In this document: in pieces, positions 1 to 64,000 of the stretch | Layout of the letters: every line of letters begins with the position of its first letter | How positions within the stretch are numbered: position 1 is the stretch's first letter | Origin: Bacillota bacterium | GTDB taxonomy: Bacteria > Bacillota > TC1 | Direction: 5' to 3' | Assembly: GCA_024635925.1 (NCBI GenBank) | Contig: JAGXHY010000033.1 | Coordinates: 1 to 64,000, forward strand | Length of the DNA: 64,000 nucleotides | Made by a program: the position numbers and the translations under genes | Notes under the pieces: generated by a model | Told to the model about the DNA's origin: nothing | Database searches by the model: none | What the model saw: the letters and a program-made list of their open reading frames with translations, nothing else

Positions 1-4
1 AGTA

Positions 5-1369
5 TTATTTTACATATACTTTCTTTGCTAAATCTGTAGCTATTTTCTGTGCTATTTTATAAAATTTTTCTTCATCTACATTGTTGATTAGTCCATTTTC
101 TAAAACGATATTACCATCAATTATAACTGTTTCAACATTTCTTTCTGAGGAAGAATAAACTAAAGTTGAAATAGGATTGTGCATAGGAGTAGACTTAGCA
201 GCTAGACTTGGATTAAAAATAAATAGATCTGCTTTCTTACCTATTTTTATTGAACCTATTTCATCTTCCATATTTAAACATTTTGCAGCATCAATAGTAG
301 CCATTTCCAAAACTTTTTGAGCTGATATTATTTTAGGGTCTAAGGAACTAACTTTATGGAGTAAGGCTGTTGTCTTCATTGTTTCAATCATATCTTGAGA
401 GTTATTGCTTGCAGCACCATCTAAGCCTAAGCCAACTGTAATACCTTCTTCGATCATTTTAGGGACTGGTGCAACTCCAGAGGCAAGATACATATTACAA
501 ACTGGGTTGTGGGAAACTTTCATATCGTATTTTTTAAACATTCCAATATCCTTGTCATTTATAGCAACACAATGGACTGCTAAAACTTGAGGTCCAACTA
601 TTCCTAGAACTTCAAGTAGTTCAGTATCTACATAACCATGGATTTCTTTAGTAAATCTTCTAGGTGTTTCTGTTTCTGAAATATGAACAGTATACCCAGT
701 ATCAAATTCTTTAGCTAATTCCCAAGTTTTTAATAGCATTTCTTTAGTATTTCCCCATAATGAAGATGGAGCAAACCATATTTTGATTTTGTCTTCACTT
801 GGTTTTTGGTATTTCTCTACTAGATATCTAAAATCTTTTTCGACTTGCTCGGGTGTTTCCATTAACATTTTTTTTACACCAAATTGTTCTCCACCACTAA
901 GAAAGCCTCTAGCTAATATACCTCTAACATTTAATTCATTCATGGCTTTAATAACTGCATCTGATAAATTGGCAACAGGGTGAGCATGCATATAGTCTAA
1001 TGTTGTAGTTATACCACTATGGATACTTTCCATTAAGCCAAGCATTGCTCCTGTATAAGTAAGTTCCTCTGTAAGATTACAGGATAATGGCATTGCTACT
1101 TTATTAAGCCAATCTGCAATTACCATATCATCACCTAAGCCTTTAAATAATGTTTGGAATAGGTGGTTATGGGTATTTATTAAACCAGGAAAGACCACTT
1201 TATCTGTGGCATCTATTATTTTTTTTGCTTTAGGATATCTTGATGAGAGTTTTTCACTATCACCTATATCAACAATTTTATTACCTTCGATTGCAAGAGC
1301 ACTATTTTTTAAAATTTTACCCTCATCAACTGTAACAATTTGTGCATTTTTAATTAGAATGTCTACCAT
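5..1369 (-). CDS. Amidohydrolase of the SAH/MTA deaminase-chlorohydrolase family
   Basis: A 454-aa metal-dependent amidohydrolase. His67 and His69 form the HxH metal site after the first beta strand (NTHNH), followed by the HISETE and AVHCVA metal-ligand strands and the GLGLDGAASNN segment with the catalytic Asp. The composite beta-sandwich at the N terminus (about 1-60) and C terminus (about 380-454) is typical of cytosolic aminohydrolases acting on S-adenosylhomocysteine, methylthioadenosine, guanine or 8-oxoguanine. The substrate cannot be fixed from sequence. The start is supported by GAGGTG just upstream. It stands alone, with its stop at the window edge, so any downstream operon partner is outside view. 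Confidence 0.85.
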   Translation of the reverse strand: MVDILIKNAQIVTVDEGKILKNSALAIEGNKIVDIGDSEKLSSRYPKAKKIIDATDKVVFPGLINTHNHLFQTLFKGLGDDMVIADWLNKVAMPLSCNLTEELTYTGAMLGLMESIHSGITTTLDYMHAHPVANLSDAVIKAMNELNVRGILARGFLSGGEQFGVKKMLMETPEQVEKDFRYLVEKYQKPSEDKIKIWFAPSSLWGNTKEMLLKTWELAKEFDTGYTVHISETETPRRFTKEIHGYVDTELLEVLGIVGPQVLAVHCVAINDKDIGMFKKYDMKVSHNPVCNMYLASGVAPVPKMIEEGITVGLGLDGAASNNSQDMIETMKTTALLHKVSSLDPKIISAQKVLEMATIDAAKCLNMEDEIGSIKIGKKADLFIFNPSLAAKSTPMHNPISTLVYSSSERNVETVIIDGNIVLENGLINNVDEEKFYKIAQKIATDLAKKVYVK

Positions 1370-1544
1370 TTTTACACCTCATATCATATTTTTGAAAACA
1401 TTTTCATAACTGTCAATATGATTTTAACATAAAATTTATTCTGAAACAAATGGGTAAAATAATTTTTTATTAAAACTGTAAATTTAGTAAATCATATGTT
1501 ATTATGTAGTTAGTTTATAATATAAAAGAAAGAGGTGTTTAGAG

Positions 1545-2003
1545 ATGAAAAATAGTTATATAAAATATTCTGGGATGATACTTACTTCTGCTATTTTTAT
1601 GTATGTAGTTATGTATCTTAACACATATCAATTAGATCATGTATTCTTTAGTGAAATGAGACTATATATGACTATACTTTCAACATGTGTTATGGCAATT
1701 ATAATGCTTTTATTTATGATGAGTATGTTAAAAGATAAAAGGATAAATACTGCTATAATAGCGGTAAGTTTACTAGTATTTGCAACTTCATTTTTTTTAA
1801 TGAGAAATCAAACTACTATAGATGATGTAGACTATATGGAAGGTATGATTCCTCATCATTCTATTGCAATTTTAACAAGTGAGAATGCAAAAATAACAGA
1901 TCCTAGAGTAAGAGAATTAGCAGACGATATAATTAAGGTTCAGATAAAAGAAATAAAAGAAATGAAGGCTTTAATAGAAGATCTTAAAAATAAAGATTAT
2001 TAA
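1545..2003 (+). CDS. DUF305 membrane protein
   Basis: A 152-aa protein with three predicted membrane segments (about residues 8-27, 40-62 and 68-87), then a short outward or inward domain carrying the DUF305 signature MEGMIPHHSIAI (about 98-109) and a charged helical tail. DUF305 proteins have a ferritin-like helical fold, often linked to metal stress, but the biochemical role is not established. The start is supported by AAAGAGGTG upstream. A strong hairpin terminator follows, so it is probably monocistronic. Confidence 0.75.
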   Translation: MKNSYIKYSGMILTSAIFMYVVMYLNTYQLDHVFFSEMRLYMTILSTCVMAIIMLLFMMSMLKDKRINTAIIAVSLLVFATSFFLMRNQTTIDDVDYMEGMIPHHSIAILTSENAKITDPRVRELADDIIKVQIKEIKEMKALIEDLKNKDY

Positions 2004-2017
2004 AAGTATATAAAGTT

Positions 2018-2067
2018 ATATAAAAAATCGGCATTTACTTTAATGCCGATTTTTTAATACTTATTTT
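2018..2067. repeat. Direct repeat copy 1 (terminator plus flank)
   Basis: About 50 bp, consisting of the terminator and 12 bp of 3' flank (AATACTTATTTT), is repeated at 3322-3370. Only the hairpin loop differs. The two copies bracket the YqfO-like/SDR gene pair. Confidence 0.85.
2022..2055 (+). terminator. Rho-independent terminator, copy 1 of a repeated terminator
   Basis: Perfect 14-bp stem with a 6-nt loop and a T6 tract ends the DUF305 transcript. The 5' A-tract makes it usable on both strands. A nearly identical copy lies at 3326-3358. Confidence 0.9.
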
Positions 2068-2170
2068 AGTATAATACTTATAAGTTTAGTTTAGCAGATT
2101 TTATAGTATTGAAAAGATTACTTAATAAGAGTAATATCTTTTATATAGAGAAAATTAAAGAGGAGTTAAA

Positions 2171-2497
2171 ATGAATTATGGTAATTATAAAATAGAAACG
2201 TATATTCCGGAAGAATCGTTTTTGTTGTTGAGAGAAAAACTAAATGAAATTGGAGCCCTTACAATTGATAAAATATATGATAATTGTATAACTACTTCGA
2301 AAGTAGTAAGTTACTGGAGACCGTTAAAAGGTTCTAATCCTTATAGTGGAGAGGTAGGAAAAGTTTTTCAAGAAGATGAAATTAAAGTAGAATTTTGCTG
2401 TTCTAGGAATTTGCTTAATTTAGTGATAGACATTATAAAAAATATTCATCCTTATGAAAAACCAGTAATTATTGTTATGCCAATAATAAGCATTTAA
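2171..2497 (+). CDS. YqfO/NIF3-insert-like protein (CutA-like fold)
   Basis: A 108-aa protein resembling the stand-alone form of the domain inserted in NIF3/YqfO proteins, which is related to CutA divalent-ion tolerance proteins. The recognisable motifs are a W-R-P-L-K-G-S-N-P-Y stretch with GEVGK (residues about 49-64) and the C-terminal HPYEKPVI (about 93-100). These normally form a trimeric ferredoxin-like fold and may bind metal, but no reaction is known. AGAGGAG lies upstream of the ATG. It is followed 26 bp later by the SDR gene, and both sit between duplicated terminators, suggesting one transferred unit. Confidence 0.7.
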   Translation: MNYGNYKIETYIPEESFLLLREKLNEIGALTIDKIYDNCITTSKVVSYWRPLKGSNPYSGEVGKVFQEDEIKVEFCCSRNLLNLVIDIIKNIHPYEKPVIIVMPIISI

Positions 2498-2523
2498 ATT
2501 ATGAACTAAAAGGAGAAAGAATA

Positions 2524-3315
2524 ATGAATAAGAATATAGTAATTACAGGAAGCACTAAAGGTATTGGACTGGAAATGGCTAAAAAATTTCTTGAAGCAGG
2601 TTGTAAAGTAACTATTTCAGGAAGAAAAAATTTTATGAATGATGAATTATTACAAATACTTAACAAGTATAAGGATAAATATATTTACGTACAATGTGAT
2701 GTTAAAGAGAAAGAAAACCTACAGAGATTATGGGATGTATCACAAAAAAAATGGTCAACTGTGGATATTTGGATAAATAATGCAGGTGTAAATGTGCCAT
2801 ATAAGAATATTTGGGAAACTGAGATGTGCTATACCGAAAATGTAATTAATACAAATATATTAGGTATGATTTATGGATCACAAATAGCTGCTGAAAATAT
2901 GTTGAAACAAAAAAAAGGTGCAATTTATAGTATGGAGGGACTTGGATCTAATAACATGTGGCAAATTAAAACAATTCTATATGGAACGACAAAATGTGCT
3001 TTAACATATTTCATGATTGGATTGGCCAAAGAATTGAAAGAAAGTGGTATTATTGTAGGACGTTTATCTCCAGGAATGATGTTAACAGATTTTATAACTA
3101 AAGACCCAGAGGGAGAAACTTCTGAACATTTAGATAATAATAGTTTTAAAAAAATATTTAATATCTTAGGTGATAAACCTGAAAGGGTTGCAGAATTTTT
3201 GGTTCCAAGAATTCTTAATAATTCTAAAAATGGTATAAGAATTGCTTGGTTAACAAATACAAAAATAGCATTAAGATTTATTAGTGCTCCCTTTAATAAA
3301 AGAAAAATAATTTAG
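2524..3315 (+). CDS. Short-chain dehydrogenase/reductase
   Basis: A 263-aa classical SDR oxidoreductase using NAD(P)H. Visible features are the Rossmann glycine motif GSTKGIG (about residues 8-14), an Arg-containing SGR after beta 2 that favours NADPH, NNAG (about 87-90), and the catalytic Tyr-x-x-x-Lys in YGTTK with a preceding serine-rich strand. The substrate is unknown. It is preceded by AAGGAG and lies in the same direction 26 bp after the YqfO-like gene, probably co-transcribed. The second copy of the duplicated terminator ends it. Confidence 0.85.
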   Translation: MNKNIVITGSTKGIGLEMAKKFLEAGCKVTISGRKNFMNDELLQILNKYKDKYIYVQCDVKEKENLQRLWDVSQKKWSTVDIWINNAGVNVPYKNIWETEMCYTENVINTNILGMIYGSQIAAENMLKQKKGAIYSMEGLGSNNMWQIKTILYGTTKCALTYFMIGLAKELKESGIIVGRLSPGMMLTDFITKDPEGETSEHLDNNSFKKIFNILGDKPERVAEFLVPRILNNSKNGIRIAWLTNTKIALRFISAPFNKRKII

Positions 3316-3321
3316 AGTGGA

Positions 3322-3370
3322 ATATAAAAAATCGGCATTAGTTTAATGCCGATTTTTTAATACTTATTTT
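3322..3370. repeat. Direct repeat copy 2 (terminator plus flank)
   Basis: Second copy of the segment at 2018-2067. It is identical over the 18 nt left of the loop and 28 nt right of it, including the AATACTTATTTT flank that is not part of the hairpin. Confidence 0.85.
3326..3358. terminator. Bidirectional terminator, copy 2 of the repeated terminator
   Basis: A 15-bp perfect stem with a 3-nt loop, A6 on the left and T6 on the right. It serves the SDR gene on the plus strand and the nifU-like operon converging from the right. Confidence 0.9.
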
Positions 3371-3390
3371 TATTATTTAAGTTATATTAA

Positions 3391-4026
3391 TTATTCTGTA
3401 AATGTTACATTAACTTCCTTAACATCCCAAAGAGTTTCAATCTTTTCGATAGCATCTGATTTAATTGCATTAGCGAATTGATGATTTTCAGGTAAGTCTA
3501 TTAAAATATCGACAATACCATCTTTAACACTAATATCTTTAACTAGGTTAGTTCTAATCATATCCAAACCTTTTATTGGATTCATAACCTTTTTTAATCT
3601 CTTAGTAATTACTTCTACAGTAGTATCTACCTTTTCAGTAACTAAACCATTTTTTTCTTCATAGTTTTGAATAGCTGCTCTTAAAGTTTCAATAGCTAAG
3701 ACAGAACAATGGACCTTAATAGAAGGTAAGCCACCAAGTGCTTCGGAAGCTTGTTTCCAAGTTATTTTTTTTGCTTCATCAATTGTCTGACCTTTTGCTA
3801 ATTCTGTAATTATTGAACCAGTAGCAATATTGGATGCACAACCATATGACTCAAACTTAATGTCTGATATTATCAAGGTTTTTGGATCAACATTTAGATA
3901 TAAAGAAACCATATCTCCGCAAGCTGGGCTACCTTCAGTGGCTTTACCATCAGGATCTTTAATACTACCAATATTTCTTGGGTTTTTAAAATGTTCTAAT
4001 ACTACATCATTATATGGAAAAGACAT
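3391..4026 (-). CDS. IscU/NifU-type Fe-S scaffold fused to a MIP18/DUF59-like domain
   Basis: A 211-aa protein. Residues 1-125 are an IscU/NifU scaffold with all expected cluster ligands: Cys36 and Asp38 (ACGD), Cys63 (YGCAS), and His106-Cys107 (VHCS). Residues about 140-211 resemble the MIP18/DUF59 domain found in Fe-S targeting proteins, but lack the usual Thr-x-x-x-Cys-Pro site, which reads PENHQF here. The fusion suggests assembly and delivery in one polypeptide. It is the last gene of the tusA-dsrE-nifS-nifU operon, starting 2 nt after the nifS-like stop, with AGGAGG upstream. Confidence 0.85.
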   Translation of the reverse strand: MSFPYNDVVLEHFKNPRNIGSIKDPDGKATEGSPACGDMVSLYLNVDPKTLIISDIKFESYGCASNIATGSIITELAKGQTIDEAKKITWKQASEALGGLPSIKVHCSVLAIETLRAAIQNYEEKNGLVTEKVDTTVEVITKRLKKVMNPIKGLDMIRTNLVKDISVKDGIVDILIDLPENHQFANAIKSDAIEKIETLWDVKEVNVTFTE

Positions 4027-4028
4027 TT

Positions 4029-5201
4029 CTATTCCTCCTTTTCTTTACCTAAAGGACTGATTATCCTTAGGTTCTTTATTACACTAGCAAGAGTTTCGAC
4101 TACATATTCTACTTCTTCCATAGTATTATATCTACCAAAGCTAAATCTTATAGAACCGTGAGCTCTTTCATGGTCACCACCAATGGCAGCAATAACATGG
4201 CTAGCTTCAAGTGATTTACTAAAACAGGCAGAACCTGTACTTACTGAAATACCATACATATCAAGGTGAAGAGTTATTGACTCACCTTCAACATAATGAA
4301 AACTAATATTTGCATTTTGTGGTATTCTTGATTCTAAATCACCGTTTAAGGTTACCTCTGGAACTTTTTCAAAAATTAATTCTATAATACGTTTACTCAT
4401 TTTTTTAATTCTGATATTTTCTTCTTCTGTTACTAGGTCTACAGCTTTTGCAAAACCAATTGCCCCAGTTATATTATCCATACCACCTCTTAAGTTAAAC
4501 TCTTGGAAACCACCATCCATTATTTTGGCTATTGGTGTTCCTTTACGAATATATAGACCACCAATTCCTTTAGGACCGTGGATAGTATGAGCAGAAACAG
4601 TTATTAAATCGGCAGGTATATCTTTGACATCAATAGGCACTCTAGTAAAACTATGAGTAGCATCAGTATGGAAAACAGTATGTTTTTTCCAACAGAGATT
4701 TCCAATTTTTTCAATATCTTGTAATGTGCCAATTTCCTGATTAGCGTGTTGAATAGAAACTAGAATAGTTTCTTTAGTGATTAATTTTTCTAATTTATCG
4801 ATATTTACAAAACCAAATTCATCAACATCAATATAGTCAATCTTGAAACCTTCCTTTTCTAGTGCTCTTGCACTATAAAGTACTGGAAAATCTTCAACTT
4901 TACTTATTATTATGTGTTTGCCTTTTTTTTGACCTAATGCTAAAGCGATTCCCTTTAAAGCTAGATTACTAGATTCAGTACTACCTGAAGTGAAAATAAA
5001 TTCTTCAGGTTCTGCTCCAAGTCTATTAGCCAAAGTTTTTCTAGCTTCAGCAAGGGCGTCTTTTGCATCAATTCCCATTGAATAGCCAAATTCTGAAGTT
5101 GCTATAGAATAGTTGTCAAAGTAAGAAGGAGTCATAGCTTCTAATACTTTCTCATCAAGTCTTGTAGCTGCAGCATTATCTAAATATATATTTTTTTCCA
5201 T
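4029..5201 (-). CDS. NifS/IscS-like protein lacking the PLP-binding lysine
   Basis: A 390-aa fold-type I protein clearly related to IscS/NifS along its length: TSGSTES, ANQEIGTLQDI, GPKGIGGLYIR, the mobile-loop cysteine in STGSACFSKS, and IRFSFGR. The active site is altered. The segment that should read S-G/A-H-K reads SAHT, so the Schiff-base lysine is Thr206. The ring-stacking histidine (EHxAV) is Asp104 (EDFPV), and the conserved glutamine in DATQS is His184. The GNPSS and RxGT motifs are also degraded. The codon at the Lys position is ACT, two changes from either Lys codon at least in one case, so a single sequencing error is unlikely. Probably not a functional cysteine desulfurase; it may act as a partner or sulfur carrier for the adjacent scaffold. 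Confidence 0.85.
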   Translation of the reverse strand: MEKNIYLDNAAATRLDEKVLEAMTPSYFDNYSIATSEFGYSMGIDAKDALAEARKTLANRLGAEPEEFIFTSGSTESSNLALKGIALALGQKKGKHIIISKVEDFPVLYSARALEKEGFKIDYIDVDEFGFVNIDKLEKLITKETILVSIQHANQEIGTLQDIEKIGNLCWKKHTVFHTDATHSFTRVPIDVKDIPADLITVSAHTIHGPKGIGGLYIRKGTPIAKIMDGGFQEFNLRGGMDNITGAIGFAKAVDLVTEEENIRIKKMSKRIIELIFEKVPEVTLNGDLESRIPQNANISFHYVEGESITLHLDMYGISVSTGSACFSKSLEASHVIAAIGGDHERAHGSIRFSFGRYNTMEEVEYVVETLASVIKNLRIISPLGKEKEE

Positions 5202-5217
5202 AATTAACTCTCCATTT

Positions 5218-5637
5218 CTATATTAGCAAAGTAATATTAGAATTTCTTGCTTCTTGGACGTATGTTCCAACTGCACCATATTCATCAATTAACTCTTCTC
5301 TAAGATCAGATCGTTTAAGTCCCATAATATCCATAGTCATTTCACAGGCGATTATTCTGCCTCCAAGTTCCTTAAAATCTGCCATTAATCTTTCTAGACT
5401 TGCTACTTTATTTTTTTTCATTCTCATTGTCATTAGAAGTCTGCCCAATCCAAAAAAATTCATCTTTGAAAGAGGTCCTTTTTCTAATGCACCTTTTTTT
5501 AGTCGTAATAGTCCCCAAAAGGTAAAGTAAAGTGAAACATCCATACCCATAGACAAGGAACCATTTGACACAATTAAAGCGCTATATAATTTATCCATAT
5601 CTCCACTTTGAACTATAATTGTAGTTTTATCAGTCAT
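5218..5637 (-). CDS. DsrE-family sulfur-carrier-like protein
   Basis: A 139-aa protein of the DsrE/DsrF/DrsE_2 group. It has an N-terminal IIVQSGDMDK strand-loop, a mid-protein MNFFGLG region, and a conserved Cys98 in GGRIIACEMTMD, the position where DsrE-like proteins carry persulfide. It acts in the cytoplasm. It lies between the tusA-like gene (12 bp) and the nifS-like gene (16 bp), so a role passing sulfur from TusA to the cluster-assembly proteins is likely. The GAGGTTTTTT-type upstream sequence supports this start. Confidence 0.8.
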   Translation of the reverse strand: MTDKTTIIVQSGDMDKLYSALIVSNGSLSMGMDVSLYFTFWGLLRLKKGALEKGPLSKMNFFGLGRLLMTMRMKKNKVASLERLMADFKELGGRIIACEMTMDIMGLKRSDLREELIDEYGAVGTYVQEARNSNITLLI

Positions 5638-5649
5638 AAAAAAACCTCC

Positions 5650-5871
5650 TTATTTAAGTATTTTTATTGTCCAAATACCTTCTGATTCTTCGATGCTAAG
5701 TACTTTAAGTGTTAAAGCCTTAGCAGCCATAGGTATTTCTTTTTTTGAAGCCTGGTTTGTTCCGGTAATTACAATAGTATCTCCTGATTGGGCCTTTTTA
5801 ACTGCCTTTCTCACTTCAACCAAAGGAATAGGACAGGTTTCCCCTGTTACATTAACTAGAATTTCTGCCAT
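5650..5871 (-). CDS. TusA-like sulfur carrier
   Basis: A 73-aa SirA/TusA-family protein with the diagnostic ETCPIPL motif. Cys13 in CPxP is the persulfide-carrying residue. Full length for the family (70-80 aa), with the usual two-layer alpha/beta pattern. It is the first gene of the four-gene minus-strand operon, preceded by a strong GGAGGTAAT. In this setting it probably receives or hands over sulfane sulfur to the DsrE-like and NifS-like proteins. Confidence 0.9.
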   Translation of the reverse strand: MAEILVNVTGETCPIPLVEVRKAVKKAQSGDTIVITGTNQASKKEIPMAAKALTLKVLSIEESEGIWTIKILK

Positions 5872-6074
5872 TAGTATTACCTCCTTTTTTATTATATTAT
5901 TATTTTATCAGATAAAACCAATTAAAGAAACTAATTCCTAGTAATTTACTAGATTTAACCTTATATAGCATCAATAAGCTTATAATTGAAGTAATATTTT
6001 ATTTAATATAGTATAATTATAGTTAAATATATTAAGATTTAAATTAATCTATCGCTATAATAAAAGGAGGCAAA

Positions 6075-7334
6075 ATGAATAATACAAAAATAAAAGTAGC
6101 TATTGGTTTTGCTACAGGTAGGAAGTCTTTTAAAAAAATTTTAAGATGCTATATTAAAAATTGGCAAGAAAGCGGATTGTTCAGTCGAGATAATCTGGAA
6201 ATAAATGTTATAGTAGCATATGATGTGAAGTATAAAAATACCAAGTCTAATAATTTTACAAGAACCTCAAAAGACTTAAGGAATCTTGTAGATAATTTTT
6301 ATTTTATAGGTGAAGATGAAGTTCTAGCTTTAAAAAAAGAATTGATTGAGAAATCAGTATTAAACTCAAAAGAAAGTGAAAATATATTAGGCAAAGGTTA
6401 TGGGTCATTGAGAAATATAATCTTATTAAAAGCTATAGAAGAGGGGCACGATTCTTTATTATTTCTTGATGATGATGAATTTCCTATTTCAGTAATAAAA
6501 AACAAAAAAAATAAACTGTTTTGGAGTGGACAACATGTACTTTCTAGTCATTTATCAAATATACCTAAATGTGATATAACACATGGTTATCATTGTGGTT
6601 ATGTTTCCCCAATACCTAGTTTAAAATTCAATGAGATTTTAAGTGAAAAAGATTTCAGATTGTTTATTAAAGCGATAAGTAATGATATTGTCACTTGGGA
6701 TAATATTAAGGCAATAATGGATGATGGTGGAGTCACATATGCAGAAGAGAAGATTTTTAACAAATCTCAAATAGAAGAAGTAAAAGAAAAAAATAAATCA
6801 AAATTTATTTCTGGTTCAAATTTATGTATTAATTTGACAAAGCCAGAACGTACTTACCCATTTTATAATCCTCCAGGGGCTAGGGGGGAAGATTCATTTT
6901 TAGCTACCTATCTAACTGATAGAAAAGTACATAAATTGCCTATTTATGCTTTCCATGATTGTTTTGATAACTACAATCACCTTCTTAATGGAGTTTTACC
7001 TACTAAATTGATTTCTATAAAAGCAGATAATAAAAAGGATGTTGATAGGTTTTATTGTGCTTGTATCGGATGGATTAGATATAAGCCTTTATTGATGTAT
7101 ATAACTAATAATCATGAATATGATAAGATTATCAAGGAGATGAAAGAGGTATTATCACAAACTATTCCTAAAATATGTGAATATTTTAATGATAATAGAT
7201 TTCATAATATTTTGAAAGAACTTAAGATATATGATTCTAAAGTAGAAGAGCACTATAATAGTTATCTAAATGCAAAAAAATCATGGGAATTGGTAATTTT
7301 ATATTTTATCAATAATAAAAATGGGATTAAATAG
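6075..7334 (+). CDS. Putative GT-A glycosyltransferase-like protein
   Basis: A 419-aa protein that I do not recognise as a named family. It has the outline of a GT-A nucleotide-sugar enzyme: an N-terminal KVAIGFATGR strand, a strand ending in an acidic LDDDEFP motif (Asp132-Asp134) in the position of a metal-binding DxD, and PPGARGEDSF (about 268-276), reminiscent of the catalytic ED of family-2 enzymes. There is no signal peptide or membrane segment. AAAGGAGG precedes the ATG. The start of a small accessory region, 200 bp from the divergent tusA operon. Confidence 0.5.
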   Translation: MNNTKIKVAIGFATGRKSFKKILRCYIKNWQESGLFSRDNLEINVIVAYDVKYKNTKSNNFTRTSKDLRNLVDNFYFIGEDEVLALKKELIEKSVLNSKESENILGKGYGSLRNIILLKAIEEGHDSLLFLDDDEFPISVIKNKKNKLFWSGQHVLSSHLSNIPKCDITHGYHCGYVSPIPSLKFNEILSEKDFRLFIKAISNDIVTWDNIKAIMDDGGVTYAEEKIFNKSQIEEVKEKNKSKFISGSNLCINLTKPERTYPFYNPPGARGEDSFLATYLTDRKVHKLPIYAFHDCFDNYNHLLNGVLPTKLISIKADNKKDVDRFYCACIGWIRYKPLLMYITNNHEYDKIIKEMKEVLSQTIPKICEYFNDNRFHNILKELKIYDSKVEEHYNSYLNAKKSWELVILYFINNKNGIK

Positions 7335-7368
7335 CATGAAAAAACGTTAGAAAAGGTAGGAGAATATT

Positions 7369-7788
7369 TTGAAATATATTTATGATAATATAAGTAATGA
7401 AATGATTGATAAACTTAAGGAAAATAAACTATCTAAAAATGAGGAAAATGAATTAAAATATAAATTTTTGAAAATCAATAAAATGTCTGGGTATAGCTGT
7501 TTAAATCATAAAAAAGACTCAGATGAGGATACTTTGAGATTAAGAAAAAGGTTTGTAATAAATAATGTGAAAGTCATTTTTTTATCATTAGTTTTATTTT
7601 CCATAATAGTTTTTTCTATATTAGGTTATATTAGTTTTGTAGAGGATGGATTAAATATTTTAGAAAAAGTTTTACTTGCCCTAATGCTTTTTATATTTCA
7701 TATTATATTAGTAATTGATATTGTTATGATTTTTAATATACAAAGAATTATAGATGAAAATATTTTGAATAAAATAAGAAAATATTAA
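7369..7788 (+). CDS. Hypothetical membrane protein, TTG start
   Basis: A 139-aa protein with no recognised family. A charged lysine-rich N-terminal half (residues 1-62) is followed by two hydrophobic segments (about 66-86 and 97-120) and a short basic tail. The TTG start is chosen because AGGTAGGAG lies 6-8 nt upstream and no ATG fits as well. It is 34 bp after the glycosyltransferase-like gene and may be co-transcribed. Confidence 0.55.
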   Translation: MKYIYDNISNEMIDKLKENKLSKNEENELKYKFLKINKMSGYSCLNHKKDSDEDTLRLRKRFVINNVKVIFLSLVLFSIIVFSILGYISFVEDGLNILEKVLLALMLFIFHIILVIDIVMIFNIQRIIDENILNKIRKY

Positions 7789-7859
7789 TTTTTGAGTAAA
7801 TAAATATTATTCAAAGTAAATCTAATATAGAATTTTTTTTAAAAAAGGAGGAATGAAAA

Positions 7860-8420
7860 ATGAAAATATTAGCATTTTTTGGTGGTGCAAGAAAACATCG
7901 GAATACAATGTCAATGTTAAATTATTTACTAGATAATCTTGAAGGAGAAAAAGAGATTATAAATTGTTATGATTTATCAGTATCACCTTGTATAGATAGT
8001 AGGTATTGTTATAAGCATAGAGCTTGTATTATAAAAGATGGAATGACTGAAATATATAAAAAAATAGATGAAGCAGATATTATAATATTTGCATCTCCAA
8101 TTTATTTTTTTGGTGTTCCTGGACCGATGAAAGTGATGATAGATAGATTTCAAATGTATTGGGCAGGTATAAAGCGAGGAGATAAACCAGAAAATTATGC
8201 AAAATTAGGTGCTTACTTAATGAGTGGTGGAGGACCTTCATTTAAAACACAATTTACTGGTGGGGGACTAGAGTTATCTGAAGCTTTAAAAGTTACAAAT
8301 ACAAAAAAGGTAGGACAAGTACTCATGGATGATGCCGATATTGTAAAAGACTTGGATCAAAGACCTGAGATAAAAGAAAAAATTGATGAATTGGCATTGT
8401 TATTAAGTGTTCGAAAATAG
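7860..8420 (+). CDS. NAD(P)H-dependent FMN reductase / flavodoxin-like protein
   Basis: A 186-aa flavodoxin-fold protein. The N terminus is a beta strand then a phosphate-binding loop (GGARKHRNTMSM, residues about 8-19). A Cys-rich stretch with CIDSRYCYKHRAC follows, and then the flavin-contacting ASPIYFFGVPGPMK (about 80-93), characteristic of the NADPH-dependent FMN reductase/iron-sulfur flavoprotein superfamily. The spaced cysteines (about 40-56) resemble, but do not clearly match, an ISF cluster motif. AAAGGAGG supports the start. Redox partner unknown. Confidence 0.8.
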   Translation: MKILAFFGGARKHRNTMSMLNYLLDNLEGEKEIINCYDLSVSPCIDSRYCYKHRACIIKDGMTEIYKKIDEADIIIFASPIYFFGVPGPMKVMIDRFQMYWAGIKRGDKPENYAKLGAYLMSGGGPSFKTQFTGGGLELSEALKVTNTKKVGQVLMDDADIVKDLDQRPEIKEKIDELALLLSVRK

Positions 8421-8464
8421 TTTTATTGTAATTAGGATATATACCAATTATGGAGGTGATTGAC

Positions 8465-9085
8465 ATGCTTAACCGAGACGTAAGAAAAGTGTATTCCTTT
8501 TTCCAAGCTAGATGGTATGATTGTTTTAAGGAAATTTGGAATCGATTGGGTGCGCCTGAAGCAGAAAAAAATATTCAAACATTTTTAAAAGAATATGTTA
8601 GCGAAGAAAAATCCATTTTAGAGTTGGGGTGCGGTACTGGTAAAAATATGGAGAGTATTCAACGTTTAAACCTTTTGTTTAAAAATTATTTAGGGTTGGA
8701 TTTTACTACTGACATGCTAAATCAGGCGATAAATAAATTCAAGTCCAATAATAGAGTAACATTTAAACAACAAGATATTTCAAAGCTTGATAACCTTGAT
8801 GAAAAATATGACATAATCATCAGCACTTGGGTTATGTCTCATATTAACTCGCCATCGGAAGTCATAAATAAAGCTCAAAAACTTTTGAAACAAGATGGCA
8901 CTTTTTACCTAGTGTTCATGACTAAACCAAAATGGTTTATCAACCTTTGGTTGTGGCCATTTATGCTTCTTTTTAAAGCACGTTATGTTCCAGAAAGTGA
9001 AATTCAAAAAGTGCAAAATATTAAGAAGGTCAAACGCTACTCTTTTAACCTTGCAACTTCCATACTCATTAATAAGAACGAATAA
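8465..9085 (+). CDS. Class I SAM-dependent methyltransferase
   Basis: A 206-aa methyltransferase with motif I ILELGCGTGKN (about 49-59), an acidic GLDFTTDML after beta 2, and a VMSHI region before motif III. Substrate unknown. An ATG at 8450 is in frame, but it overlaps the GGAGGTGA Shine-Dalgarno at 8452-8459, so the ATG at 8465 is the start. Codon use differs from neighbours, with more CGC/CGT, AACC and GCG runs, hinting at recent acquisition. A hydrophobic, Trp-rich stretch (LWLWPFMLLF) may contact a membrane or a hydrophobic substrate. Confidence 0.8.
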   Translation: MLNRDVRKVYSFFQARWYDCFKEIWNRLGAPEAEKNIQTFLKEYVSEEKSILELGCGTGKNMESIQRLNLLFKNYLGLDFTTDMLNQAINKFKSNNRVTFKQQDISKLDNLDEKYDIIISTWVMSHINSPSEVINKAQKLLKQDGTFYLVFMTKPKWFINLWLWPFMLLFKARYVPESEIQKVQNIKKVKRYSFNLATSILINKNE

Positions 9086-9186
9086 CTTGAAATTAATTAT
9101 AGTAATAAGCAGTTTACAGTAGCTTATAATAATGTTAATATTAATATACAAGTAAAGTTGAAAGAAGCTTAGAGGAGTTGGTTAAT

Positions 9187-9297
9187 ATGTGGAAATCAAT
9201 ATTACTAGCTATTGCATTGGGAGCTATAATGGGTGGAATATTATATTACTCTTTTTGGTATGTAGCAGCTGAAATATTGCCAGTAGTAATAAAATAA
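9187..9297 (+). CDS. 36-aa single-pass membrane peptide
   Basis: A 36-codon ORF opening MWKSILLAIALGAIM with one hydrophobic helix through most of its length and few charged residues. AGAGGAG at 9171-9177 gives a well placed ribosome binding site. It lies between the methyltransferase and the FMN riboswitch. No family recognised. It could be a small membrane protein or a toxin-like peptide, but no antisense RNA or partner is evident. Confidence 0.5.
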   Translation: MWKSILLAIALGAIMGGILYYSFWYVAAEILPVVIK

Positions 9298-9372
9298 ATA
9301 ACCACTTCTTATATAAAATTAGAAATAAATTGACTAAATAAATACAATATGTTAGTATAAATTCAATTGAAT

Positions 9373-9490
9373 AAGAACTTCAGGGCAGGGTGAAATTCCC
9401 TACCGGTGGTAATAGTCCACGAGCCTCAAAAGGGTTGATTTGGTGCAATTCCAAAACCGACAGTAAAGTCTGGATGGGAGAAGTTAAGTT
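9373..9490 (+). ncRNA. FMN riboswitch (RFN element)
   Basis: Carries the conserved RFN blocks AGGGCAGGGTGAAATTCCC, CCGGTGGTAATAGTCCACGAG, TTGGTGCAATTCC and CCGACAGT. P1 pairs AACTTC (9376-9381) with GAAGTT (9480-9485). The same 5' strand, AACTTCAG (9376-9383), is perfectly complementary to CTGAAGTT (9571-9578) at the base of the downstream terminator. FMN binding should therefore free the terminator and shut off the rib operon. The 9298-9611 gap is fully explained by this element. Confidence 0.95.
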
Positions 9491-9567
9491 ATATATATCT
9501 TATATTCTTTAAAGGCATGTTATTGGCTGAAAAGTATATTAGTAAATATATAGATATGGAAAATTTT

Positions 9568-9596
9568 GCTCTGAAGTTAATCTTCAGAGCTTTTTT
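9568..9596 (+). terminator. Regulated terminator of the FMN riboswitch
   Basis: A 9-bp perfect stem (GCTCTGAAG/CTTCAGAGC) with a 5-nt loop and T6, 80 nt after the aptamer and 15 nt before ribD. Its 5' arm is the antiterminator partner of the P1 strand. Confidence 0.92.
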
Positions 9597-9611
9597 ATTG
9601 GAGGAATTAGC

Positions 9612-10736
9612 ATGGATAATGATAAAAAGTATATGAAAAGAGCAATTCATTTAGCAAAAAAAGGTGTTGGCTTTACTAGTCCCAATCCATTAGTTGGTGC
9701 AGTTATAGTTAAAGGAGGTAAAGTTATAGGTGAAGGCTATCACCAAAATTATGGTAGTAATCATGCAGAAGTAGAAGCTATAAATTCTTCTAAAGTATCT
9801 GTTAAAGGAGCAACTATTTATGTGAATCTAGAACCTTGTTCACATTATGGGAAAACACCACCCTGTGCAAATAGAATTGTAGCTGAAAAAATTAGTAGAG
9901 TTGTTATTGCTACACTTGATCCTAATCCTAAAGTGGCTGGCAAAGGAATTGAAATTCTTAAAAAAAATAATATAGAAGTGGTAGTTGGTGTTTTGGAAAA
10001 AGAAGCTAAACAGCTAAACGAAATTTTTATTAAATATATAACTGAAAAAATACCATATGTTTTTCTCAAGTATGCAATGACTATTGATGGGAAAATTGCC
10101 TCAAACAAAGGTGATTCAAGATGGATAACAAATGATAAGTCTAGACAACAAGTGCATAAGTTAAGAAACAGGGTTGGAGCAATAATGGTAGGAATAGGGA
10201 CAATTATTGCTGATGATCCAAGTCTTAACTCTAGAATAAATAAAGGGGTAGGGAAAGATCCAATTAGAATTATCATTGATAGCGAATGTAGAATATCAAC
10301 AGATGCAAAAGTAATTAAGATAGACTCTTTAGCAAGAACATTAGTTGTAGTTACTAAAAGAGCAAAACCTGAGAGAATAGCTGCAATTGAAGCTACAGGT
10401 ACAGATATACTTGTGGTAGATCAAAAAAAAGGTAAGGTAGACCTTGTGAAATTGATGAAGCTACTTGGACTAAGAGGAATTGATAGTATATTAATCGAAG
10501 GTGGTGGAAAATTAAATTATAGTGCATTAGAAGACAATTTAGTAGATAAAGTATATGCTTACATAGCTCCTAAAATTATTGGGGGAATAAAAGCACCAAC
10601 ACCTGTAGGTGGAACTGGGATTGATTTAATGAGAGACGCAATTGAATTAGTAAATATTAAAAGAAGAGTTTTAGGGGAAGATATACTGATTGAAGGATAT
10701 GTAAAGAAAAGAGGTGTTAAATGTTTACAGGTTTAA
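9612..10736 (+). CDS. ribD: Bifunctional riboflavin deaminase/reductase RibD
   Basis: A 374-aa enzyme catalysing the deamination of the pyrimidine intermediate and then its NADPH-dependent ribose side-chain reduction. The deaminase domain (1-145) shows the zinc site HAEVEA and PCSHYGKTPPC. The reductase domain (about 147-365) has the DGKIA, GDSRWIT and GGGKLN motifs. First gene under the FMN riboswitch. GGAGGA precedes the ATG. It overlaps ribE by 16 bp, implying translational coupling. Confidence 0.97.
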   Translation: MDNDKKYMKRAIHLAKKGVGFTSPNPLVGAVIVKGGKVIGEGYHQNYGSNHAEVEAINSSKVSVKGATIYVNLEPCSHYGKTPPCANRIVAEKISRVVIATLDPNPKVAGKGIEILKKNNIEVVVGVLEKEAKQLNEIFIKYITEKIPYVFLKYAMTIDGKIASNKGDSRWITNDKSRQQVHKLRNRVGAIMVGIGTIIADDPSLNSRINKGVGKDPIRIIIDSECRISTDAKVIKIDSLARTLVVVTKRAKPERIAAIEATGTDILVVDQKKGKVDLVKLMKLLGLRGIDSILIEGGGKLNYSALEDNLVDKVYAYIAPKIIGGIKAPTPVGGTGIDLMRDAIELVNIKRRVLGEDILIEGYVKKRGVKCLQV

Positions 10737-11365
10737 TTGAAGAAATAGGCATAATCAAGGAAGTCTTTATAGGTAGAAAATCAGGCAGACTAAAGATTAG
10801 TTGCAGTAGGATTCTTAAAGATATAAATATTGGGGATAGTATTAGCGTAAATGGTATTTGTCTGACTGTGACAAGTTTTGATAACTCTACCTTTGAACTT
10901 GATTTCATGCCTGAAACAGCTAAAGTAACAAATATATTATTTATGGAAATAGGAAGTAAAGTTAATCTAGAAAGAGCTTTGATGGTGGGAGATAGACTTG
11001 GAGGACATATAGTTTCTGGTCATGTTGACGGTATTGGAACAATTGTTTCTTTTAAGGAAGTTGAGAATGCTACTAAAGTTAAAATCAAAGCTGATAGAAC
11101 ACTTATGAAATATATAATAAAAAAAGGTTCTATAGCCATCGATGGAGCAAGTCTTACGGTAGGAGAGGTAGGTAGGGATAGTTTTATAGTGTCAATCATA
11201 CCTCTGACAAAAAAAGAAACCACTTTAACTGATGAGAAAGTTGGAGAGATTGTTAATATTGAATGTGATTCTATGGGGAAATACATTGAAAGACTAATGG
11301 AGTTTAAAGAAAAAGACAATGGTCCTATAAATATGGCATTTTTAAATAAGAATGGATTTGAGTAA
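10721..11365 (+). CDS. ribE: Riboflavin synthase alpha subunit
   Basis: A 214-aa homotrimeric enzyme that dismutates two 6,7-dimethyl-8-ribityllumazines into riboflavin. It has two lumazine-binding barrel repeats, opening MFTGLIEEIG and, in the second half, HVDGIGTIV. NGICLTV and DGASLTV are the paired repeat motifs. The usual C-terminal helix is present. The start lies inside ribD with GAGGTG upstream, and ribBA follows after 15 bp. Confidence 0.96.
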   Translation: MFTGLIEEIGIIKEVFIGRKSGRLKISCSRILKDINIGDSISVNGICLTVTSFDNSTFELDFMPETAKVTNILFMEIGSKVNLERALMVGDRLGGHIVSGHVDGIGTIVSFKEVENATKVKIKADRTLMKYIIKKGSIAIDGASLTVGEVGRDSFIVSIIPLTKKETTLTDEKVGEIVNIECDSMGKYIERLMEFKEKDNGPINMAFLNKNGFE

Positions 11366-11380
11366 GAAAGGTGATTTAAA

Positions 11381-12574
11381 GTGAAATTTAATACTATTAA
11401 TGAAGCAATTGCAGATGTGAAACATGGAAAGATGATTATAGTCGTTGATGACGAAGATAGAGAAAATGAAGGAGATCTTCTTATGGCCGCTGAAAAAGTG
11501 TCACAAGAAAGTATAAATTTTATGGCTAAGCATGGAAGAGGATTAATATGTGTTCCTATGATGAAAGAAAGATTGGAAAAACTAAATATTCACCCTATGA
11601 TAAGCTTGAATACTGATCCTAAAGAAACTGCATTTACGGTTTCTGTAGATTCTATAAATTGTACAACAGGAATTTCAGCTAAAGAAAGAGCTCAAACAGT
11701 TTTAGATTTATTAAGTCAAGATAAAAAAGGAGAAGATTTTACAAGACCAGGGCATATATTTCCTTTAGGTGCAAAAGATGGTGGGGTATTGAAAAGAGCT
11801 GGTCATACTGAAGCTGCAGTTGATATAGCTAAGATTGCCGGACTCTATCCAGCTGGAGTAATATGCGAGATTATGAATGATGATGGAACTATGGCTAGAG
11901 TACCAGAATTAATGGAATATGCAAAAAAGCATAAATTGAAAATCATAACAATTGAAGATTTAATTGCTTATAGAAGAAAAAATGAGACATTGATAGAAAA
12001 AGTCGCTGAAGCAAATATGCCGACAAGATATGGCGATTTTAAAATAGCTGGATATATAGATAAAGTGAATGGAGAACATCATGTAGCTCTTGTAATGGGT
12101 GAAATCGGTGAAGATGATAATGTTTTAGTGAGAGTACATTCAGAGTGTTTAACAGGTGATGCTTTTGGTTCTTTAAGATGTGATTGTGGACAGCAATATG
12201 ATGATGCTATGAAAAAAATTGCTCAAGAAGGTAAAGGGGTTTTGCTTTATATGAGGCAAGAGGGTAGAGGTATAGGTTTAATAAATAAAATTAAAGCTTA
12301 TGAATTACAAGACCAAGGTTATGATACGGTAGAAGCAAATATTAAGTTAGGATTTCCAGAGGATTTACGTGAATATGGTATTGGGGCACAAATACTTTAC
12401 GACTTAGGTATAAGAAAGGTAAGACTTATGACTAACAATCCTAAAAAAATTACGGGACTTAACGGTTATGGATTAGAAATTGTAGAAAGAGTACCAATTC
12501 AAATGAATCATAATGAAAAAAATAAGTATTATTTAGATACTAAAAAGGTCAAAATGGGTCATATATTAGATTAA
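11381..12574 (+). CDS. ribBA: Bifunctional DHBP synthase / GTP cyclohydrolase II
   Basis: A 397-aa fusion. Residues 1-200 are 3,4-dihydroxy-2-butanone-4-phosphate synthase ([28 protein letters not shown]). Residues about 205-397 are GTP cyclohydrolase II, with the zinc ligands in [19 protein letters not shown] and the RQEGRGIG loop. It supplies both precursor branches of riboflavin. The start is GTG, preceded by AAAGGTGAT. Confidence 0.96.
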
Positions 12575-12594
12575 ATTAATTAGGAGGAGAAAGA

Positions 12595-13056
12595 ATGAAG
12601 ACTTATAATGGGAATTTAATATCAGTTAAAGGGAAGTATGGGATTGTAATTAGTAGGTTTAACGAATTTATTGGAAGCAAATTACTAGGAGGAGCTATAG
12701 ATGCATTAGAAAGACACGGAGTTGATAATTCTGAAATTGATATAGCATGGGTGCCTGGAGCTTTTGAAATACCTCTTATAGCAAAAAAAATGGCTAAGAC
12801 AGGTCGTTATGACAGTGTTATATGTTTAGGTGCAGTTATTAGAGGTTCTACACCTCATTTTGATATAGTTGCAAATGAAGTATCGAAGGGTATTGCTCAG
12901 GTTGGCTTAGAAACTGAAACTCCAATAATATTTGGTGTGTTAACAACTGACAATATTGAACAAGCTATTGAAAGAGCAGGTACAAAAGCAGGTAATAAAG
13001 GTTTTGAAGCTGGAGTTACAGCAATTGAAATGGTTAATCTTTTAAAGGAGATTTAA
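12595..13056 (+). CDS. ribH: 6,7-dimethyl-8-ribityllumazine synthase
   Basis: A 153-aa lumazine synthase of usual length, the penultimate step of riboflavin synthesis. Motifs include [16 protein letters not shown], the [12 protein letters not shown] active-site loop with its catalytic histidine, and [11 protein letters not shown]. It ends the rib operon 20 bp after ribBA, behind AGGAGG. No clear hairpin terminator follows; the 88 bp to the next gene are plain AT-rich sequence. Confidence 0.97.
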
Positions 13057-13144
13057 TTTAATTTTCAGAGGTTCTAGTAATCAAAGAATAATTGATATTA
13101 AAAAAAAATTTGATAAGTAAAAAAATAATTGAATGGAGAGTTTT

Positions 13145-13798
13145 ATGAAAGAAAAATTTATTGCATCATATAGTGGAGGTAAAGATAGCATACTTGCCTT
13201 GCATAGAATGATTGAAGAGGGTTTTGAACCCATAGCTCTAATAACGACATTTGATAGTTCAAAAGAAAAAAACTGGTTTCATGGTCTAAATAGACAAGTT
13301 ATAGAAAAAGCATCAAAGTCATTGGGAATCCCAATTTGGATAGTTGAAACAGATGGAGCAGATTATGGCAGTAATTTTGAAGAAGCCTTAACAGAAGGGA
13401 AGGCATTAGGAGCAAAATTTTGTGTTTTTGGTGATATTTTTGTTGAGGAGCACTATAGTTGGTGCAATGATAGGTGTGTGAAAGCTGGAATTGAATCAAA
13501 GTTTCCTTTGTTTGGAGAAGATTCGAAAAAAATTATTAATGAGTTTTTGAATTTAGGATTTATAGCTAATATAACTGTAGTAGATTTACAAAAACTTAAG
13601 GAATCATATTTAGGCAGAATTTTAAGTAGTGAGTTATTAATAGAATTTAGTAAATTTGACATTGATATTTGTGGCGAGTATGGTGAATATCATACTTTTG
13701 TATCAGATGGTCCTTTATTTAAATTTCCTGTGGCTTTTGAATGTGGGGAAATAGAGGTAAGTGAAGAGGGCTATGCACAACTACAAATATTAGGTTAA
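13145..13798 (+). CDS. Dph6-like ATP-pyrophosphatase (diphthine-ammonia ligase family)
   Basis: A 217-aa adenine-nucleotide alpha-hydrolase with the PP-loop SYSGGKDS (about residues 7-14) and the family C-terminal signature CGEYGEYHTFVSDGP. Eukaryotic and archaeal relatives amidate diphthine on EF2, which bacteria lack, so the bacterial substrate is unknown. The in-frame ATG at 13133 belongs to the ribosome binding site (ATGGAGAG), so the ATG at 13145 is preferred. Ends at a bidirectional terminator shared with pdxT. Confidence 0.82.
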   Translation: MKEKFIASYSGGKDSILALHRMIEEGFEPIALITTFDSSKEKNWFHGLNRQVIEKASKSLGIPIWIVETDGADYGSNFEEALTEGKALGAKFCVFGDIFVEEHYSWCNDRCVKAGIESKFPLFGEDSKKIINEFLNLGFIANITVVDLQKLKESYLGRILSSELLIEFSKFDIDICGEYGEYHTFVSDGPLFKFPVAFECGEIEVSEEGYAQLQILG

Positions 13799-13803
13799 AA
13801 TAG

Positions 13804-13839
13804 AAAAACACTAGGCTTTAAATAAGTCCTAGTGTTTTT
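13804..13839. terminator. Bidirectional terminator between Dph6-like gene and pdxT
   Basis: Perfect 12-bp stem AAAAACACTAGG/CCTAGTGTTTTT with a 12-nt loop. A and T tracts on both sides serve convergent transcripts. Confidence 0.9.
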
Positions 13840-13842
13840 TAT

Positions 13843-14403
13843 TTAAATCATATCGAGAAAATATTTATGAACACTTAAATCATTTGTTAGTTCAGGATGA
13901 AATGAGGTTACCAGCATATTATTTTGTCTTGCTGCAACTATATTATCATCAACTATTGCAAGAATTTCACCTTCATTACCAATATTAATGATGTAGGGTG
14001 CTCTAATGAATACCATTGGGATTTCTCCAATGTGTTTGAAGTCATGAATTACTTGAAAACTACCTAACTGACGTCCATAAGCATTTCTTTTAATAGAAAT
14101 ATCCATGGTTGCCAAGTGTGAGTCATTAATATCTTTAGCAAGAAGTATCAGTCCTGCACAAGTACCAAAAACTGGCAAACCAACATTAATTAATTTCTTA
14201 AGAGAATCGAACATATCCAATTCTCTTAAAAGTTTTCCCATAACAGTACTTTCTCCACCTGGAAGAATTATTCCATCTAGTTCAATATTTTCCAAGTGGG
14301 CTTTTTGTCTGATCTCAATTACTTCTACATTAAGAGCTCTTAGCATAGAAGCATGCTCTGCAAAAGCGCCTTGAATAGCCAATACACCTATTTTCTTACT
14401 CAT
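13843..14403 (-). CDS. pdxT: Pyridoxal 5'-phosphate synthase glutaminase subunit
   Basis: A 186-aa class I glutaminase that feeds ammonia to PdxS. The catalytic triad is visible: the nucleophile Cys in FGTCAGLI (about residue 78) and the His-Glu pair in SFHPEL near the C terminus. GGESTVMGK forms the oxyanion region. It starts at the pdxS stop codon (1-nt overlap), so the subunits are translationally coupled. Confidence 0.97.
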
Positions 14404-15275
14404 TATTCACCTCTTAAGGCCATTAGTACTTCTATTTCTTGTTCATTTATTCCAACCATAGCTTCACCTAAGTCTTCTGATAATTCAGCTAATAACTTGG
14501 CATCATTAAAATTGCTTACTGCTTTTACAATTGCTTGTGCCCTTCTCTTTGGGTCACCTGATTTAAATATACCAGACCCTACAAATACTCCTTCAGCTCC
14601 TAGTTGCATCATTAGTGCTGCATCAGCAGGAGTGGCGATACCACCAGCTGCAAAGTTTACAACAGGTAATTTACCATTTTGGTGTACGTACTTTACTAAA
14701 TCATAAGGAACTTGAAGTTCTTTAGCAGCTTGAAAAAGTTCATCTTTTCTTAAATTTTGTAATTTTCTTATTTGTTGATTAATCATTCTCATATGACGTA
14801 CTGCTTGAACAACATCACCAGTTCCTGGTTCACCTTTAGTTCTAATCATTGAAGCACCTTCAGAAATTCTTCTTAAGGCTTCTCCTAAATCTTTTGCTCC
14901 GCATACGAAGGGTACTTGAAACTGAGTTTTATCAATGTGGAATGTGTCATCTGCTGGAGACAATACTTCACTTTCGTCAATATAGTCAATTTCAATAGCT
15001 TCAAGAATTTGGGCTTCAGTAAAATGTCCTATACGAACTTTTGCCATAACTGGTATAGTTACCTCTTCTTGAATGCTCTTAATCATTTTAGGATCGCTCA
15101 TTCTAGAAACACCACCAGCAGTTCTAATATCAGCAGGTATACGTTCTAGTGCCATAACTGCACAGGCTCCTGCTTCTTGGGCAATTTTAGCTTGTTCTGG
15201 TGTGGTTACATCCATAATTACGCCACCTTTTAACATCTGTGCAAGATTTTTGTTTAGTTCATATCTTTCATTCAT
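14403..15275 (-). CDS. pdxS: Pyridoxal 5'-phosphate synthase lyase subunit
   Basis: A 290-aa (beta/alpha)8 enzyme making PLP from ribose 5-phosphate, glyceraldehyde 3-phosphate and ammonia. The two active lysines are in [10 protein letters not shown] and [19 protein letters not shown] and the phosphate loop GVFVGSGIF are present. Divergent from a PdxR-type activator 123 bp away, the normal arrangement for PLP-controlled pdxST. Confidence 0.97.
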
Positions 15276-15398
15276 TTTTTTTCACTCCTATAAATTTATT
15301 GACTTTTAGTTATTACTTCTTTAGTATAAAAGTTAACTGAACACAATAAAAGTATCAAATTATACAATTATGATGGTATCAGATTTGGAGGTAATATT
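15276..15398. promoter_or_regulatory. pdxST-pdxR divergent control region
   Basis: The 123-bp gap must hold both divergent promoters. A GTATCA hexamer occurs at 15352-15357 and the GGTATCAGA block at 15375-15383, in the same orientation, as expected for the direct-repeat operators of MocR regulators. This is inferred from position and repetition only. Confidence 0.4.
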
Positions 15399-16808
15399 TT
15401 GGAAATGTTAACTTTTTCTATGGATGTTAAGGGAAAAACACCCTTATATCGACAACTGTATAAATATATTAAAACTGAAATACGAGCAAGTAATATTGTT
15501 TGTAATACTAAATTACCTTCAAAACGAAAACTAGCTAGGCATTTAAATATTAGCCAAAATACAATTCAAGCAGCTTATGATCAACTTATTGAGGAAGGAT
15601 ATATTACTCCTATTGCAAAAAAAGGATTTTTTGTTAATGGGTTAGATAATATTTTGAGTTTAGATTTAAAACAAGTAGAAAATTTAAAGAATATTGATGT
15701 AAATGCTAAAAAAATATTATATGATTTTTCTTATCATGGAGTAGATCATGATTCTTTTCCTTTTAGTATTTGGCGTAAGTTGACTAAGGAAACTATTAAC
15801 GAATATGATAAGAATATTTTAATAACAAGTTCTTCTCAAGGAAGCAGTTTGTTACGATTAAGCTTGGCAAAATACTTACGTCAATCAAGAGGAGTTGATT
15901 GTACTGCTGAACAAATAGTTATAAGTTCAGGTACTGAAAGTCTTTATCAAATACTAATTCAATTACTTGGACAGGAATATGTATATGGTATTGAAAATCC
16001 TGGTTATGAAAAATTAAACCTGCTTTTTAAATGTAATAATACAAAGTTTAAATCTATAAATATTGATATGAAGGGTATGAAAATTGAAGATATTGAAAAA
16101 AGTAGAGCAGATATTTTGTGTATTACCCCTGCACATCAATTTCCATTAGGTGGAATAATGCCGATTAATAGAAGGATTAAAATTTTGAATTGGGCCTATA
16201 AGAAAATTAATCGATATATTATAGAGGATGATTATGATAGTGAATTTAAATATAGTGGCAAGCCTATTCCTGCTTTATGTGGTTTGGATACAAATGGCAA
16301 GGTGATTTATATAGGTTCACTTTCTAAGTCTCTTTCACCATCTATTAGAGTAAGTTATATGGTTTTACCAGATTTATTATTAAAAAAATATAGAGAAAGA
16401 CTTTCTTTTATAGTTTGTCCAGTTCCAACAATTGAACAGAAGGTATTACAAAGATTTATTGAAGAAGGTCATTTCGATAGACATATTAATAGAATGAGAA
16501 ATATTTATAAGCGAAAAAGAGAAATATTAATTGGGGAACTAGCTGTTCTGAAAAATGAAATTGAAATTATAGGTGCTGATGCTGGTTTACATCTTTTGTT
16601 AAGGATTAGGAATGGTATGAGTGAAGATAAATTGGTTAAAGTAGCTAATGACATTGGGGTAGCTGTTTATGGAATATCTAATTATTATTATGATAAGTCT
16701 TCTGTAGGAAAAATACCTACAGTATTACTCGGCTATGCAAGTATTCCTGAGGAAGATATAAGAATAGCTGTTAAGGAACTTATTAAAGTTTGGTTTAACA
16801 AAGTTTAA
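15399..16808 (+). CDS. pdxR: MocR-family regulator, probable PdxR
   Basis: A 469-aa protein with an N-terminal GntR winged helix (about 10-75; PSKRKLARHLNISQNTIQ) and a C-terminal fold-type I aminotransferase domain. The PLP lysine is in GSLSKSLSPSIR, with EDDYDSEF before it. Divergent to pdxST, so most likely the PLP-sensing regulator of PLP synthesis. The TTG at 15399 is 6 nt after GGAGGT, which favours it over the ATG two codons later. Confidence 0.85.
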   Translation: MEMLTFSMDVKGKTPLYRQLYKYIKTEIRASNIVCNTKLPSKRKLARHLNISQNTIQAAYDQLIEEGYITPIAKKGFFVNGLDNILSLDLKQVENLKNIDVNAKKILYDFSYHGVDHDSFPFSIWRKLTKETINEYDKNILITSSSQGSSLLRLSLAKYLRQSRGVDCTAEQIVISSGTESLYQILIQLLGQEYVYGIENPGYEKLNLLFKCNNTKFKSINIDMKGMKIEDIEKSRADILCITPAHQFPLGGIMPINRRIKILNWAYKKINRYIIEDDYDSEFKYSGKPIPALCGLDTNGKVIYIGSLSKSLSPSIRVSYMVLPDLLLKKYRERLSFIVCPVPTIEQKVLQRFIEEGHFDRHINRMRNIYKRKREILIGELAVLKNEIEIIGADAGLHLLLRIRNGMSEDKLVKVANDIGVAVYGISNYYYDKSSVGKIPTVLLGYASIPEEDIRIAVKELIKVWFNKV

Positions 16809-16830
16809 TAAATTAATAAATAAGTATGTG

Positions 16831-16859
16831 TTGGTTTTTTGTCTTGAATATAATATAAT
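16831..16859 (+). promoter_or_regulatory. Predicted sigma-A promoter of the LPXTG protein gene
   Basis: TTGGTT (16831-16836) and TATAAT (16854-16859) with 17-bp spacing, about 95 bp before the start codon. The transcript would have an AT-rich leader with no obvious structure. Confidence 0.6.
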
Positions 16860-16952
16860 ATAATTAAATAAATGTATATATTAATTAACAATTAAGAAAA
16901 TATTTTTAAAAGAATTTTATTATATATTAAAAAAATAAAAGTGAGGTATATT

Positions 16953-18101
16953 ATGAGTAAAATTAAATTATTATTAACACCTTTACTTATACTTCTAGTT
17001 TTTCTTGTTGGGTCAAGTTTAGCTATAGGTTCAGTAAAAGCTGCTGATCCGTTTATAGCCTATGCTTGGAATGCTTATAGAAGCACAACTAGTATACCAG
17101 AAGGAGCAATAAAATTAGAGATACCTGATGGTGATATAAATCTTTTATTAGCGGAATCTAAATTTTTCATGAGTGGTGGAGATTTTGTTGGGCCAACTCT
17201 TTATATGGTAAGTTATCCAGAAGATGGTTCGTCAAATCTTTATACCATAGATACAGCTACTGGACTATATACTTTAGTTGGAAAAACCAATTCAGAGTTA
17301 CAAGGATTCACCTATGATGTAAGTAATGGAATTGCTTATGGGAATTCACTTACAGATCTATATTCTATTGATTTGACTACAGGTAATAGTACCTTGATTG
17401 GTCCAATAAATAATAATTCTATCATAGGTATAGCTTGTGATGCAGATGGTAATTTATATGGAATTGATATTAATGATAATAATCTCTACTCCATAAATAA
17501 GTTAACAGGAGCAGGAACAATTATTGGTAATTTGGAGATGGACATAATTTATGCACAAGATATTGGTTTTAACAGAGAAACTGGAAAACTATATGGGACT
17601 TTATATACCAATACTGGTGGATTGTATGAAATAGATGTGAATACTGGAACAGCAACATTGTTAAATTATGTCAGTGCAGAATTAGATGCTTTTGCAATAC
17701 CTTATAATTTATCTAAAATTACAATACCAGCTCCAACAAATATTTCTGTAACTGGAATTACTTTAAATACAAATAACTTATCATTTAATAATGTAGGTAT
17801 TAGCTATCAACTAATAGGGGAAATAACTCCCACTAATGCGACAATAAAGGATATAATTTGGACTTCAACAAATGAAAAGGTGGCAAAGGTATCAGATACA
17901 GGATTAGTAATACCTTTAATTGGAGGAACAACAGCTATAAGAGCAACTACCTTAGATGGACAATTTGTTGCTGAAACTACAATAACTGTCAGAGGAGTTT
18001 TACCACAAACAGGCTTAATGACATCAGCTTTTCTATTATCACTTTTATTGATTGGAACTGGAGCTACTTTAGTAACTGTAATTGTTAAAAGGAATAAATA
18101 A
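16953..18101 (+). CDS. LPXTG-anchored surface protein with propeller-like repeats and a Big2 domain
   Basis: A 382-aa exported wall protein. It has a signal peptide at 1-30 ending VKAA, then repeated LYTIDTATGLYTLVG-like units (about 85-250) in which tyrosine- and GTG-containing strands recur every 40-45 residues, as in beta-propellers of the DUF4394/SMP-30 type. A bacterial Ig-like Big2 domain (about 265-345) and a sorting signal LPQTG, hydrophobic stretch and KRNK tail follow. No sortase is in the window. The GTG at 16941 is part of the ribosome binding site GTGAGGT, so the ATG at 16953 is the start. Confidence 0.8.
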   Translation: MSKIKLLLTPLLILLVFLVGSSLAIGSVKAADPFIAYAWNAYRSTTSIPEGAIKLEIPDGDINLLLAESKFFMSGGDFVGPTLYMVSYPEDGSSNLYTIDTATGLYTLVGKTNSELQGFTYDVSNGIAYGNSLTDLYSIDLTTGNSTLIGPINNNSIIGIACDADGNLYGIDINDNNLYSINKLTGAGTIIGNLEMDIIYAQDIGFNRETGKLYGTLYTNTGGLYEIDVNTGTATLLNYVSAELDAFAIPYNLSKITIPAPTNISVTGITLNTNNLSFNNVGISYQLIGEITPTNATIKDIIWTSTNEKVAKVSDTGLVIPLIGGTTAIRATTLDGQFVAETTITVRGVLPQTGLMTSAFLLSLLLIGTGATLVTVIVKRNK

Positions 18102-18108
18102 ATTTTTT

Positions 18109-18142
18109 AAAAAGGCACGATTTTAAAAGATCGTGCCTTTTT
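18109..18142 (+). terminator. Terminator after the LPXTG protein gene
   Basis: 12-bp stem AAAAAGGCACGA/TCGTGCCTTTTT with a 10-nt loop and T-tract. Confidence 0.9.
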
Positions 18143-18207
18143 CTATGCCAGTTTGTAAAGTAGTGATAAAAAGTATTATAATTAATATATAATATGGAGG
18201 AATATAT

Positions 18208-19494
18208 ATGAAGGAAAACATTCTAGGTTTATTAAAGTATAGATTAAAACCAGCAATGGGATGCACAGAACCGATAGCTATAGCACTAGCTGGAGCATAT
18301 GCTATGAAGAATTCTAATAAAAGAGATTTTGATAAAATTGAAAAGATTGAATTGAAAGCTAGTATTAATATTATTAAAAATGCCATGGGTGTTATGTTAC
18401 CTTCAGTAAATGAAGCTGGAATAGATTTAGCCTTAACTCTTGGAGTTTTATCATATGAAAATTATGATAAAAAGCTTGAAGTTTTAAATGATGTAGATGA
18501 AAATATGATAAAAAAAGCTAAAGAAATTATTAAAGCTGATAAAGTTAAAGTAGACTTAGCAAATACTGATAAAAAATTATATATAGAAGTTATTTTAACA
18601 ACAGATAGAGAAAAAATAAAAGTGATTATTGAAGATAAGCATACAAATATTACACTAATTGATGTTAATGGAAAAATTATTCATAAAAAACAAATTGATA
18701 ATCTCAAGGTAGACGATAATTCGAATGATGTGGATAATTTAAATATTGTTGATATTTTGGAATTTATAGACACTGTAAGTATAAATGATTTAAAAATTAT
18801 AGAAGATACTATTGATTTAAATAAAAGGATATCTAATGAAGGATTAAATAATGTGTATGGATTAGAGGTAGGAAGAAATATAATTAATAATATTCATAAA
18901 GGTTATTATCATGAAGATATACAAAAAGTTGCAAGTTATATAACTGCTGCAGGTACAGATGCAAGAATGGGTGGAGCAAAAATGCCTGTCATGAGTAATT
19001 CTGGTAGTGGAAATCAAGGAATTGTTGCAACTCTACCAATAGTTGCTGTTGGAGAAAAATTAGGACTTGATAATGAAACAATAATAAGAGGAGTAGGTTT
19101 AAGTCATTTAGTTACAATATATATTAAAATGAAATTTGGAGTCTTATCTGGACTGTGTGGTGCTGTCGTTGCAGGTATTGGCGCAAGTTGTGGCATAGTA
19201 TATATAATGGATGGTAAAAGAGAAAATATAGAAATGGCAATTAATAACATGATTGGAAATATAACGGGTATGATTTGTGATGGCGCAAAACCAGGTTGTG
19301 CCCTTAAGGTCGCACAAGTAGCGAGTACAGCAGTTGATTCTGCTTTGCTAAGTCTTGCAGGACAAGGAGTTGGTCCTTTAGATGGTATTGTTACTGGTGA
19401 TTATGTTAAAACAATTAACAACTTTAATAGACTGTCTCAAGAAGCCTCTGGAATATTAGATGATATAATTCTTGATTCAATGTTGAACAAATAG
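18208..19494 (+). CDS. L-cysteine desulfidase / UPF0597 (CyuA-like) protein
   Basis: A 428-aa protein of the family that includes E. coli YhaM/CyuA and the archaeal L-cysteine desulfidase, which releases H2S, ammonia and pyruvate using a 4Fe-4S cluster. The conserved cysteines are in AMGCTEP, GASCGIV and GAKPGCALK, with GGAKMPVMSNSGSGNQG as the family core motif. Activity on cysteine rather than serine is inferred from family. GGAGGA precedes the ATG. A lipoprotein gene follows after 29 bp. Confidence 0.8.
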   Translation: MKENILGLLKYRLKPAMGCTEPIAIALAGAYAMKNSNKRDFDKIEKIELKASINIIKNAMGVMLPSVNEAGIDLALTLGVLSYENYDKKLEVLNDVDENMIKKAKEIIKADKVKVDLANTDKKLYIEVILTTDREKIKVIIEDKHTNITLIDVNGKIIHKKQIDNLKVDDNSNDVDNLNIVDILEFIDTVSINDLKIIEDTIDLNKRISNEGLNNVYGLEVGRNIINNIHKGYYHEDIQKVASYITAAGTDARMGGAKMPVMSNSGSGNQGIVATLPIVAVGEKLGLDNETIIRGVGLSHLVTIYIKMKFGVLSGLCGAVVAGIGASCGIVYIMDGKRENIEMAINNMIGNITGMICDGAKPGCALKVAQVASTAVDSALLSLAGQGVGPLDGIVTGDYVKTINNFNRLSQEASGILDDIILDSMLNK

Positions 19495-19523
19495 AAAATT
19501 AATAGATTGAGGAGGTTTTTATT

Positions 19524-20288
19524 TTGAAAAACAAAGTAATCCCTATATTATTAATATTAATAGGATTGGTGATAGTTGTTGGATGTACTGATAAAAATAA
19601 TATTGCTACTGAAGAAATTATTGATCAATTTAATATAAATGATTTTAAAACTGGAATTTTAGATAATTATGAAAATGAAAGTGATTTAAGTTTAGAAAGT
19701 CGTTATGGAATTGGTTATATGTATGCTGAGTTTTTTTCAACAGAGGAAAGCGGAACATTAAAAAATGGAGTACTACAAGTAGCAGGTAGAGCTTTCGACC
19801 CGGCTGACTTTGGTGATGATACATTACCGAATGGAAGAATATATTCTAATACTATTACAAAATCAGGATCTATGAACTTAGAGTTATCAAATGGAAGTGT
19901 GGTTGAAGATTTTTACCTAAGATATTTTGATCCACTTAATATTCCTGAAAGTTTATATGAATATAATAGTATAGATGAAAATAAAGCTAGCATTAAATTT
20001 GTAAGCACTTTTATGAATAAAGGAAATGAAAATGGCAAGCCGATTTTCATACATGAATATAAATATTACTATTTTGAAGGTAATAAAATTAATAATAGGA
20101 TAAGTCATGGAGAATTAAAAACAATTAAGATTAAAAGTTATGTTGATATATCAACTGAAATGGATTCTTTTATCAAATCAGAATTTGGAAGAAGATTTAT
20201 GGTAGCAGATACTTTTAATCAGACCTTGGGTAATGATTTTCTAAAAGGAATATTTTTAGTAGAAGAGTTTATAGTTGATTTCAATTAA
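19524..20288 (+). CDS. Hypothetical lipoprotein, TTG start
   Basis: A 254-aa protein with a lipoprotein signal (hydrophobic residues 5-19, lipobox IVVGC with Cys21) and no recognised domain. The mature part is acidic and rich in beta-prone sequence. The TTG is chosen because GAGGAGG lies 8 nt upstream and the signal peptide begins there. It follows the CyuA-like gene by 29 bp and shares its terminator. Confidence 0.65.
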   Translation: MKNKVIPILLILIGLVIVVGCTDKNNIATEEIIDQFNINDFKTGILDNYENESDLSLESRYGIGYMYAEFFSTEESGTLKNGVLQVAGRAFDPADFGDDTLPNGRIYSNTITKSGSMNLELSNGSVVEDFYLRYFDPLNIPESLYEYNSIDENKASIKFVSTFMNKGNENGKPIFIHEYKYYYFEGNKINNRISHGELKTIKIKSYVDISTEMDSFIKSEFGRRFMVADTFNQTLGNDFLKGIFLVEEFIVDFN

Positions 20289-20318
20289 AAGGTGCACTTC
20301 TTAGAAGTGCACCTTTTT
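20287..20318. terminator. Bidirectional terminator, lipoprotein / tryptophanase-family gene
   Basis: Stem AAAAGGTGCACTTC/GAAGTGCACCTTTT with a 3-nt loop. Symmetric A/T tracts serve both convergent genes. Confidence 0.9.
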
Positions 20319-20325
20319 CTATTTT

Positions 20326-21774
20326 CTATAAGCTATCGCCAAAATCTTCTTTAAATTTTGCTACAAGTTTATTTTGCCAATCACCTTTTGCAGCCAGTTT
20401 ACCAAAAAAGAAACGTAGTAGTTTTGGTTCTTCGACAAATTCCAAACCACCAATTAATTTCCTGTTTTCATATAACCAACGAAGACGATCAACAGCATAA
20501 TCAATCTGGGACATTGTAAATACTCTTCTTGGAAGAGCAAGTCTTAGTAGTTCCATATTTGCATAGTGATCACTACCATCAGAGTTTCTATCTTCAGAAA
20601 CTGTTCCTCTTTCCATTCCTCTAATACCACTGGCAATATACATAGCAGAAGCTAAAGCACCAGCTGGATATTCACCTTGGGGAACATGATCAAGGAAAGC
20701 CATAGCGTCAATGTGACAACCTAATCCACCTGCAGGAGTTACAACTGGCACATTAGCTTCAACTAATTTTTCTACCATATATTGGGTAAATAAAGGACCT
20801 TGACTAATCATATCCTCATCCATTGTTTCTTCAAGACCAATAGTCATAGCTTCAATTTCTCTAACACTCATTCCTCCATAAGTAAGAAATCCTTCATAAA
20901 GAGTAATAAGTTCTCTCATTTTCATATAAGTTTCTCTACTATTTGTGATTATTCCACCACCTCTAGCATGACCTAATTTCCTGGCAGAAAAGTAAATTAT
21001 ATCACAAATACTTGAAATTTCTTTGTTAATTTCTCGTATACTTTTATCTTTATATTCAGCTTCTCTTGTTTTAATAAAATACAAGTTATCAGCTAGTAAA
21101 GACGAATCCATTACTAACATTATGCCATGTTTATCACAAACTTTTCTTACATCTTTCATATTCTTTAAGGAAATAGGTTGGCCACCGATTAAATTTGTGC
21201 CAGCTTCAAGTCTAACAAAAGCTATTTTATCAGCACCGTTTTTTTCGATAAGATCTTCTAATAAGCCTATATCCATATTACCTTTAAATGGTAAATCACT
21301 TGTTATATTAAGTCCATCACTTGTTATTATTTCTTCAACACTGCCACCATTAAGTTGTATATGAGCTTTAGTTGTAGTGAAGTGATAATTCATAGGAACA
21401 ATTTGTCCTTCTTTAACAAATACTTTTGAGAGAATACTTTCACAAGCTCTCCCTTGGTGAGCAGGTAGAAAATATTCCATATTAAAAAGTTCTTTAACTT
21501 TATTTTCTAATTTAGTATATGTGGATGAACCTGCATAACTATCATCTGCTTCAAGCATTGATGCTACTTGTTTGTCACTCATAGCATTTACTCCACTATC
21601 TGTTAACATATCTAGGTATACGTCTTTGTTTAATAATAAGAAAGTGTTATTCCCGGCTTTCTTAATATGTTGAAGTCTCTCTTCTACAGTAGGCAGATTT
21701 AGTTTTTGTACTACTCTTACTTTGTGCATTTCTAATGGAACGGTTTTACCATAGAAAAATTTTACTTTGGCCAT
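20326..21774 (-). CDS. Tryptophanase/tyrosine phenol-lyase family beta-eliminating lyase, divergent
   Basis: A 482-aa PLP enzyme aligning over full length with tyrosine phenol-lyase (TPL) and tryptophanase: TDSGVNAMSD, SYAGSSTY (PLP-stacking Tyr), HQGRACE, FTTTKAH, GTNLIGGQP, LRLALPRRVFT (substrate carboxylate Arg) and LRFFFGK. The SGIRGMERG segment keeps the Met-Glu-Arg that in TPL binds the phenol, where tryptophanase has Val/Ile. The cofactor loop is unusual: SARKLGHARGGG replaces S-x-K-K-D-x-x-V-N-I-G-G. The PLP lysine is kept, but the K+-site Asn is Arg, and the Arg of DATR is Leu. Substrate uncertain; TPL-like is favoured over indole chemistry. Confidence 0.78.
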   Translation of the reverse strand: MAKVKFFYGKTVPLEMHKVRVVQKLNLPTVEERLQHIKKAGNNTFLLLNKDVYLDMLTDSGVNAMSDKQVASMLEADDSYAGSSTYTKLENKVKELFNMEYFLPAHQGRACESILSKVFVKEGQIVPMNYHFTTTKAHIQLNGGSVEEIITSDGLNITSDLPFKGNMDIGLLEDLIEKNGADKIAFVRLEAGTNLIGGQPISLKNMKDVRKVCDKHGIMLVMDSSLLADNLYFIKTREAEYKDKSIREINKEISSICDIIYFSARKLGHARGGGIITNSRETYMKMRELITLYEGFLTYGGMSVREIEAMTIGLEETMDEDMISQGPLFTQYMVEKLVEANVPVVTPAGGLGCHIDAMAFLDHVPQGEYPAGALASAMYIASGIRGMERGTVSEDRNSDGSDHYANMELLRLALPRRVFTMSQIDYAVDRLRWLYENRKLIGGLEFVEEPKLLRFFFGKLAAKGDWQNKLVAKFKEDFGDSL

Positions 21775-21823
21775 TTAAACAACTCCTATTCATTTATTTT
21801 TAATTTTATAGAATACATATATG

Positions 21824-21852
21824 ATTGTATAATTAAACAATAAATATTTCAA
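21824..21852 (-). promoter_or_regulatory. Predicted sigma-A promoter of the tryptophanase-family gene
   Basis: On the minus strand, TTGAAA (21852-21847) and TACAAT (21829-21824) with 17-bp spacing, about 50 bp before the start codon. Confidence 0.55.
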
Positions 21853-21919
21853 TGAAAGAGAGATTTTTAAAGGTAGTTTAGTATAATTTATTTAAATTGT
21901 TTTAAATTATCTAATTATA

Positions 21920-21928
21920 TGATATAAT
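21920..21928 (+). promoter_or_regulatory. Extended -10 promoter of the zinc-ribbon gene
   Basis: TGATATAAT forms an extended -10 element about 90 bp before the zinc-ribbon start codon. No good -35 is present at standard spacing. Confidence 0.4.
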
Positions 21929-22021
21929 TTATTTATAAGGAATGTAATTTTAAATCAGTATCTCCATTTATTAGAGAATCATGAATTTAAAAAACAAGTC
22001 CCAAATATAATGGAGGTAAAG

Positions 22022-22186
22022 ATGAGCGATAAAACATTAGTTTGTTCAGATTGCGGAGCTGAATTTGTTTTCACTGAAGGCGAGCAAGAATTCTACGCTG
22101 AAAAAGGTTTTACAAATGAACCTAAAAGATGTCCAGAGTGCAGAAGACAAAAGAAACAACAAAGAAGAACAAGTTACGACGATTAA
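22022..22186 (+). CDS. Small zinc-ribbon protein
   Basis: A 54-aa protein with two Cys pairs, CSDCG (Cys8, Cys11) and CPEC (Cys37, Cys40), forming a zinc ribbon, then a very basic RRQKKQQRR tail. It resembles the probable zinc-ribbon family of short proteins common in Clostridia. Nucleic-acid binding is likely but unproven. AATGGAGGT lies upstream and a strong terminator follows, so it is monocistronic. Confidence 0.8.
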   Translation: MSDKTLVCSDCGAEFVFTEGEQEFYAEKGFTNEPKRCPECRRQKKQQRRTSYDD

Positions 22187-22188
22187 TT

Positions 22189-22215
22189 AAAAAAAGTGCC
22201 TATGGCACTTTTTTT
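22189..22215 (+). terminator. Terminator of the zinc-ribbon gene
   Basis: 12-bp stem AAAAAAAGTGCC/GGCACTTTTTTT with a 3-nt loop, immediately after the stop codon. Confidence 0.9.
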
Positions 22216-22255
22216 TTGTATATGTTATTATTACCAATGTAAGTATTAATATATT

Positions 22256-22420
22256 TTTTAGTAATGCACGGGAAAACAGTTAAAATCTGTTGCAGCCTCC
22301 GCTACTGTAATCACTGATCAGTTTAAATTATGTCACTGTCGCAAGATGGGAAGACCGATGACTGAGTTTTAGGTGTAAGCCAGGAGACCGATTATTAAAA
22401 AACACGGTTTTATATTTCGG
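22256..22420 (+). ncRNA. Cobalamin riboswitch aptamer
   Basis: Contains the conserved blocks of the adenosylcobalamin aptamer: GCACGGGAAAACAG, P5 hairpin AACAG/CTGTT, GCAGCCTCCGCTACTGTAA and the B12 box AGCCAGGAGACC (22378-22389). It precedes btuFCD-cobTUS, which is the expected regulon. With its expression platform (22421-22502) it accounts for the 339-bp gap between genes. Confidence 0.93.
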
Positions 22421-22436
22421 AAGGAGGTATATCCCT

Positions 22437-22466
22437 ATGGCAAAAGTGTATCATTTAAGGCTGTAG
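22437..22466 (+). CDS. Candidate 9-aa leader peptide in the cobalamin riboswitch platform
   Basis: ATG to TAG encoding MAKVYHLRL. The Shine-Dalgarno AAGGAGGT (22421-22428) is 8 nt upstream, among the best in the window. The stop codon ends 2 nt before the terminator stem (22469). A ribosome at the stop would cover most of the 5' arm. This is consistent with translation-dependent antitermination, but expression is unproven. Confidence 0.45.
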   Translation: MAKVYHLRL

Positions 22467-22468
22467 AC

Positions 22469-22502
22469 CCTCTTTTTCTTTAATAGGAAAAGAGGATTTT
22501 TT
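22469..22502 (+). terminator. Regulated terminator of the cobalamin riboswitch
   Basis: 10-bp stem CCTCTTTTTC/GGAAAAGAGG (one G-U pair) and a T6 tract, 24 nt before the btuF start. Confidence 0.88.
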
Positions 22503-22525
22503 AATTTAGGAGGAAAATAATAAAA

Positions 22526-23452
22526 ATGAATAAAATATTTAAAAAAGCAACAAAAGCAACCTTAATATTAATAATATTAATATTATCTCTATTAGCCTTG
22601 ACAGGTTGTAATGAAAAGCCTGCTACTAGCAATAACATAAGCTATCCTATGACTATAGTAGATAGCTCAGGTGCAAGTGTAGTGATTGAAAAAGAACCGG
22701 ATAAAATAGTTTCTTTATCTCCAGTTACAACAGAAATTGTTGTGGCAGTTGGTGGGGAGGATAAACTAGTGGGGAGAACATCCTATTGTGATTATCCTGC
22801 TAGTGTAGAAAAAATAGAGGTAATTGGTGATTTAATAACAGTTAATTTAGAAAAAATATTAGAACTTTCACCTGATTTAGTAATCGGCTCTGCTTTCCTT
22901 GATGAAAGTATAAGAGAACAACTTGATAACGCAGGTGTTAAGGTAGTGACTATTTATACTGATGATAGCTTTGAGGGAACTTATAAAGATATTAAAAGTA
23001 TAGGTAACATCATAAACCATTCTGATACAGCAAATAAAGTTGTTTTAGGAATGCAAGATAAAGTTGAAACTATTAAAAATAAAGTTGCAAAAGCAAAAAC
23101 AAAACCTAGTGTTTATTTAACTGTAGGTTTTGGAGCAGGTGGAGAATTTACTGCTACCGGGGATACTTTTATTCATCAAATGATCGAAATGGCTGGAGGA
23201 GAAAACATTGCTAGTGATGGTAAACAATGGAGTTTTTCTCTAGAAAAAATTGTTGAGAGAAATCCTGATATATTAATTTATTCTAAAGTGTTAGATGAAA
23301 ATGAACTTATTAACACTGTTGGGTATAAAGACTTAGATTCTGTTAAAAATGGCAAGGTATTTTCTATTGAAAGCAATTTAATAGAAAGAACAGGACCAAG
23401 ATTAGCTGAAGGATTAGAAGAATTAGTTAAAATTATTCATCCAGAGCTATAA
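22526..23452 (+). CDS. btuF: Corrinoid ABC transporter substrate-binding lipoprotein
   Basis: A 308-aa periplasmic-binding-type protein. The lipoprotein signal ends LTGC (lipobox Cys about 28). The helical-backbone fold of class III binding proteins is shown by KIVSLSPVTTEIVVAVGG, LSPDLVIGSAF and GAGGEFTATGDTFIHQMIEMAGG. Sequence alone would allow an Fe-siderophore ligand, but the cobalamin riboswitch and adjoining cob genes indicate corrinoids. AGGAGG lies upstream. Confidence 0.88.
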   Translation: MNKIFKKATKATLILIILILSLLALTGCNEKPATSNNISYPMTIVDSSGASVVIEKEPDKIVSLSPVTTEIVVAVGGEDKLVGRTSYCDYPASVEKIEVIGDLITVNLEKILELSPDLVIGSAFLDESIREQLDNAGVKVVTIYTDDSFEGTYKDIKSIGNIINHSDTANKVVLGMQDKVETIKNKVAKAKTKPSVYLTVGFGAGGEFTATGDTFIHQMIEMAGGENIASDGKQWSFSLEKIVERNPDILIYSKVLDENELINTVGYKDLDSVKNGKVFSIESNLIERTGPRLAEGLEELVKIIHPEL

Positions 23453-23465
23453 ATAAGGAGATTAA

Positions 23466-24482
23466 ATGGAAGAAGGCAAAAGAAAAGGGCGAAAATTAAC
23501 TATAATTGGATTCTTGCTTTTAAGTATATCAATAGCAATTGGAATATCACTTGGTGGTGCAGATATGTCAATTATTGAGTCATTAAAAGCACTATTTTTA
23601 CAAGGGGATACCAGTCAAGAAAAAATAATATGGGTTATAAGATTACCAAGAATAGTGACTGCTTTAGTAACTGGTGGTGGACTTGCAATAGTAGGAGCAG
23701 TTTTCCAAGGATTATTTAGAAATCCCATGGCTGATCCTTTTGTTCTAGGTATATCTTCAGGTGCAGCACTAGGTGCTACTATAGCAATAATTCTAGGAGT
23801 TAGCATACCTATAATTGGGTTTACTGGTATATCAATATTTGCCTTTGGAGGAGCATTATTAACAATGGCATCAATTTTTATAATTGCCAGAGCTAGAGGT
23901 AGTCTTGATAGTAATACTCTATTGCTTAGTGGTGTTGCTCTTAATTTTTTTGCATCTTCCATAATTTATTTATTTATGTTTTTAAGGTATGATAAAATGA
24001 AACAAATTATCATGTGGACATTTGGTAGTTTCTCAACTTCTAGTTGGGAAAAACTTAATATAATCATACCGATAGTAACTATTGGTATGATTATATTAAG
24101 ATTATTTGCAAGAGATTTAAATGGAATAATGACTGGAGAAACTCAAGCAAAGAGTTTTGGTGTTGATGTTAACACTTCAAGAAACACTATAATTTTAGTC
24201 AGTACGTTTATGATTGGAGTACTAGTTGCAAGTAGTGGAATTATAGGTTTTGTAGGCTTGATGATTCCTCATCTATTAAGACTTGTTGTAGGTGCAGATT
24301 TTAAAAAATTATTACCATTGTCTTTTTTATACGGAAGTGTATTTTTGCTTATCTGTGATACTATCTCTAGGGTTGTTGTCAAACCTTCAGAGTTGCCAAT
24401 TGGAGCAATAACAGCCTTTTTCGGAGCTCCTTTCTTTATTTTTCTTCTGATTAGAAAGAAAAGAGATGAAAATTATGTCTAA
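23466..24482 (+). CDS. btuC: Corrinoid ABC transporter permease (FecCD/BtuC family)
   Basis: A 338-aa membrane protein with about 10 transmembrane helices. Family motifs are RLPRIVTALVTGGGLA, GAVFQGLFRNPMADPFVLG and, at the coupling helix, GFVGLMIPHLLR. Full family length. It follows btuF by 13 bp with AAGGAG and overlaps the ATPase gene by 17 bp. Confidence 0.93.
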   Translation: MEEGKRKGRKLTIIGFLLLSISIAIGISLGGADMSIIESLKALFLQGDTSQEKIIWVIRLPRIVTALVTGGGLAIVGAVFQGLFRNPMADPFVLGISSGAALGATIAIILGVSIPIIGFTGISIFAFGGALLTMASIFIIARARGSLDSNTLLLSGVALNFFASSIIYLFMFLRYDKMKQIIMWTFGSFSTSSWEKLNIIIPIVTIGMIILRLFARDLNGIMTGETQAKSFGVDVNTSRNTIILVSTFMIGVLVASSGIIGFVGLMIPHLLRLVVGADFKKLLPLSFLYGSVFLLICDTISRVVVKPSELPIGAITAFFGAPFFIFLLIRKKRDENYV

Positions 24483-25257
24483 TATTATGAAAATACAAAA
24501 TTTAACAATTGATTACAATGGAATAGTAGCAATAGATAATATGAGCTTCAAATTGGAAAAGGGAAAGTTCTATAGTATTATAGGGCCAAATGGAGCAGGC
24601 AAATCAACACTATTAAAGGCTATTACTAAAAACCTTCATAATACTAAGGATAGTATTTTTATTGAAGGAATTGATTTAAAAGATTTTAAAATAAAAGATT
24701 TAGCTAAAAAAATATCAATGGTCCCACAAGAAACAAGTATAGATTTTGATCTTTTAGGAGAAGAAATTGTTTTAATGGGAAGAATACCTCATTTAAAAAG
24801 ACTTGAAAAAGAAGGCTCCAAGGATATGGAAATCGTTAAAAATTCTATGATAAAAACCAATACATATCATTTGAAAAATAGAAGTGTTACTAAAATGAGT
24901 GGTGGTGAAAAACAAAGAATTATTGTAGCAAGAGCTTTAGCTCAAGAAGCAGGTATAATGTTACTTGATGAACCAGTATCCCAACTTGATCTACATAATC
25001 AAATAGAGATAATGAATATTGTTAGAGAATTAGTTGATAAGGAAGGCTTAACTGCTCTTTGTGTTCTTCATGATATTAATCTTGCAGTAAATTATAGTGA
25101 TGAAATTATTATTATGAAAGAGGGTAAGTTGGTATCTAGTGGATTACCCAAAGAAATAATTAAACAAAATATTTTAGAAGATACATATGGAATTAAAGTT
25201 GAAATAATAGATAATCCAGTAACCAAAAAACCATTTATAATACATGTGAATATATAG
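24466..25257 (+). CDS. btuD: Corrinoid ABC transporter ATP-binding protein
   Basis: A 263-aa ABC ATPase: Walker A GPNGAGKST (about 38-46), Q-loop VPQET, signature MSGGEKQR, Walker B IMLLDEP and the H-loop His in VLHDI. Cytoplasmic partner of BtuC. In-frame ATGs at 24466, 24475 and 24484 are possible starts; none has a clearly better ribosome binding site, and translational coupling to btuC is likely. Confidence 0.92.
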   Translation: MKIMSNIMKIQNLTIDYNGIVAIDNMSFKLEKGKFYSIIGPNGAGKSTLLKAITKNLHNTKDSIFIEGIDLKDFKIKDLAKKISMVPQETSIDFDLLGEEIVLMGRIPHLKRLEKEGSKDMEIVKNSMIKTNTYHLKNRSVTKMSGGEKQRIIVARALAQEAGIMLLDEPVSQLDLHNQIEIMNIVRELVDKEGLTALCVLHDINLAVNYSDEIIIMKEGKLVSSGLPKEIIKQNILEDTYGIKVEIIDNPVTKKPFIIHVNI

Positions 25258-25265
25258 GAGCTAAA

Positions 25266-26342
25266 ATGGATTACAAAGAATTAATCAAAAATATAAAGGG
25301 CTGTGATAGCTCTACAAAAAATCAAGCCAGTAAATATATTGACTCTTTACTTAAACCTTTAGGTAGTCTAGGAGTTTTAGAAGAGACAGCTATTAAAATG
25401 GCTAGTATTAGTGGTAAAATTAATAATTCATATGATAAAAAAGTCATATTGATATTTGCTAGTGATAATGGTGTCGTAGTAGAAGGTATAACTAGTGCTC
25501 CTAAGGAAGTAACAGCTATACAAGTAGCAAATTTCCTTAAAGGTGTCGGTGGCATTAGTGTTTTAGCAAAGTCTGCTGGCGCTGATATTAGAGTTATAGA
25601 TGTGGGTGTTGCTGCTAATTTAAACCTTGAAGGATTATATAACCAAAAAATTCGAAAGGGAACAAGAAATTTAGCTATTGAAGATTCCATGACTCTTGAA
25701 GAGGCAGAATTATCAATACAAAAGGGAATAGACATGGCTTTCGAAGCTGTTAAGAGTGGGTATCAAATTGTTGGTACAGGAGAAATGGGCATTGGTAATA
25801 GTACAACCAGTAGTCTTTTGTTAACTGCCTTAACAAAAGCACCTTTAAATAATACTGTAGGATTTGGAGCTGGTTTAAGCGAAAAAATGTTAGAACATAA
25901 GAAAAAAATTATTTTACAAGCTTTAAACAGATATGAAGACTATACACAAGACCCTATCAAACTTTTAGTCAGATATGGTGGTTTTGATATTGGTGCAATG
26001 ATTGGGGTATATTTAGGTTGTGCTTATTTACAAATACCTGTTGTTATAGATGGTTTTATTTCAGGAATAAGTGCCCTTATGGCCTATAAATTAAACCCTA
26101 CGGTTAAAGACTATATGTTTTTAAGTCATAAGTCTGTGGAACCTGGCTTTAAGCTAATAGAAGAAATATTAGAAATGGAAGCGCCACTTAATATGAAGAT
26201 GAGACTTGGTGAAGGAACAGGATGTACCTTAATGTTTAAGATGATTGATAGTTCAATGGCTATGATAAATCATATGGGACAACTTGAAAATAATGATATA
26301 GATAAGAGTATACTAGTCGATATAAGAGGGGATTTGGTTTAA
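25266..26342 (+). CDS. cobT: Nicotinate-nucleotide-dimethylbenzimidazole phosphoribosyltransferase
   Basis: A 358-aa enzyme that makes alpha-ribazole phosphate, activating the lower ligand base for cobalamin. Motifs include LKPLGSLGVLEE, FASDNGVV, GTGEMGIGNSTTSS and the C-terminal catalytic Glu in RLGEGTG. Usual length. AGGAG precedes the ATG. Its TAA stop is immediately followed, in the same frame, by the ATA from which cobU sequence begins. Confidence 0.96.
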   Translation: MDYKELIKNIKGCDSSTKNQASKYIDSLLKPLGSLGVLEETAIKMASISGKINNSYDKKVILIFASDNGVVVEGITSAPKEVTAIQVANFLKGVGGISVLAKSAGADIRVIDVGVAANLNLEGLYNQKIRKGTRNLAIEDSMTLEEAELSIQKGIDMAFEAVKSGYQIVGTGEMGIGNSTTSSLLLTALTKAPLNNTVGFGAGLSEKMLEHKKKIILQALNRYEDYTQDPIKLLVRYGGFDIGAMIGVYLGCAYLQIPVVIDGFISGISALMAYKLNPTVKDYMFLSHKSVEPGFKLIEEILEMEAPLNMKMRLGEGTGCTLMFKMIDSSMAMINHMGQLENNDIDKSILVDIRGDLV

Positions 26343-26912
26343 ATAAATAAAATAATACTTATAACAGGTGGGGCTAGAAGTGGTAAAAGCACGTTAGCTG
26401 AAAAAATGGCTCAAAAAACTAATAAAAAAGTTACATATATTGCTACATCTTTACCTATTGATGAAGAGATGAAAGAACGAATAAAAAAACATCAAGTAAC
26501 ACGTCCAAAAGATTGGGGTTTAATAGAGGGATATAAGGACTTTGATTTTTCATCAATAATAAGTGCTGAGACTATATTATTAGATTGCATCACAATTATG
26601 GTAACAAATATCATCTTTGATGAATTGAAAGATTGGGATAACTTTGATCAATTAACTGCTAAAAATATAGAGTTTGCAGGGCAAATTGAAGAAATAGTTT
26701 TAGCTGAGATTAGATGTTTAATTAATAAGTTAAGATCTAGGATTGGAGTATGCTTCTTAGTAACCAATGAAATTGGCCTTGGTCTAGTACCTGAATCATT
26801 TAGTAATAGAATATTTAGGGATATACTAGGTCAAGTTAATAAATTGATAGCAACTGAAGCTGATGAAGTACATTTTTGCATTTCTGGAATAGACATGAAA
26901 ATCAAGGGCTAA
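26343..26912 (+). CDS. cobU: Adenosylcobinamide kinase/guanylyltransferase with ATA in place of the start codon
   Basis: CobU homology begins directly after the cobT stop. Codons from 26343 read I-N-K-I-I-L-I-T-G-G-A-R-S-G-K-S, which is the standard CobU N terminus with its Walker A, but the first codon is ATA. No ATG, GTG, TTG or CTG lies between the cobT stop and the P-loop. The first ATG (26406) would remove the P-loop. The rest is intact to about 190 aa. Options are a rare ATA start, read-through of the cobT TAA, or a start-codon mutation that silences the gene. AAGAGGGG (26324-26331) is a possible ribosome binding site. Confidence 0.8.
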   Translation: MNKIILITGGARSGKSTLAEKMAQKTNKKVTYIATSLPIDEEMKERIKKHQVTRPKDWGLIEGYKDFDFSSIISAETILLDCITIMVTNIIFDELKDWDNFDQLTAKNIEFAGQIEEIVLAEIRCLINKLRSRIGVCFLVTNEIGLGLVPESFSNRIFRDILGQVNKLIATEADEVHFCISGIDMKIKG

Positions 26913-26927
26913 ATTAAGGAGAATAAT

Positions 26928-27680
26928 ATGAAATGGATTCGGTCACAGATTGAGAATTTATTAATTGCAATTGGCTTTTTAACTAAATTACCAATACCAA
27001 AATCATTAAAATTTAGTGAAAAAAAGATGGGGGCAGGACTTGTTTATGCTCCATTTATAGGGTTATTAATTGGAACATTTCTAGTAGTGGTTAATTTAAT
27101 TTCAAAAGGATACTTTCCTTCATATATAGTTAGTACTATAGTATTGGTTAGCTATATATATCTAACTGGAGGACTACACATTGATGGTTTAGGAGATTTG
27201 GGTGATGGTATATTTTCTGGGAAAAAAGGGTTAGCTTTTTATAATATTATGAAAGATAGTAGACTTGGTACAGGAGGGTTTTTAACTGTATTATTTGTCT
27301 TATTTTTTGATTATTTATTGTTAATTAATAATTTAAATTGGAAAGTATTATTGTTTTTTCCTGTAGCTGGTAGACTAGGTATGTTACTTGGAAGTGTTAT
27401 AGGAAATTATCCAGATAATTATGAAGGTCTTGGGAAAATATTTATTCAAGAAAGAACTTGGAAAAACAGTTGGATAGTACTATTATTAACATTAATAATT
27501 TTTGTTATATTCTTTTCTTGGAAAGGCTTTTTAATATATTTAATTTTAGCATTATTTACTTATGTCTTAATTAAAAGATGGCATAAGAATCTTTATGGAA
27601 TAACTGGAGATATGCTTGGAGCTATAGTGGAATATAATCAGTTAACTTATCTATTTATGGCTTATTTATTGTTTAAATAA
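26928..27680 (+). CDS. cobS: Cobalamin 5'-phosphate synthase
   Basis: A 250-aa integral membrane enzyme joining adenosyl-GDP-cobinamide to alpha-ribazole phosphate, the last assembly step. Six to seven hydrophobic segments, and the acidic metal-binding motif GGLHIDGLGDLGDG (about 84-97), are diagnostic. It follows cobU by 15 bp behind AAGGAG and ends the corrinoid operon. Confidence 0.95.
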   Translation: MKWIRSQIENLLIAIGFLTKLPIPKSLKFSEKKMGAGLVYAPFIGLLIGTFLVVVNLISKGYFPSYIVSTIVLVSYIYLTGGLHIDGLGDLGDGIFSGKKGLAFYNIMKDSRLGTGGFLTVLFVLFFDYLLLINNLNWKVLLFFPVAGRLGMLLGSVIGNYPDNYEGLGKIFIQERTWKNSWIVLLLTLIIFVIFFSWKGFLIYLILALFTYVLIKRWHKNLYGITGDMLGAIVEYNQLTYLFMAYLLFK

Positions 27681-27734
27681 CTAAATGCTTATATAATTGA
27701 ATTAATAGTATTTTTATTTAAAGGAGGAATTAAG

Positions 27735-28130
27735 ATGGATGAGTTTAGTTTATCCTTCCCTGGAGGGAAAAAAATTGAGATTGACTATGGTAATCATAAA
27801 TTACTGACTGATCAAAAAATAGAAGATGGTGGAGAAGATGCGGGTATGTCTCCTTTTGATCTATTTCTTGCTTCCATCATTGCTTGTAGTGGAAGTGTTA
27901 CTCTTGGATTTTTAAGGAAAAGGAATATAAGCACTGATAGCCTAAAGCTAAGAATGTTTCCTGATTATGATGAAGTAGAGAATAGAGTGAATAAAGTCAG
28001 AATTGAAGTTGATGTACCAGATGATTTTCCAGAAAAGTATTTAAAAGCCTTGGGAAAAGTATTAGATACCTGTACTGTAAAAAAACATTTAGCAAAACCA
28101 CCAGAGTTTGAATTAATAATTAATAAATAA
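27735..28130 (+). CDS. OsmC-family protein
   Basis: A 131-aa OsmC/YhfA-like protein. The two conserved cysteines that reduce organic peroxides in the Ohr/OsmC family are present in IIACSGS (about 55) and DTCTVKKH (about 115), with the MSPFDLFLASI helix between. Peroxidase activity is inferred. It has its own AAAGGAGG and lies 54 bp after cobS, so co-transcription is possible. Confidence 0.85.
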   Translation: MDEFSLSFPGGKKIEIDYGNHKLLTDQKIEDGGEDAGMSPFDLFLASIIACSGSVTLGFLRKRNISTDSLKLRMFPDYDEVENRVNKVRIEVDVPDDFPEKYLKALGKVLDTCTVKKHLAKPPEFELIINK

Positions 28131-28149
28131 AAAAAATAATTATTATATA

Positions 28150-28178
28150 TGGTATTTTATAAATAGATATGTTAAAAT
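28150..28178 (+). promoter_or_regulatory. Predicted trp operon promoter
   Basis: Extended -10 TGTTAAAAT (28170-28178) with a weak TGGTAT (28150-28155) at 17-bp spacing, about 40 bp before the T-box stem I. Confidence 0.4.
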
Positions 28179-28214
28179 ACAAGCGTATAGAAAATACAAT
28201 TTAATATTAGAGTT

Positions 28215-28472
28215 AATTTAAATTCGTTGAACAAAGGTAAGTATTTGTTATTAAACGACAATAGAGAGCTGATGATGGTGTAAATTCGGTGTTAGTAATA
28301 ATGAAGAATGGATTTGTGAGAAGCTGGTGGAAAATGGAAACATAAGTATATCTAGCCGTTAGTCCACGTTATAGGGTAGAGGTATGATAGTACCTTGTAA
28401 AGGAATTATGAAAATAATTTAAAATTGGGTGGTACCACGAGTCAATCGTCCCTTGGATGATTGACTCTTTTT
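28215..28472 (+). ncRNA. T-box riboswitch of the trp operon
   Basis: A 258-nt leader with the T-box core GGGTGGTACCACG (28427-28439), an AGAGAG stem-I base (28263-28268) and GAA-TGG-A at 28306-28312, where TGG (28309-28311) is the likely tryptophan specifier codon. The antiterminator sequence runs into a terminator stem GAGTCAATC/GATTGACTC (28439-28467) and a T5 tract. Uncharged tRNA-Trp should promote read-through. The gap 28131-28493 is explained by this element. Confidence 0.92.
28439..28472 (+). terminator. T-box regulated terminator
   Basis: 9-bp perfect stem GAGTCAATC/GATTGACTC followed by T5, 21 nt before the trpE start. Confidence 0.92.
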
Positions 28473-28493
28473 GTATTTGAAAGGATGTTTAAG

Positions 28494-29975
28494 ATGAATG
28501 AAAAGAAATATTATCCTTCTTTAGAAGATGGGAAAAAATATTTAGAACACTATAACTATTTACCAATAACAACTAAAATGCTATATGATTCCAGCACCTT
28601 AGTTAATGTATTTCTTTCTTTGAAAGATGCACATAAGAATGCTCTTTTTTTAGAAAGTGTTGAAAATGGTGATAAGTGGGGAAGGTATTCATTCATAGCC
28701 TTTGATCCAATAGAAACACTAGAGGTTAAAGATTCAAAGATTACCCATAGATTTGATAAAGAAACAAAAGAAATAACTGGCATTAATCCATTAGATTATA
28801 TAGATAACTTATTGTTAATAAATAATAGTCCTAAAATTGATGGTTGTCCAAAGTTATCAGGAGGATATATTGGTTATTTCAGTTATGATACAGTTAGATA
28901 TGTAGAAAATAAATTAACAAATATACCAGATGATGATTTACAAATACCTGATATATTACTGTTTAAATGTACTGAGATTATAGCTTTTGACCATTTAACA
29001 CATGAACTTAGTGTGACAATAAATATTAATACATCTGGTGATTATGAAAAGAACTATTATGAAGGAACTAAAAAAGCTGAAAAAATCTTGGATGAAATTA
29101 CACGGTTTTCATATCTAAATAGAGGAGAGAAAAATGTTGTTAAACCTCTAGTAAAGAGTAATATTACAAAAGAAGAATATATAGATAATGTTATTAAAGC
29201 TAAAAAAAGAATAGTAGAAGGAGATATATTCCAAGTAGTGTTATCAAATAGATTTGAAGTGGAAAATCCACCTGAGGCCTTCAATATATATAGAATGCTA
29301 AGATCTACTAATCCATCTCCATATATGTATTTTATTCAAACTGAAGAGTTTTCAATAGCAGGAGCATCACCTGAAATGCTTGTTAATGTTGAAGACAGCA
29401 AGATAATTACAAAACCAATAGCTGGAACAATAAAAAGAGGTAAGGACATATATGAAGATAAATTAATGGAAAATAAACTAATTAATGATGAAAAAGAAAA
29501 AGCCGAACATACTATGTTAGTAGATCTAGGTAGAAATGATATAGGTAAAGTATCAAAGTTTGGTTCTGTTCAAGTTCCTCAATTTATGATAACAGAAAAA
29601 TATTCTCAATTATTTCATATAACCAGTCAGGTTGAAGGAGAATTGAGAGATGACATGAGCATGATTGATGCCTTAAAGGCCGTACTACCAGCAGGCACCC
29701 TCTCAGGGGCACCAAAGGTAAAAGCAATGGAGATAATTGATGAATTAGAGAAAAATAAACGTTGTCTTTATGGGGGCACTATAGGCTATATTTCCTTTGA
29801 TGGAGTAATAGATACATGTATAGCGATTAGGACTGTATTAATAAAAGATAATAAAGCTTATATACAAGCTGGGGCTGGAATAGTTCAAGATAGTATTCCA
29901 GAAAAAGAATATTTAGAATGTGAAACTAAGGCTAGAGCTTTAATTAATGCCATCGAGGAGGCGAGTAAACTATGA
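28494..29975 (+). CDS. trpE: Anthranilate synthase component I
   Basis: A 493-aa chorismate-utilising enzyme. It has the N-terminal regulatory domain, with a Leu-Glu-Ser-Val-Glu stretch close to the classic LLES tryptophan-binding motif, and the catalytic domain motifs [40 protein letters not shown] and GTLSGAPK. The reading frame extends upstream to a TTG at 28461, but that lies inside the terminator. The ATG at 28494 with AAAGGATG is the start. It overlaps trpGD by 4 bp. Confidence 0.96.
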
Positions 29976-31627
29976 TTTTAATAATAGATAACTATGACTC
30001 TTTTACCTATAACCTATATCAATATATTGGTGAACTTTGTAATGATGTAGTAGTTAGAAGAAATGATGAAATCACGGTAGATGAGATAAGTGAACTAAAA
30101 CCTGATGGAATTGTAATTTCTCCAGGACCTGGTAGACCAGGTGATAGTGGTGTTAGCCTAGATGTTATTAGAACTTTTTATAAAGATATACCTATATTAG
30201 GGGTTTGTTTAGGACATCAAGCCATAGGAGAAGTATTTGGTGGAGTTGTAACCTATGCCAAAGAGATTGTTCATGGTAAATCGAATATGATAACAATAAA
30301 TAATAAAAGTAAACTATATAAAGGTTTTCCAGATAAAATTAATGTTGCTAGATATCATTCTCTAGCTGTATTTAATGAAAAATTACCTAATAATTTAGTA
30401 ATTACTGGACAAACAGACGATGGAGAGATTATGTCAATGGAAGACAAGAACTTTCCACTTTATGGGGTTCAATATCATCCAGAATCAATACTAACTAAAT
30501 ATGGAAAATTAATTATTAAAAATTTTATAACTGAAGTTATAGGATTAAGATTAAGTACTTTAAAGAGCTTTGAAATTAATATCCCGCAAAATGAAAAAAA
30601 CCAACTCAAGGCTTATATTAAAAAAGTAGCAGGAGGAATTAATCTAACTGAAGAAGAAGCTAGTGAATCAATGGATATCATAATGAATAATTATTCTACT
30701 GATTCTCAAATAGCCTCTTTTATCACGGCTCTAAGTATAAAGGGAGAAACGATAGAAGAAATAACTGGTTTTGCTAAAACTATGAGGAAAAATGCAACAT
30801 TAGTTGAAGGAATAGAGTCAGCAATAGATATTGTTGGCACTGGAGGGGATCTTCATCAAACCTTCAATGTTTCTACAACTTCAGCTTTCATAGTAGCCGG
30901 AGCTGGGGCAGTGGTCGCAAAACATGGTAATAGAAGTGTTAGTAGTAAAAGTGGTAGTGCTGATGTATTAGAAAAATTAGGTGTTAAAATTGATGTAAGT
31001 CCTGAACGAATTAAGAAGATTATTGATGAAGTTGGGATTGGCTTCATGTTTGCTCCTACCTTTCATAAATCTATGAGATTTGCAGCAACACCTAGAAGAG
31101 AAGTAGGCTTAAGAAGTGTCTTTAATATATTAGGGCCCCTTGCTAATCCTGCAGCTACAGAATATATTTTAATGGGTGTTTATGATGAAACACTTGTAGA
31201 GCCTTTAGGGAAAGTGCTATTAAATCTTGGAATTAAAGGTGGAATGGTTGTGCATGGACTTGATGGGCTTGATGAGGTTTCTACAACAGCAGAAACTTTA
31301 GTTGTTGAAATTAAAGATGGTAAAATTAAGAAATACTTAATTAAAGGTGAAGATTATGGAATACCAAAAGCTGAGCTTTCAATGCTAGTGGGTGGTGATA
31401 GCTTAGAAAATAGTAGGATAACCTTAAATATTTTAGGGGGCCAAAAAGGACCGAAAAGAGATATTGTTGTATTTAATAGTGCTTGTGCTTTATATATTAA
31501 AGGTATTGCTAAGACAATTGATGAAGGAATTAAAATAGCGGAAGACTCTATCGACTCTGGTAAAGCCTTGAAGAAATTACAAGAATTAATCAAGGTAAGT
31601 AATGGAGGACTTGATGATATTAGATGA
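29972..31627 (+). CDS. trpGD: Fused anthranilate synthase glutaminase and anthranilate phosphoribosyltransferase
   Basis: A 551-aa two-domain protein. Residues 1-190 are a class I glutaminase with DNYDSFTYNL, GVCLGHQAIGE (nucleophile Cys) and QYHPES. Residues about 215-551 are anthranilate phosphoribosyltransferase with DIVGTGGD, KHGNRSVSSKSGSAD and FAPTFHKSM. The fusion is known from enterics and some Clostridia. It provides ammonia to TrpE and then adds PRPP to anthranilate. Confidence 0.97.
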   Translation: MILIIDNYDSFTYNLYQYIGELCNDVVVRRNDEITVDEISELKPDGIVISPGPGRPGDSGVSLDVIRTFYKDIPILGVCLGHQAIGEVFGGVVTYAKEIVHGKSNMITINNKSKLYKGFPDKINVARYHSLAVFNEKLPNNLVITGQTDDGEIMSMEDKNFPLYGVQYHPESILTKYGKLIIKNFITEVIGLRLSTLKSFEINIPQNEKNQLKAYIKKVAGGINLTEEEASESMDIIMNNYSTDSQIASFITALSIKGETIEEITGFAKTMRKNATLVEGIESAIDIVGTGGDLHQTFNVSTTSAFIVAGAGAVVAKHGNRSVSSKSGSADVLEKLGVKIDVSPERIKKIIDEVGIGFMFAPTFHKSMRFAATPRREVGLRSVFNILGPLANPAATEYILMGVYDETLVEPLGKVLLNLGIKGGMVVHGLDGLDEVSTTAETLVVEIKDGKIKKYLIKGEDYGIPKAELSMLVGGDSLENSRITLNILGGQKGPKRDIVVFNSACALYIKGIAKTIDEGIKIAEDSIDSGKALKKLQELIKVSNGGLDDIR

Positions 31628-32393
31628 AATTGTTGAAAAAAGAAAAATTCAATTAGCTAAAGAAAAATCTGAAATCAGTTTAATAGATATTAAAAGAGCT
31701 GTTAAAAAGGATAGAAACAAAAGTAGAGACTTTCTTTTTAGTAAGATATTGGCTTTTGAGAAATTCACATTAATTGCTGAAGTTAAAAAAGCTTCACCTT
31801 CAAAGGGTTTGATAGTTGAAAACTTCCAACCTGTTGAAATAGCGCAAAACTATGAAAAGGCAAGAGCAAGTGCGATTTCAGTTTTGACAGAAGAAAAGTA
31901 TTTTTTAGGAAATAATTTATATTTAAAAGAAATATATAAGAATGTTAATATTCCAATATTAAGAAAAGATTTTGTGATAGATTCTTATCAAATCTATCAC
32001 AGCAAATATTTAGGAGCATCTATTATACTTTTAATTGTAGCCATTCTTGATAGAAACTTATTAAGTCAATATTTGAAGATAGCCCAAGAATTAGGGCTTG
32101 ATGTAATTGTTGAAATTCATACAGAAGAGGAACTTAATTTGGCTCTTGAAGTTGGCGCGAAAATTATAGGTATAAATAACAGAAACTTAAAAACTTTTAA
32201 AGTAGATTTAATAACAACAGAAAAATTAATGAAACTAATACCTAAGAATAAATTTGTTATTTCAGAAAGTGGAATAAAAACACCAGAGGATATAATGTTT
32301 TTAAAAAACTTGGGAGTTAATGGGGTTTTAATTGGAGAAACGCTTATGAAATCTTCAAATATTGGTGAAACTATAGAGGGACTAGGATTATGA
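31614..32393 (+). CDS. trpC: Indole-3-glycerol phosphate synthase
   Basis: A 259-aa TIM-barrel enzyme. Recognisable are AEVKKASPSKG, ILRKDFVIDSYQIY, EIHTEEEL, IIGINNRNLKTFKVD and SESGI. The frame opens at an ATG (31602) that belongs to the Shine-Dalgarno ATGGAGGA, so the ATG at 31614 is preferred. Overlaps trpGD by 14 bp and trpF by 4 bp. Confidence 0.95.
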   Translation: MILDEIVEKRKIQLAKEKSEISLIDIKRAVKKDRNKSRDFLFSKILAFEKFTLIAEVKKASPSKGLIVENFQPVEIAQNYEKARASAISVLTEEKYFLGNNLYLKEIYKNVNIPILRKDFVIDSYQIYHSKYLGASIILLIVAILDRNLLSQYLKIAQELGLDVIVEIHTEEELNLALEVGAKIIGINNRNLKTFKVDLITTEKLMKLIPKNKFVISESGIKTPEDIMFLKNLGVNGVLIGETLMKSSNIGETIEGLGL

Positions 32394-32998
32394 AATTGAA
32401 ATTTTGTGGTTTTAAGAAAAGAGAAGATATTCAAAAAGCAATCACTTATAATATTGATTATCTAGGTCTTATATTTGCAAAAAGCAAAAGACAAATAGAC
32501 ATAAATAAAGGATTAGAGATAATAAAAAATCTAGATTTTGGAGAAATTAAACTAGTTGGAGTTTTTATGGATCAAAGCTTAGAATTTGTTATAGAAACTA
32601 CAAAAGTATTAAATTTGGACATAATTCAAATACATGGTTCTGAATCAAATGAATATTTGAGAGTATTAAAAGAAAGAACTGGGAAAGAAATATGGAAAGC
32701 CATACCTAGCGATGAAAAATCATTAATTATTTTTAATAATATTCTAGCAGATGTAATTATAATTGATAGTATTACAGGTGGTGGAAGTGGAGAATTAGCT
32801 AACTGGGAATTGATTCGTAAATATGAAAAAGATTTTAATAAACCATACTTTTTAGCCGGTGGCTTAAGGATTGATAACATTGAAAAGGTATTTAGCATTC
32901 TTAAACCTGAAGGATTAGATCTTTGTAGTGGTATAGAGATTGATGGCTATAAGAGTATAGAGTTAATGAAAGAAATTAGTAGGATGGTAAAAAAATGA
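32390..32998 (+). CDS. trpF: Phosphoribosylanthranilate isomerase
   Basis: A 202-aa TIM-barrel isomerase. The N-terminal [11 protein letters not shown] contains the catalytic Cys, [14 protein letters not shown] matches the phosphate-binding loop with the catalytic Asp, and FLAGGL and SGIE follow. Family length. ATGA overlaps at both ends give strict translational coupling with trpC and trpB. Confidence 0.94.
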
Positions 32999-34182
32999 TG
33001 AATAAAAAATTTGGAGAATTTGGTGGTCAATATGTTCCGGAAACTTTGATGGAAGCATTGATTGAAATCGAGAATGCTTTCAATAAATATATTGATGACC
33101 CTCTTTTTAAAAAAGAGTTGGAAAAACTTTATGAAAATGTCGCAAATAGACCTTCTAAATTATATTTTGCTAGTGAAATGACTAAGGACCTTGGTGGAGC
33201 TAAAATATATCTAAAAAGAGAAGATTTAAATTATACAGGATCTCATAAGATTAATAATGTTTTAGGTCAAATGCTTTTAGCTAAAAAAATGGGTAAAAAG
33301 AGGATTATTTGTGAAACTGGAGCAGGACAACATGGAGTGGCTACAGCTACGGTTGCAGCACTTTTCAAGATGGAATGCCAAGTTTTTATGGGTAAAGAAG
33401 ATATACAAAGACAAGCATTAAATGTTTTTAGAATGGAATTACTAGGAGCAAAGGTTACAAGTGTGGATTCAGGAACAGGAACCTTAAAAGATGCAGTAAG
33501 TGAAGCTTTTAGACAATGGACAAGAGAAGTAGACGATACATATTATCTAATGGGTTCTATAGTTGGTCCACATCCATATCCAGTTATGGTAAGAGAATTT
33601 CAAAAAATAATTGGTGAAGAGGTTAAGGAACAAATATTATTAATTGAGGGAAAAATGCCAGAGGCTATAGTTGCATGCGTAGGTGGAGGAAGTAATGCTA
33701 TTGGTATTTTTCATAATTTCATAAAGGATGTAAACGTTAAACTATTTGGTATAGAAGCTGCAGGAAGTGGAGTAGATACAGATTTCCATGCTGCTACAAT
33801 AAGCAAGGGTAGTACAGGGATTTTCCATGGCATGAAATCAAAATTCCTCCAAGATAAATATGGAAAAATAATGCCGGTATATTCAATGTCTGCAGGACTA
33901 GATTATCCAGGAATAGGACCTGAACATGCATATCTTTCTGAAATCGGTAGAGCACAATATATTCCAGTAACAGATAAAGAGGCTGTAGAAGCATTTGAAT
34001 ATCTGTCTCAAATGGAAGGAATTATTCCGGCTATTGAAAGTGCCCATGCTATTTATTATGCTATGAATTTAGCAAAACAAATGGATAAAGATCAAATTAT
34101 AGTTGTTAATTTATCAGGTAGAGGAGATAAAGATGTTAATCAAGTCGCCAAATACAAAGGGGTAAAAATAAATGAGCAATAG
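32995..34182 (+). CDS. trpB: Tryptophan synthase beta chain
   Basis: A 395-aa PLP enzyme condensing indole with serine. It opens [10 protein letters not shown]; the PLP lysine is in [16 protein letters not shown] and the phosphate cup GGGSNAIG are intact; [10 protein letters not shown] and SGRGDKD are near the C terminus. A TrpB1-type protein expected to pair with TrpA. Two adjacent ATGs (32995 and 32998) are possible starts. Confidence 0.97.
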
Positions 34183-34954
34183 AATAGATTTAAAGTTTCA
34201 AGAATTAAATAAATTAAACGAAAAAGCACTTATCACCTTTATCACAGCTGGAGATCCTAATATAAAGACTTCATATAAAATTATTGAGAAGATGATTGCT
34301 GAAGGAATAGATATTTTAGAAATTGGTATACCATTTTCAGACCCTTTAGCAGAGGGACCATCTATAGAAAAAGCCAACTATAGAGCTTTAAATAGTGGAA
34401 CAACAACCGATGATGTTTTTAAGATGGTAGAAAAATTAAGAATTATTTATGATATCCCAATTTTATTAATGTTATATGTTAATTTAATTTATAAATATGG
34501 TGTAGAGAAATTTATTAGAAAATGTGTTGAAGCAGGCATAGATGGATTAATTATACCTGATTTACCAATTGAAGAAGTAGAAGAAATAAAATTATATGCT
34601 AGGTGCAATGGAATATATATAATTAACTTAGTTGCTCCAACAACTAAAAACGATAGATTAATAAATATAGTAAAAAAAAGTGAAGGATTTATTTATTGTG
34701 TTTCTTCACTTGGTGTAACAGGTGAAAGGAAAAATATTACAACAGATTTAGCTGATTATTTTTATCGCTTGAAAAGTTTAACGGATATACCACTCGCACT
34801 AGGTTTTGGACTATCAAACAAAAAACAAATAAATGGACTTAAAGGAAACTGGAACGGGTACATTGTAGGTAGTGCAATCGTAAATATTATTGCACAATAC
34901 GGAATAGAATCACCTGAATATGTTGGTTCTTTTATTAAAAGCTTGAAGGATTAA
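34172..34954 (+). CDS. trpA: Tryptophan synthase alpha chain
   Basis: A 260-aa TIM-barrel subunit cleaving indole-3-glycerol phosphate. The catalytic Glu is in [16 protein letters not shown] and the catalytic Asp in [18 protein letters not shown] and LGFGLS carry the phosphate-binding loops. Last gene of the trp operon, overlapping trpB by 11 bp. Confidence 0.96.
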
Positions 34955-34977
34955 ACAATAAATTGTTTAATCCTTTT
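34946..34977 (+). terminator. Terminator of the trp operon
   Basis: Inverted repeat AAGGATTAAACAAT/ATTGTTTAATCCTT ending in TTTTAATTT. It overlaps the trpA stop codon. Confidence 0.8.
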
Positions 34978-35019
34978 AATTTCAGATCATTTTTGACAGG
35001 TGAAAAAACTGATATAATT

Positions 35020-35028
35020 TGCTATAAT
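35020..35028 (+). promoter_or_regulatory. Extended -10 promoter of folP
   Basis: TGCTATAAT forms an extended -10 element 24 nt before the folP ATG. A perfect TTGACA (34993-34998) is too far upstream for this -10 and too close for the alternative TATAAT at 35013, so the exact pairing is unclear. Confidence 0.45.
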
Positions 35029-35052
35029 TAATAAAGGTTAAAGGAGCAAATA

Positions 35053-35865
35053 ATGATTATTGGTAAAAAAACTTTTGATTTTGACAAAAAAGTCTATATA
35101 ATGGGTATTCTAAATATAACACCTGATTCTTTCTCTGATGGGGGAGAATATTTTAATGCACAGAAAGCTTTAGAAAAAGCGCTAGTGATGGTAGAAGATG
35201 GGGTTGATATAATTGATATTGGTGGGGAATCAACAAGACCAGGAGCTACTTTTGTTGAAGAAGAAGAAGAGTTAAAACGTATTATAGAACCAATTAAAAT
35301 TATATCAAAAAAAATTGATATTCCAATTTCAGTCGATACCTATAAAGGTGAAGTAGCTGAAAAAGCAATTGAAGCTGGAGCCTGTATGATAAATGATATC
35401 ATGGGATTACAAGGTGATAAAAAATTAGGTGAAGTGGTGGCTTATTATGATGTACCAATATGTGTTATGATAAATCATAGGATTATGGAAACATCAGGTG
35501 ATATTTTAAAAGATTTAGATATATTTTTAAATATTTCATTAAGAAATGCCCATAAATTAGGTATTAAAGAAGAAAAAATTATTTTTGATCCAGGTATTGG
35601 CTTTGGCATCACTTCGGAACAAAGTTTTAAACTTATTAGTAATTTAAAAAAGTTAGAAAAATATGGAAAACCAATTTTATTAGGTGCTTCAAGAAAAAGA
35701 ATTATATGGAAAACACTAGATGTAAAACCAAGTGAAGGATTACCAGGAACATTAGCTACTACAGCGATAGGGGTAATGAATGGAGCAAATATTATAAGAG
35801 TGCATGATATTAAAGAAAATATTGCATGTTCTCATATAGCCAAAGAAATATTGAGAAATAAGTAG
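35053..35865 (+). CDS. folP: Dihydropteroate synthase
   Basis: A 270-aa TIM-barrel enzyme joining p-aminobenzoate to dihydropterin pyrophosphate in folate synthesis. Motifs are GILNITPDSFSDGG, IIDIGGESTRPGA, VDTYKGEVA, MINDI, DPGIGFG and LGASRKR. Other folate genes are not adjacent. AAAGGAGC is upstream, and a 22-bp gap leads to the next gene. Confidence 0.97.
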   Translation: MIIGKKTFDFDKKVYIMGILNITPDSFSDGGEYFNAQKALEKALVMVEDGVDIIDIGGESTRPGATFVEEEEELKRIIEPIKIISKKIDIPISVDTYKGEVAEKAIEAGACMINDIMGLQGDKKLGEVVAYYDVPICVMINHRIMETSGDILKDLDIFLNISLRNAHKLGIKEEKIIFDPGIGFGITSEQSFKLISNLKKLEKYGKPILLGASRKRIIWKTLDVKPSEGLPGTLATTAIGVMNGANIIRVHDIKENIACSHIAKEILRNK

Positions 35866-35887
35866 AATAAATAAGTGGAGGTTTTTA

Positions 35888-36493
35888 ATGGGTGATTTAT
35901 TAAGACTTAAACTTGACAGAGATGTAAACGTTAAAGAATTTCTGTCATTTTTGGATTTTCATCAATTTCAGTACAAAATAGAAGAGGAAGAAGTTTTAAA
36001 TATTCAAACGCTAGCCAATGAAAAGAGCATAATTGCCTTAATTGATGAAAATAAGCTTGAAGAGTTTAAAGTATTAGTACTTGTGTATAAAGATCTTTTA
36101 GTAAATAAAGATTTAAGAAATCTTAACATTCCAATTGAAAATAGTCTGATTGATTATGAAAATACAAGAAAAATTAATACTATAGAATTAGTTAATGACA
36201 AAGAAAAAAAAGAAGAAGAGCTTTTCAAAAAAGCAAATAATGGAGAAAAACCTACTGAAAAAAATATGGAAGACTCTTTTTATGGTCATAAAAAAAAGAA
36301 AAAAGCAGATAGAAAAAATGAACCTATTCAAGCAATTCTAAACAAAGAAGATTTTATAGAAAAAGATGACGATATGTTAGAATCTCATACAGTGGGAGGT
36401 ACTGGAAACCAAATAGCAAAGAATATATTTAAGACTGTTGGTTTATTAATATTTACAGGCATACTTATTTTAATATTTATATTAATTAGATAA
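35888..36493 (+). CDS. Hypothetical tail-anchored protein
   Basis: A 201-aa protein with no family I recognise. Residues 1-75 look folded, the middle (about 98-155) is highly charged and lysine/glutamate rich with a KKKKK run and is probably disordered, and the C terminus is a single hydrophobic helix (about 178-199) with almost nothing after it. The layout suggests a cytoplasmic protein anchored by its tail. AAGTGGAGG lies upstream; pgcA follows after 11 bp. Confidence 0.6.
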   Translation: MGDLLRLKLDRDVNVKEFLSFLDFHQFQYKIEEEEVLNIQTLANEKSIIALIDENKLEEFKVLVLVYKDLLVNKDLRNLNIPIENSLIDYENTRKINTIELVNDKEKKEEELFKKANNGEKPTEKNMEDSFYGHKKKKKADRKNEPIQAILNKEDFIEKDDDMLESHTVGGTGNQIAKNIFKTVGLLIFTGILILIFILIR

Positions 36494-36504
36494 GGAGGAA
36501 AATT

Positions 36505-38160
36505 ATGGAAACATGGACTTTAAAACATCAAAGATGGTTGAATGATAAAGGTATAACTTTAGAAGATAAAAAAATATTGGAAGAAATGACTCCAACAGAA
36601 ATAAAGGAAAATTTTTACCAGGATTTAGAATTTGGGACAGCTGGAATAAGAGGTATAAGAGGTTTAGGAACAGGTAGGATAAACAAATATCTAATTCATT
36701 CTGTAACTCAAGGTTATTGTGATTATTTGATTGAAAAAATTCCATCTGCTAAAGAAATGGGAGTAGCCATAGCTTATGATACAAGACATATGTCTAAAGA
36801 GTTTGCTTATGAAGCTGCCAAAATATTTTCTGGAAATGGAATTAAAGTATTTATGTATGACAAGATTAGATCAACTCCAGAATTATCATTTGCCATTAGA
36901 CAATTAAAAAACGTGGGAGGATTAGTTTTAACAGCAAGTCATAATCCACCAGAATATAATGGATATAAAGTATATAATCAACTTGGATGTCAATTATCAA
37001 CTTATGAAACTAATGAGATGACTAAAAATATAAAAAAAATTGCTAGCTTTGCAGATGTTAAATTAGATAATAATATAGAAAAATTAGAGTTAATTAAGGA
37101 TGAATTAGAAGATATTTATGTAGAAAAAGTAAAAGAACTAAGTATAAATAAATTCAATAAAAATTTAAAAATTGTGTATACTCCATTATTTGGGGTAGGT
37201 TTAAAACCAGTAAAGAGAATTTTTGATGAAGTAGGTGCTCAATATTTCTTAGTAGAGGAACAAAGTCAGCCAAATGGTGATTTCCCTACTGCAAAAAAAC
37301 CAAATCCTGAAGAATTAGAGGCATTACAAAGAATAATTGAAGAAGGCCATAAAGTTGGTGGTGACATTTTATTAGCAACTGATCCAGATGCTGATAGACT
37401 GGGAGTTATGGCGCTAAATAACAATGAATATGTTTATATAACGGGTAATCAAGTTGGTGCCTTGTTAATTGATTATATTTTAAATAGTGAAAAATCTATA
37501 AAAAATAAAGAATATATCATAACATCTATTGTTACTTCTGATTTTGGAGAAAAAATTGCTGACTATTATGGTGTGAAAACAATTCGTACTTTTACAGGCT
37601 TCAAAAACTTAGGGAAAAAAATGGAAGAAATACTACAAGATGGTGGAGAAGTACATTTTGTTTATGAAGAAAGTATAGGTTACTTAGCCGAAGATTTCAT
37701 AAGAGATAAGGATGGGATAAGTGCTGCTTACTTAATTGCTGAAATGGCTGGAACTTTGAAGGAAGAAGGCAAGACTTTAGTTGATAAGTTAGAGAGTTTA
37801 TATAAAACGCATGGTTATTATCAAGAAAAACAGATTTCTTATGTTATCCCAGGAATTGAAGGGGTTACTAAGATAAAAGGAATAATGCAAGATTTAAGAG
37901 AGAATGGACCAGGTGATTTTGGTGAAGATTTATCGTTTGATAGTTTTTCTGATTATTTAAATATAGCAATAGATGGAGAACATGCTGACTTATTATATTA
38001 TAAATTTGTTGATGGGAGTTGGGTTTGTGTTAGACCATCTGGGACTGAACCTAAATTAAAACTTTATATTAATGTTATTGGCCAGGATTTGGATGAAGCA
38101 AATAAAAAGATTGTTAATATTGAAACTTGGTTTAAGAAAAGAGTTGAGAATTGGCTGTAA
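36505..38160 (+). CDS. pgcA: Alpha-phosphoglucomutase/phosphomannomutase
   Basis: A 551-aa alpha-D-phosphohexomutase. GTAGIRG opens domain 1, the phosphoserine loop is TASHNPPEYNGYK, the metal loop is DPDADRLG, the sugar loop is VYEESIGY, and the phosphate loop RPSGTEPKLK is near the C terminus. It interconverts glucose 6- and 1-phosphate for glycolipid and wall polysaccharide synthesis, fitting the glycolipid synthase and sugar transferases further along. GGAGGA is upstream; the end overlaps the next gene by 10 bp. Confidence 0.93.
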   Translation: METWTLKHQRWLNDKGITLEDKKILEEMTPTEIKENFYQDLEFGTAGIRGIRGLGTGRINKYLIHSVTQGYCDYLIEKIPSAKEMGVAIAYDTRHMSKEFAYEAAKIFSGNGIKVFMYDKIRSTPELSFAIRQLKNVGGLVLTASHNPPEYNGYKVYNQLGCQLSTYETNEMTKNIKKIASFADVKLDNNIEKLELIKDELEDIYVEKVKELSINKFNKNLKIVYTPLFGVGLKPVKRIFDEVGAQYFLVEEQSQPNGDFPTAKKPNPEELEALQRIIEEGHKVGGDILLATDPDADRLGVMALNNNEYVYITGNQVGALLIDYILNSEKSIKNKEYIITSIVTSDFGEKIADYYGVKTIRTFTGFKNLGKKMEEILQDGGEVHFVYEESIGYLAEDFIRDKDGISAAYLIAEMAGTLKEEGKTLVDKLESLYKTHGYYQEKQISYVIPGIEGVTKIKGIMQDLRENGPGDFGEDLSFDSFSDYLNIAIDGEHADLLYYKFVDGSWVCVRPSGTEPKLKLYINVIGQDLDEANKKIVNIETWFKKRVENWL

Positions 38161-38813
38161 GTATTTATGATATTGAAGAATTAGTAAATAGTGAAGTAGA
38201 TGAATATTCTTTAGTAAATCAATTATTTATATTTACTGAGGAAAAAGACTATTTTGTTAAACATAGAAGCTATTATTTATTGATGAAAATAGCAAGTGAA
38301 TTTTCTATGGAACATATATTAAAATTTAATAACTTCAATGATGTGTTAGAAGAAGATGTTTTACGTATGTTAGATATTTCAACAAAACTTAAAAGAGACT
38401 CACCTTTAGGTTTAAAAAGATTACTTTATTCTCCAAATCCATATTTAGTTAGAGGAGAAGTGGTAGCTCTAGCAAAGAATGGTTCAGTAAAATCTCTTGA
38501 AGTATTGCTAGAATTTGCAATATCAACTAAAGGTAGGATAATTAGAAGAGAACTTTTTGCAGAGTTATTTGGTTATATGATAGATAAAGAACCTTCCTTA
38601 AGAAAATATATTGATGAAAGAAAATATGCGAGTCAAAACATAAGAGGTTATCTAAGAGATATGAAATTAAATGGACCAAAATACAATCGAATTAGTGTAT
38701 TTCCATCAAATGATTATTGGGCTTTAAAAGTAAGAGCGCTTAACTTAGACTATAGTGATTTTAAGAAGATAGTAGAAGGACAAATATTTAGAAAAAACGT
38801 TAAAAGTCTTTAG
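38151..38813 (+). CDS. Hypothetical helical-repeat protein
   Basis: A 220-aa protein of alternating amphipathic helices, with HEAT-like spacing around NPYLVRGEVVALAKNGSVKSLEVLLEFA (short excerpts: NPYLVRGEVVA, SLEVLLEFA). No enzyme motif and no signal peptide. The TTG start overlaps the end of pgcA by 10 bp. The next in-frame ATG would remove about 45 residues, so the TTG is favoured. Coupling with pgcA suggests a linked function, which is unknown. Confidence 0.55.
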   Translation: MAVSIYDIEELVNSEVDEYSLVNQLFIFTEEKDYFVKHRSYYLLMKIASEFSMEHILKFNNFNDVLEEDVLRMLDISTKLKRDSPLGLKRLLYSPNPYLVRGEVVALAKNGSVKSLEVLLEFAISTKGRIIRRELFAELFGYMIDKEPSLRKYIDERKYASQNIRGYLRDMKLNGPKYNRISVFPSNDYWALKVRALNLDYSDFKKIVEGQIFRKNVKSL

Positions 38814-38850
38814 AAATCTTTTAAGATATGAGATAATAGGGGTATAAGTT

Positions 38851-39498
38851 ATGCTAAATAGTTTATTTCAAAAGAAGAATATTTGTTTTATTTGCAAACT
38901 ACATACTAATTCTTATATTTGTAGTAATTGCAAAAGAGAATTAGACTTTTACCAAAAATTAAGGGGGAAATTTAGTTATAAAAACTTTGATTTGCATTTT
39001 ACTACACCATATTACCAAAACTATAAAAATATCTTATGGAATTTAAAATTTGGTAAGGATACAGGACTAGCAAAAAGTATGGCATATTTAATGATAGAGG
39101 CTTTTTTTAAAAAAAATAGTAAATTACCTGAATTGTTAAGTTATGTTCCAATGGGTATTCTAAGAGAAAAACAAAGAGGTTTTAATCAAAGTAAAATTTT
39201 AGCTGATGAAATAGGAAAGTTACTTAATAAAGAAACTAGTGATCTATTGAAGAGGAAAGATAATATCAAACTTTATCAAAGTAAAATTATAGATAGAAAT
39301 AAGTTGGTAAATAATTCAATGTATATTAATAATCCAGGTGAGAAAAAGAGTGTTCTTATTGTTGATGATGTTATGACAACTGGAGCAACAGTAAGAGAAA
39401 CTATAAGAGTTTTAACTGCAAATGGTTATGATGAATTAACTTTTCTTATCTTTGGGAGACAAGAAAAAAAAGAAAATTTAGAAATTTGGTTTTCATAG
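38851..39498 (+). CDS. ComF-family phosphoribosyltransferase-like protein
   Basis: A 215-aa protein with an N-terminal four-Cys zinc motif (CFIC and CSNC, residues about 12-30) and a type I phosphoribosyltransferase domain, whose PRPP-binding motif VLIVDDVMTTGAT is near residue 170. REKQRGFNQS is a family hallmark. ComFC homologues assist DNA uptake in competent species, but no other competence genes are here. The adjacent hpf gene is a common neighbour in Firmicutes. Confidence 0.85.
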   Translation: MLNSLFQKKNICFICKLHTNSYICSNCKRELDFYQKLRGKFSYKNFDLHFTTPYYQNYKNILWNLKFGKDTGLAKSMAYLMIEAFFKKNSKLPELLSYVPMGILREKQRGFNQSKILADEIGKLLNKETSDLLKRKDNIKLYQSKIIDRNKLVNNSMYINNPGEKKSVLIVDDVMTTGATVRETIRVLTANGYDELTFLIFGRQEKKENLEIWFS

Positions 39499-39512
39499 AT
39501 TTATTAATTTAA

Positions 39513-39550
39513 CATGTTGAAATGAAGGAGTTATCCACAATATCAACATG
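39513..39550 (+). repeat. Inverted repeat enclosing a DnaA box
   Basis: CATGTTGA (39513-39520) and TCAACATG (39543-39550) form a perfect 8-bp inverted repeat with a 22-bp spacer that contains the DnaA box TTATCCACA. Confidence 0.6.
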
Positions 39551-39584
39551 AAAGTAAGTTCATTGCTGTGGAAACTGTGGATAA
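39531..39584. promoter_or_regulatory. Opposed DnaA boxes upstream of hpf
   Basis: TTATCCACA (39531-39539, plus) and TGTGGATAA (39576-39584, minus) are perfect DnaA-box consensus 9-mers. TGTGGAAAC (39567-39575), directly beside the second, is a two-mismatch box. They lie between the comF-like gene and hpf. Probably a DnaA-binding regulatory or titration site. Confidence 0.6.
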
Positions 39585-39607
39585 ATAATTAAAAAGGAGT
39601 GAATTAT

Positions 39608-40144
39608 ATGAAAGTTGTTATTAGAGGGAAACATGTAGAAATTACTGAAAGTATGGAAAGTTATATACAAGAAAAAGCTAAGAGTTTCATAGAAAAATTT
39701 TTCGACGATTCTGAGGAAGTGGAAATTCAAGCACGTTTGAAAGTTGAAAAATGGAACCATGTTGCAGAATTCACAATGTTCTATCATAGTTATATGTTAA
39801 GAGGTGAAGTTGTTAGTTCTGATATGTATAATTCGGTTGATGAGGCATTTAAAAATATAGAAACTCAATATATAAAACATAAAGACCGTTTAACTAGAAA
39901 AGGTAATAAAGTTCTTGGCTTAGAAGAAATAGTAGAGCCTGTTATTGATAAGAAAGAAGATCAACTAGAAATAAGTAGAAGAAAAAGATTCATATTAAAA
40001 CCAATGAATGAAGAAGAAGCAATTATGCAAATGGAATTATTAGGACATAATTTTTATGTATTCCAAAACGATGAAACAAATAGTATTCATGTTGCCTATA
40101 AAAGAAAAGAAGGTAAATATGGAATTATAGAGACTGAAAAATAG
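39608..40144 (+). CDS. hpf: Long-form ribosome hibernation promoting factor
   Basis: A 178-aa HPF. Residues 1-100 are the S30AE domain that binds the decoding site; residues about 125-178 are the C-terminal dimerisation domain (RRKRFILKPMNEEEAIMQMELLGHNFYVF region), so it should form 100S ribosome dimers. The frame opens at a GTG (39599) within AAGGAGTG, but the ATG at 39608 is correctly spaced. Control may involve the DnaA boxes just upstream. Confidence 0.95.
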   Translation: MKVVIRGKHVEITESMESYIQEKAKSFIEKFFDDSEEVEIQARLKVEKWNHVAEFTMFYHSYMLRGEVVSSDMYNSVDEAFKNIETQYIKHKDRLTRKGNKVLGLEEIVEPVIDKKEDQLEISRRKRFILKPMNEEEAIMQMELLGHNFYVFQNDETNSIHVAYKRKEGKYGIIETEK

Positions 40145-40161
40145 TCAAATTACAAGACATT

Positions 40162-40193
40162 GGATGTCCTTGAAAAAGGGCATCCTTTTTTTT
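40162..40193 (+). terminator. Terminator of hpf
   Basis: 10-bp stem GGATGTCCTT/AAGGGCATCC (one G-U) with a GAAA loop and T8. Confidence 0.92.
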
Positions 40194-40220
40194 GACTATA
40201 TAATAAAATTATTATATAAT
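40192..40220 (+). promoter_or_regulatory. Sigma-A promoter of the citrate synthase operon
   Basis: TTGACT (40192-40197) and TATAAT (40215-40220) with exactly 17-bp spacing. The -35 overlaps the end of the hpf terminator T-tract. Confidence 0.75.
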
Positions 40221-40255
40221 GATAAAGATATATTAGTGGATATGGAGGTGTGGCT

Positions 40256-41599
40256 TTGTCGTATAAAAGATTAGATCAATTGATTGATAATATAGCAAAA
40301 GAAAATTACATAGATAATGAATTGTATAAGCTATATAATGTTAAAAGAGGGTTGAGAGATGAGCATGGCAAGGGCGTTCTAGTTGGTTTAACTAAAATTT
40401 CTGAAGTTCATGGGTATTTAGTTGACGAAGGAGAAAAAGTTCCAGATCAAGGTAAATTAATATATAGAGGAATCAATGTAGCAGAGCTTGTTAGAGGTTT
40501 TCAAATAGAAGGTAGATTTGGTTATGAAGAAACATCATACTTGTTACTATTTGGAAAATTACCTAGTAAGGAAGAACTAAATTGGTATTGTGCCTATATG
40601 GCCGATAGAAGAACTTTAGTAAAAGGCTTTATTGAAGACTATATTTTGAAAAATCCTAGTATAAATATAATGAATGCTTTACAAAGATCAGTGTTAACTT
40701 TATATGTATTTGATGAGAATCCTGATTCTGTAACACTAGGAAATGTATTGGTACAATGTTTAGATTTAATTGCTAAAATACCTACTTTAATGTCATATGC
40801 ATATCAAAGCAAGAAACATTGCTACGAAAAAGAAAATCTCCATTTATACTCACCAAAAAGTGAGTACAGTACAGCTGAAAATATATTATATATGATTAGA
40901 GAAAACGGAGCTTTTACTAGAAAAGAAGCAGAAGTTCTAGACTTAGCATTAGTGCTACACGCTGATCATGGAGGAGGTAATAACTCATCCTTTACTAATT
41001 ATGTAATATCTTCAAGTGGAACAGATACTTATTCTGCTATTGCCGCATCAATAGGTTCTTTAAAGGGGCCAAAGCATGGTGGTGCAAATCAAAAAGTTTT
41101 AGAAATGATGGAATTTATTGCTGATGAAATAGGTGATAATCCAACTGATGAAGAAATAAAAAATATTTTAAGAAGAATTATTAAAAAAGAAGCTTTTAAT
41201 AAAAGTGGTCTTATTTACGGAATGGGACATGCTGTTTATACATCATCAGATCCAAGAGCAAATCTATTTAAAGAAAAAGCTTTTGAGCTTGCAGAAGAAA
41301 AAGGTGTTGTAGAAGCGTATTACTTATTTTCTAGAATAGAAGAGTTATCAAAAGAAGTTTTTAAAGAAGTGAAAGGACCAAATTTTGTAATTTGTGCTAA
41401 TGTTGATTTTTATTCTGGTTTGGTATACACAATGTTAGAAATACCATTTGAATTATTTACACCTTTATTTGCTGTTGCAAGGATAGTAGGTTGGTGTGCA
41501 CACAGATTAGAACAAATAGTATCAGATAATAAAATTGTTAGACCAGCTTATAAAGGAATTAATGGTCGTGTTAAATATACTAATATGAATGAGAGGTAA
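40256..41599 (+). CDS. Citrate synthase
   Basis: A 447-aa citrate/2-methylcitrate synthase. Catalytic residues lie in LHADHGGGNNSS, GLIYGMGHAVYT (His) and NVDFYSG (Asp). IYRGINVAELV is the N-terminal signature. It feeds aconitase (48053-49975), so the first oxidative TCA steps toward 2-oxoglutarate are present; isocitrate dehydrogenase is not in view. The GTG at 40250 is only 1 nt after GGAGG, so the TTG at 40256 is the likely start. Confidence 0.92.
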   Translation: MSYKRLDQLIDNIAKENYIDNELYKLYNVKRGLRDEHGKGVLVGLTKISEVHGYLVDEGEKVPDQGKLIYRGINVAELVRGFQIEGRFGYEETSYLLLFGKLPSKEELNWYCAYMADRRTLVKGFIEDYILKNPSINIMNALQRSVLTLYVFDENPDSVTLGNVLVQCLDLIAKIPTLMSYAYQSKKHCYEKENLHLYSPKSEYSTAENILYMIRENGAFTRKEAEVLDLALVLHADHGGGNNSSFTNYVISSSGTDTYSAIAASIGSLKGPKHGGANQKVLEMMEFIADEIGDNPTDEEIKNILRRIIKKEAFNKSGLIYGMGHAVYTSSDPRANLFKEKAFELAEEKGVVEAYYLFSRIEELSKEVFKEVKGPNFVICANVDFYSGLVYTMLEIPFELFTPLFAVARIVGWCAHRLEQIVSDNKIVRPAYKGINGRVKYTNMNER

Positions 41600-41604
41600 A
41601 AAAA

Positions 41605-41922
41605 ATGATAGAACATATTAATGATAGTACATTCGAAAGTAAAGTTTTAAAATCAAAGGGGTTAGTACTCGTAGATTTTTGGGCACCATGGTGTGGACCC
41701 TGTAAAATGGTAGCTCCAGTTCTTGAGGCTATAGCATCAGAAATGGAAGGCGAGCTAGAAATTAAAAAAATTAATACGGATGAAAATAGACATTCTTCAG
41801 AAAAATATGAAATTATGAGTATTCCAACAATGATGATTTTTAAAGATGGTCAACTTGTAGATACGATTATTGGTTTTGTTGGTAAAGAACAAATTAAAAA
41901 TAGAATTATTTCTGCAAAATAA
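41605..41922 (+). CDS. trxA: Thioredoxin
   Basis: A 105-aa classic thioredoxin: VDFWAPWCGPCKM active site (Cys31, Cys34 approximately), cis-proline in SIPTMMIF, and FKDG. General disulfide reductant. It lies 5 bp after citrate synthase with GAGAGG, and its stop overlaps the next start by 1 nt. Confidence 0.96.
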   Translation: MIEHINDSTFESKVLKSKGLVLVDFWAPWCGPCKMVAPVLEAIASEMEGELEIKKINTDENRHSSEKYEIMSIPTMMIFKDGQLVDTIIGFVGKEQIKNRIISAK

Positions 41923-42596
41923 TGATAAAAAACTGGAGTGTAAGTGATACTATATTGGGTTTTGCGATATTTTATCTATTGTTTAGTTTTGCTGATATTT
42001 TAGGCTCAAAATTGAATATAAGTAAAGATTTAGTATTTTTTATAAGTGGTTTAGTAGCAGTTTTAAGCTTATTTGGTATTTTATATTTACAGTTAAATAA
42101 AGGTGCTGGAATTAAAAAAAAACTAGAAACTACATCCAAAAATAATAGTAAAGATATTTTCTTGGGTGTAATAACTGGTATCATACTTGGTATAATAGTT
42201 CTTTTTGGAGTTTTTAATGATAATAGAGGAATATATTCCCTTTTATCAATAGAATATTTAAGTACTACTTTATATCCACAAGGTATATTCAATATGATTC
42301 TTTTTTTCCTTCTATTTGTATTAGCAATTCCTTTAGCAGATGAAATGTTCTTTAGAGGGTTTATGTACCCAACCTTAGAACTTCATTTCAACATGATTAT
42401 TGCTGCTATTATAACAAGTATTTTTTCTTCAATATTTTTAAGTGGTTCTATTTCATTCTTTTTATTATTCATATCAGGTTTAGTATTTGCCTTTCTCTAT
42501 CAAAAGACAGAGGCGATTTTTTGTAGTATTGTGTCACATATGACATTTAATTTAATTATTACATTAATTATCTTTATTAGAGGAGGCAATTTATGA
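41922..42596 (+). CDS. CPBP-family intramembrane protease
   Basis: A 224-aa membrane protein with about six hydrophobic segments. The CPBP/Abi core is present: ADEMFFRGFMYP, in place of the usual EExxxR (the first Glu is Asp), and the downstream metal-ligand His in SHMTFNLII. These proteins are Rce1-like glutamyl proteases in membranes; the substrate is unknown. It is coupled to trxA and to the next gene by 1- and 4-nt overlaps. Confidence 0.8.
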   Translation: MIKNWSVSDTILGFAIFYLLFSFADILGSKLNISKDLVFFISGLVAVLSLFGILYLQLNKGAGIKKKLETTSKNNSKDIFLGVITGIILGIIVLFGVFNDNRGIYSLLSIEYLSTTLYPQGIFNMILFFLLFVLAIPLADEMFFRGFMYPTLELHFNMIIAAIITSIFSSIFLSGSISFFLLFISGLVFAFLYQKTEAIFCSIVSHMTFNLIITLIIFIRGGNL

Positions 42597-43687
42597 AGAA
42601 GTATTTAGTAGTTTCTCTTTCTACTGGCGGAGGTCATGCAACAGCAGGTAATTCTTTGGCTGAAAGATTAACGGATAAAGGTAATGAGGTTGTGGTTATA
42701 GATCTGTTTAAAGGTATTAATGCAAAAGGATTACATACTTTTATTTGTGAAGGATATAATTTTATTGCAACAAAAACGCCACAACTATATGAAACAATAT
42801 ATAGAGCTGGTAATAAACCAATAATTGCTAAAGGTTCTTTCGATTTAACAAGAAGATTGTCACAAAAAAAAATTAAAGAATTTATAAATATTTTTAATCC
42901 AGATGTAATTATTGCAGTGCATCCTATAGTAACTGATATACTAGGTGGTATGAAACAAAGAGGTCATTTAGACAAACAAAAAATTGTTTCAGTAGTAACA
43001 GATTTTTTAGCACATTTTGTTTATGTACATAAACATAAGTATATTGATGCATATTTTGTAGGAAGCGATATAACTAAAAGAGACCTATTAAAAAGAGGTG
43101 TAGCAGACGAAAAGATTTATCCTTTTGGTATTCCGATTAAAAAAGAATTCTATATGCCAATAAATAAATTTAAGAATGGTAAATTTACAATTTTAGTCAT
43201 GGGTGGTAGTTTAGGTAGTAGAAATATGTCTAGTGTCTTAACAAGACTTATGAGTGTAAAAGAAAACCTTAAAATAATTGTAGTTTGTGGTAAGGATAGC
43301 GAACTAAAAATTAAAATGGAGAAATTTATAAATATTAAACCTGATAAAGATGTAACAGTTTATGGATTTGTTACAGATATACAAAAGATGATGGATGAAG
43401 CTAACTTATTAATAAGTAAACCAGGTGGAGCATCTGTGACAGAAGCATTACTTAGAAGAATTCCTATGATAATTCCTTACATGCTTGGGGGACAGGAAAA
43501 AGATAATAGAGATTATTTAATTGAAGAAAATGTAGCAATTTGGGTTAGTAATGTTAAGGATTTAACTAAAATAGTTACTAAGTTGATTAATGAGCCTGAA
43601 ATACTAGAAATAATGGGAGTGAATATGGAACAAATAGCTGCTAATTTTTCAGTTGATAATGCAATTGATGTTTTAGAAAAATTATGA
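42593..43687 (+). CDS. MGDG-synthase-like glycolipid glycosyltransferase
   Basis: A 364-aa GT-B glycosyltransferase of the MurG/MGDG synthase (UgtP) type. N-terminal STGGGHATAG is the acceptor-domain motif; the C-terminal domain has LVMGGSLGSRNM, YGFVTDI, and the sugar-nucleotide loop SKPGGASVTEAL. It probably adds sugar to diacylglycerol for membrane glycolipid or lipoteichoic-acid anchors, working at the inner membrane face. Substrate (UDP-glucose or UDP-galactose) inferred. Confidence 0.85.
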   Translation: MKKYLVVSLSTGGGHATAGNSLAERLTDKGNEVVVIDLFKGINAKGLHTFICEGYNFIATKTPQLYETIYRAGNKPIIAKGSFDLTRRLSQKKIKEFINIFNPDVIIAVHPIVTDILGGMKQRGHLDKQKIVSVVTDFLAHFVYVHKHKYIDAYFVGSDITKRDLLKRGVADEKIYPFGIPIKKEFYMPINKFKNGKFTILVMGGSLGSRNMSSVLTRLMSVKENLKIIVVCGKDSELKIKMEKFINIKPDKDVTVYGFVTDIQKMMDEANLLISKPGGASVTEALLRRIPMIIPYMLGGQEKDNRDYLIEENVAIWVSNVKDLTKIVTKLINEPEILEIMGVNMEQIAANFSVDNAIDVLEKL

Positions 43688-43716
43688 TAGCTTAACTATA
43701 GATGGAGGCCTTAGGA

Positions 43717-44961
43717 ATGGAAGAAGCGATATACTTACAAAAATTTCTTGATAGTCATTTTTTGGATGTATTATTAAAACTTGTAATAATATACGGTGTT
43801 AGTGTATTTTTTTCGATATTAGCTAAAAGATTTAAGCAACCAGCGGTTTTAGGATATATTATTGGCGGAATTATACTTGGATTATTGTTAGGTGCAAGAA
43901 CACAAATAACATTTTTCACTGATTTATTTGGAGGTTTTACTATTGATGGTAAAACTAGGGTAATTTATGATTTGGCACAAATAGGTGTTATATTATTGTT
44001 ATTTTTAGCTGGATTAGGAACTAATTTTAAGCTTTTGAAAAAAAATATAAGTAAATCTTCTTTAGTAGCAATATTTGGAGTAGTTATAACAGTTTCAGTT
44101 GTAATGGGTATATTCTTAATCCTAGATGGAGATTTTAAAGCAGCTTTAGCAATGGGAATAATACTAGCACCAACAAGTGTAAGTATTACTGTTGGTACAT
44201 TAAAAGAAATGGGCATGCTACATAAATTAACTAGTATAGTTATAACTGGTTCAGCAATAATTGATGATATTTTAGGTTTAGTTTTAATAACTTTACTAGG
44301 TATTTTCATGAACCCTAAATTTGAAGGCTTAAATATTGAATTTTATTTAGTTTTAATTAAAATTATTGGACTATTCGTTGTTATTGGACTTATCGGATTT
44401 TTAGTCTTAAAAATGAATAATAATATAAGAGGACATAGTTTTTATAAAAAATATGGTGAACAATTGATGATGGGTGTCATTGCTTTTTGCTTTGTTTTAG
44501 CATATATGTCTCAATATCTAGGTGTTTCAGTTATAGTTGGCGCTTACTTTGCAGGATTAGTGTTATCAATGACCAAGTTAAAATCTTCAATTGAAAGAAA
44601 CCTTACTGGAATCGCTGAATTGTTTTTTGGACCAATATTTTTCATGTCAATTGGTTTAACTTTGGATTTAACGAATATTACAGGAGTTGTTCTTACTGGG
44701 CTACTAATTGCTGTTCTAGCAATAGTAGGAAAAATAGCAGGATGTGGTCTTGGTGCTAGAATTTCTGGTTTTGATACTAGATTATCAACAAAAATTGGTT
44801 TTGGTATGGTACCTAGAGGTGAGGTTTCATTTATTGCAGCTAGTCTAGCAGCAGGAATGGGCTTGTTAAATAACAAACATCTTTCAATAGCAGTAATAGT
44901 TATAATATTAACTTCAACTATTACTCCAACATTATTAAAAAAAGTATATATAAAAAAATAA
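43717..44961 (+). CDS. CPA2-type monovalent cation/proton antiporter, copy 1
   Basis: A 414-aa protein with 12 or so membrane helices of the Kef/NapA-like family. The ion-binding Asp pair is in SAIIDDILG, and KQPAVLGYIIGGIILG, LLFLAGLGTN and GVSVIVGAYFAGL are family motifs. There is no C-terminal RCK/TrkA-N domain. The ATG at 43702 is within the Shine-Dalgarno ATGGAGG, so the start is 43717. A diverged paralogue follows immediately. Confidence 0.88.
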   Translation: MEEAIYLQKFLDSHFLDVLLKLVIIYGVSVFFSILAKRFKQPAVLGYIIGGIILGLLLGARTQITFFTDLFGGFTIDGKTRVIYDLAQIGVILLLFLAGLGTNFKLLKKNISKSSLVAIFGVVITVSVVMGIFLILDGDFKAALAMGIILAPTSVSITVGTLKEMGMLHKLTSIVITGSAIIDDILGLVLITLLGIFMNPKFEGLNIEFYLVLIKIIGLFVVIGLIGFLVLKMNNNIRGHSFYKKYGEQLMMGVIAFCFVLAYMSQYLGVSVIVGAYFAGLVLSMTKLKSSIERNLTGIAELFFGPIFFMSIGLTLDLTNITGVVLTGLLIAVLAIVGKIAGCGLGARISGFDTRLSTKIGFGMVPRGEVSFIAASLAAGMGLLNNKHLSIAVIVIILTSTITPTLLKKVYIKK

Positions 44962-44988
44962 ATATATATTAGTTAGGAAATTATTCAT

Positions 44989-46209
44989 ATGGCAGAAATA
45001 TTAAATTCAACTTTTATAACATTAATATTTGACTTAATGATACTTTATTCTTTTGGTTTATTATTTGCTATTGTAGCTAGAAAAACCAAACAACCTGTTT
45101 TTATCATTTATATTATAGGTGGTATATTATTAGGGTTTTTAATTAGCCCAAGAACCAATTTTAAATTTATTATTGATTTATTAGGTGGTGTTACTATTGA
45201 TAGTAGGGTTGGTATTTTAAACAATGTTACACAAATTGGATTAGTATTTCTATTATTCTTAACAGGCTTGGAAACACATACAGAAGAATTAAAAAAATAT
45301 GGTAGACATTCAATATTAACTGCTCTATTTGGTGTAATTACACCATTTATTTTAGTATTTATAACTGTTTTATTGCTTGGTTATGATTATAAGGTTGGTA
45401 TTGTAATCGGTTCAGTAATTATAGCATCTAGTATCGGAATAACTAAGAAAAAATTTATAAGTATTGGTCAAGATAGTTCGGATATGGCTTGTGTTGTAAA
45501 GGGTTCTACGATTGTCGATGATATTATAGGTGTTATTGTTATTAGTTTATTAATTATTATAATACCAAAAAATATTTTAACTCAACAAGATTCGTTAATA
45601 AGGCTAGTAAAGATGATAGTATCGTTTATGAGTATTCTATCTTTTGGATTAATAATAGTTTTTATTGATTCAAAATTAAGACATAAAAATTTCAAAAATG
45701 CTCGATTTAATGAGATTATCATGGGTTCAATAATATTTATTTTTATTTTAACTTTTTTAGCAAGTACATTGGGTGTTTCTGCAATTATTGGATCTTACTT
45801 TGCTGGATTAATTTTATCACTTACTAGATTAAAAAAGACAATATTAAAGTTTTTAGAACCAATTACAGAAATAATGATCGCACCAATATATTTTATATCT
45901 AAAGGATTAGCTATTGACTTAATAGATTTAGAAAGTGTTATTGTAATAGGTGTAATTATTGCTATAATGACTATAATAGGTAAGGTTTTAGGAGCTGGTG
46001 TTGGAGCCAAGCTGACAGGGTTAGATAATAGAAATTCATTTAGAGTTGGTTTTGCAATGATTCCTATAGGCGAGGTTGCCTATTTATTGGCAAGTATAGC
46101 CAGAGATGCTGGTATTTTAGGGTATGGTCAACTTGGAAGTATTGTAATTGTAATTTTAATAACATCTATTGCAGGTCCACTTTTACTAAACAGGACTTAT
46201 AAGAAGTAA
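44989..46209 (+). CDS. CPA2-type monovalent cation/proton antiporter, copy 2
   Basis: A 406-aa paralogue of the preceding gene, aligning over its whole length at modest identity. It keeps the Asp pair in STIVDDIIG, KQPVFIIYIIGGILLG and GVSAIIGSYFAGL, but the preceding helix is altered (ASSIGITKKKF in place of APTSVSITVGT). Also no RCK domain. The two could form a heterodimer or have separate ion specificity. Spacing is 27 bp. Confidence 0.85.
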   Translation: MAEILNSTFITLIFDLMILYSFGLLFAIVARKTKQPVFIIYIIGGILLGFLISPRTNFKFIIDLLGGVTIDSRVGILNNVTQIGLVFLLFLTGLETHTEELKKYGRHSILTALFGVITPFILVFITVLLLGYDYKVGIVIGSVIIASSIGITKKKFISIGQDSSDMACVVKGSTIVDDIIGVIVISLLIIIIPKNILTQQDSLIRLVKMIVSFMSILSFGLIIVFIDSKLRHKNFKNARFNEIIMGSIIFIFILTFLASTLGVSAIIGSYFAGLILSLTRLKKTILKFLEPITEIMIAPIYFISKGLAIDLIDLESVIVIGVIIAIMTIIGKVLGAGVGAKLTGLDNRNSFRVGFAMIPIGEVAYLLASIARDAGILGYGQLGSIVIVILITSIAGPLLLNRTYKK

Positions 46210-46230
46210 TAAATAGAATGGGGTGTTCGG

Positions 46231-46635
46231 ATGAAATTTTATAGAAAGATTGAAGGTTCTGTACTTGGAGGTGTATGCTTAGGCATAAGCAATGAACTAA
46301 AAATTGATACAATGCTTGTTAGACTAATAGCTATATTGGCCTTAATTCTTTCAGGTGGTTTTATAGGTTTAATTTATATTATTTTGTGGGCAGTATTGCC
46401 TGCTATAGATAGTAATACAAACATGAAAGATGAAGTAATGGATAAAGTAACAAAATATAGCTTTCTAAAAGATAAAATTAAAAATCCTAATTTAGTGGGT
46501 ATAAGTTTAGTTGTTGTTGGTTTATTGATATTGATCGATGTAATTTTTCCTATTGATTTAATTATGAAGTATTTAATACCTATATCACTTGTAGGAGTTG
46601 GAGTTTATTTGTTGATTGTAAACAATAAGAAATAA
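46231..46635 (+). CDS. PspC-domain membrane protein
   Basis: A 134-aa protein with an N-terminal PspC domain: a KFYRKIEGSVLGGVCLGIS opening and two helices ending in YIILWAVLPA (about 1-65), a charged linker, and two further hydrophobic segments (about 88-106 and 110-130). PspC proteins act in envelope-stress responses. No PspA partner is nearby. It ends the long run that starts at citrate synthase; GGGGTG lies upstream. Confidence 0.82.
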   Translation: MKFYRKIEGSVLGGVCLGISNELKIDTMLVRLIAILALILSGGFIGLIYIILWAVLPAIDSNTNMKDEVMDKVTKYSFLKDKIKNPNLVGISLVVVGLLILIDVIFPIDLIMKYLIPISLVGVGVYLLIVNNKK

Positions 46636-46668
46636 GATTATAATGATTATAAATATGTATAGAATCTA

Positions 46669-46697
46669 TTGACAAAATTGGTTCTTTATAGTATAAT
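46669..46697 (+). promoter_or_regulatory. Consensus sigma-A promoter of rubrerythrin
   Basis: Perfect TTGACA (46669-46674) and TATAAT (46692-46697) with 17-bp spacing, the strongest promoter in the window, consistent with high rubrerythrin expression. Confidence 0.88.
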
Positions 46698-46732
46698 GTT
46701 AATATAATTAAACAAATATTAGGAGGTATATA

Positions 46733-47224
46733 ATGAGTACAAAAGATAATTTAATGGCAGCATTTGCTGGAGAATCACAAGCTAATAGAAAATATTTAGC
46801 ATTTGCTAAGAAAGCAGAAGCTGAAGGATATAAATCAGCAGCTAGAATGTTTAGAGCAGCAGCTGAAGCCGAAACTTTGCATGCACATGCACACCTTAAT
46901 GCAGTAGATGGAGTAAAGTCAACTGAAGAAAATTTAAAATCAGCAGTTAGTGGAGAAACATTTGAATTTGAAAAAATGTATCCTCCATATTTAGAAGAAG
47001 CTAAAAAAGAAGGGCATGATAAGGGAGTACGTTCTATTTCTTATGCAATGGAAGCTGAGAAAGTTCATGCCGATTTATTTTCAGATGTTCTTTCAAATCT
47101 CAATAAGGAAGATGATAGTATTTATTATCTTTGCCCACAATGTGGTTATGTTGAGAAGAATGGTACACCTGATAATTGCCCAATTTGTACTACAAAAGGT
47201 AGTTTATTTATTAAAGTAGAATAA
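46733..47224 (+). CDS. Rubrerythrin
   Basis: A 163-aa peroxide-reducing protein of anaerobes. The ferritin-like di-iron domain (1-125) contains FAGESQANRKY, EAETLHAHAHL and MEAEKVHADLF with the Glu/His ligands. The C-terminal rubredoxin-like domain has CPQCGY and CPIC for a mononuclear iron. Monocistronic, between a consensus promoter and a bidirectional terminator. AGGAGGT precedes the ATG. Confidence 0.97.
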   Translation: MSTKDNLMAAFAGESQANRKYLAFAKKAEAEGYKSAARMFRAAAEAETLHAHAHLNAVDGVKSTEENLKSAVSGETFEFEKMYPPYLEEAKKEGHDKGVRSISYAMEAEKVHADLFSDVLSNLNKEDDSIYYLCPQCGYVEKNGTPDNCPICTTKGSLFIKVE

Positions 47225-47239
47225 ATAATTAGGTAATAT

Positions 47240-47278
47240 AAAAAAGAAGTTAATCATTATGTGATTAACTTCTTTTTT
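47240..47278. terminator. Bidirectional terminator, rubrerythrin / amidase
   Basis: 11-bp stem GAAGTTAATCA/TGATTAACTTC with flanking A6 and T6 tracts. It reaches into the last codons of the minus-strand amidase gene. Confidence 0.9.
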
Positions 47279-48036
47279 ATTGGTAATTTACTTCTAATTT
47301 GATTTACATATTCAATGTCTATATTTTGTAATAAGATACCTTCTGTATCATCTAATTCATTTAAAACATTACCCCATGGATCTGTAACTAAAGAATGGCC
47401 ATAAGGACAATATTCTGAATCAATATCAGATGCAGGAGAACATAGAGCAATAAAACTTTGTGTGTCTAAGCCTCTTGACCTTGCCAATAATTTATAATGT
47501 GCTGGTCCGGATACGTTGTTAAAAGCTGCAGGCACTATATATAAAAATGGGTTTTCTTGTTCTAGTTTTTGAAAAAATGTAGGATATCTTAAATCAAAAC
47601 AAATAGCTAGAGCAATTTTACCTAAACTAGTTTCTATAACAGTTGTAGTTTCACCTGGTGCTATAAAATCTGATTCCTGAAAACATAAACCGTCATAATC
47701 AACATCGAAAAGATTCATTTTTCTATATTTACCAATTTCTTTACCATCTTCAAATGCAAAAGTAGTGTTATATATTTTCCCCCCATCTTTTTCTGGGATA
47801 CTACCACCAATTAAAATTATGCCTTTGCTATTTTCTTTGAGGAATTTATATGTCTTTCCATGACCTTCCTCAGCATTGCTTGTGATAAAGCCTTTTGTGT
47901 ATGGTGTATTAAACATTTCAGGAAGTACAATAATTTCTGCTCCTGAAAGTTTAGCTTTTTCTATAAAAAGTCCAGCTTTTTTTAAATTAGTGTCTTTTAT
48001 TTGTGTTACTTTTATTTGACATAAAGCTATTTTCAT
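47257..48036 (-). CDS. Nitrilase-superfamily carbon-nitrogen hydrolase (omega-amidase-like)
   Basis: A 259-aa hydrolase with the Glu-Lys-Cys triad visible: LPEMFNTPY, YRKMNLFDVD and AICFDLRYP. It resembles Nit2 omega-amidase, which removes ammonia from 2-oxoglutaramate or succinamate, making it a plausible companion of the adjacent aconitase (2-oxoglutarate supply), but this is inference. It starts 17 bp after the aconitase stop and is probably co-transcribed with it. Confidence 0.85.
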   Translation of the reverse strand: MKIALCQIKVTQIKDTNLKKAGLFIEKAKLSGAEIIVLPEMFNTPYTKGFITSNAEEGHGKTYKFLKENSKGIILIGGSIPEKDGGKIYNTTFAFEDGKEIGKYRKMNLFDVDYDGLCFQESDFIAPGETTTVIETSLGKIALAICFDLRYPTFFQKLEQENPFLYIVPAAFNNVSGPAHYKLLARSRGLDTQSFIALCSPASDIDSEYCPYGHSLVTDPWGNVLNELDDTEGILLQNIDIEYVNQIRSKLPIKKKLIT

Positions 48037-48052
48037 TTCTTTTACCTCATAA

Positions 48053-49975
48053 TTAAATTTCTTTTGTATAGTTTAATAATCCACCCGCTAGTACTATGTC
48101 TTTTGCTCTATTTGACATTTCGGATAGTAATTCATATTCTTGGTTTTTTGTTTCATTGATTAATTTTATTTTACTGTCGGTTTTTAGCGATAATATTAAA
48201 TCTTTTAATATTAATACGTCACCTTGTTCAATTTTATCATAATCCACTTCATTTTTAAAAGTAAGTGGCAATAAACCAAAGTTAATTAAATTAGCTTTAT
48301 GTATTCTCGCAAAAGACTTTGTTATAACGGCTTTTACACCTAAATACATTGGAGCGAGTGCAGCGTGTTCTCTTGATGAACCTTGTCCATAATTATGTCC
48401 AGCTACAATAAAACCACCTTTTTTATCTAAGGCTCTTTGACTAAAGTCTTTATCTACAGAAGTAAATACATATTTTGCTATTTCTGGTATATTAGATCTT
48501 AATGGAAGAATTTTAGCACCTGCTGGCATAATATGATCAGTAGTTATATTATCTTCAACTTTTATTAAGACTTCCCCTTTTAGTTGGTTTTCTAAAGGAC
48601 TGTTTACAGGTAAAGCTTTTATGTTAGGGCCTCTAATAACCTTGATTTTATCACCATTTAATATAGGTGGAATAATCATATTATCATCTATCAAGAAGTG
48701 ATCAGGCATAAGAGTAGTTATATCCATCTCTAGCTTTGTAGGATTGGTTATAACTCCAGTTAAAGCACTTGCAGCTGCAGTTTCGGGACTAACTAGATAA
48801 ATTGATGCATCTTTAGTTCCACTTCGTCCAAAGAAATTTCTGTTGAACGTTCTTAGAGAAACTGCATTTGTACTTGGGGATTGTCCCATTCCGATACAAG
48901 GTCCACAAGCAGACTCCAATATCCTTGCACCAGAGGAAATTAAATCAACTAAATAACCATCGTTGGCTAACATTTTAAAAACTTGTTTAGAACCTGGTGA
49001 GATTACCAAACTAACATCAGGATGTACAGTTTTACCTTTTAATATTTTAGCTACCTTTACTAAGTCTATATAGGATGAGTTAGTACAACTACCTATAGCA
49101 ACTTGATTAACTTTCATACCCTCAAGACTAGCAATAGTTTTAATATTATCTGGACTATGTGGTGCTGCAGTTAAAGGTTCTAAATCATTAAGGTTGATTT
49201 CTATATGCTGATCATATTTACAATCAGTATCAGCTAATAATTCTTTGAAAACATCCGCTCTATTTTGTGCTTTCAAAAATGTCCTAGTTACTTCATCACT
49301 AGGAAATATTGAGGTAGTAGCTCCAAGTTCTGCACCCATATTTGTTATAGTTGCTCTCTCAGGCACAGTTAAACTTTTTATACCTTCGCCATAATATTCA
49401 ATTACTTTGCCAACTCCACCTTTTACACCAAGTATTTCTAACACTTTAAGTATTATATCTTTAGAACTAACAAATGGATTTAGTTTTCCTGTAAGTTGAA
49501 CACCAATTACTTCTGGAGTTGTTAAATAAAAAGGGCCACCGGCCATAGCAACAGCAACATCAAGTCCTCCTGCGCCAATTGCAAGCATACCTAAACCACC
49601 ACCTGTTGGAGTGTGACTATCAGAACCTAAAAGTGTTTTTCCTGGTTGTCCAAATCGCTCAAGATGAACTTGGTGACAAATTCCATTTCCTGGACGTGAA
49701 AAGTATAGACCATATTTTGCTGCAATAGATTGAAGGAAAGCATGATCATCAGCATTTTCAAAGCCAGTTTGTAGAGTATTATGATCGATATAACTAACAG
49801 AAAGTTCAGTTTTAACTCTAGGTAGACCAATAGCTTCAAACTGAAGGTAAGCCATTGTTCCTGTAGCATCTTGAGTAAGTGTTTGATCAATTCTGATTCC
49901 TATTTCTTGTCCTTTTTTAAAATCTCCAACCAAAAGATGGTCAGTAATTATTTTTTCTGTAAGGGTTTTACCCAT
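48053..49975 (-). CDS. Aconitate hydratase
   Basis: A 640-aa aconitase of the shorter type resembling mitochondrial and clostridial enzymes. The 4Fe-4S ligands are in GSCTNSSY and in ACGPCIGMG, with GSDSHTPTGGGLG and the C-terminal swivel-domain motif GSSREHAALAP. It isomerises citrate to isocitrate. The frame reaches a GTG at 49984, but GAGGTGA is the ribosome binding site and the ATG at 49975 is the start. Confidence 0.94.
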   Translation of the reverse strand: MGKTLTEKIITDHLLVGDFKKGQEIGIRIDQTLTQDATGTMAYLQFEAIGLPRVKTELSVSYIDHNTLQTGFENADDHAFLQSIAAKYGLYFSRPGNGICHQVHLERFGQPGKTLLGSDSHTPTGGGLGMLAIGAGGLDVAVAMAGGPFYLTTPEVIGVQLTGKLNPFVSSKDIILKVLEILGVKGGVGKVIEYYGEGIKSLTVPERATITNMGAELGATTSIFPSDEVTRTFLKAQNRADVFKELLADTDCKYDQHIEINLNDLEPLTAAPHSPDNIKTIASLEGMKVNQVAIGSCTNSSYIDLVKVAKILKGKTVHPDVSLVISPGSKQVFKMLANDGYLVDLISSGARILESACGPCIGMGQSPSTNAVSLRTFNRNFFGRSGTKDASIYLVSPETAAASALTGVITNPTKLEMDITTLMPDHFLIDDNMIIPPILNGDKIKVIRGPNIKALPVNSPLENQLKGEVLIKVEDNITTDHIMPAGAKILPLRSNIPEIAKYVFTSVDKDFSQRALDKKGGFIVAGHNYGQGSSREHAALAPMYLGVKAVITKSFARIHKANLINFGLLPLTFKNEVDYDKIEQGDVLILKDLILSLKTDSKIKLINETKNQEYELLSEMSNRAKDIVLAGGLLNYTKEI

Positions 49976-50073
49976 AAATATCACCTCGTAAAATTATTTA
50001 TTTCCTATTAATTATAGCAAAAATAATGTTAATATAATAGGGGATAACATTGTATAGAAATAAGGAGGAAATC

Positions 50074-50532
50074 ATGAATATAGTACTATATGAACCAGAA
50101 ATACATAGTAATACAGGTAATATAGCAAGAACTTGTACAATTACAGGTTCGACATTGCATTTAATTAAACCACTAGGTTTTAGTTTAGAAGATAAGTACC
50201 TTAAAAGAGCAGGTCTTGACTATTGGGAATTTCTTGATTTGATAGTATATCAAAATTACCAAGAATTCTTAGAAAAAAATCAAACAGGAACAATGTATTT
50301 TTTCTCAACTAAAGGAGATTTATCCTATACAGATAAGAAATATGAAGAAAATGACTATTTAATTTTTGGTCCTGAAACTAGGGGTTTACCAATTGAAGTT
50401 ATGGAACCACATTGGCAAAATGTTTGTAAAATACCAATGGGTGAAAAATTTAGATCTCTAAATTTAAGTAATGCAGTTGCTATTGTTTTATATGAAGCTT
50501 TACGACAAGAGAACTTTAAAGGTTTAAAATAA
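50074..50532 (+). CDS. trmL: tRNA (cytidine/uridine-34-2'-O-)-methyltransferase
   Basis: A 152-aa SPOUT methyltransferase methylating the wobble ribose of tRNA-Leu. Motifs are EIHSNTGNIARTC, the knotted LIFGPETRGLP and IPMGEKFRSLNLSNAVAI. The frame can be extended to a TTG at 50050, but AAGGAGG lies just before the ATG at 50074. Its stop is immediately followed by the next start codon. Confidence 0.95.
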   Translation: MNIVLYEPEIHSNTGNIARTCTITGSTLHLIKPLGFSLEDKYLKRAGLDYWEFLDLIVYQNYQEFLEKNQTGTMYFFSTKGDLSYTDKKYEENDYLIFGPETRGLPIEVMEPHWQNVCKIPMGEKFRSLNLSNAVAIVLYEALRQENFKGLK

Positions 50533-51039
50533 ATGTTGAAAATATTAGTTATATCAGATACACATTATACTTCAAAAGATTCATTTAAAGCTATCAAGGA
50601 TTTGTTAATAGAAGATAATCTAAGTAATTATAAATTTGATGGTATTATTCATTGTGGGGATATTCAAGGAATTGATTTTTATGAAGAGTTGTTAGCCTTG
50701 AATATACCTATTTATGCTGTGTTAGGAAATAATGATGATTATTTCCTTTATAGAGAACTTCCACCTAAAAGAGTTGTATTATTAGAAAAAGTAACTATTG
50801 GTATTATTCATGGAGATGGAGACTCTTCTGATGCGATAGATAATGCTAAAAAAGAATTCTTAAATGAAAAATTAGATTTAGTATGTTTTGGCCACAGTCA
50901 TATTGCTTCTTTAGAAACTGTTGGAAAGAAAATATTTTTTAATCCTGGGTCATTTAGTAATAGCAGAAAAGGTCCTAATACCTATGGCATTATCGAAATT
51001 GATGGGAAATCAATAGAAATAGATATCCAAGATTTATAA
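50533..51039 (+). CDS. YfcE/MJ0936-type metallophosphoesterase
   Basis: A 168-aa calcineurin-like phosphodiesterase. The five metal-binding motifs are visible: SDTHYT, HCGDI, GNND, HGDGD and GHSHI. Relatives hydrolyse phosphodiesters such as bis-p-nitrophenyl phosphate or cyclic nucleotides, and the natural substrate is unknown. It directly abuts trmL, so translation is likely coupled. Confidence 0.88.
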   Translation: MLKILVISDTHYTSKDSFKAIKDLLIEDNLSNYKFDGIIHCGDIQGIDFYEELLALNIPIYAVLGNNDDYFLYRELPPKRVVLLEKVTIGIIHGDGDSSDAIDNAKKEFLNEKLDLVCFGHSHIASLETVGKKIFFNPGSFSNSRKGPNTYGIIEIDGKSIEIDIQDL

Positions 51040-51100
51040 AAAATGACTATATAACTTAAAAATGATATAATTGGTTTAAGTAAAAAAAGGAGGGGGAAAT

Positions 51101-54100
51101 TTGAACAATTCATTTGTTCACCTACACTTACATAGCGAATTTAGTTTATTAGATGGAGCCATAAAAATTAGTGAATTACCTAAGATAATTAAATCAAAGG
51201 GTATGGATGCCGTGGGTATAACTGACCATGGTGCAATGTATGGGGTAATAGACTTTTATAAGGCTTGTAAAAAAGAAGGGATAAAACCCATTATAGGCTG
51301 TGAGGTTTACCTATCAAAAGATAGACATAGAAGAGAAGTAGATGATGAAAGATATCATCTAATTTTGCTTGCTGAAAATAAAGAAGGTTATCAAAATTTA
51401 ATTAAAATAGTATCTAGAGGTTATACTGAAGGCTTTTACTATAAACCAAGAATAGACAAAGAGATTTTAAAGGAATTCAAGGAAGGTATTATTTGCACAA
51501 GTGCCTGCATGGCTGGAGAAATCCCTACTCTTATTAGAAGAGATAATTATGAAGGAGCTGTTATTGCAGCAAAGGAATATTTAGAAATTTTTGGGAAAAG
51601 CAATTTTTTCATTGAAATACAAGATCATAATCTAGAGGCAGAAAAATTTTTAAACAGTCAACTTATAAAATTGAGTAGAGAGCTAGAAATACCTTTAGTA
51701 GCAGCTAATGATTCTCATTATATAAATAAGGAAGATGCCTTTAGTCATGAGGTTCTTATGTGCATACAAATGGGAAAAAACATTAAGGATGAACATCGTA
51801 TGGAATTTCCTAACAGTGAGTTCTATGTTAAATCAGCTGATGAAATGTGTGATATATTTAAAGAAATTCCTAGTGCAATAGAAAATACGACTAAAATAAA
51901 AGATAGATGTAATGTTGAATTTAATTTTGATGAAAATCATTTACCATCTTTTGTAGTTCCAGAAGGGGAAACTCTTGATAGTCACCTTAAGAAATTATGT
52001 TGCGAAGGAGCTAGAGTAAAATATGGACTAATTGAAGGTCAAGTTGAAGACAGGCTGGAATATGAATTAGAAGTTATTAGCAAAATGGGATACCCAGGTT
52101 ATTTTTTAATAGTATGGGATATGATTAAATATGCAAAAGAACATGGGATTTATGTAGGACCAGGTAGAGGCTCTGCAGCTGGTAGCATAGTCGCATACTC
52201 CTTAGATATTACTACAATTGATCCTATTAAATATGACTTGCTTTTTGAAAGGTTTTTAAATCCAGAAAGAATTAGTCTTCCAGATATTGATACTGATTTT
52301 TGCTATGTAAGAAGAGGAGAAGTAATAAATTATTTAGTAGAAAAATATGGGCATGACAAAGTTGCTCAAATTGTTACTTTTGGGACAATGGCAGCTAGAG
52401 CTGCTATTAGAGATGTAGGCAGAGCTTTAGACATACCCTTAATTGAGGTAGATAAAGTTGCTAAAATGATTCCTAACGAATTGAAAATAACATTGGAATC
52501 AGCTATAGAAAAAAATGCAGATTTAAGAGCATTGTATAATAGTAATAATGACATTAAGAGATTAATAGATATAGCAAAGAAATTAGAAGGTATGCCAAGA
52601 CATTCTTCTACGCATGCGGCTGCTGTTGTAATATCACCTGGAGCAATCGATAATTTTTTACCTATAAAGATAGAGAGTGAAGGTAACTTAACTACTCAGT
52701 ATACAATGACTACTGTAGAAGAGTTAGGTCTTTTAAAAATGGACCTTTTGGGACTTAGAACATTGACTGTAATAGGAGATGCTGTTAAAAAGATTAAAGA
52801 AAATAGAGGGATAGAATTAGATATAGAGACTATACCTTTAGATGATCCAAAGACATATGAATTATTAGGAACTGGTAAGACAAGTGGTTTGTTTCAATTA
52901 GAATCTAAAGGGATGCAAAATATTATTAGAAATTTAAAACCAGATAGTATTGATGACATTATTGCACTAGTTGCACTTTATAGGCCTGGGCCAATAGGTA
53001 GTGGGATGATAGATGATTTTGTTAACAGAAAACATGGGAAAATTGAATCAACTTATTTACATCCTCTATTAGAACCTATATTGAAAGATACTTATGGTGT
53101 AATACTCTATCAAGAACAAGTGATGAGAATAGCTAAAGAACTTGCTGGTTTCACTTTAGGAGAAGCTGATAATTTAAGAAAAGCAATGGGTAAAAAAATT
53201 GTATCTATATTAGAAAAAAACAGACAACAATTTCTTGATGGTTGTAAGGTCAATGATATAAATGAAAAATTGGCAGAAGAAATATTTACTTTGATAGAAT
53301 ATTTTGCTGGTTATGGATTCAATAAATCTCATAGTGCTGCTTATGGAATACTGGCTTATCAAACTGCATATTTGAAGGCTAATTATAAAGAAGAGTTTAT
53401 GGCATCATTGTTATCTAGTGTAATAATGTCATTTGACAAGGTAAATCTGTATATATCTGATTGTAAAAAAATTGGTGTGAAAGTTTTACCACCAGATGTA
53501 AATGAAAGTTTTGAAGATTTTAGTGTTAAAGGGAATACAGTAAGATTTGGTTTGAGTGCAATTAAAAATATTGGGTATAATTCCATAACATCAATTATTG
53601 AAGAAAGAAAAAATGGAAGATTTAAAGATATTGATGATTTTTGTCGAAGAGTAGATTTAAAGTCGACAGGGAAAAAAGTAATTGAGAGTTTAGTATACAG
53701 TGGAGCTTTCTTGACAATGGAATATACTCGGAAAGGGTTATTACAGGCTATTGATTCAGCATATGACAAAGGAATTAATTATCAAAGAGATTTGAATAGT
53801 AATCAGGTTTCTTTATTTGATCTTGATAATTTTGAAATTGATAGTAATACTCCAACAATTGTAGGTGATGAAGAGTTTTCAATTGATGATATCTTATTAA
53901 AAGAAAAGGAGATTTTGGGTTTTTATATTTCAGGTCATCCATTAGCTCAATTTGAAGAACTTGAAAAAATTGAAGGCTTTTTTGATATTGTTGATATCGA
54001 TGAAAACTTTGATAATAAAAGAATTGTTGTTAGAGGTGTTTTGGAAAATTTAAAGGAACGAAAAACTAAGAAAAATGATTTGATGGCTACATTTAATATT

Positions 54101-54541
54101 GAGGATGAAATAGGAAGCTTAGAAATTTTGGCATTCCCTAGAGTTTTTGCAGAGTCATATAACTTGATGGTGAAGGGAAAAGTTATTCTTGTTGCTGGAC
54201 GATTGCAAGTAACAGAAAGAGATACAAAGTTAATTGCAGAAAAAATTGTAGCACCAAATGAGTGGGTTCAGATTAAAAGTTATCTTAAAAAACAAGATAT
54301 TGAAAAAGAAAAATTAAATTTAGGTGAAAAATTGACTATTGAAGTAATTATAAATAAACAAATGGATAAAAGAGAAAAACTAATTAGTTTAAAAGAGTAT
54401 ATTATTAATCATAAAGGTAATTATAATGTAAAATTATTTATTGAAGACAAAGAATATAATTTAGGTTCAAACTATTTATTAAATAATAGTAAAGATATAA
54501 TTGATTATTTAAAAACTTATGGGGAGGTATTTGTTAAATGA
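51101..54541 (+). CDS. dnaE: DNA polymerase III subunit alpha
   Basis: An 1146-aa C-family replicative polymerase of the DnaE type. The N-terminal PHP domain (HLHLHSEFSLLDG, 8-16) is followed by the palm with catalytic acids in LPDIDTDFCY, the Gly-rich GPGRGSAAGS, the RHSSTHAAAVVIS region, helix-hairpin-helix (about 780-830) and a C-terminal OB fold (about 960-1040). Clostridia usually also carry PolC elsewhere. The TTG start follows AAAGGAGGGGG. It overlaps coaD by 4 bp. Confidence 0.96.
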   Translation: MNNSFVHLHLHSEFSLLDGAIKISELPKIIKSKGMDAVGITDHGAMYGVIDFYKACKKEGIKPIIGCEVYLSKDRHRREVDDERYHLILLAENKEGYQNLIKIVSRGYTEGFYYKPRIDKEILKEFKEGIICTSACMAGEIPTLIRRDNYEGAVIAAKEYLEIFGKSNFFIEIQDHNLEAEKFLNSQLIKLSRELEIPLVAANDSHYINKEDAFSHEVLMCIQMGKNIKDEHRMEFPNSEFYVKSADEMCDIFKEIPSAIENTTKIKDRCNVEFNFDENHLPSFVVPEGETLDSHLKKLCCEGARVKYGLIEGQVEDRLEYELEVISKMGYPGYFLIVWDMIKYAKEHGIYVGPGRGSAAGSIVAYSLDITTIDPIKYDLLFERFLNPERISLPDIDTDFCYVRRGEVINYLVEKYGHDKVAQIVTFGTMAARAAIRDVGRALDIPLIEVDKVAKMIPNELKITLESAIEKNADLRALYNSNNDIKRLIDIAKKLEGMPRHSSTHAAAVVISPGAIDNFLPIKIESEGNLTTQYTMTTVEELGLLKMDLLGLRTLTVIGDAVKKIKENRGIELDIETIPLDDPKTYELLGTGKTSGLFQLESKGMQNIIRNLKPDSIDDIIALVALYRPGPIGSGMIDDFVNRKHGKIESTYLHPLLEPILKDTYGVILYQEQVMRIAKELAGFTLGEADNLRKAMGKKIVSILEKNRQQFLDGCKVNDINEKLAEEIFTLIEYFAGYGFNKSHSAAYGILAYQTAYLKANYKEEFMASLLSSVIMSFDKVNLYISDCKKIGVKVLPPDVNESFEDFSVKGNTVRFGLSAIKNIGYNSITSIIEERKNGRFKDIDDFCRRVDLKSTGKKVIESLVYSGAFLTMEYTRKGLLQAIDSAYDKGINYQRDLNSNQVSLFDLDNFEIDSNTPTIVGDEEFSIDDILLKEKEILGFYISGHPLAQFEELEKIEGFFDIVDIDENFDNKRIVVRGVLENLKERKTKKNDLMATFNIEDEIGSLEILAFPRVFAESYNLMVKGKVILVAGRLQVTERDTKLIAEKIVAPNEWVQIKSYLKKQDIEKEKLNLGEKLTIEVIINKQMDKREKLISLKEYIINHKGNYNVKLFIEDKEYNLGSNYLLNNSKDIIDYLKTYGEVFVK

Positions 54542-55023
54542 GACTAGGTATTTATCCAGGAACATTTGATCCTGTAACAAATGGACATTTAGATATTTTA
54601 AAAAGAGCAAGCAAGTTATTTGATAAAATAATTATTGGAGTAGCTGTTGATTCAGATAAGAAAACTTTATTTGATATTGATCATCGTGTTGAATTTATGA
54701 AAGATGCAGTAAAAGATATATCAAATATAGAGGTTGAAGCTTTTAGTGGGTTACTGATGCATTTTACAGAAAGCAAGGGTGCTAAAATTATTATTAGAGG
54801 TTTGCGAGCTGTATCAGATTTTGAATATGAATTTCAATTAGCATTGATGAATAAGAACCTAAATGATTCTGTTGAAACTATGTTTTTGACAACTTCAAGT
54901 GAATATACTTTTTTAAGTTCAACAATTATAAAGAGTGTAGTCAAACTTAATGGAGAAATTAAAGGGTTAGTGCCCGAAAAAGTTGAAATAGCACTTAAGG
55001 ATATTTATAAAAAAGGAGATTAA
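54538..55023 (+). CDS. coaD: Pantetheine-phosphate adenylyltransferase
   Basis: A 161-aa enzyme for the penultimate step of CoA synthesis. The nucleotidylyltransferase motif GTFDPVTNGHLDIL and the TSSEYTFLSSTIIKSV segment are intact, and IIRGLRAVSDFEYE is family-specific. Overlaps dnaE (ATGA) and is followed by pyk 1 bp later, so the three are one transcript. Confidence 0.97.
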   Translation: MRLGIYPGTFDPVTNGHLDILKRASKLFDKIIIGVAVDSDKKTLFDIDHRVEFMKDAVKDISNIEVEAFSGLLMHFTESKGAKIIIRGLRAVSDFEYEFQLALMNKNLNDSVETMFLTTSSEYTFLSSTIIKSVVKLNGEIKGLVPEKVEIALKDIYKKGD

Positions 55024-55024
55024 T

Positions 55025-56443
55025 ATGAGGAGAACAAAAATAATTTGTACTATTGGACCAGCAGTAGATGATATAACTGTTTTCCAAAATCTGGCTAAAA
55101 CAGGATTTGATGTTGCACGTCTGAATTTTTCTCATGGTACATTTGAAGAACATGATAAAAGAATAAATATGATTAAAGATTACAATAAAAAAAATAATGA
55201 TAACATAGCAATTTTACTTGATACTAAAGGACCTGAAATTAGAACAGGAATTGCAAGAAAAAAAGTTGAATTAGTAAAAGATGAACAAATTATTTTAACG
55301 ACTAAAAATGTGAAATCATCAAAGGAAATGATAAGTATATCATATATAAATTTACCTAAGGAGGTAAGTCCTGGAGATGAAATATTATTAGATGATGGAC
55401 TAATAGCTTTAAAGGTATTAAGTGTTAATAATGATGAGATAATTTGTAAAATTCTTAATAGTGGGTTTTTAGGAAGTAAAAAAGGCGTAAATTTACCAAA
55501 GGTAGATGTGAAATTACCAAGTATTAGCGAAAAAGATAAGCAAGATATATTATTCGGTGTTGAGAAAGGTGTGAATTTTATTGCATTATCTTTTGTGCGT
55601 AGAGCAGAAGATATATTAGAAGCAAGAAATATTATTGGTAATGATAATAAAGAGATTCAAATTATAGCTAAAATTGAATGTGAATTAGCTGTAAAGAACA
55701 TTGACAGTATATTGGAAGCCTCTGATGGGGTAATGATTGCAAGGGGGGATTTAGGAGTAGAAATACCAATAAAGCAATTGCCGGGAATACAAAAAAGTAT
55801 TATACAAAAAGCAAGATTTTTGGGTAAGCCAGTTATTGTAGCAACACAAATGTTAGATTCTATGATTAGAAATCCAAGACCTACTAGAGCTGAAGTAAGT
55901 GATATTGCTAATAGTATTTTAGACGGAACAGATGCAATTATGCTTTCAGGAGAAACGGCTGCAGGTCTATTTCCAATTGAAAGTCTAAGGATCATGAATG
56001 AAATTTCTTGTGAAATTGAAAAAGATTTACATATACTTGAACCTATGCATTTTAAAAAATTAAAAAAATCTGAAAGTATTGTTGATTTAATAGCATATAG
56101 CACTGTAGATATTGGTAAAAAAATCGATGCTAAATGCTTGTTAGTTCCAACATCTAGTGGTGGAACTGCAAGAAGGGTAGCAAGACATAGACCTAATATT
56201 CCGATTATTGCATTTGTGGGTAAAGATTATTTTAAAAAACATTTAAAACTTGTGTGGGGTGTTGAAACTTTATCAATGAACGAGGATTATGAAGGAACAG
56301 ATGAGTTAATAAAAAGAGGAGAGGAGGAATTATTAAAATTAGGAAGATACAAAGAAGGCGACATTGTAATTATTACAGCTGGAATTCCACTAAAACAAGT
56401 AGGCACAACTAACTTAATTAAAGTACATTATCTGGGGGGGTAG
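55025..56443 (+). CDS. pyk: Pyruvate kinase
   Basis: A 472-aa pyruvate kinase without the extra C-terminal PEP-utiliser-like domain found in Bacillus. Motifs are TIGPAV, ARLNFSHG, IAKIECELA, MIARGDLGVEIP, ATQMLDSM and the LDGTDAIMLSGETA region. The C-terminal allosteric domain includes TSSGGTARRVARHRP. The last codons contain a G7 run (56434-56440) before TAG. The next gene starts 10 bp later, in the frame reached by loss of one base in that run. Confidence 0.96.
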   Translation: MRRTKIICTIGPAVDDITVFQNLAKTGFDVARLNFSHGTFEEHDKRINMIKDYNKKNNDNIAILLDTKGPEIRTGIARKKVELVKDEQIILTTKNVKSSKEMISISYINLPKEVSPGDEILLDDGLIALKVLSVNNDEIICKILNSGFLGSKKGVNLPKVDVKLPSISEKDKQDILFGVEKGVNFIALSFVRRAEDILEARNIIGNDNKEIQIIAKIECELAVKNIDSILEASDGVMIARGDLGVEIPIKQLPGIQKSIIQKARFLGKPVIVATQMLDSMIRNPRPTRAEVSDIANSILDGTDAIMLSGETAAGLFPIESLRIMNEISCEIEKDLHILEPMHFKKLKKSESIVDLIAYSTVDIGKKIDAKCLLVPTSSGGTARRVARHRPNIPIIAFVGKDYFKKHLKLVWGVETLSMNEDYEGTDELIKRGEEELLKLGRYKEGDIVIITAGIPLKQVGTTNLIKVHYLGG

Positions 56444-56453
56444 AGGTGAAAGG

Positions 56454-58793
56454 ATGCATAGGATTAACGGTAATATAACAAATCGTATTGACATTAATAA
56501 AAATAATTGGTTAGGAAAAAAAGAAACATCAACGATTATGGAAAAGAATTTTATACCACTTTTCAAGTTAGAAGAACTTTATGACTATACACAGGGAAAT
56601 CCTTACTTAGTCAATTATTATGTGGATAATTTTAATGGAAAAGTCGATACCTTAGAGTTATTAAAAAAGCATGTAATTGATGTTTATGAAGAAGAACATG
56701 AATTTAACTCAATAAATGAATTTAATTTAATTGCTACATGTAGTTATCTAAAAAAAATATCATTTTCTTTATTTGCAAATCTAGCATATCATTACAGGCT
56801 TTCAAGTTACCAATTAAATAAGTTGATAAGAAGCAAGACTATGTTTTATGAAATCAATGGCTTTTATTTATTTTATCCGTTTTATTTAGATTTTATAAAT
56901 AAAAAAGTTTCTCAAAGCATTTCAGGAGAAACTAAAGATAAACAAAGATCTATTTTGGTAAGCAATCTTGTTATTGAAAGTAATTTTTTACTTGAATACT
57001 ATCAATTTGCTAAATCTAAAGTAGAAAAGATAGCAATGGAGCAAAGAATTATAGATACAATAAAGAGTCAAAGTTGCCGATATTATGATAATAAATTAAA
57101 ACTCTTTAATTATAATCAACTTGTAGATCAAGGGCTTAAATTACTTATTATGATTATTTCTGAGAAAGAAATCAAATGTAAATCAATTAACTATTTTTTA
57201 GAAGAATTAAAAAACAATCAAATATTTTCTATCTTACAACAAGAAAGTACTGTGTATTTGGCTAAGAAACTAAATACAGAAGAATTTTCATTTAACCAAG
57301 ATAGTGACGAAGGTATATATTATAAATTAATACAATATTGGTTAAATGGTGATAAACTTAATTTACAAATGACGGACAAATTCTATAAAAAATATGGTTT
57401 CTTTATTGTTCCTGATCATTTGATATTCCAACTAGATGATAATCAATTACTTAAAGAGAGCGATAATAAACTTAGTTCATTTTTAAGTAGAGTATCTGTT
57501 TTATATAAATACTATTTAAAGGGAGAAACTCAAAAAAGTCTGAAATTATTTAATTATATTATCAAGTGGTATAAAGATTATTTGCTAAAAGATTACAGTG
57601 GAAGTTATTATTTTATACTAGCTTGGCATTATTATAATAAAAAGAAAAATAGTAAATCTTTATGGTTTATTGAAGAAGGATTGAAGAAACTTGACATAGA
57701 ATTTAATAAAATATTTATTCTTAAATTCTATAATATTCAATTGAGAATATTTTTTGAAGAAAAAGATATAGATTCTATGGTAAAATTATTAGCAGATTGT
57801 AGGGTTGTTTTTGGTAAAGCAAAGCCATTTCAGGTCTTTATTGAGTATCTTAGAGGTTGCATTAAAATAATCGAAGGACAGGAGTTGAAAGGTTGTTTAG
57901 ATGATCCAATATCATATGCTATGAATATTGGTGATGAAATCTCAGCAGTTCAATATTATAGTTATTCTTTAAGTGAAAAAGAAAGAGATGATAATAATTT
58001 ATTAAAAGTTCAAGAAAGTTTATTGAGTAAAGAGCAATTAGCAATATATCATAATACTTCACTTTTTGATATTTATAAAAAGGTAGATGTTGATATAAAT
58101 TTCTTTGGTACATTTTGTTTTAAGGTAAATAAAATTGATTATTCAGGAGAATTTATTAATCGAAAAAAACTCAGGAAAATAATAAATTATCTAGTTTTTA
58201 ATGATCCAGGAAAGGTCAGTAGAGAAGAGATTAAAAGAGTATTTTGGGACAAAGAAAAATCATTTGATATTGATGCTAACCTTAGAGTTACAATTTGTAA
58301 TATAAGAAAAATTTTAGAAAAAATTGGGTGTGCTGATATGATAATCTGTGAACAGTCTAGAATATATATTAATTCTAGATATGTTGTAAATAATGATTTT
58401 AAAAAATATGTGGCTTTATATAAAAAGGCGAAATTATTTTTTAAGAATAAAGAGCTGTATCAGGCAGAAACATATCTTAAAAAAATTATAGCTTTAAATA
58501 TTGATGTAGTTTTTAAAGATTTGAGTTGGGACTACCTTGAAAATAAAATTAGAAATCAAGTTCAACTTATTATTAGTAATTCATATGAAATGTTACTATC
58601 TATTGCTAAAACTAATGAAAATTGGAATAGAGCTGAAGAATACGCAAGAAAATTGACTAATATCAGTATAAAACATATTAATGAATTAATTTGTATTCTA
58701 CAGAAAAATGGACGTTTAGAGGAAGCAGATGATTTAATAAAGAATAAAGAAAGAAAAGATAAGTCATTAACAAATATATTTTTTCCTGAATAA
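56454..58793 (+). CDS. SARP/BTAD-type transcriptional regulator lacking a P-loop
   Basis: A 779-aa protein. The C-terminal region (about 545-770) has a winged-helix DNA-binding domain (RKKLRKIINYLVFN, SREEIKRVFW, RVTICNIRKILE) and a BTAD helical repeat domain, as in SARP and MalT-like activators. The middle is helical (TPR-like). The first 100 residues match the end of a STAND ATPase (TQGNPYLV, residues 46-52, the sensor-like turn), but the Walker A and B half is missing. No P-loop exists upstream because pyk ends 10 bp before. GAGGTG precedes the ATG. Confidence 0.7.
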   Translation: MHRINGNITNRIDINKNNWLGKKETSTIMEKNFIPLFKLEELYDYTQGNPYLVNYYVDNFNGKVDTLELLKKHVIDVYEEEHEFNSINEFNLIATCSYLKKISFSLFANLAYHYRLSSYQLNKLIRSKTMFYEINGFYLFYPFYLDFINKKVSQSISGETKDKQRSILVSNLVIESNFLLEYYQFAKSKVEKIAMEQRIIDTIKSQSCRYYDNKLKLFNYNQLVDQGLKLLIMIISEKEIKCKSINYFLEELKNNQIFSILQQESTVYLAKKLNTEEFSFNQDSDEGIYYKLIQYWLNGDKLNLQMTDKFYKKYGFFIVPDHLIFQLDDNQLLKESDNKLSSFLSRVSVLYKYYLKGETQKSLKLFNYIIKWYKDYLLKDYSGSYYFILAWHYYNKKKNSKSLWFIEEGLKKLDIEFNKIFILKFYNIQLRIFFEEKDIDSMVKLLADCRVVFGKAKPFQVFIEYLRGCIKIIEGQELKGCLDDPISYAMNIGDEISAVQYYSYSLSEKERDDNNLLKVQESLLSKEQLAIYHNTSLFDIYKKVDVDINFFGTFCFKVNKIDYSGEFINRKKLRKIINYLVFNDPGKVSREEIKRVFWDKEKSFDIDANLRVTICNIRKILEKIGCADMIICEQSRIYINSRYVVNNDFKKYVALYKKAKLFFKNKELYQAETYLKKIIALNIDVVFKDLSWDYLENKIRNQVQLIISNSYEMLLSIAKTNENWNRAEEYARKLTNISIKHINELICILQKNGRLEEADDLIKNKERKDKSLTNIFFPE

Positions 58794-58876
58794 GTTGCTG
58801 TTGTTCTTTTTGTATTATATAATCAGTATGTACATGCACTGTTGTAAGATAAAAGTATAGTACTGTAAAGGACAAG

Positions 58877-59437
58877 GTGAATATTATAAAAGGAATTATA
58901 AAATATTTAGATCATATAAAAGAAATGGATCCAGCAGCAAGGTCATATTTAGAAATAATACTATTGTATCCTTGTGTCCATATTATGTGGAATCATAGGA
59001 TTACTAATTTTTTATTTAAACATAATCTGATTTTTTTGGCAAGTTATTTATCTTTAAGAGGCAGAAGAAAATGGGGGATTGAGATTCACCCTGGAGCTTC
59101 AATTGGTAATAATTTCTTTATTGATCATGGTATGGGAGTAGTAATAGGGGAAACAACTATTATTGGAAATAATGTAACAATATATCAAGGAGTTACTCTT
59201 GGTGGGACAGGAAAAGAAACTGGTAAGCGTCACCCTACAATAGAAGATAATGTAATTATTGGAGCGGGTGCAAAAGTATTAGGACCTATTGTTATTTCTA
59301 AAGGCAGTAAAATTGGAGCTGGAGCTATTGTGATAAAAGATACTGAAGAAAATTCTACAACAGTGGGCTTAGCTGCTCATACTATAAAAATAGGAAATAA
59401 AACATTCAGTAGACAAATTATAAATAAGGATATATAA
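58877..59437 (+). CDS. cysE: Serine O-acetyltransferase
   Basis: A 186-aa short-form serine acetyltransferase: a helical N terminus, left-handed beta-helix hexapeptide repeats, and the catalytic-loop signatures [24 protein letters not shown] and [14 protein letters not shown]. It makes O-acetylserine for cysteine synthesis. No cysteine synthase is adjacent, so another acetyl acceptor remains possible. The GTG start is preceded by AAAGGACAAG. The 83 bp after the regulator hold no clear terminator. Confidence 0.85.
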
Positions 59438-59567
59438 AATCAATAGGATGTAAATTATGGAGTTCTATTTATAGGAACTTCATAATTCATTTAAAATATA
59501 TAATGGTATTTAAAAGTAATATTTGGTATAATAATTAGGATGAATTATTTAGATAAGAGGAGATAAA

Positions 59568-60485
59568 ATGGCAAAATATTTAATAACTGGTGGCGCTGGG
59601 TTTATTGGTTCACACTTAGCTGAATTTTTGTTGGAAAAAGATGAAGAAGTTGTAATAATAGATAATTTTTCGACTGGTAAAATGCAAAATATTAGCAATT
59701 TTATCAACAAGATTAAATTGTATACTGCTGATATTAGAACAGTTGAAAATGTTGAAGAATTGCTTGCAGATATAGATATAGTTATTCATTTAGCGGCAAT
59801 ACCTTCAGTAGTTCAGTCAATTGAAAATCCTTATACAGTGAGCAATAATAATATACTAGGTACAGTTAATTTTTTTGACGCAATTGCTAAAAAGTCTAAT
59901 GTGAAAAAAATAGTGCAAGCATCTTCATCTGCTATATATGGAGATACTGAAAATATAGCAATTTTAGAAAATAGTGAGTATAATCCGTTATCACCTTATG
60001 CAATAGATAAAGTTGCACAAGAATTATATGGTAATTTTTATTCCAATTTATATAATATAGATATTGTATCATTGAGGTTTTTTAATGTATATGGTAAGCG
60101 TCAAGACGTTAAATCTGCGTATGCAGGTGTGATACCAATATTTATTGATAAAGCAAAAAAAGGCGAGTCTTTGATTGTATATGGAGAAGGAAACGCGATT
60201 AGAGATTTTATTAGTGTTAAAGATATTGCGAAGGCAATATATTTAGCATCAAAATCAAATGTCAAAGGTCATAAAAAAATCAACTTGGGTACTGGTATAG
60301 GAACTAGTGTGAAAACTCTTGCGGAAATGGTAAATAAGTTATGCGAAAATAATAGTGGAATTATATATAAAGAAAAAAGATTAGGAGAGATTGATTATTC
60401 ATTGGCAAATATAGGACAAGGGAGTAAATTAATTGAATTTACTCCTGAAATTAATTTAAAACAAGGATTAATAGATCTGATATAA
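59568..60485 (+). CDS. NAD-dependent sugar epimerase/dehydratase
   Basis: A 305-aa extended SDR of the UDP-glucose 4-epimerase type. GGAGFIGSHLAEFL is the Rossmann motif, the NAD acidic residue is in IIDNFSTGK, HLAAIPSV follows, and the catalytic Tyr-x-x-x-Lys is in SPYAIDK, with RFFNVYG and RDFISVKD. It probably makes UDP-galactose, UDP-N-acetylgalactosamine or UDP-glucuronate-derived sugar for the downstream sugar transferase. AGAGGAG is upstream. Confidence 0.88.
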   Translation: MAKYLITGGAGFIGSHLAEFLLEKDEEVVIIDNFSTGKMQNISNFINKIKLYTADIRTVENVEELLADIDIVIHLAAIPSVVQSIENPYTVSNNNILGTVNFFDAIAKKSNVKKIVQASSSAIYGDTENIAILENSEYNPLSPYAIDKVAQELYGNFYSNLYNIDIVSLRFFNVYGKRQDVKSAYAGVIPIFIDKAKKGESLIVYGEGNAIRDFISVKDIAKAIYLASKSNVKGHKKINLGTGIGTSVKTLAEMVNKLCENNSGIIYKEKRLGEIDYSLANIGQGSKLIEFTPEINLKQGLIDLI

Positions 60486-60495
60486 AGGTGGTAAT

Positions 60496-61890
60496 ATGAA
60501 TAATAAATTTTATAAAAGAAGTCTTGTTAGGAGCATTCTATATGTATTAGATTTTATAATTTTAAATGTAGTTTATACAGTTTCATTATATTATTTGACT
60601 AGAAGAATAGAATATCATGAAATAATGACCTTGATTATGGTAATAACTATAACTTTTTTTAGTTTTAGATTATATAATATGTATCAAGAATTAGAACATA
60701 TAAGATATAGAAAATTGTTCGTTAAATCATTTATAGCAAATGCAGTATCTGCATTGAGTGCTGGTATAGTATTCTTGTGGAGACAAGATTATGGTGAAAA
60801 AATGATTTTCAAAGTTTTTGTTGTTACATTTTTAATAACAACATTAACAAGATTATTTGCTAAGTGGTATATATCTATTAAATACAAAAAAGCTAATGTG
60901 CTAATTATAGGATATGAAAATGACATAAAAGATATAATGAAAAAATTCTTTATCAAATATAGACTTACTTATAATATTTCATATATAACACCAGAAAACA
61001 TTGAGACTGTTTCATTTGATAATATTGATGAAGTTTTAGTATCTCAAAACATATTACCTAAGAAAAAGGAAGAAATTGTATCATATATATTGAAAAATGA
61101 TTTAAGTTATAAAATCATTCCAGGTAATTATGAAATAGTTGTTGCAACTGCCAATGATGGTCAAATATATGATAGTTTTATTTTTTATAAAATGTCATCT
61201 AGACATTTGACTTATAGGTTATGGAAAAGATTAATTGATTTAATAGGCTCATTATTATTATTAATACTATCTTTACCATTTATTTTAATTGCAACTATTG
61301 CATTGAAAATTGAAAGTCATAAATCACCAGTTTTTTTTACTCAAGCAAGAGTTACCAGAAACAATAAAATATTTAAAGTAATAAAATTTAGAAGTATGTT
61401 TGTTGATGCTGAAAAAAATTCGGGTGCAGTATTAGCTGAAAAAAATGATTCAAGAATAACTAAAGTAGGTGACATTCTTAGAAAATTTAGAATTGATGAA
61501 CTACCACAATTAATTAATGTTCTTAAGGGGGATATGAGTCTTGTTGGTCCAAGACCAGAAAGGCCAGAATTCACTAACGAATACAATAAAAAATTACTGT
61601 TATATGATTATCGACATAGAGTGAAAGCTGGTTTGACTGGTTTAGCTCAAATTAGTGGGTACTACAGTACTACAGCAGAAGACAAATTAAAACATGACCT
61701 TTTTTATATTGAAAAACATTCAATATTATTTGATATTAAAATTATTTTATTGACTATAGAAGTTTTTTTAGATCCATCAAAGGCAGAAGGTCAAGGTGAC
61801 TTTGCTACACTTGAAGAAATTTTGAATAAATATAAATATAAAATAGAGAAAAAAGATAATATTTATAAAATAATTAAGACCAATTTATAA
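60496..61890 (+). CDS. Polyprenyl-phosphate sugar-1-phosphate transferase
   Basis: A 464-aa initiating transferase of the WbaP/EpsL family for exopolysaccharide or glycan synthesis. Four N-terminal membrane helices (about 12-110), a Rossmann-like middle (about 128-220), one helix (about 243-265) and the catalytic bacterial sugar transferase domain: KVIKFRSMFVDAE, KFRIDELPQLINVLKGDMS and VGPRPERPEF. It follows the epimerase by 10 bp, so the two make and use one sugar nucleotide. Further polysaccharide genes are absent here. Confidence 0.92.
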   Translation: MNNKFYKRSLVRSILYVLDFIILNVVYTVSLYYLTRRIEYHEIMTLIMVITITFFSFRLYNMYQELEHIRYRKLFVKSFIANAVSALSAGIVFLWRQDYGEKMIFKVFVVTFLITTLTRLFAKWYISIKYKKANVLIIGYENDIKDIMKKFFIKYRLTYNISYITPENIETVSFDNIDEVLVSQNILPKKKEEIVSYILKNDLSYKIIPGNYEIVVATANDGQIYDSFIFYKMSSRHLTYRLWKRLIDLIGSLLLLILSLPFILIATIALKIESHKSPVFFTQARVTRNNKIFKVIKFRSMFVDAEKNSGAVLAEKNDSRITKVGDILRKFRIDELPQLINVLKGDMSLVGPRPERPEFTNEYNKKLLLYDYRHRVKAGLTGLAQISGYYSTTAEDKLKHDLFYIEKHSILFDIKIILLTIEVFLDPSKAEGQGDFATLEEILNKYKYKIEKKDNIYKIIKTNL

Positions 61891-61964
61891 AATCAAATAA
61901 TTAAGGTAAAAAAGAATAATAGATAAAATTAAAATATTATAATAACTTAATATATTTATTAATT

Positions 61965-62004
61965 AGGACTGAATCCTTTTAAAGAGGAATTCTGTCCTTT
62001 TTTT
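61965..62004 (+). terminator. Terminator of the epimerase/sugar transferase unit
   Basis: Imperfect stem AGGACTGAATCC/GGAATTCTGTCCT (one mismatch and one bulge) with a T8 tract. The remaining 252-bp gap (61891-62142) is AT-rich and holds the next promoter. Confidence 0.8.
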
Positions 62005-62094
62005 ATTTATTCAAGTTAATTTTATTTATTTAATTAAGTAAGTTATATTATTTTTGGATAATTGTAAATTAACCTTTAATTTGATGTTTATAAA

Positions 62095-62103
62095 TGGTAT
62101 AAT
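62095..62103 (+). promoter_or_regulatory. Extended -10 promoter of the ridA-serine unit
   Basis: TGGTATAAT extended -10 element 40 bp before the ridA start codon. The upstream TTGATG (62081-62086) is too close to be its -35. Confidence 0.5.
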
Positions 62104-62142
62104 TACACCATGTGATTAAGTTAAGGAGGTATAAGGAATATT

Positions 62143-62607
62143 ATGTCTTTTGAAAAAAAAATTAGTGAATTAGGAATTGTTATCCCAACCCCTGCTAAAC
62201 CTGCGGCCGCATACGAGCCAGGAGTACTTGTGGATGGGATTATTTATGTATCAGGCCAATTGCCTATGTATGAAGGAGTCCTTCAATATAAAGGTATTGT
62301 TGGTGTTGATGTTAAAGAGGAAGAGGCTTACAAAGCAGCTCGAACATGTGCAATAAATGCTCTTGGAGTAGTTAAAAGTTTAGCTGGTAGTTTAGACAAT
62401 GTTGAAAGAATTATTCAAGTCCAAGGATTTGTAAATTCACATAATAACTTTACAGGCCAACCAAAAGTTATAAATGGGGCTTCTGATGTACTAGCAGAGA
62501 TATTTGGTGATGCTGGTAAGCATGCTAGATTTGCTATTGGTAATAGCGGACTTCCACTTGGCGCTTCAGTCGAAGTTGGTATGATCGTTAAAATAAAAAA
62601 TAAGTAA
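62143..62607 (+). CDS. RidA/YjgF-family protein
   Basis: A 154-aa member of the longer RidA subgroup (YjgF-like with about 20 extra N-terminal residues). Motifs include YVSGQLPMYEGV and ALGVVKSLAGSLDNVERI, with VNSHNNF. Canonical RidA hydrolyses reactive 2-aminoacrylate made from serine or cysteine by PLP enzymes; the usual catalytic Arg near the C terminus (RxxV/I) is not obvious here. Its place before serine-biosynthesis genes fits detoxification of serine-derived enamines. AAGGAGGT lies 12 nt upstream. Confidence 0.8.
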   Translation: MSFEKKISELGIVIPTPAKPAAAYEPGVLVDGIIYVSGQLPMYEGVLQYKGIVGVDVKEEEAYKAARTCAINALGVVKSLAGSLDNVERIIQVQGFVNSHNNFTGQPKVINGASDVLAEIFGDAGKHARFAIGNSGLPLGASVEVGMIVKIKNK

Positions 62608-62633
62608 GTTACTTTAAAGGAGGAATTTCAATT

Positions 62634-63737
62634 ATGTCAATGCATACTCGTTTATTCATTCCAGGTCCTGTTGACGTGGCTACAGATGTATTACTTAAAA
62701 TGGCTACCCCACAGATAGGACACAGAACCAAAGAAGCTAGTGTACTTCAAAAAAGCATTCATGATAAAATGCAAAAAGTTTTTTACACTGAAAATAGAAT
62801 TATGTTATCAACTTCTTCAGGAAGTGGTTTCATGGAAGGATCTATACGTTCTTGTACAAGAAAGAAAGCTGCGGTTTTCTCAATAGGTGCTTTTGGTGAT
62901 AGATGGTATAAAATGGCTGTTGCTAATAATGTTCCAGCTGATAAATTCTCTTCAGAACCTGGTCAGCCAACTCTTCCAGCTGATGTTGAAAAAGCTTTGG
63001 CTACTGGTTTATACGATGTTGTTACAGTTACTCATAATGAAACATCAGTAGGCATTCAAAACCCAGTTGAAGAAATTGGTGAAGTAATTAAAACTTATAA
63101 TGCAGATAAAGCAGATGAAGAAAAAGTTCTTTACTTAGTAGATGCTGTAAGTTCTGCTGCAGGAGCCAAAATTGAAGTTGATGCATGTGGAATTGATTGT
63201 CTTATTACTGCTACTCAAAAAGCATTAGGTTTGCCAGCTGGCTTATCAATATGTTCTTTTTCACAAAGAGCATATAATGCTGCAAAACAAGTTCCATTTA
63301 GAGGACTATATTTTGATATGGTAGAAATTTTCGATACAATTGATAAGAAAAATCACCAATATCCATCAACACCTTCATTAGCTCACATGTTTGCATTAGA
63401 CTATCAACTAGATAGAATTATGCTTGAAGGAATTGAAAATCGTTTTGCAAGACATACTGAGATGTCTAAATATGTTAGAAATTGGGCAAAGAAACATTTT
63501 GGTATATTAGTTACTGATGAAAAATATGCTTCGAAAACATTAACAACAATTTTGAAACCAGAAGGTTTTGATCTTAAAGAATTGAATAAGAGACTTGCTA
63601 TGAGAGGCTATACAGTTTCAGATGGATATGGAAAAATGAAAGATAAAACTTTCAGGATAGCACATATGGCTGATAATACTTTAGCTGATGTTAGAGGACT
63701 ATTATTTGAAATTGAAGATATTTTAGGTTTAAAATAA
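62634..63737 (+). CDS. Class V aminotransferase, probable phosphoserine (or serine/alanine-glyoxylate) aminotransferase
   Basis: A 367-aa fold-type I PLP enzyme of the alanine-glyoxylate/serine-pyruvate aminotransferase group. Motifs: PGPVDV and QIGHR near the N terminus, STSSGSGFMEG (phosphate cup), THNETSVGI, VDAVSSAAG, and the PLP lysine in ATQKALGLP. Because serA follows in the same transcript, it most likely acts as the phosphoserine aminotransferase in a SerC role, as seen in several anaerobes. AAAGGAGG precedes the ATG. Confidence 0.87.
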   Translation: MSMHTRLFIPGPVDVATDVLLKMATPQIGHRTKEASVLQKSIHDKMQKVFYTENRIMLSTSSGSGFMEGSIRSCTRKKAAVFSIGAFGDRWYKMAVANNVPADKFSSEPGQPTLPADVEKALATGLYDVVTVTHNETSVGIQNPVEEIGEVIKTYNADKADEEKVLYLVDAVSSAAGAKIEVDACGIDCLITATQKALGLPAGLSICSFSQRAYNAAKQVPFRGLYFDMVEIFDTIDKKNHQYPSTPSLAHMFALDYQLDRIMLEGIENRFARHTEMSKYVRNWAKKHFGILVTDEKYASKTLTTILKPEGFDLKELNKRLAMRGYTVSDGYGKMKDKTFRIAHMADNTLADVRGLLFEIEDILGLK

Positions 63738-63760
63738 TTTAAATTAATATTAATTTAAGA

Positions 63761-63796
63761 TTAATAGAACCAGAAATATATTTCTGGTTCTATTAA
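63761..63796. repeat. Perfect 36-bp palindrome between aminotransferase and serA
   Basis: TTAATAGAACCAGAAATA (63761-63778) is followed directly by its exact reverse complement (63779-63796). There is no T-tract after it, so it is not a typical terminator. It sits 23 bp before the serA start. Confidence 0.85.
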
Positions 63797-63818
63797 ATAA
63801 TTTTAGGAGGTATTACAA

Positions 63819-64000
63819 ATGATTAAAGTTTTAGCAAATGATGGAATAGCAAAAAGTGCCGAAGAGGCTATGGTAGATGCTGGTTTTGAAGTAGATACAA
63901 CACATTATGATGGTGCAGAGTTAATTGCAAAATTAAAAGACACTGATGCTGTCGTTATTAGATCAGCTACTAAATTAACTTCTGAAGTTTTTGAAGGTAT
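63819..64000 (+). CDS. serA: D-3-phosphoglycerate dehydrogenase (5' part, runs off the window)
   Basis: The first 60 codons of a D-2-hydroxyacid dehydrogenase, opening IKVLANDGIAKSAEE with the family segment DAVVIRSATKLT. It is assigned to SerA, the first step of serine synthesis, from this N terminus and the adjoining aminotransferase. The NAD-binding and ACT regions lie beyond the window. AGGAGGT (63805-63811) supports the start. Confidence 0.85.
   Translation, partial: MIKVLANDGIAKSAEEAMVDAGFEVDTTHYDGAELIAKLKDTDAVVIRSATKLTSEVFEG

Follow-up and report, generated by a model that had tools for sequence, protein, structure and literature searches.

The window analysed here, a stretch of 64,000 nucleotides from a Bacillota bacterium, encodes a NifS/IscS-fold protein in which threonine stands in place of the Schiff-base lysine that binds PLP in cysteine desulfurases. 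Its gene lies in an operon with those for a TusA-like sulfur carrier, a DsrE-like sulfurtransferase and an IscU scaffold fused to DUF59. In our view, with a probability of roughly 0.6, the protein is a PLP-independent sulfurtransferase of the IscS fold which takes sulfane sulfur from TusA and DsrE on Cys326 and delivers it to IscU-DUF59 for Fe–S assembly; it probably passes on ready-made sulfur rather than extracting it from cysteine. Among the loci that we sampled, linkage to TusA and DsrE is restricted to lysine-less IscS. Loss of the lysine as such is already known from Archaeoglobus fulgidus IscS and Methanosarcina acetivorans IscS1; for the TusA/DsrE link, our searches of the open-access literature turned up no report.

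The four-gene operon

The operon occupies positions 3391–5871 of the minus strand, and Pfam domains confirm the succession TusA, DsrE, NifS-like protein and IscU-DUF59 that had been proposed from the sequence alone. The genes are separated by 12, 16 and 2 nt and each is preceded by a Shine–Dalgarno-like sequence. The first (5650–5871, minus strand) encodes a 73-residue TusA-like sulfur carrier (PF01206, E = 8.8e-19) whose only cysteine, Cys13 of the CPxP motif (codon 5833–5835, minus strand), is conserved in 73 of 73 aligned relatives; the domain match and the CPxP cysteine are both those expected of a TusA. In E. coli TusA a conserved aspartate pair, Asp45/Asp51, assists sulfur transfer; compared by eye, the window TusA has other residues in this stretch (GTNQASKKEIP versus ADDPATTRDIP). 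The second gene (5218–5637, minus strand) encodes a DsrE/DsrE2-like sulfurtransferase of 139 residues (PF13686, E = 4.6e-33), also with a single cysteine, Cys98 (codon 5344–5346, minus strand), present in 69 of 69 aligned relatives. It is followed by the intact, uninterrupted reading frame of the NifS-like protein (4029–5201, minus strand; 390 residues; PF00266, E = 3e-70) and by that of the 211-residue scaffold (3391–4026, minus strand), in which an IscU/NifU_N domain (PF01592, E = 1.5e-42) is fused to DUF59 (FeS_assembly_P; PF01883, E = 3.7e-13). The scaffold retains the three cysteines and the aspartate that ligate the cluster (Cys36, Asp38, Cys63 and Cys107), all conserved in every aligned relative. 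A terminator-like hairpin with a 16-pair stem followed by a T run (3325–3359, no strand assigned) is placed between the end of the operon and a convergent SDR gene.

A 419-residue open reading frame at 6075–7334 is divergent from the operon and has no Pfam match. The vicinity of the operon yielded no known regulatory RNA; elsewhere the window contains an FMN riboswitch (9372–9489), a cobalamin riboswitch (22245–22410) and a T-box leader (28218–28456).

Active-site residues in the lysine-less family

Statements about the pocket rest on homology to E. coli IscS numbering, with the E. coli IscS sequence as the ruler. Codon 206 (ACT; 4584–4586, minus strand) specifies threonine within TVSAHTIHGPKG. 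Relative to E. coli IscS, Lys206 becomes Thr206, His104 becomes Asp104 (codon 4890–4892, minus strand), Asn155 becomes Gln155, Gln183 becomes His183 (codon 4653–4655, minus strand), Thr243 becomes Met241 and Asn35-Pro36 becomes Ile33-Ala34. Asp104, Gln155 and His183 thus stand where PLP-ring contacts were, and with Thr243 the phosphate cup has lost its threonine. Cys328 and Arg354 are kept, here as Cys326 of the persulfide-loop motif STGSACFS (codon 4224–4226, minus strand) and Arg352. The sequence-only reading had described the threonine codon at SAHT, changes in the EHxAV, DATQS, GNPSS and RxGT motifs, and an intact Cys of GSAC and Arg of IRFSFGR, and the alignment bears it out at each of these positions.

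GTDB species genomes were scanned and the best 80 relatives, which are 61–85% identical to the window protein, were retained. Position 206 is Thr in 68 of them, Leu in 11 and Ser in one; lysine occurs in none, and since these relatives come from many phyla, sequencing error or chance is ruled out as the reason for its absence. Asp104, His208 and Cys326 are each present in all 80 and His183 in 79. The conservation of the replacement residues across the clade argues against decay and in favour of a function that has been kept. The hosts comprise Bacillota (Acetobacterium, Anaerobium and Dethiosulfatibacter), Chloroflexota, deltaproteobacterial lineages and Atribacteria, together with the archaea Methanosarcina, Methanohalophilus, Methanococcoides, Methanofastidiosum, Theionarchaea and Altiarchaeales. 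Few Bacillota have the protein (4 of 300 genomes) and its distribution is patchy, with two of five genomes of the window's genus carrying it; this points to horizontal spread or to losses on several occasions.

Comparison of 32 Thr/Leu-type, 17 Asp-type (A. fulgidus type) and 35 Lys-type sequences indicates that the two lysine-less types are different re-workings of the site. In the Lys-type enzymes Lys206, His104, Asn155, Gln183, Thr243 and Arg354 are each found in 35/35. The Thr/Leu type has Thr or Leu at 206, Asp104 (31/32), Gln155 (32/32) and His183 (31/32), has lost Thr243 in 31/32 and keeps Arg354 in 32/32, with Phe232, Phe235, Phe327 and Lys226 as clade-specific residues. The Asp type has Asp206, Ala183 (16/17) and Asn205 and has lost Arg354, and it keeps His104, Thr243 (16/17) and, in most sequences, Asn155. 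Common to both are the loss of Lys206 and Gln183 and the retention of the loop cysteine. In the tree the Thr/Leu and Asp clades each receive 100/100 support, but a joint Thr + Asp clade fits equally well (AU p = 0.54). The claim of two independent lysine losses is therefore unsupported, and the data agree equally well with one lysine-less lineage coupled to TusA/DsrE and with two. A second, SufS-like group which appeared to lack the lysine (apparent GHA or GHS) was discarded, as the full sequences read GHK[AG]LLGPQG with the lysine present.

Within the NifS-like family Asp180 and Arg352 are invariant and Thr75, Ser203 and His205 are mostly kept; Lys226, near the pocket-entry loop, is also invariant and is rare in the Lys type. 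An AF2 model (pLDDT 84.7) has fold type I and superposes on Nfs1/IscS structures with TM scores of 0.87–0.92; in this monomer the pocket loops 33–42, 228–241 and 325–331 are of low confidence. Compared with a PLP-dependent desulfurase, the protein has the IscS-like fold, the persulfide-loop cysteine and the substrate arginine; it lacks the aldimine lysine and the ring and phosphate contacts, and its score of 429.7 bits against the NCBIfam NifS equivalog TIGR03402 is below the cut-off of 530.75. As the lysine is missing, the protein should not be annotated as a cysteine desulfurase, and from these residues we infer an absence of PLP catalysis, such that the normal PLP cysteine-desulfurase reaction would be beyond it.

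Linkage to TusA and DsrE

A locus was scored as linked when a TusA or DsrE gene, detected by profile searches, lay in the same orientation no more than 1.5 kb away. Linkage was found in 75 of 82 Thr/Leu-type loci and in 20 of 21 Asp-type loci (relatives of A. fulgidus), where Pfam confirms the neighbours as TusA and DsrE, compared with none of 60 Lys-type loci (0/31, and 0/29 in further Bacillota loci) from the same genomes as the lysine-less IscS or related ones (Fisher p = 3e-36, the loci being treated without correction for relatedness). Of the seven unlinked Thr/Leu loci, two have TusA at a distance of about 2 kb, and several lie close to the end of a contig. The DUF59 extension on IscU is present at 76 of 79 Thr/Leu, one of 25 Lys and none of 20 Asp loci. 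A DsrE ortholog of at least 66% identity and the NifS-like protein are found in exactly the same four of the 300 Bacillota genomes, and the DsrE hits that come next fall off clearly. Clustering of the wider neighbourhood gave no near-universal partner besides the four genes. At six Chloroflexota loci (L025, L043, L064, L066, L074 and L080; for example, L066 4218–4709) a ferritin gene lies between the NifS-like and IscU genes, which would tie the operon to iron.

We note several further arrangements. A lysine-type IscS with IscU adjoins the lysine-less operon in L018, L022 and L030, with both versions side by side. A ThiI-like gene, identified by eye, is ahead of TusA and the Asp-type IscS in the Archaeoglobi L142, L145 and L146, a possible link to tRNA thiolation. 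A DsrE-like domain is located in an 840-residue reading frame of the window's own genome (C31, 26886–27152), and comparable frames of 810–910 residues are found in many Bacillota.

In addition, the window's genome encodes an IscR-like–IscS(Lys)–IscU cluster and a lysine-bearing SufS-like protein. Lysine-type IscSU accompanies the NifS-like operon in many genomes, which makes a separate role for the operon likely, and because other Fe–S systems are present in most genomes (SufB/SmsB in 11 of 12 sampled), the module would usually run beside them. No other IscS/SufS-type protein was found in two Methanofastidiosum MAGs, which may be incomplete; a third relative has a SufS-like protein.

Both IscS genes found in A. 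fulgidus (100% match to PDB entry 4eb5) are of the Asp type. IscS-1 (L238) belongs to a complete TusA–DsrE–IscS–IscU operon. IscS-2, the crystallised copy, is 87% identical to IscS-1; TusA is absent, and the DsrE frame preceding it starts late and is truncated. By eye, IscS-2 (L239 808–1839) is downstream of a FeoB-like gene and a DtxR-type regulator. Two genes lie downstream of the IscS-1 operon (L238 187–585 and 801–1139, minus strand): a small one of HTH-like type, and one for another DsrE-like protein that by eye resembles the window DsrE. The A. fulgidus protein (PDB entries 4eb5, 4hvk and 4r5f) therefore resembles that of the window in its lysine-less IscS fold adjoining IscU and, for IscS-1, in the presence of TusA and DsrE. 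It differs in having Asp for Thr, at 43% identity, and its IscU is without DUF59. The parallel with A. fulgidus drawn by the sequence-only reading holds for the lysine, but not for the pattern of replacements, as His104, Thr243 and mostly Asn155 are kept there and Arg354 is lost. The stated lack of desulfurase activity agrees with work cited in PMC7585200; the stated lack of PLP is doubtful, as the Fig. 1 legend of PMC9769115 depicts the IscS–IscU crystal structure 4EB5 with PLP.

The 80 relatives include Methanosarcina loci that share the operon. M. acetivorans IscS1/IscU1 (MA0808/MA0807; Deere et al., 2020, PMC7585200) shares the absence of the PLP lysine and the STGSACFS loop, the Phe of which is specific to the NifS-like clade, and the 24-kDa IscU1 is the size of IscU-DUF59. 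The study detected IscS1 in the proteome, obtained it as inclusion bodies and suggested that it behaves as A. fulgidus IscS does; the neighbouring genes were given as of 'unknown function', and the report contains no TusA/DsrE link, sulfur-relay role or activity data (PMC7585200).

Proposed sulfur transfer and competing explanations

In the mechanism that we favour, the IscS-fold protein would be a dimeric sulfurtransferase platform: TusA and DsrE, carriers with one cysteine each, would supply sulfane sulfur to the flexible-loop Cys326 for onward transfer to the cluster site of IscU-DUF59 (Cys36/Cys63/Cys107, Asp38), the whole serving for cysteine-independent sulfur delivery and Fe–S assembly. 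The source may be sulfide, polysulfide or persulfide and the product Fe–S clusters, with partner binding and transfer direction presumably as outlined. The flow would be the reverse of that in E. coli, where sulfur moves from IscS to TusA (PMC2854127).

Several observations argue for a relay. The lysine is lost throughout the 80 relatives and the PLP-ring and phosphate contacts have given way to new conserved residues, with the Cys loop and Arg352 intact. The operon is conserved, as are the single relay cysteines of TusA and DsrE and all of the IscU cluster ligands. TusA and DsrE accompany lysine-less but not lysine-type IscS, the DsrE ortholog and the NifS-like protein share the same four Bacillota genomes, and A. 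fulgidus IscS-1 has the same partners. The ferritin gene in Chloroflexota, the two Methanofastidiosum MAGs and the coexistence with Lys-type IscSU elsewhere fit this reading, as does the binding of both IscU and TusA, at distinct sites, by E. coli IscS (PMC2854127). The family-wide lysine loss, the linkage, the IscU ligands and the ferritin gene likewise strengthen the earlier proposal of an Fe–S or sulfur-relay module with no normal desulfurase. Against a relay, the TusA-contact residues Trp45 and Asp52 of E. coli IscS correspond to Ile44 and Ala51 in the window protein, and the window TusA is without the usual Asp pair.

The protein has the fold, persulfide-loop cysteine and IscU partner of a canonical IscS/NifS desulfurase, and differs in the lysine, in the replaced contacts and in having TusA and DsrE in its operon. 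As in the E. coli Tus relay (IscS–TusA–TusBCD–TusE), single cysteines would pass sulfur among IscS-fold, TusA and DsrE-family proteins (PMC2854127, PMC3397948); there IscS is the PLP-dependent source and tRNA the end, whereas here the sulfur probably ends on IscU-DUF59 and the IscS-fold protein would not be its source. In Allochromatium vinosum either sulfide or IscS with cysteine persulfidates DsrE, and DsrC receives sulfur from DsrEFH (PMC3397948); Metallosphaera DsrE3A and TusA pass thiosulfate (PMC4175335). The MIS and SMS systems are also minimal anaerobic Fe–S assembly systems; as described in PMC12192291, SMS is SufBC-like and was shown to use sulfide, MIS, ascribed to Garcia et al. (2022), has an IscS-like cysteine desulfurase with an IscU-like scaffold, and TusA and DsrE are mentioned there for neither.

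One alternative is a structural role like that proposed for the desulfurase-inactive A. fulgidus IscS, whose loop cysteine ligates the cluster on IscU (PMC7585200, PMC9769115): the NifS-like protein would hold IscU while Cys326 ligates a nascent [2Fe–2S] cluster built from free sulfide, and TusA and DsrE would serve otherwise. The loop cysteine is invariant in our family as well, but such a role does not account for the restriction of the TusA/DsrE linkage to lysine-less IscS, which extends to A. fulgidus, and we consider it unlikely. Outward movement of sulfur is also conceivable for three adjacent sulfur proteins: the NifS-like protein and IscU could pass or store sulfur for TusA and DsrE, destined for tRNA thiolation, Moco or another thio-cofactor. 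This is the direction of flow in E. coli (PMC2854127) and would suit the ThiI-like gene of some Archaeoglobi; however, a protein that lacks the desulfurase step would have no sulfur to give, and IscU-DUF59 and ferritin point to Fe–S clusters, making this quite improbable.

The mostly kept Asp180, Ser203 and His205 could permit loose PLP binding, and the invariant Lys226 and the depiction of 4EB5 with PLP in the legend cited above also count against a relay. Together with the invariant Arg352 and mostly kept Thr75, they would suit a modified PLP/PMP enzyme with its cofactor held non-covalently or on another lysine such as Lys226, its substrate being perhaps cysteine persulfide or some other amino acid. 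We find this highly doubtful, as five residues universal in the Lys-type sequences (Lys206, His104, Asn155, Gln183 and Thr243) are all replaced and 11 relatives have Leu206. A decaying pseudogene or a sequencing error, for which several degraded motifs might speak, is refuted by family conservation, the frame being uninterrupted and preceded by a ribosome-binding site and the replacements invariant across relatives.

A bolder reading, which we consider rather unlikely, is that a new site has arisen in the former PLP pocket (Asp104, Gln155, His183, His208 and Arg352 near Cys326). It might bind a small perthiol, polysulfide or metal, and the IscS fold would have become a PLP-free enzyme in which sulfane sulfur of inorganic or low-molecular origin is loaded onto Cys326. 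If this were true, TusA–DsrE–IscS*–IscU, where IscS* denotes the lysine-less protein, would be a separate, cysteine-free route to Fe–S clusters, A. fulgidus included. The TusA/DsrE link offers a likely sulfur donor for the puzzling A. fulgidus IscS, for which there are crystal structures of an inactive protein. The factors which direct sulfide to the Fe–S machinery of Methanococcus are unknown (PMC7585200). For the question of how anaerobes living on sulfide supply sulfur for Fe–S assembly, lysine-less IscS with TusA and DsrE is a concrete candidate that spans Bacillota, Chloroflexota, methanogens and Archaeoglobus and is relevant to organisms related to Methanococcus.
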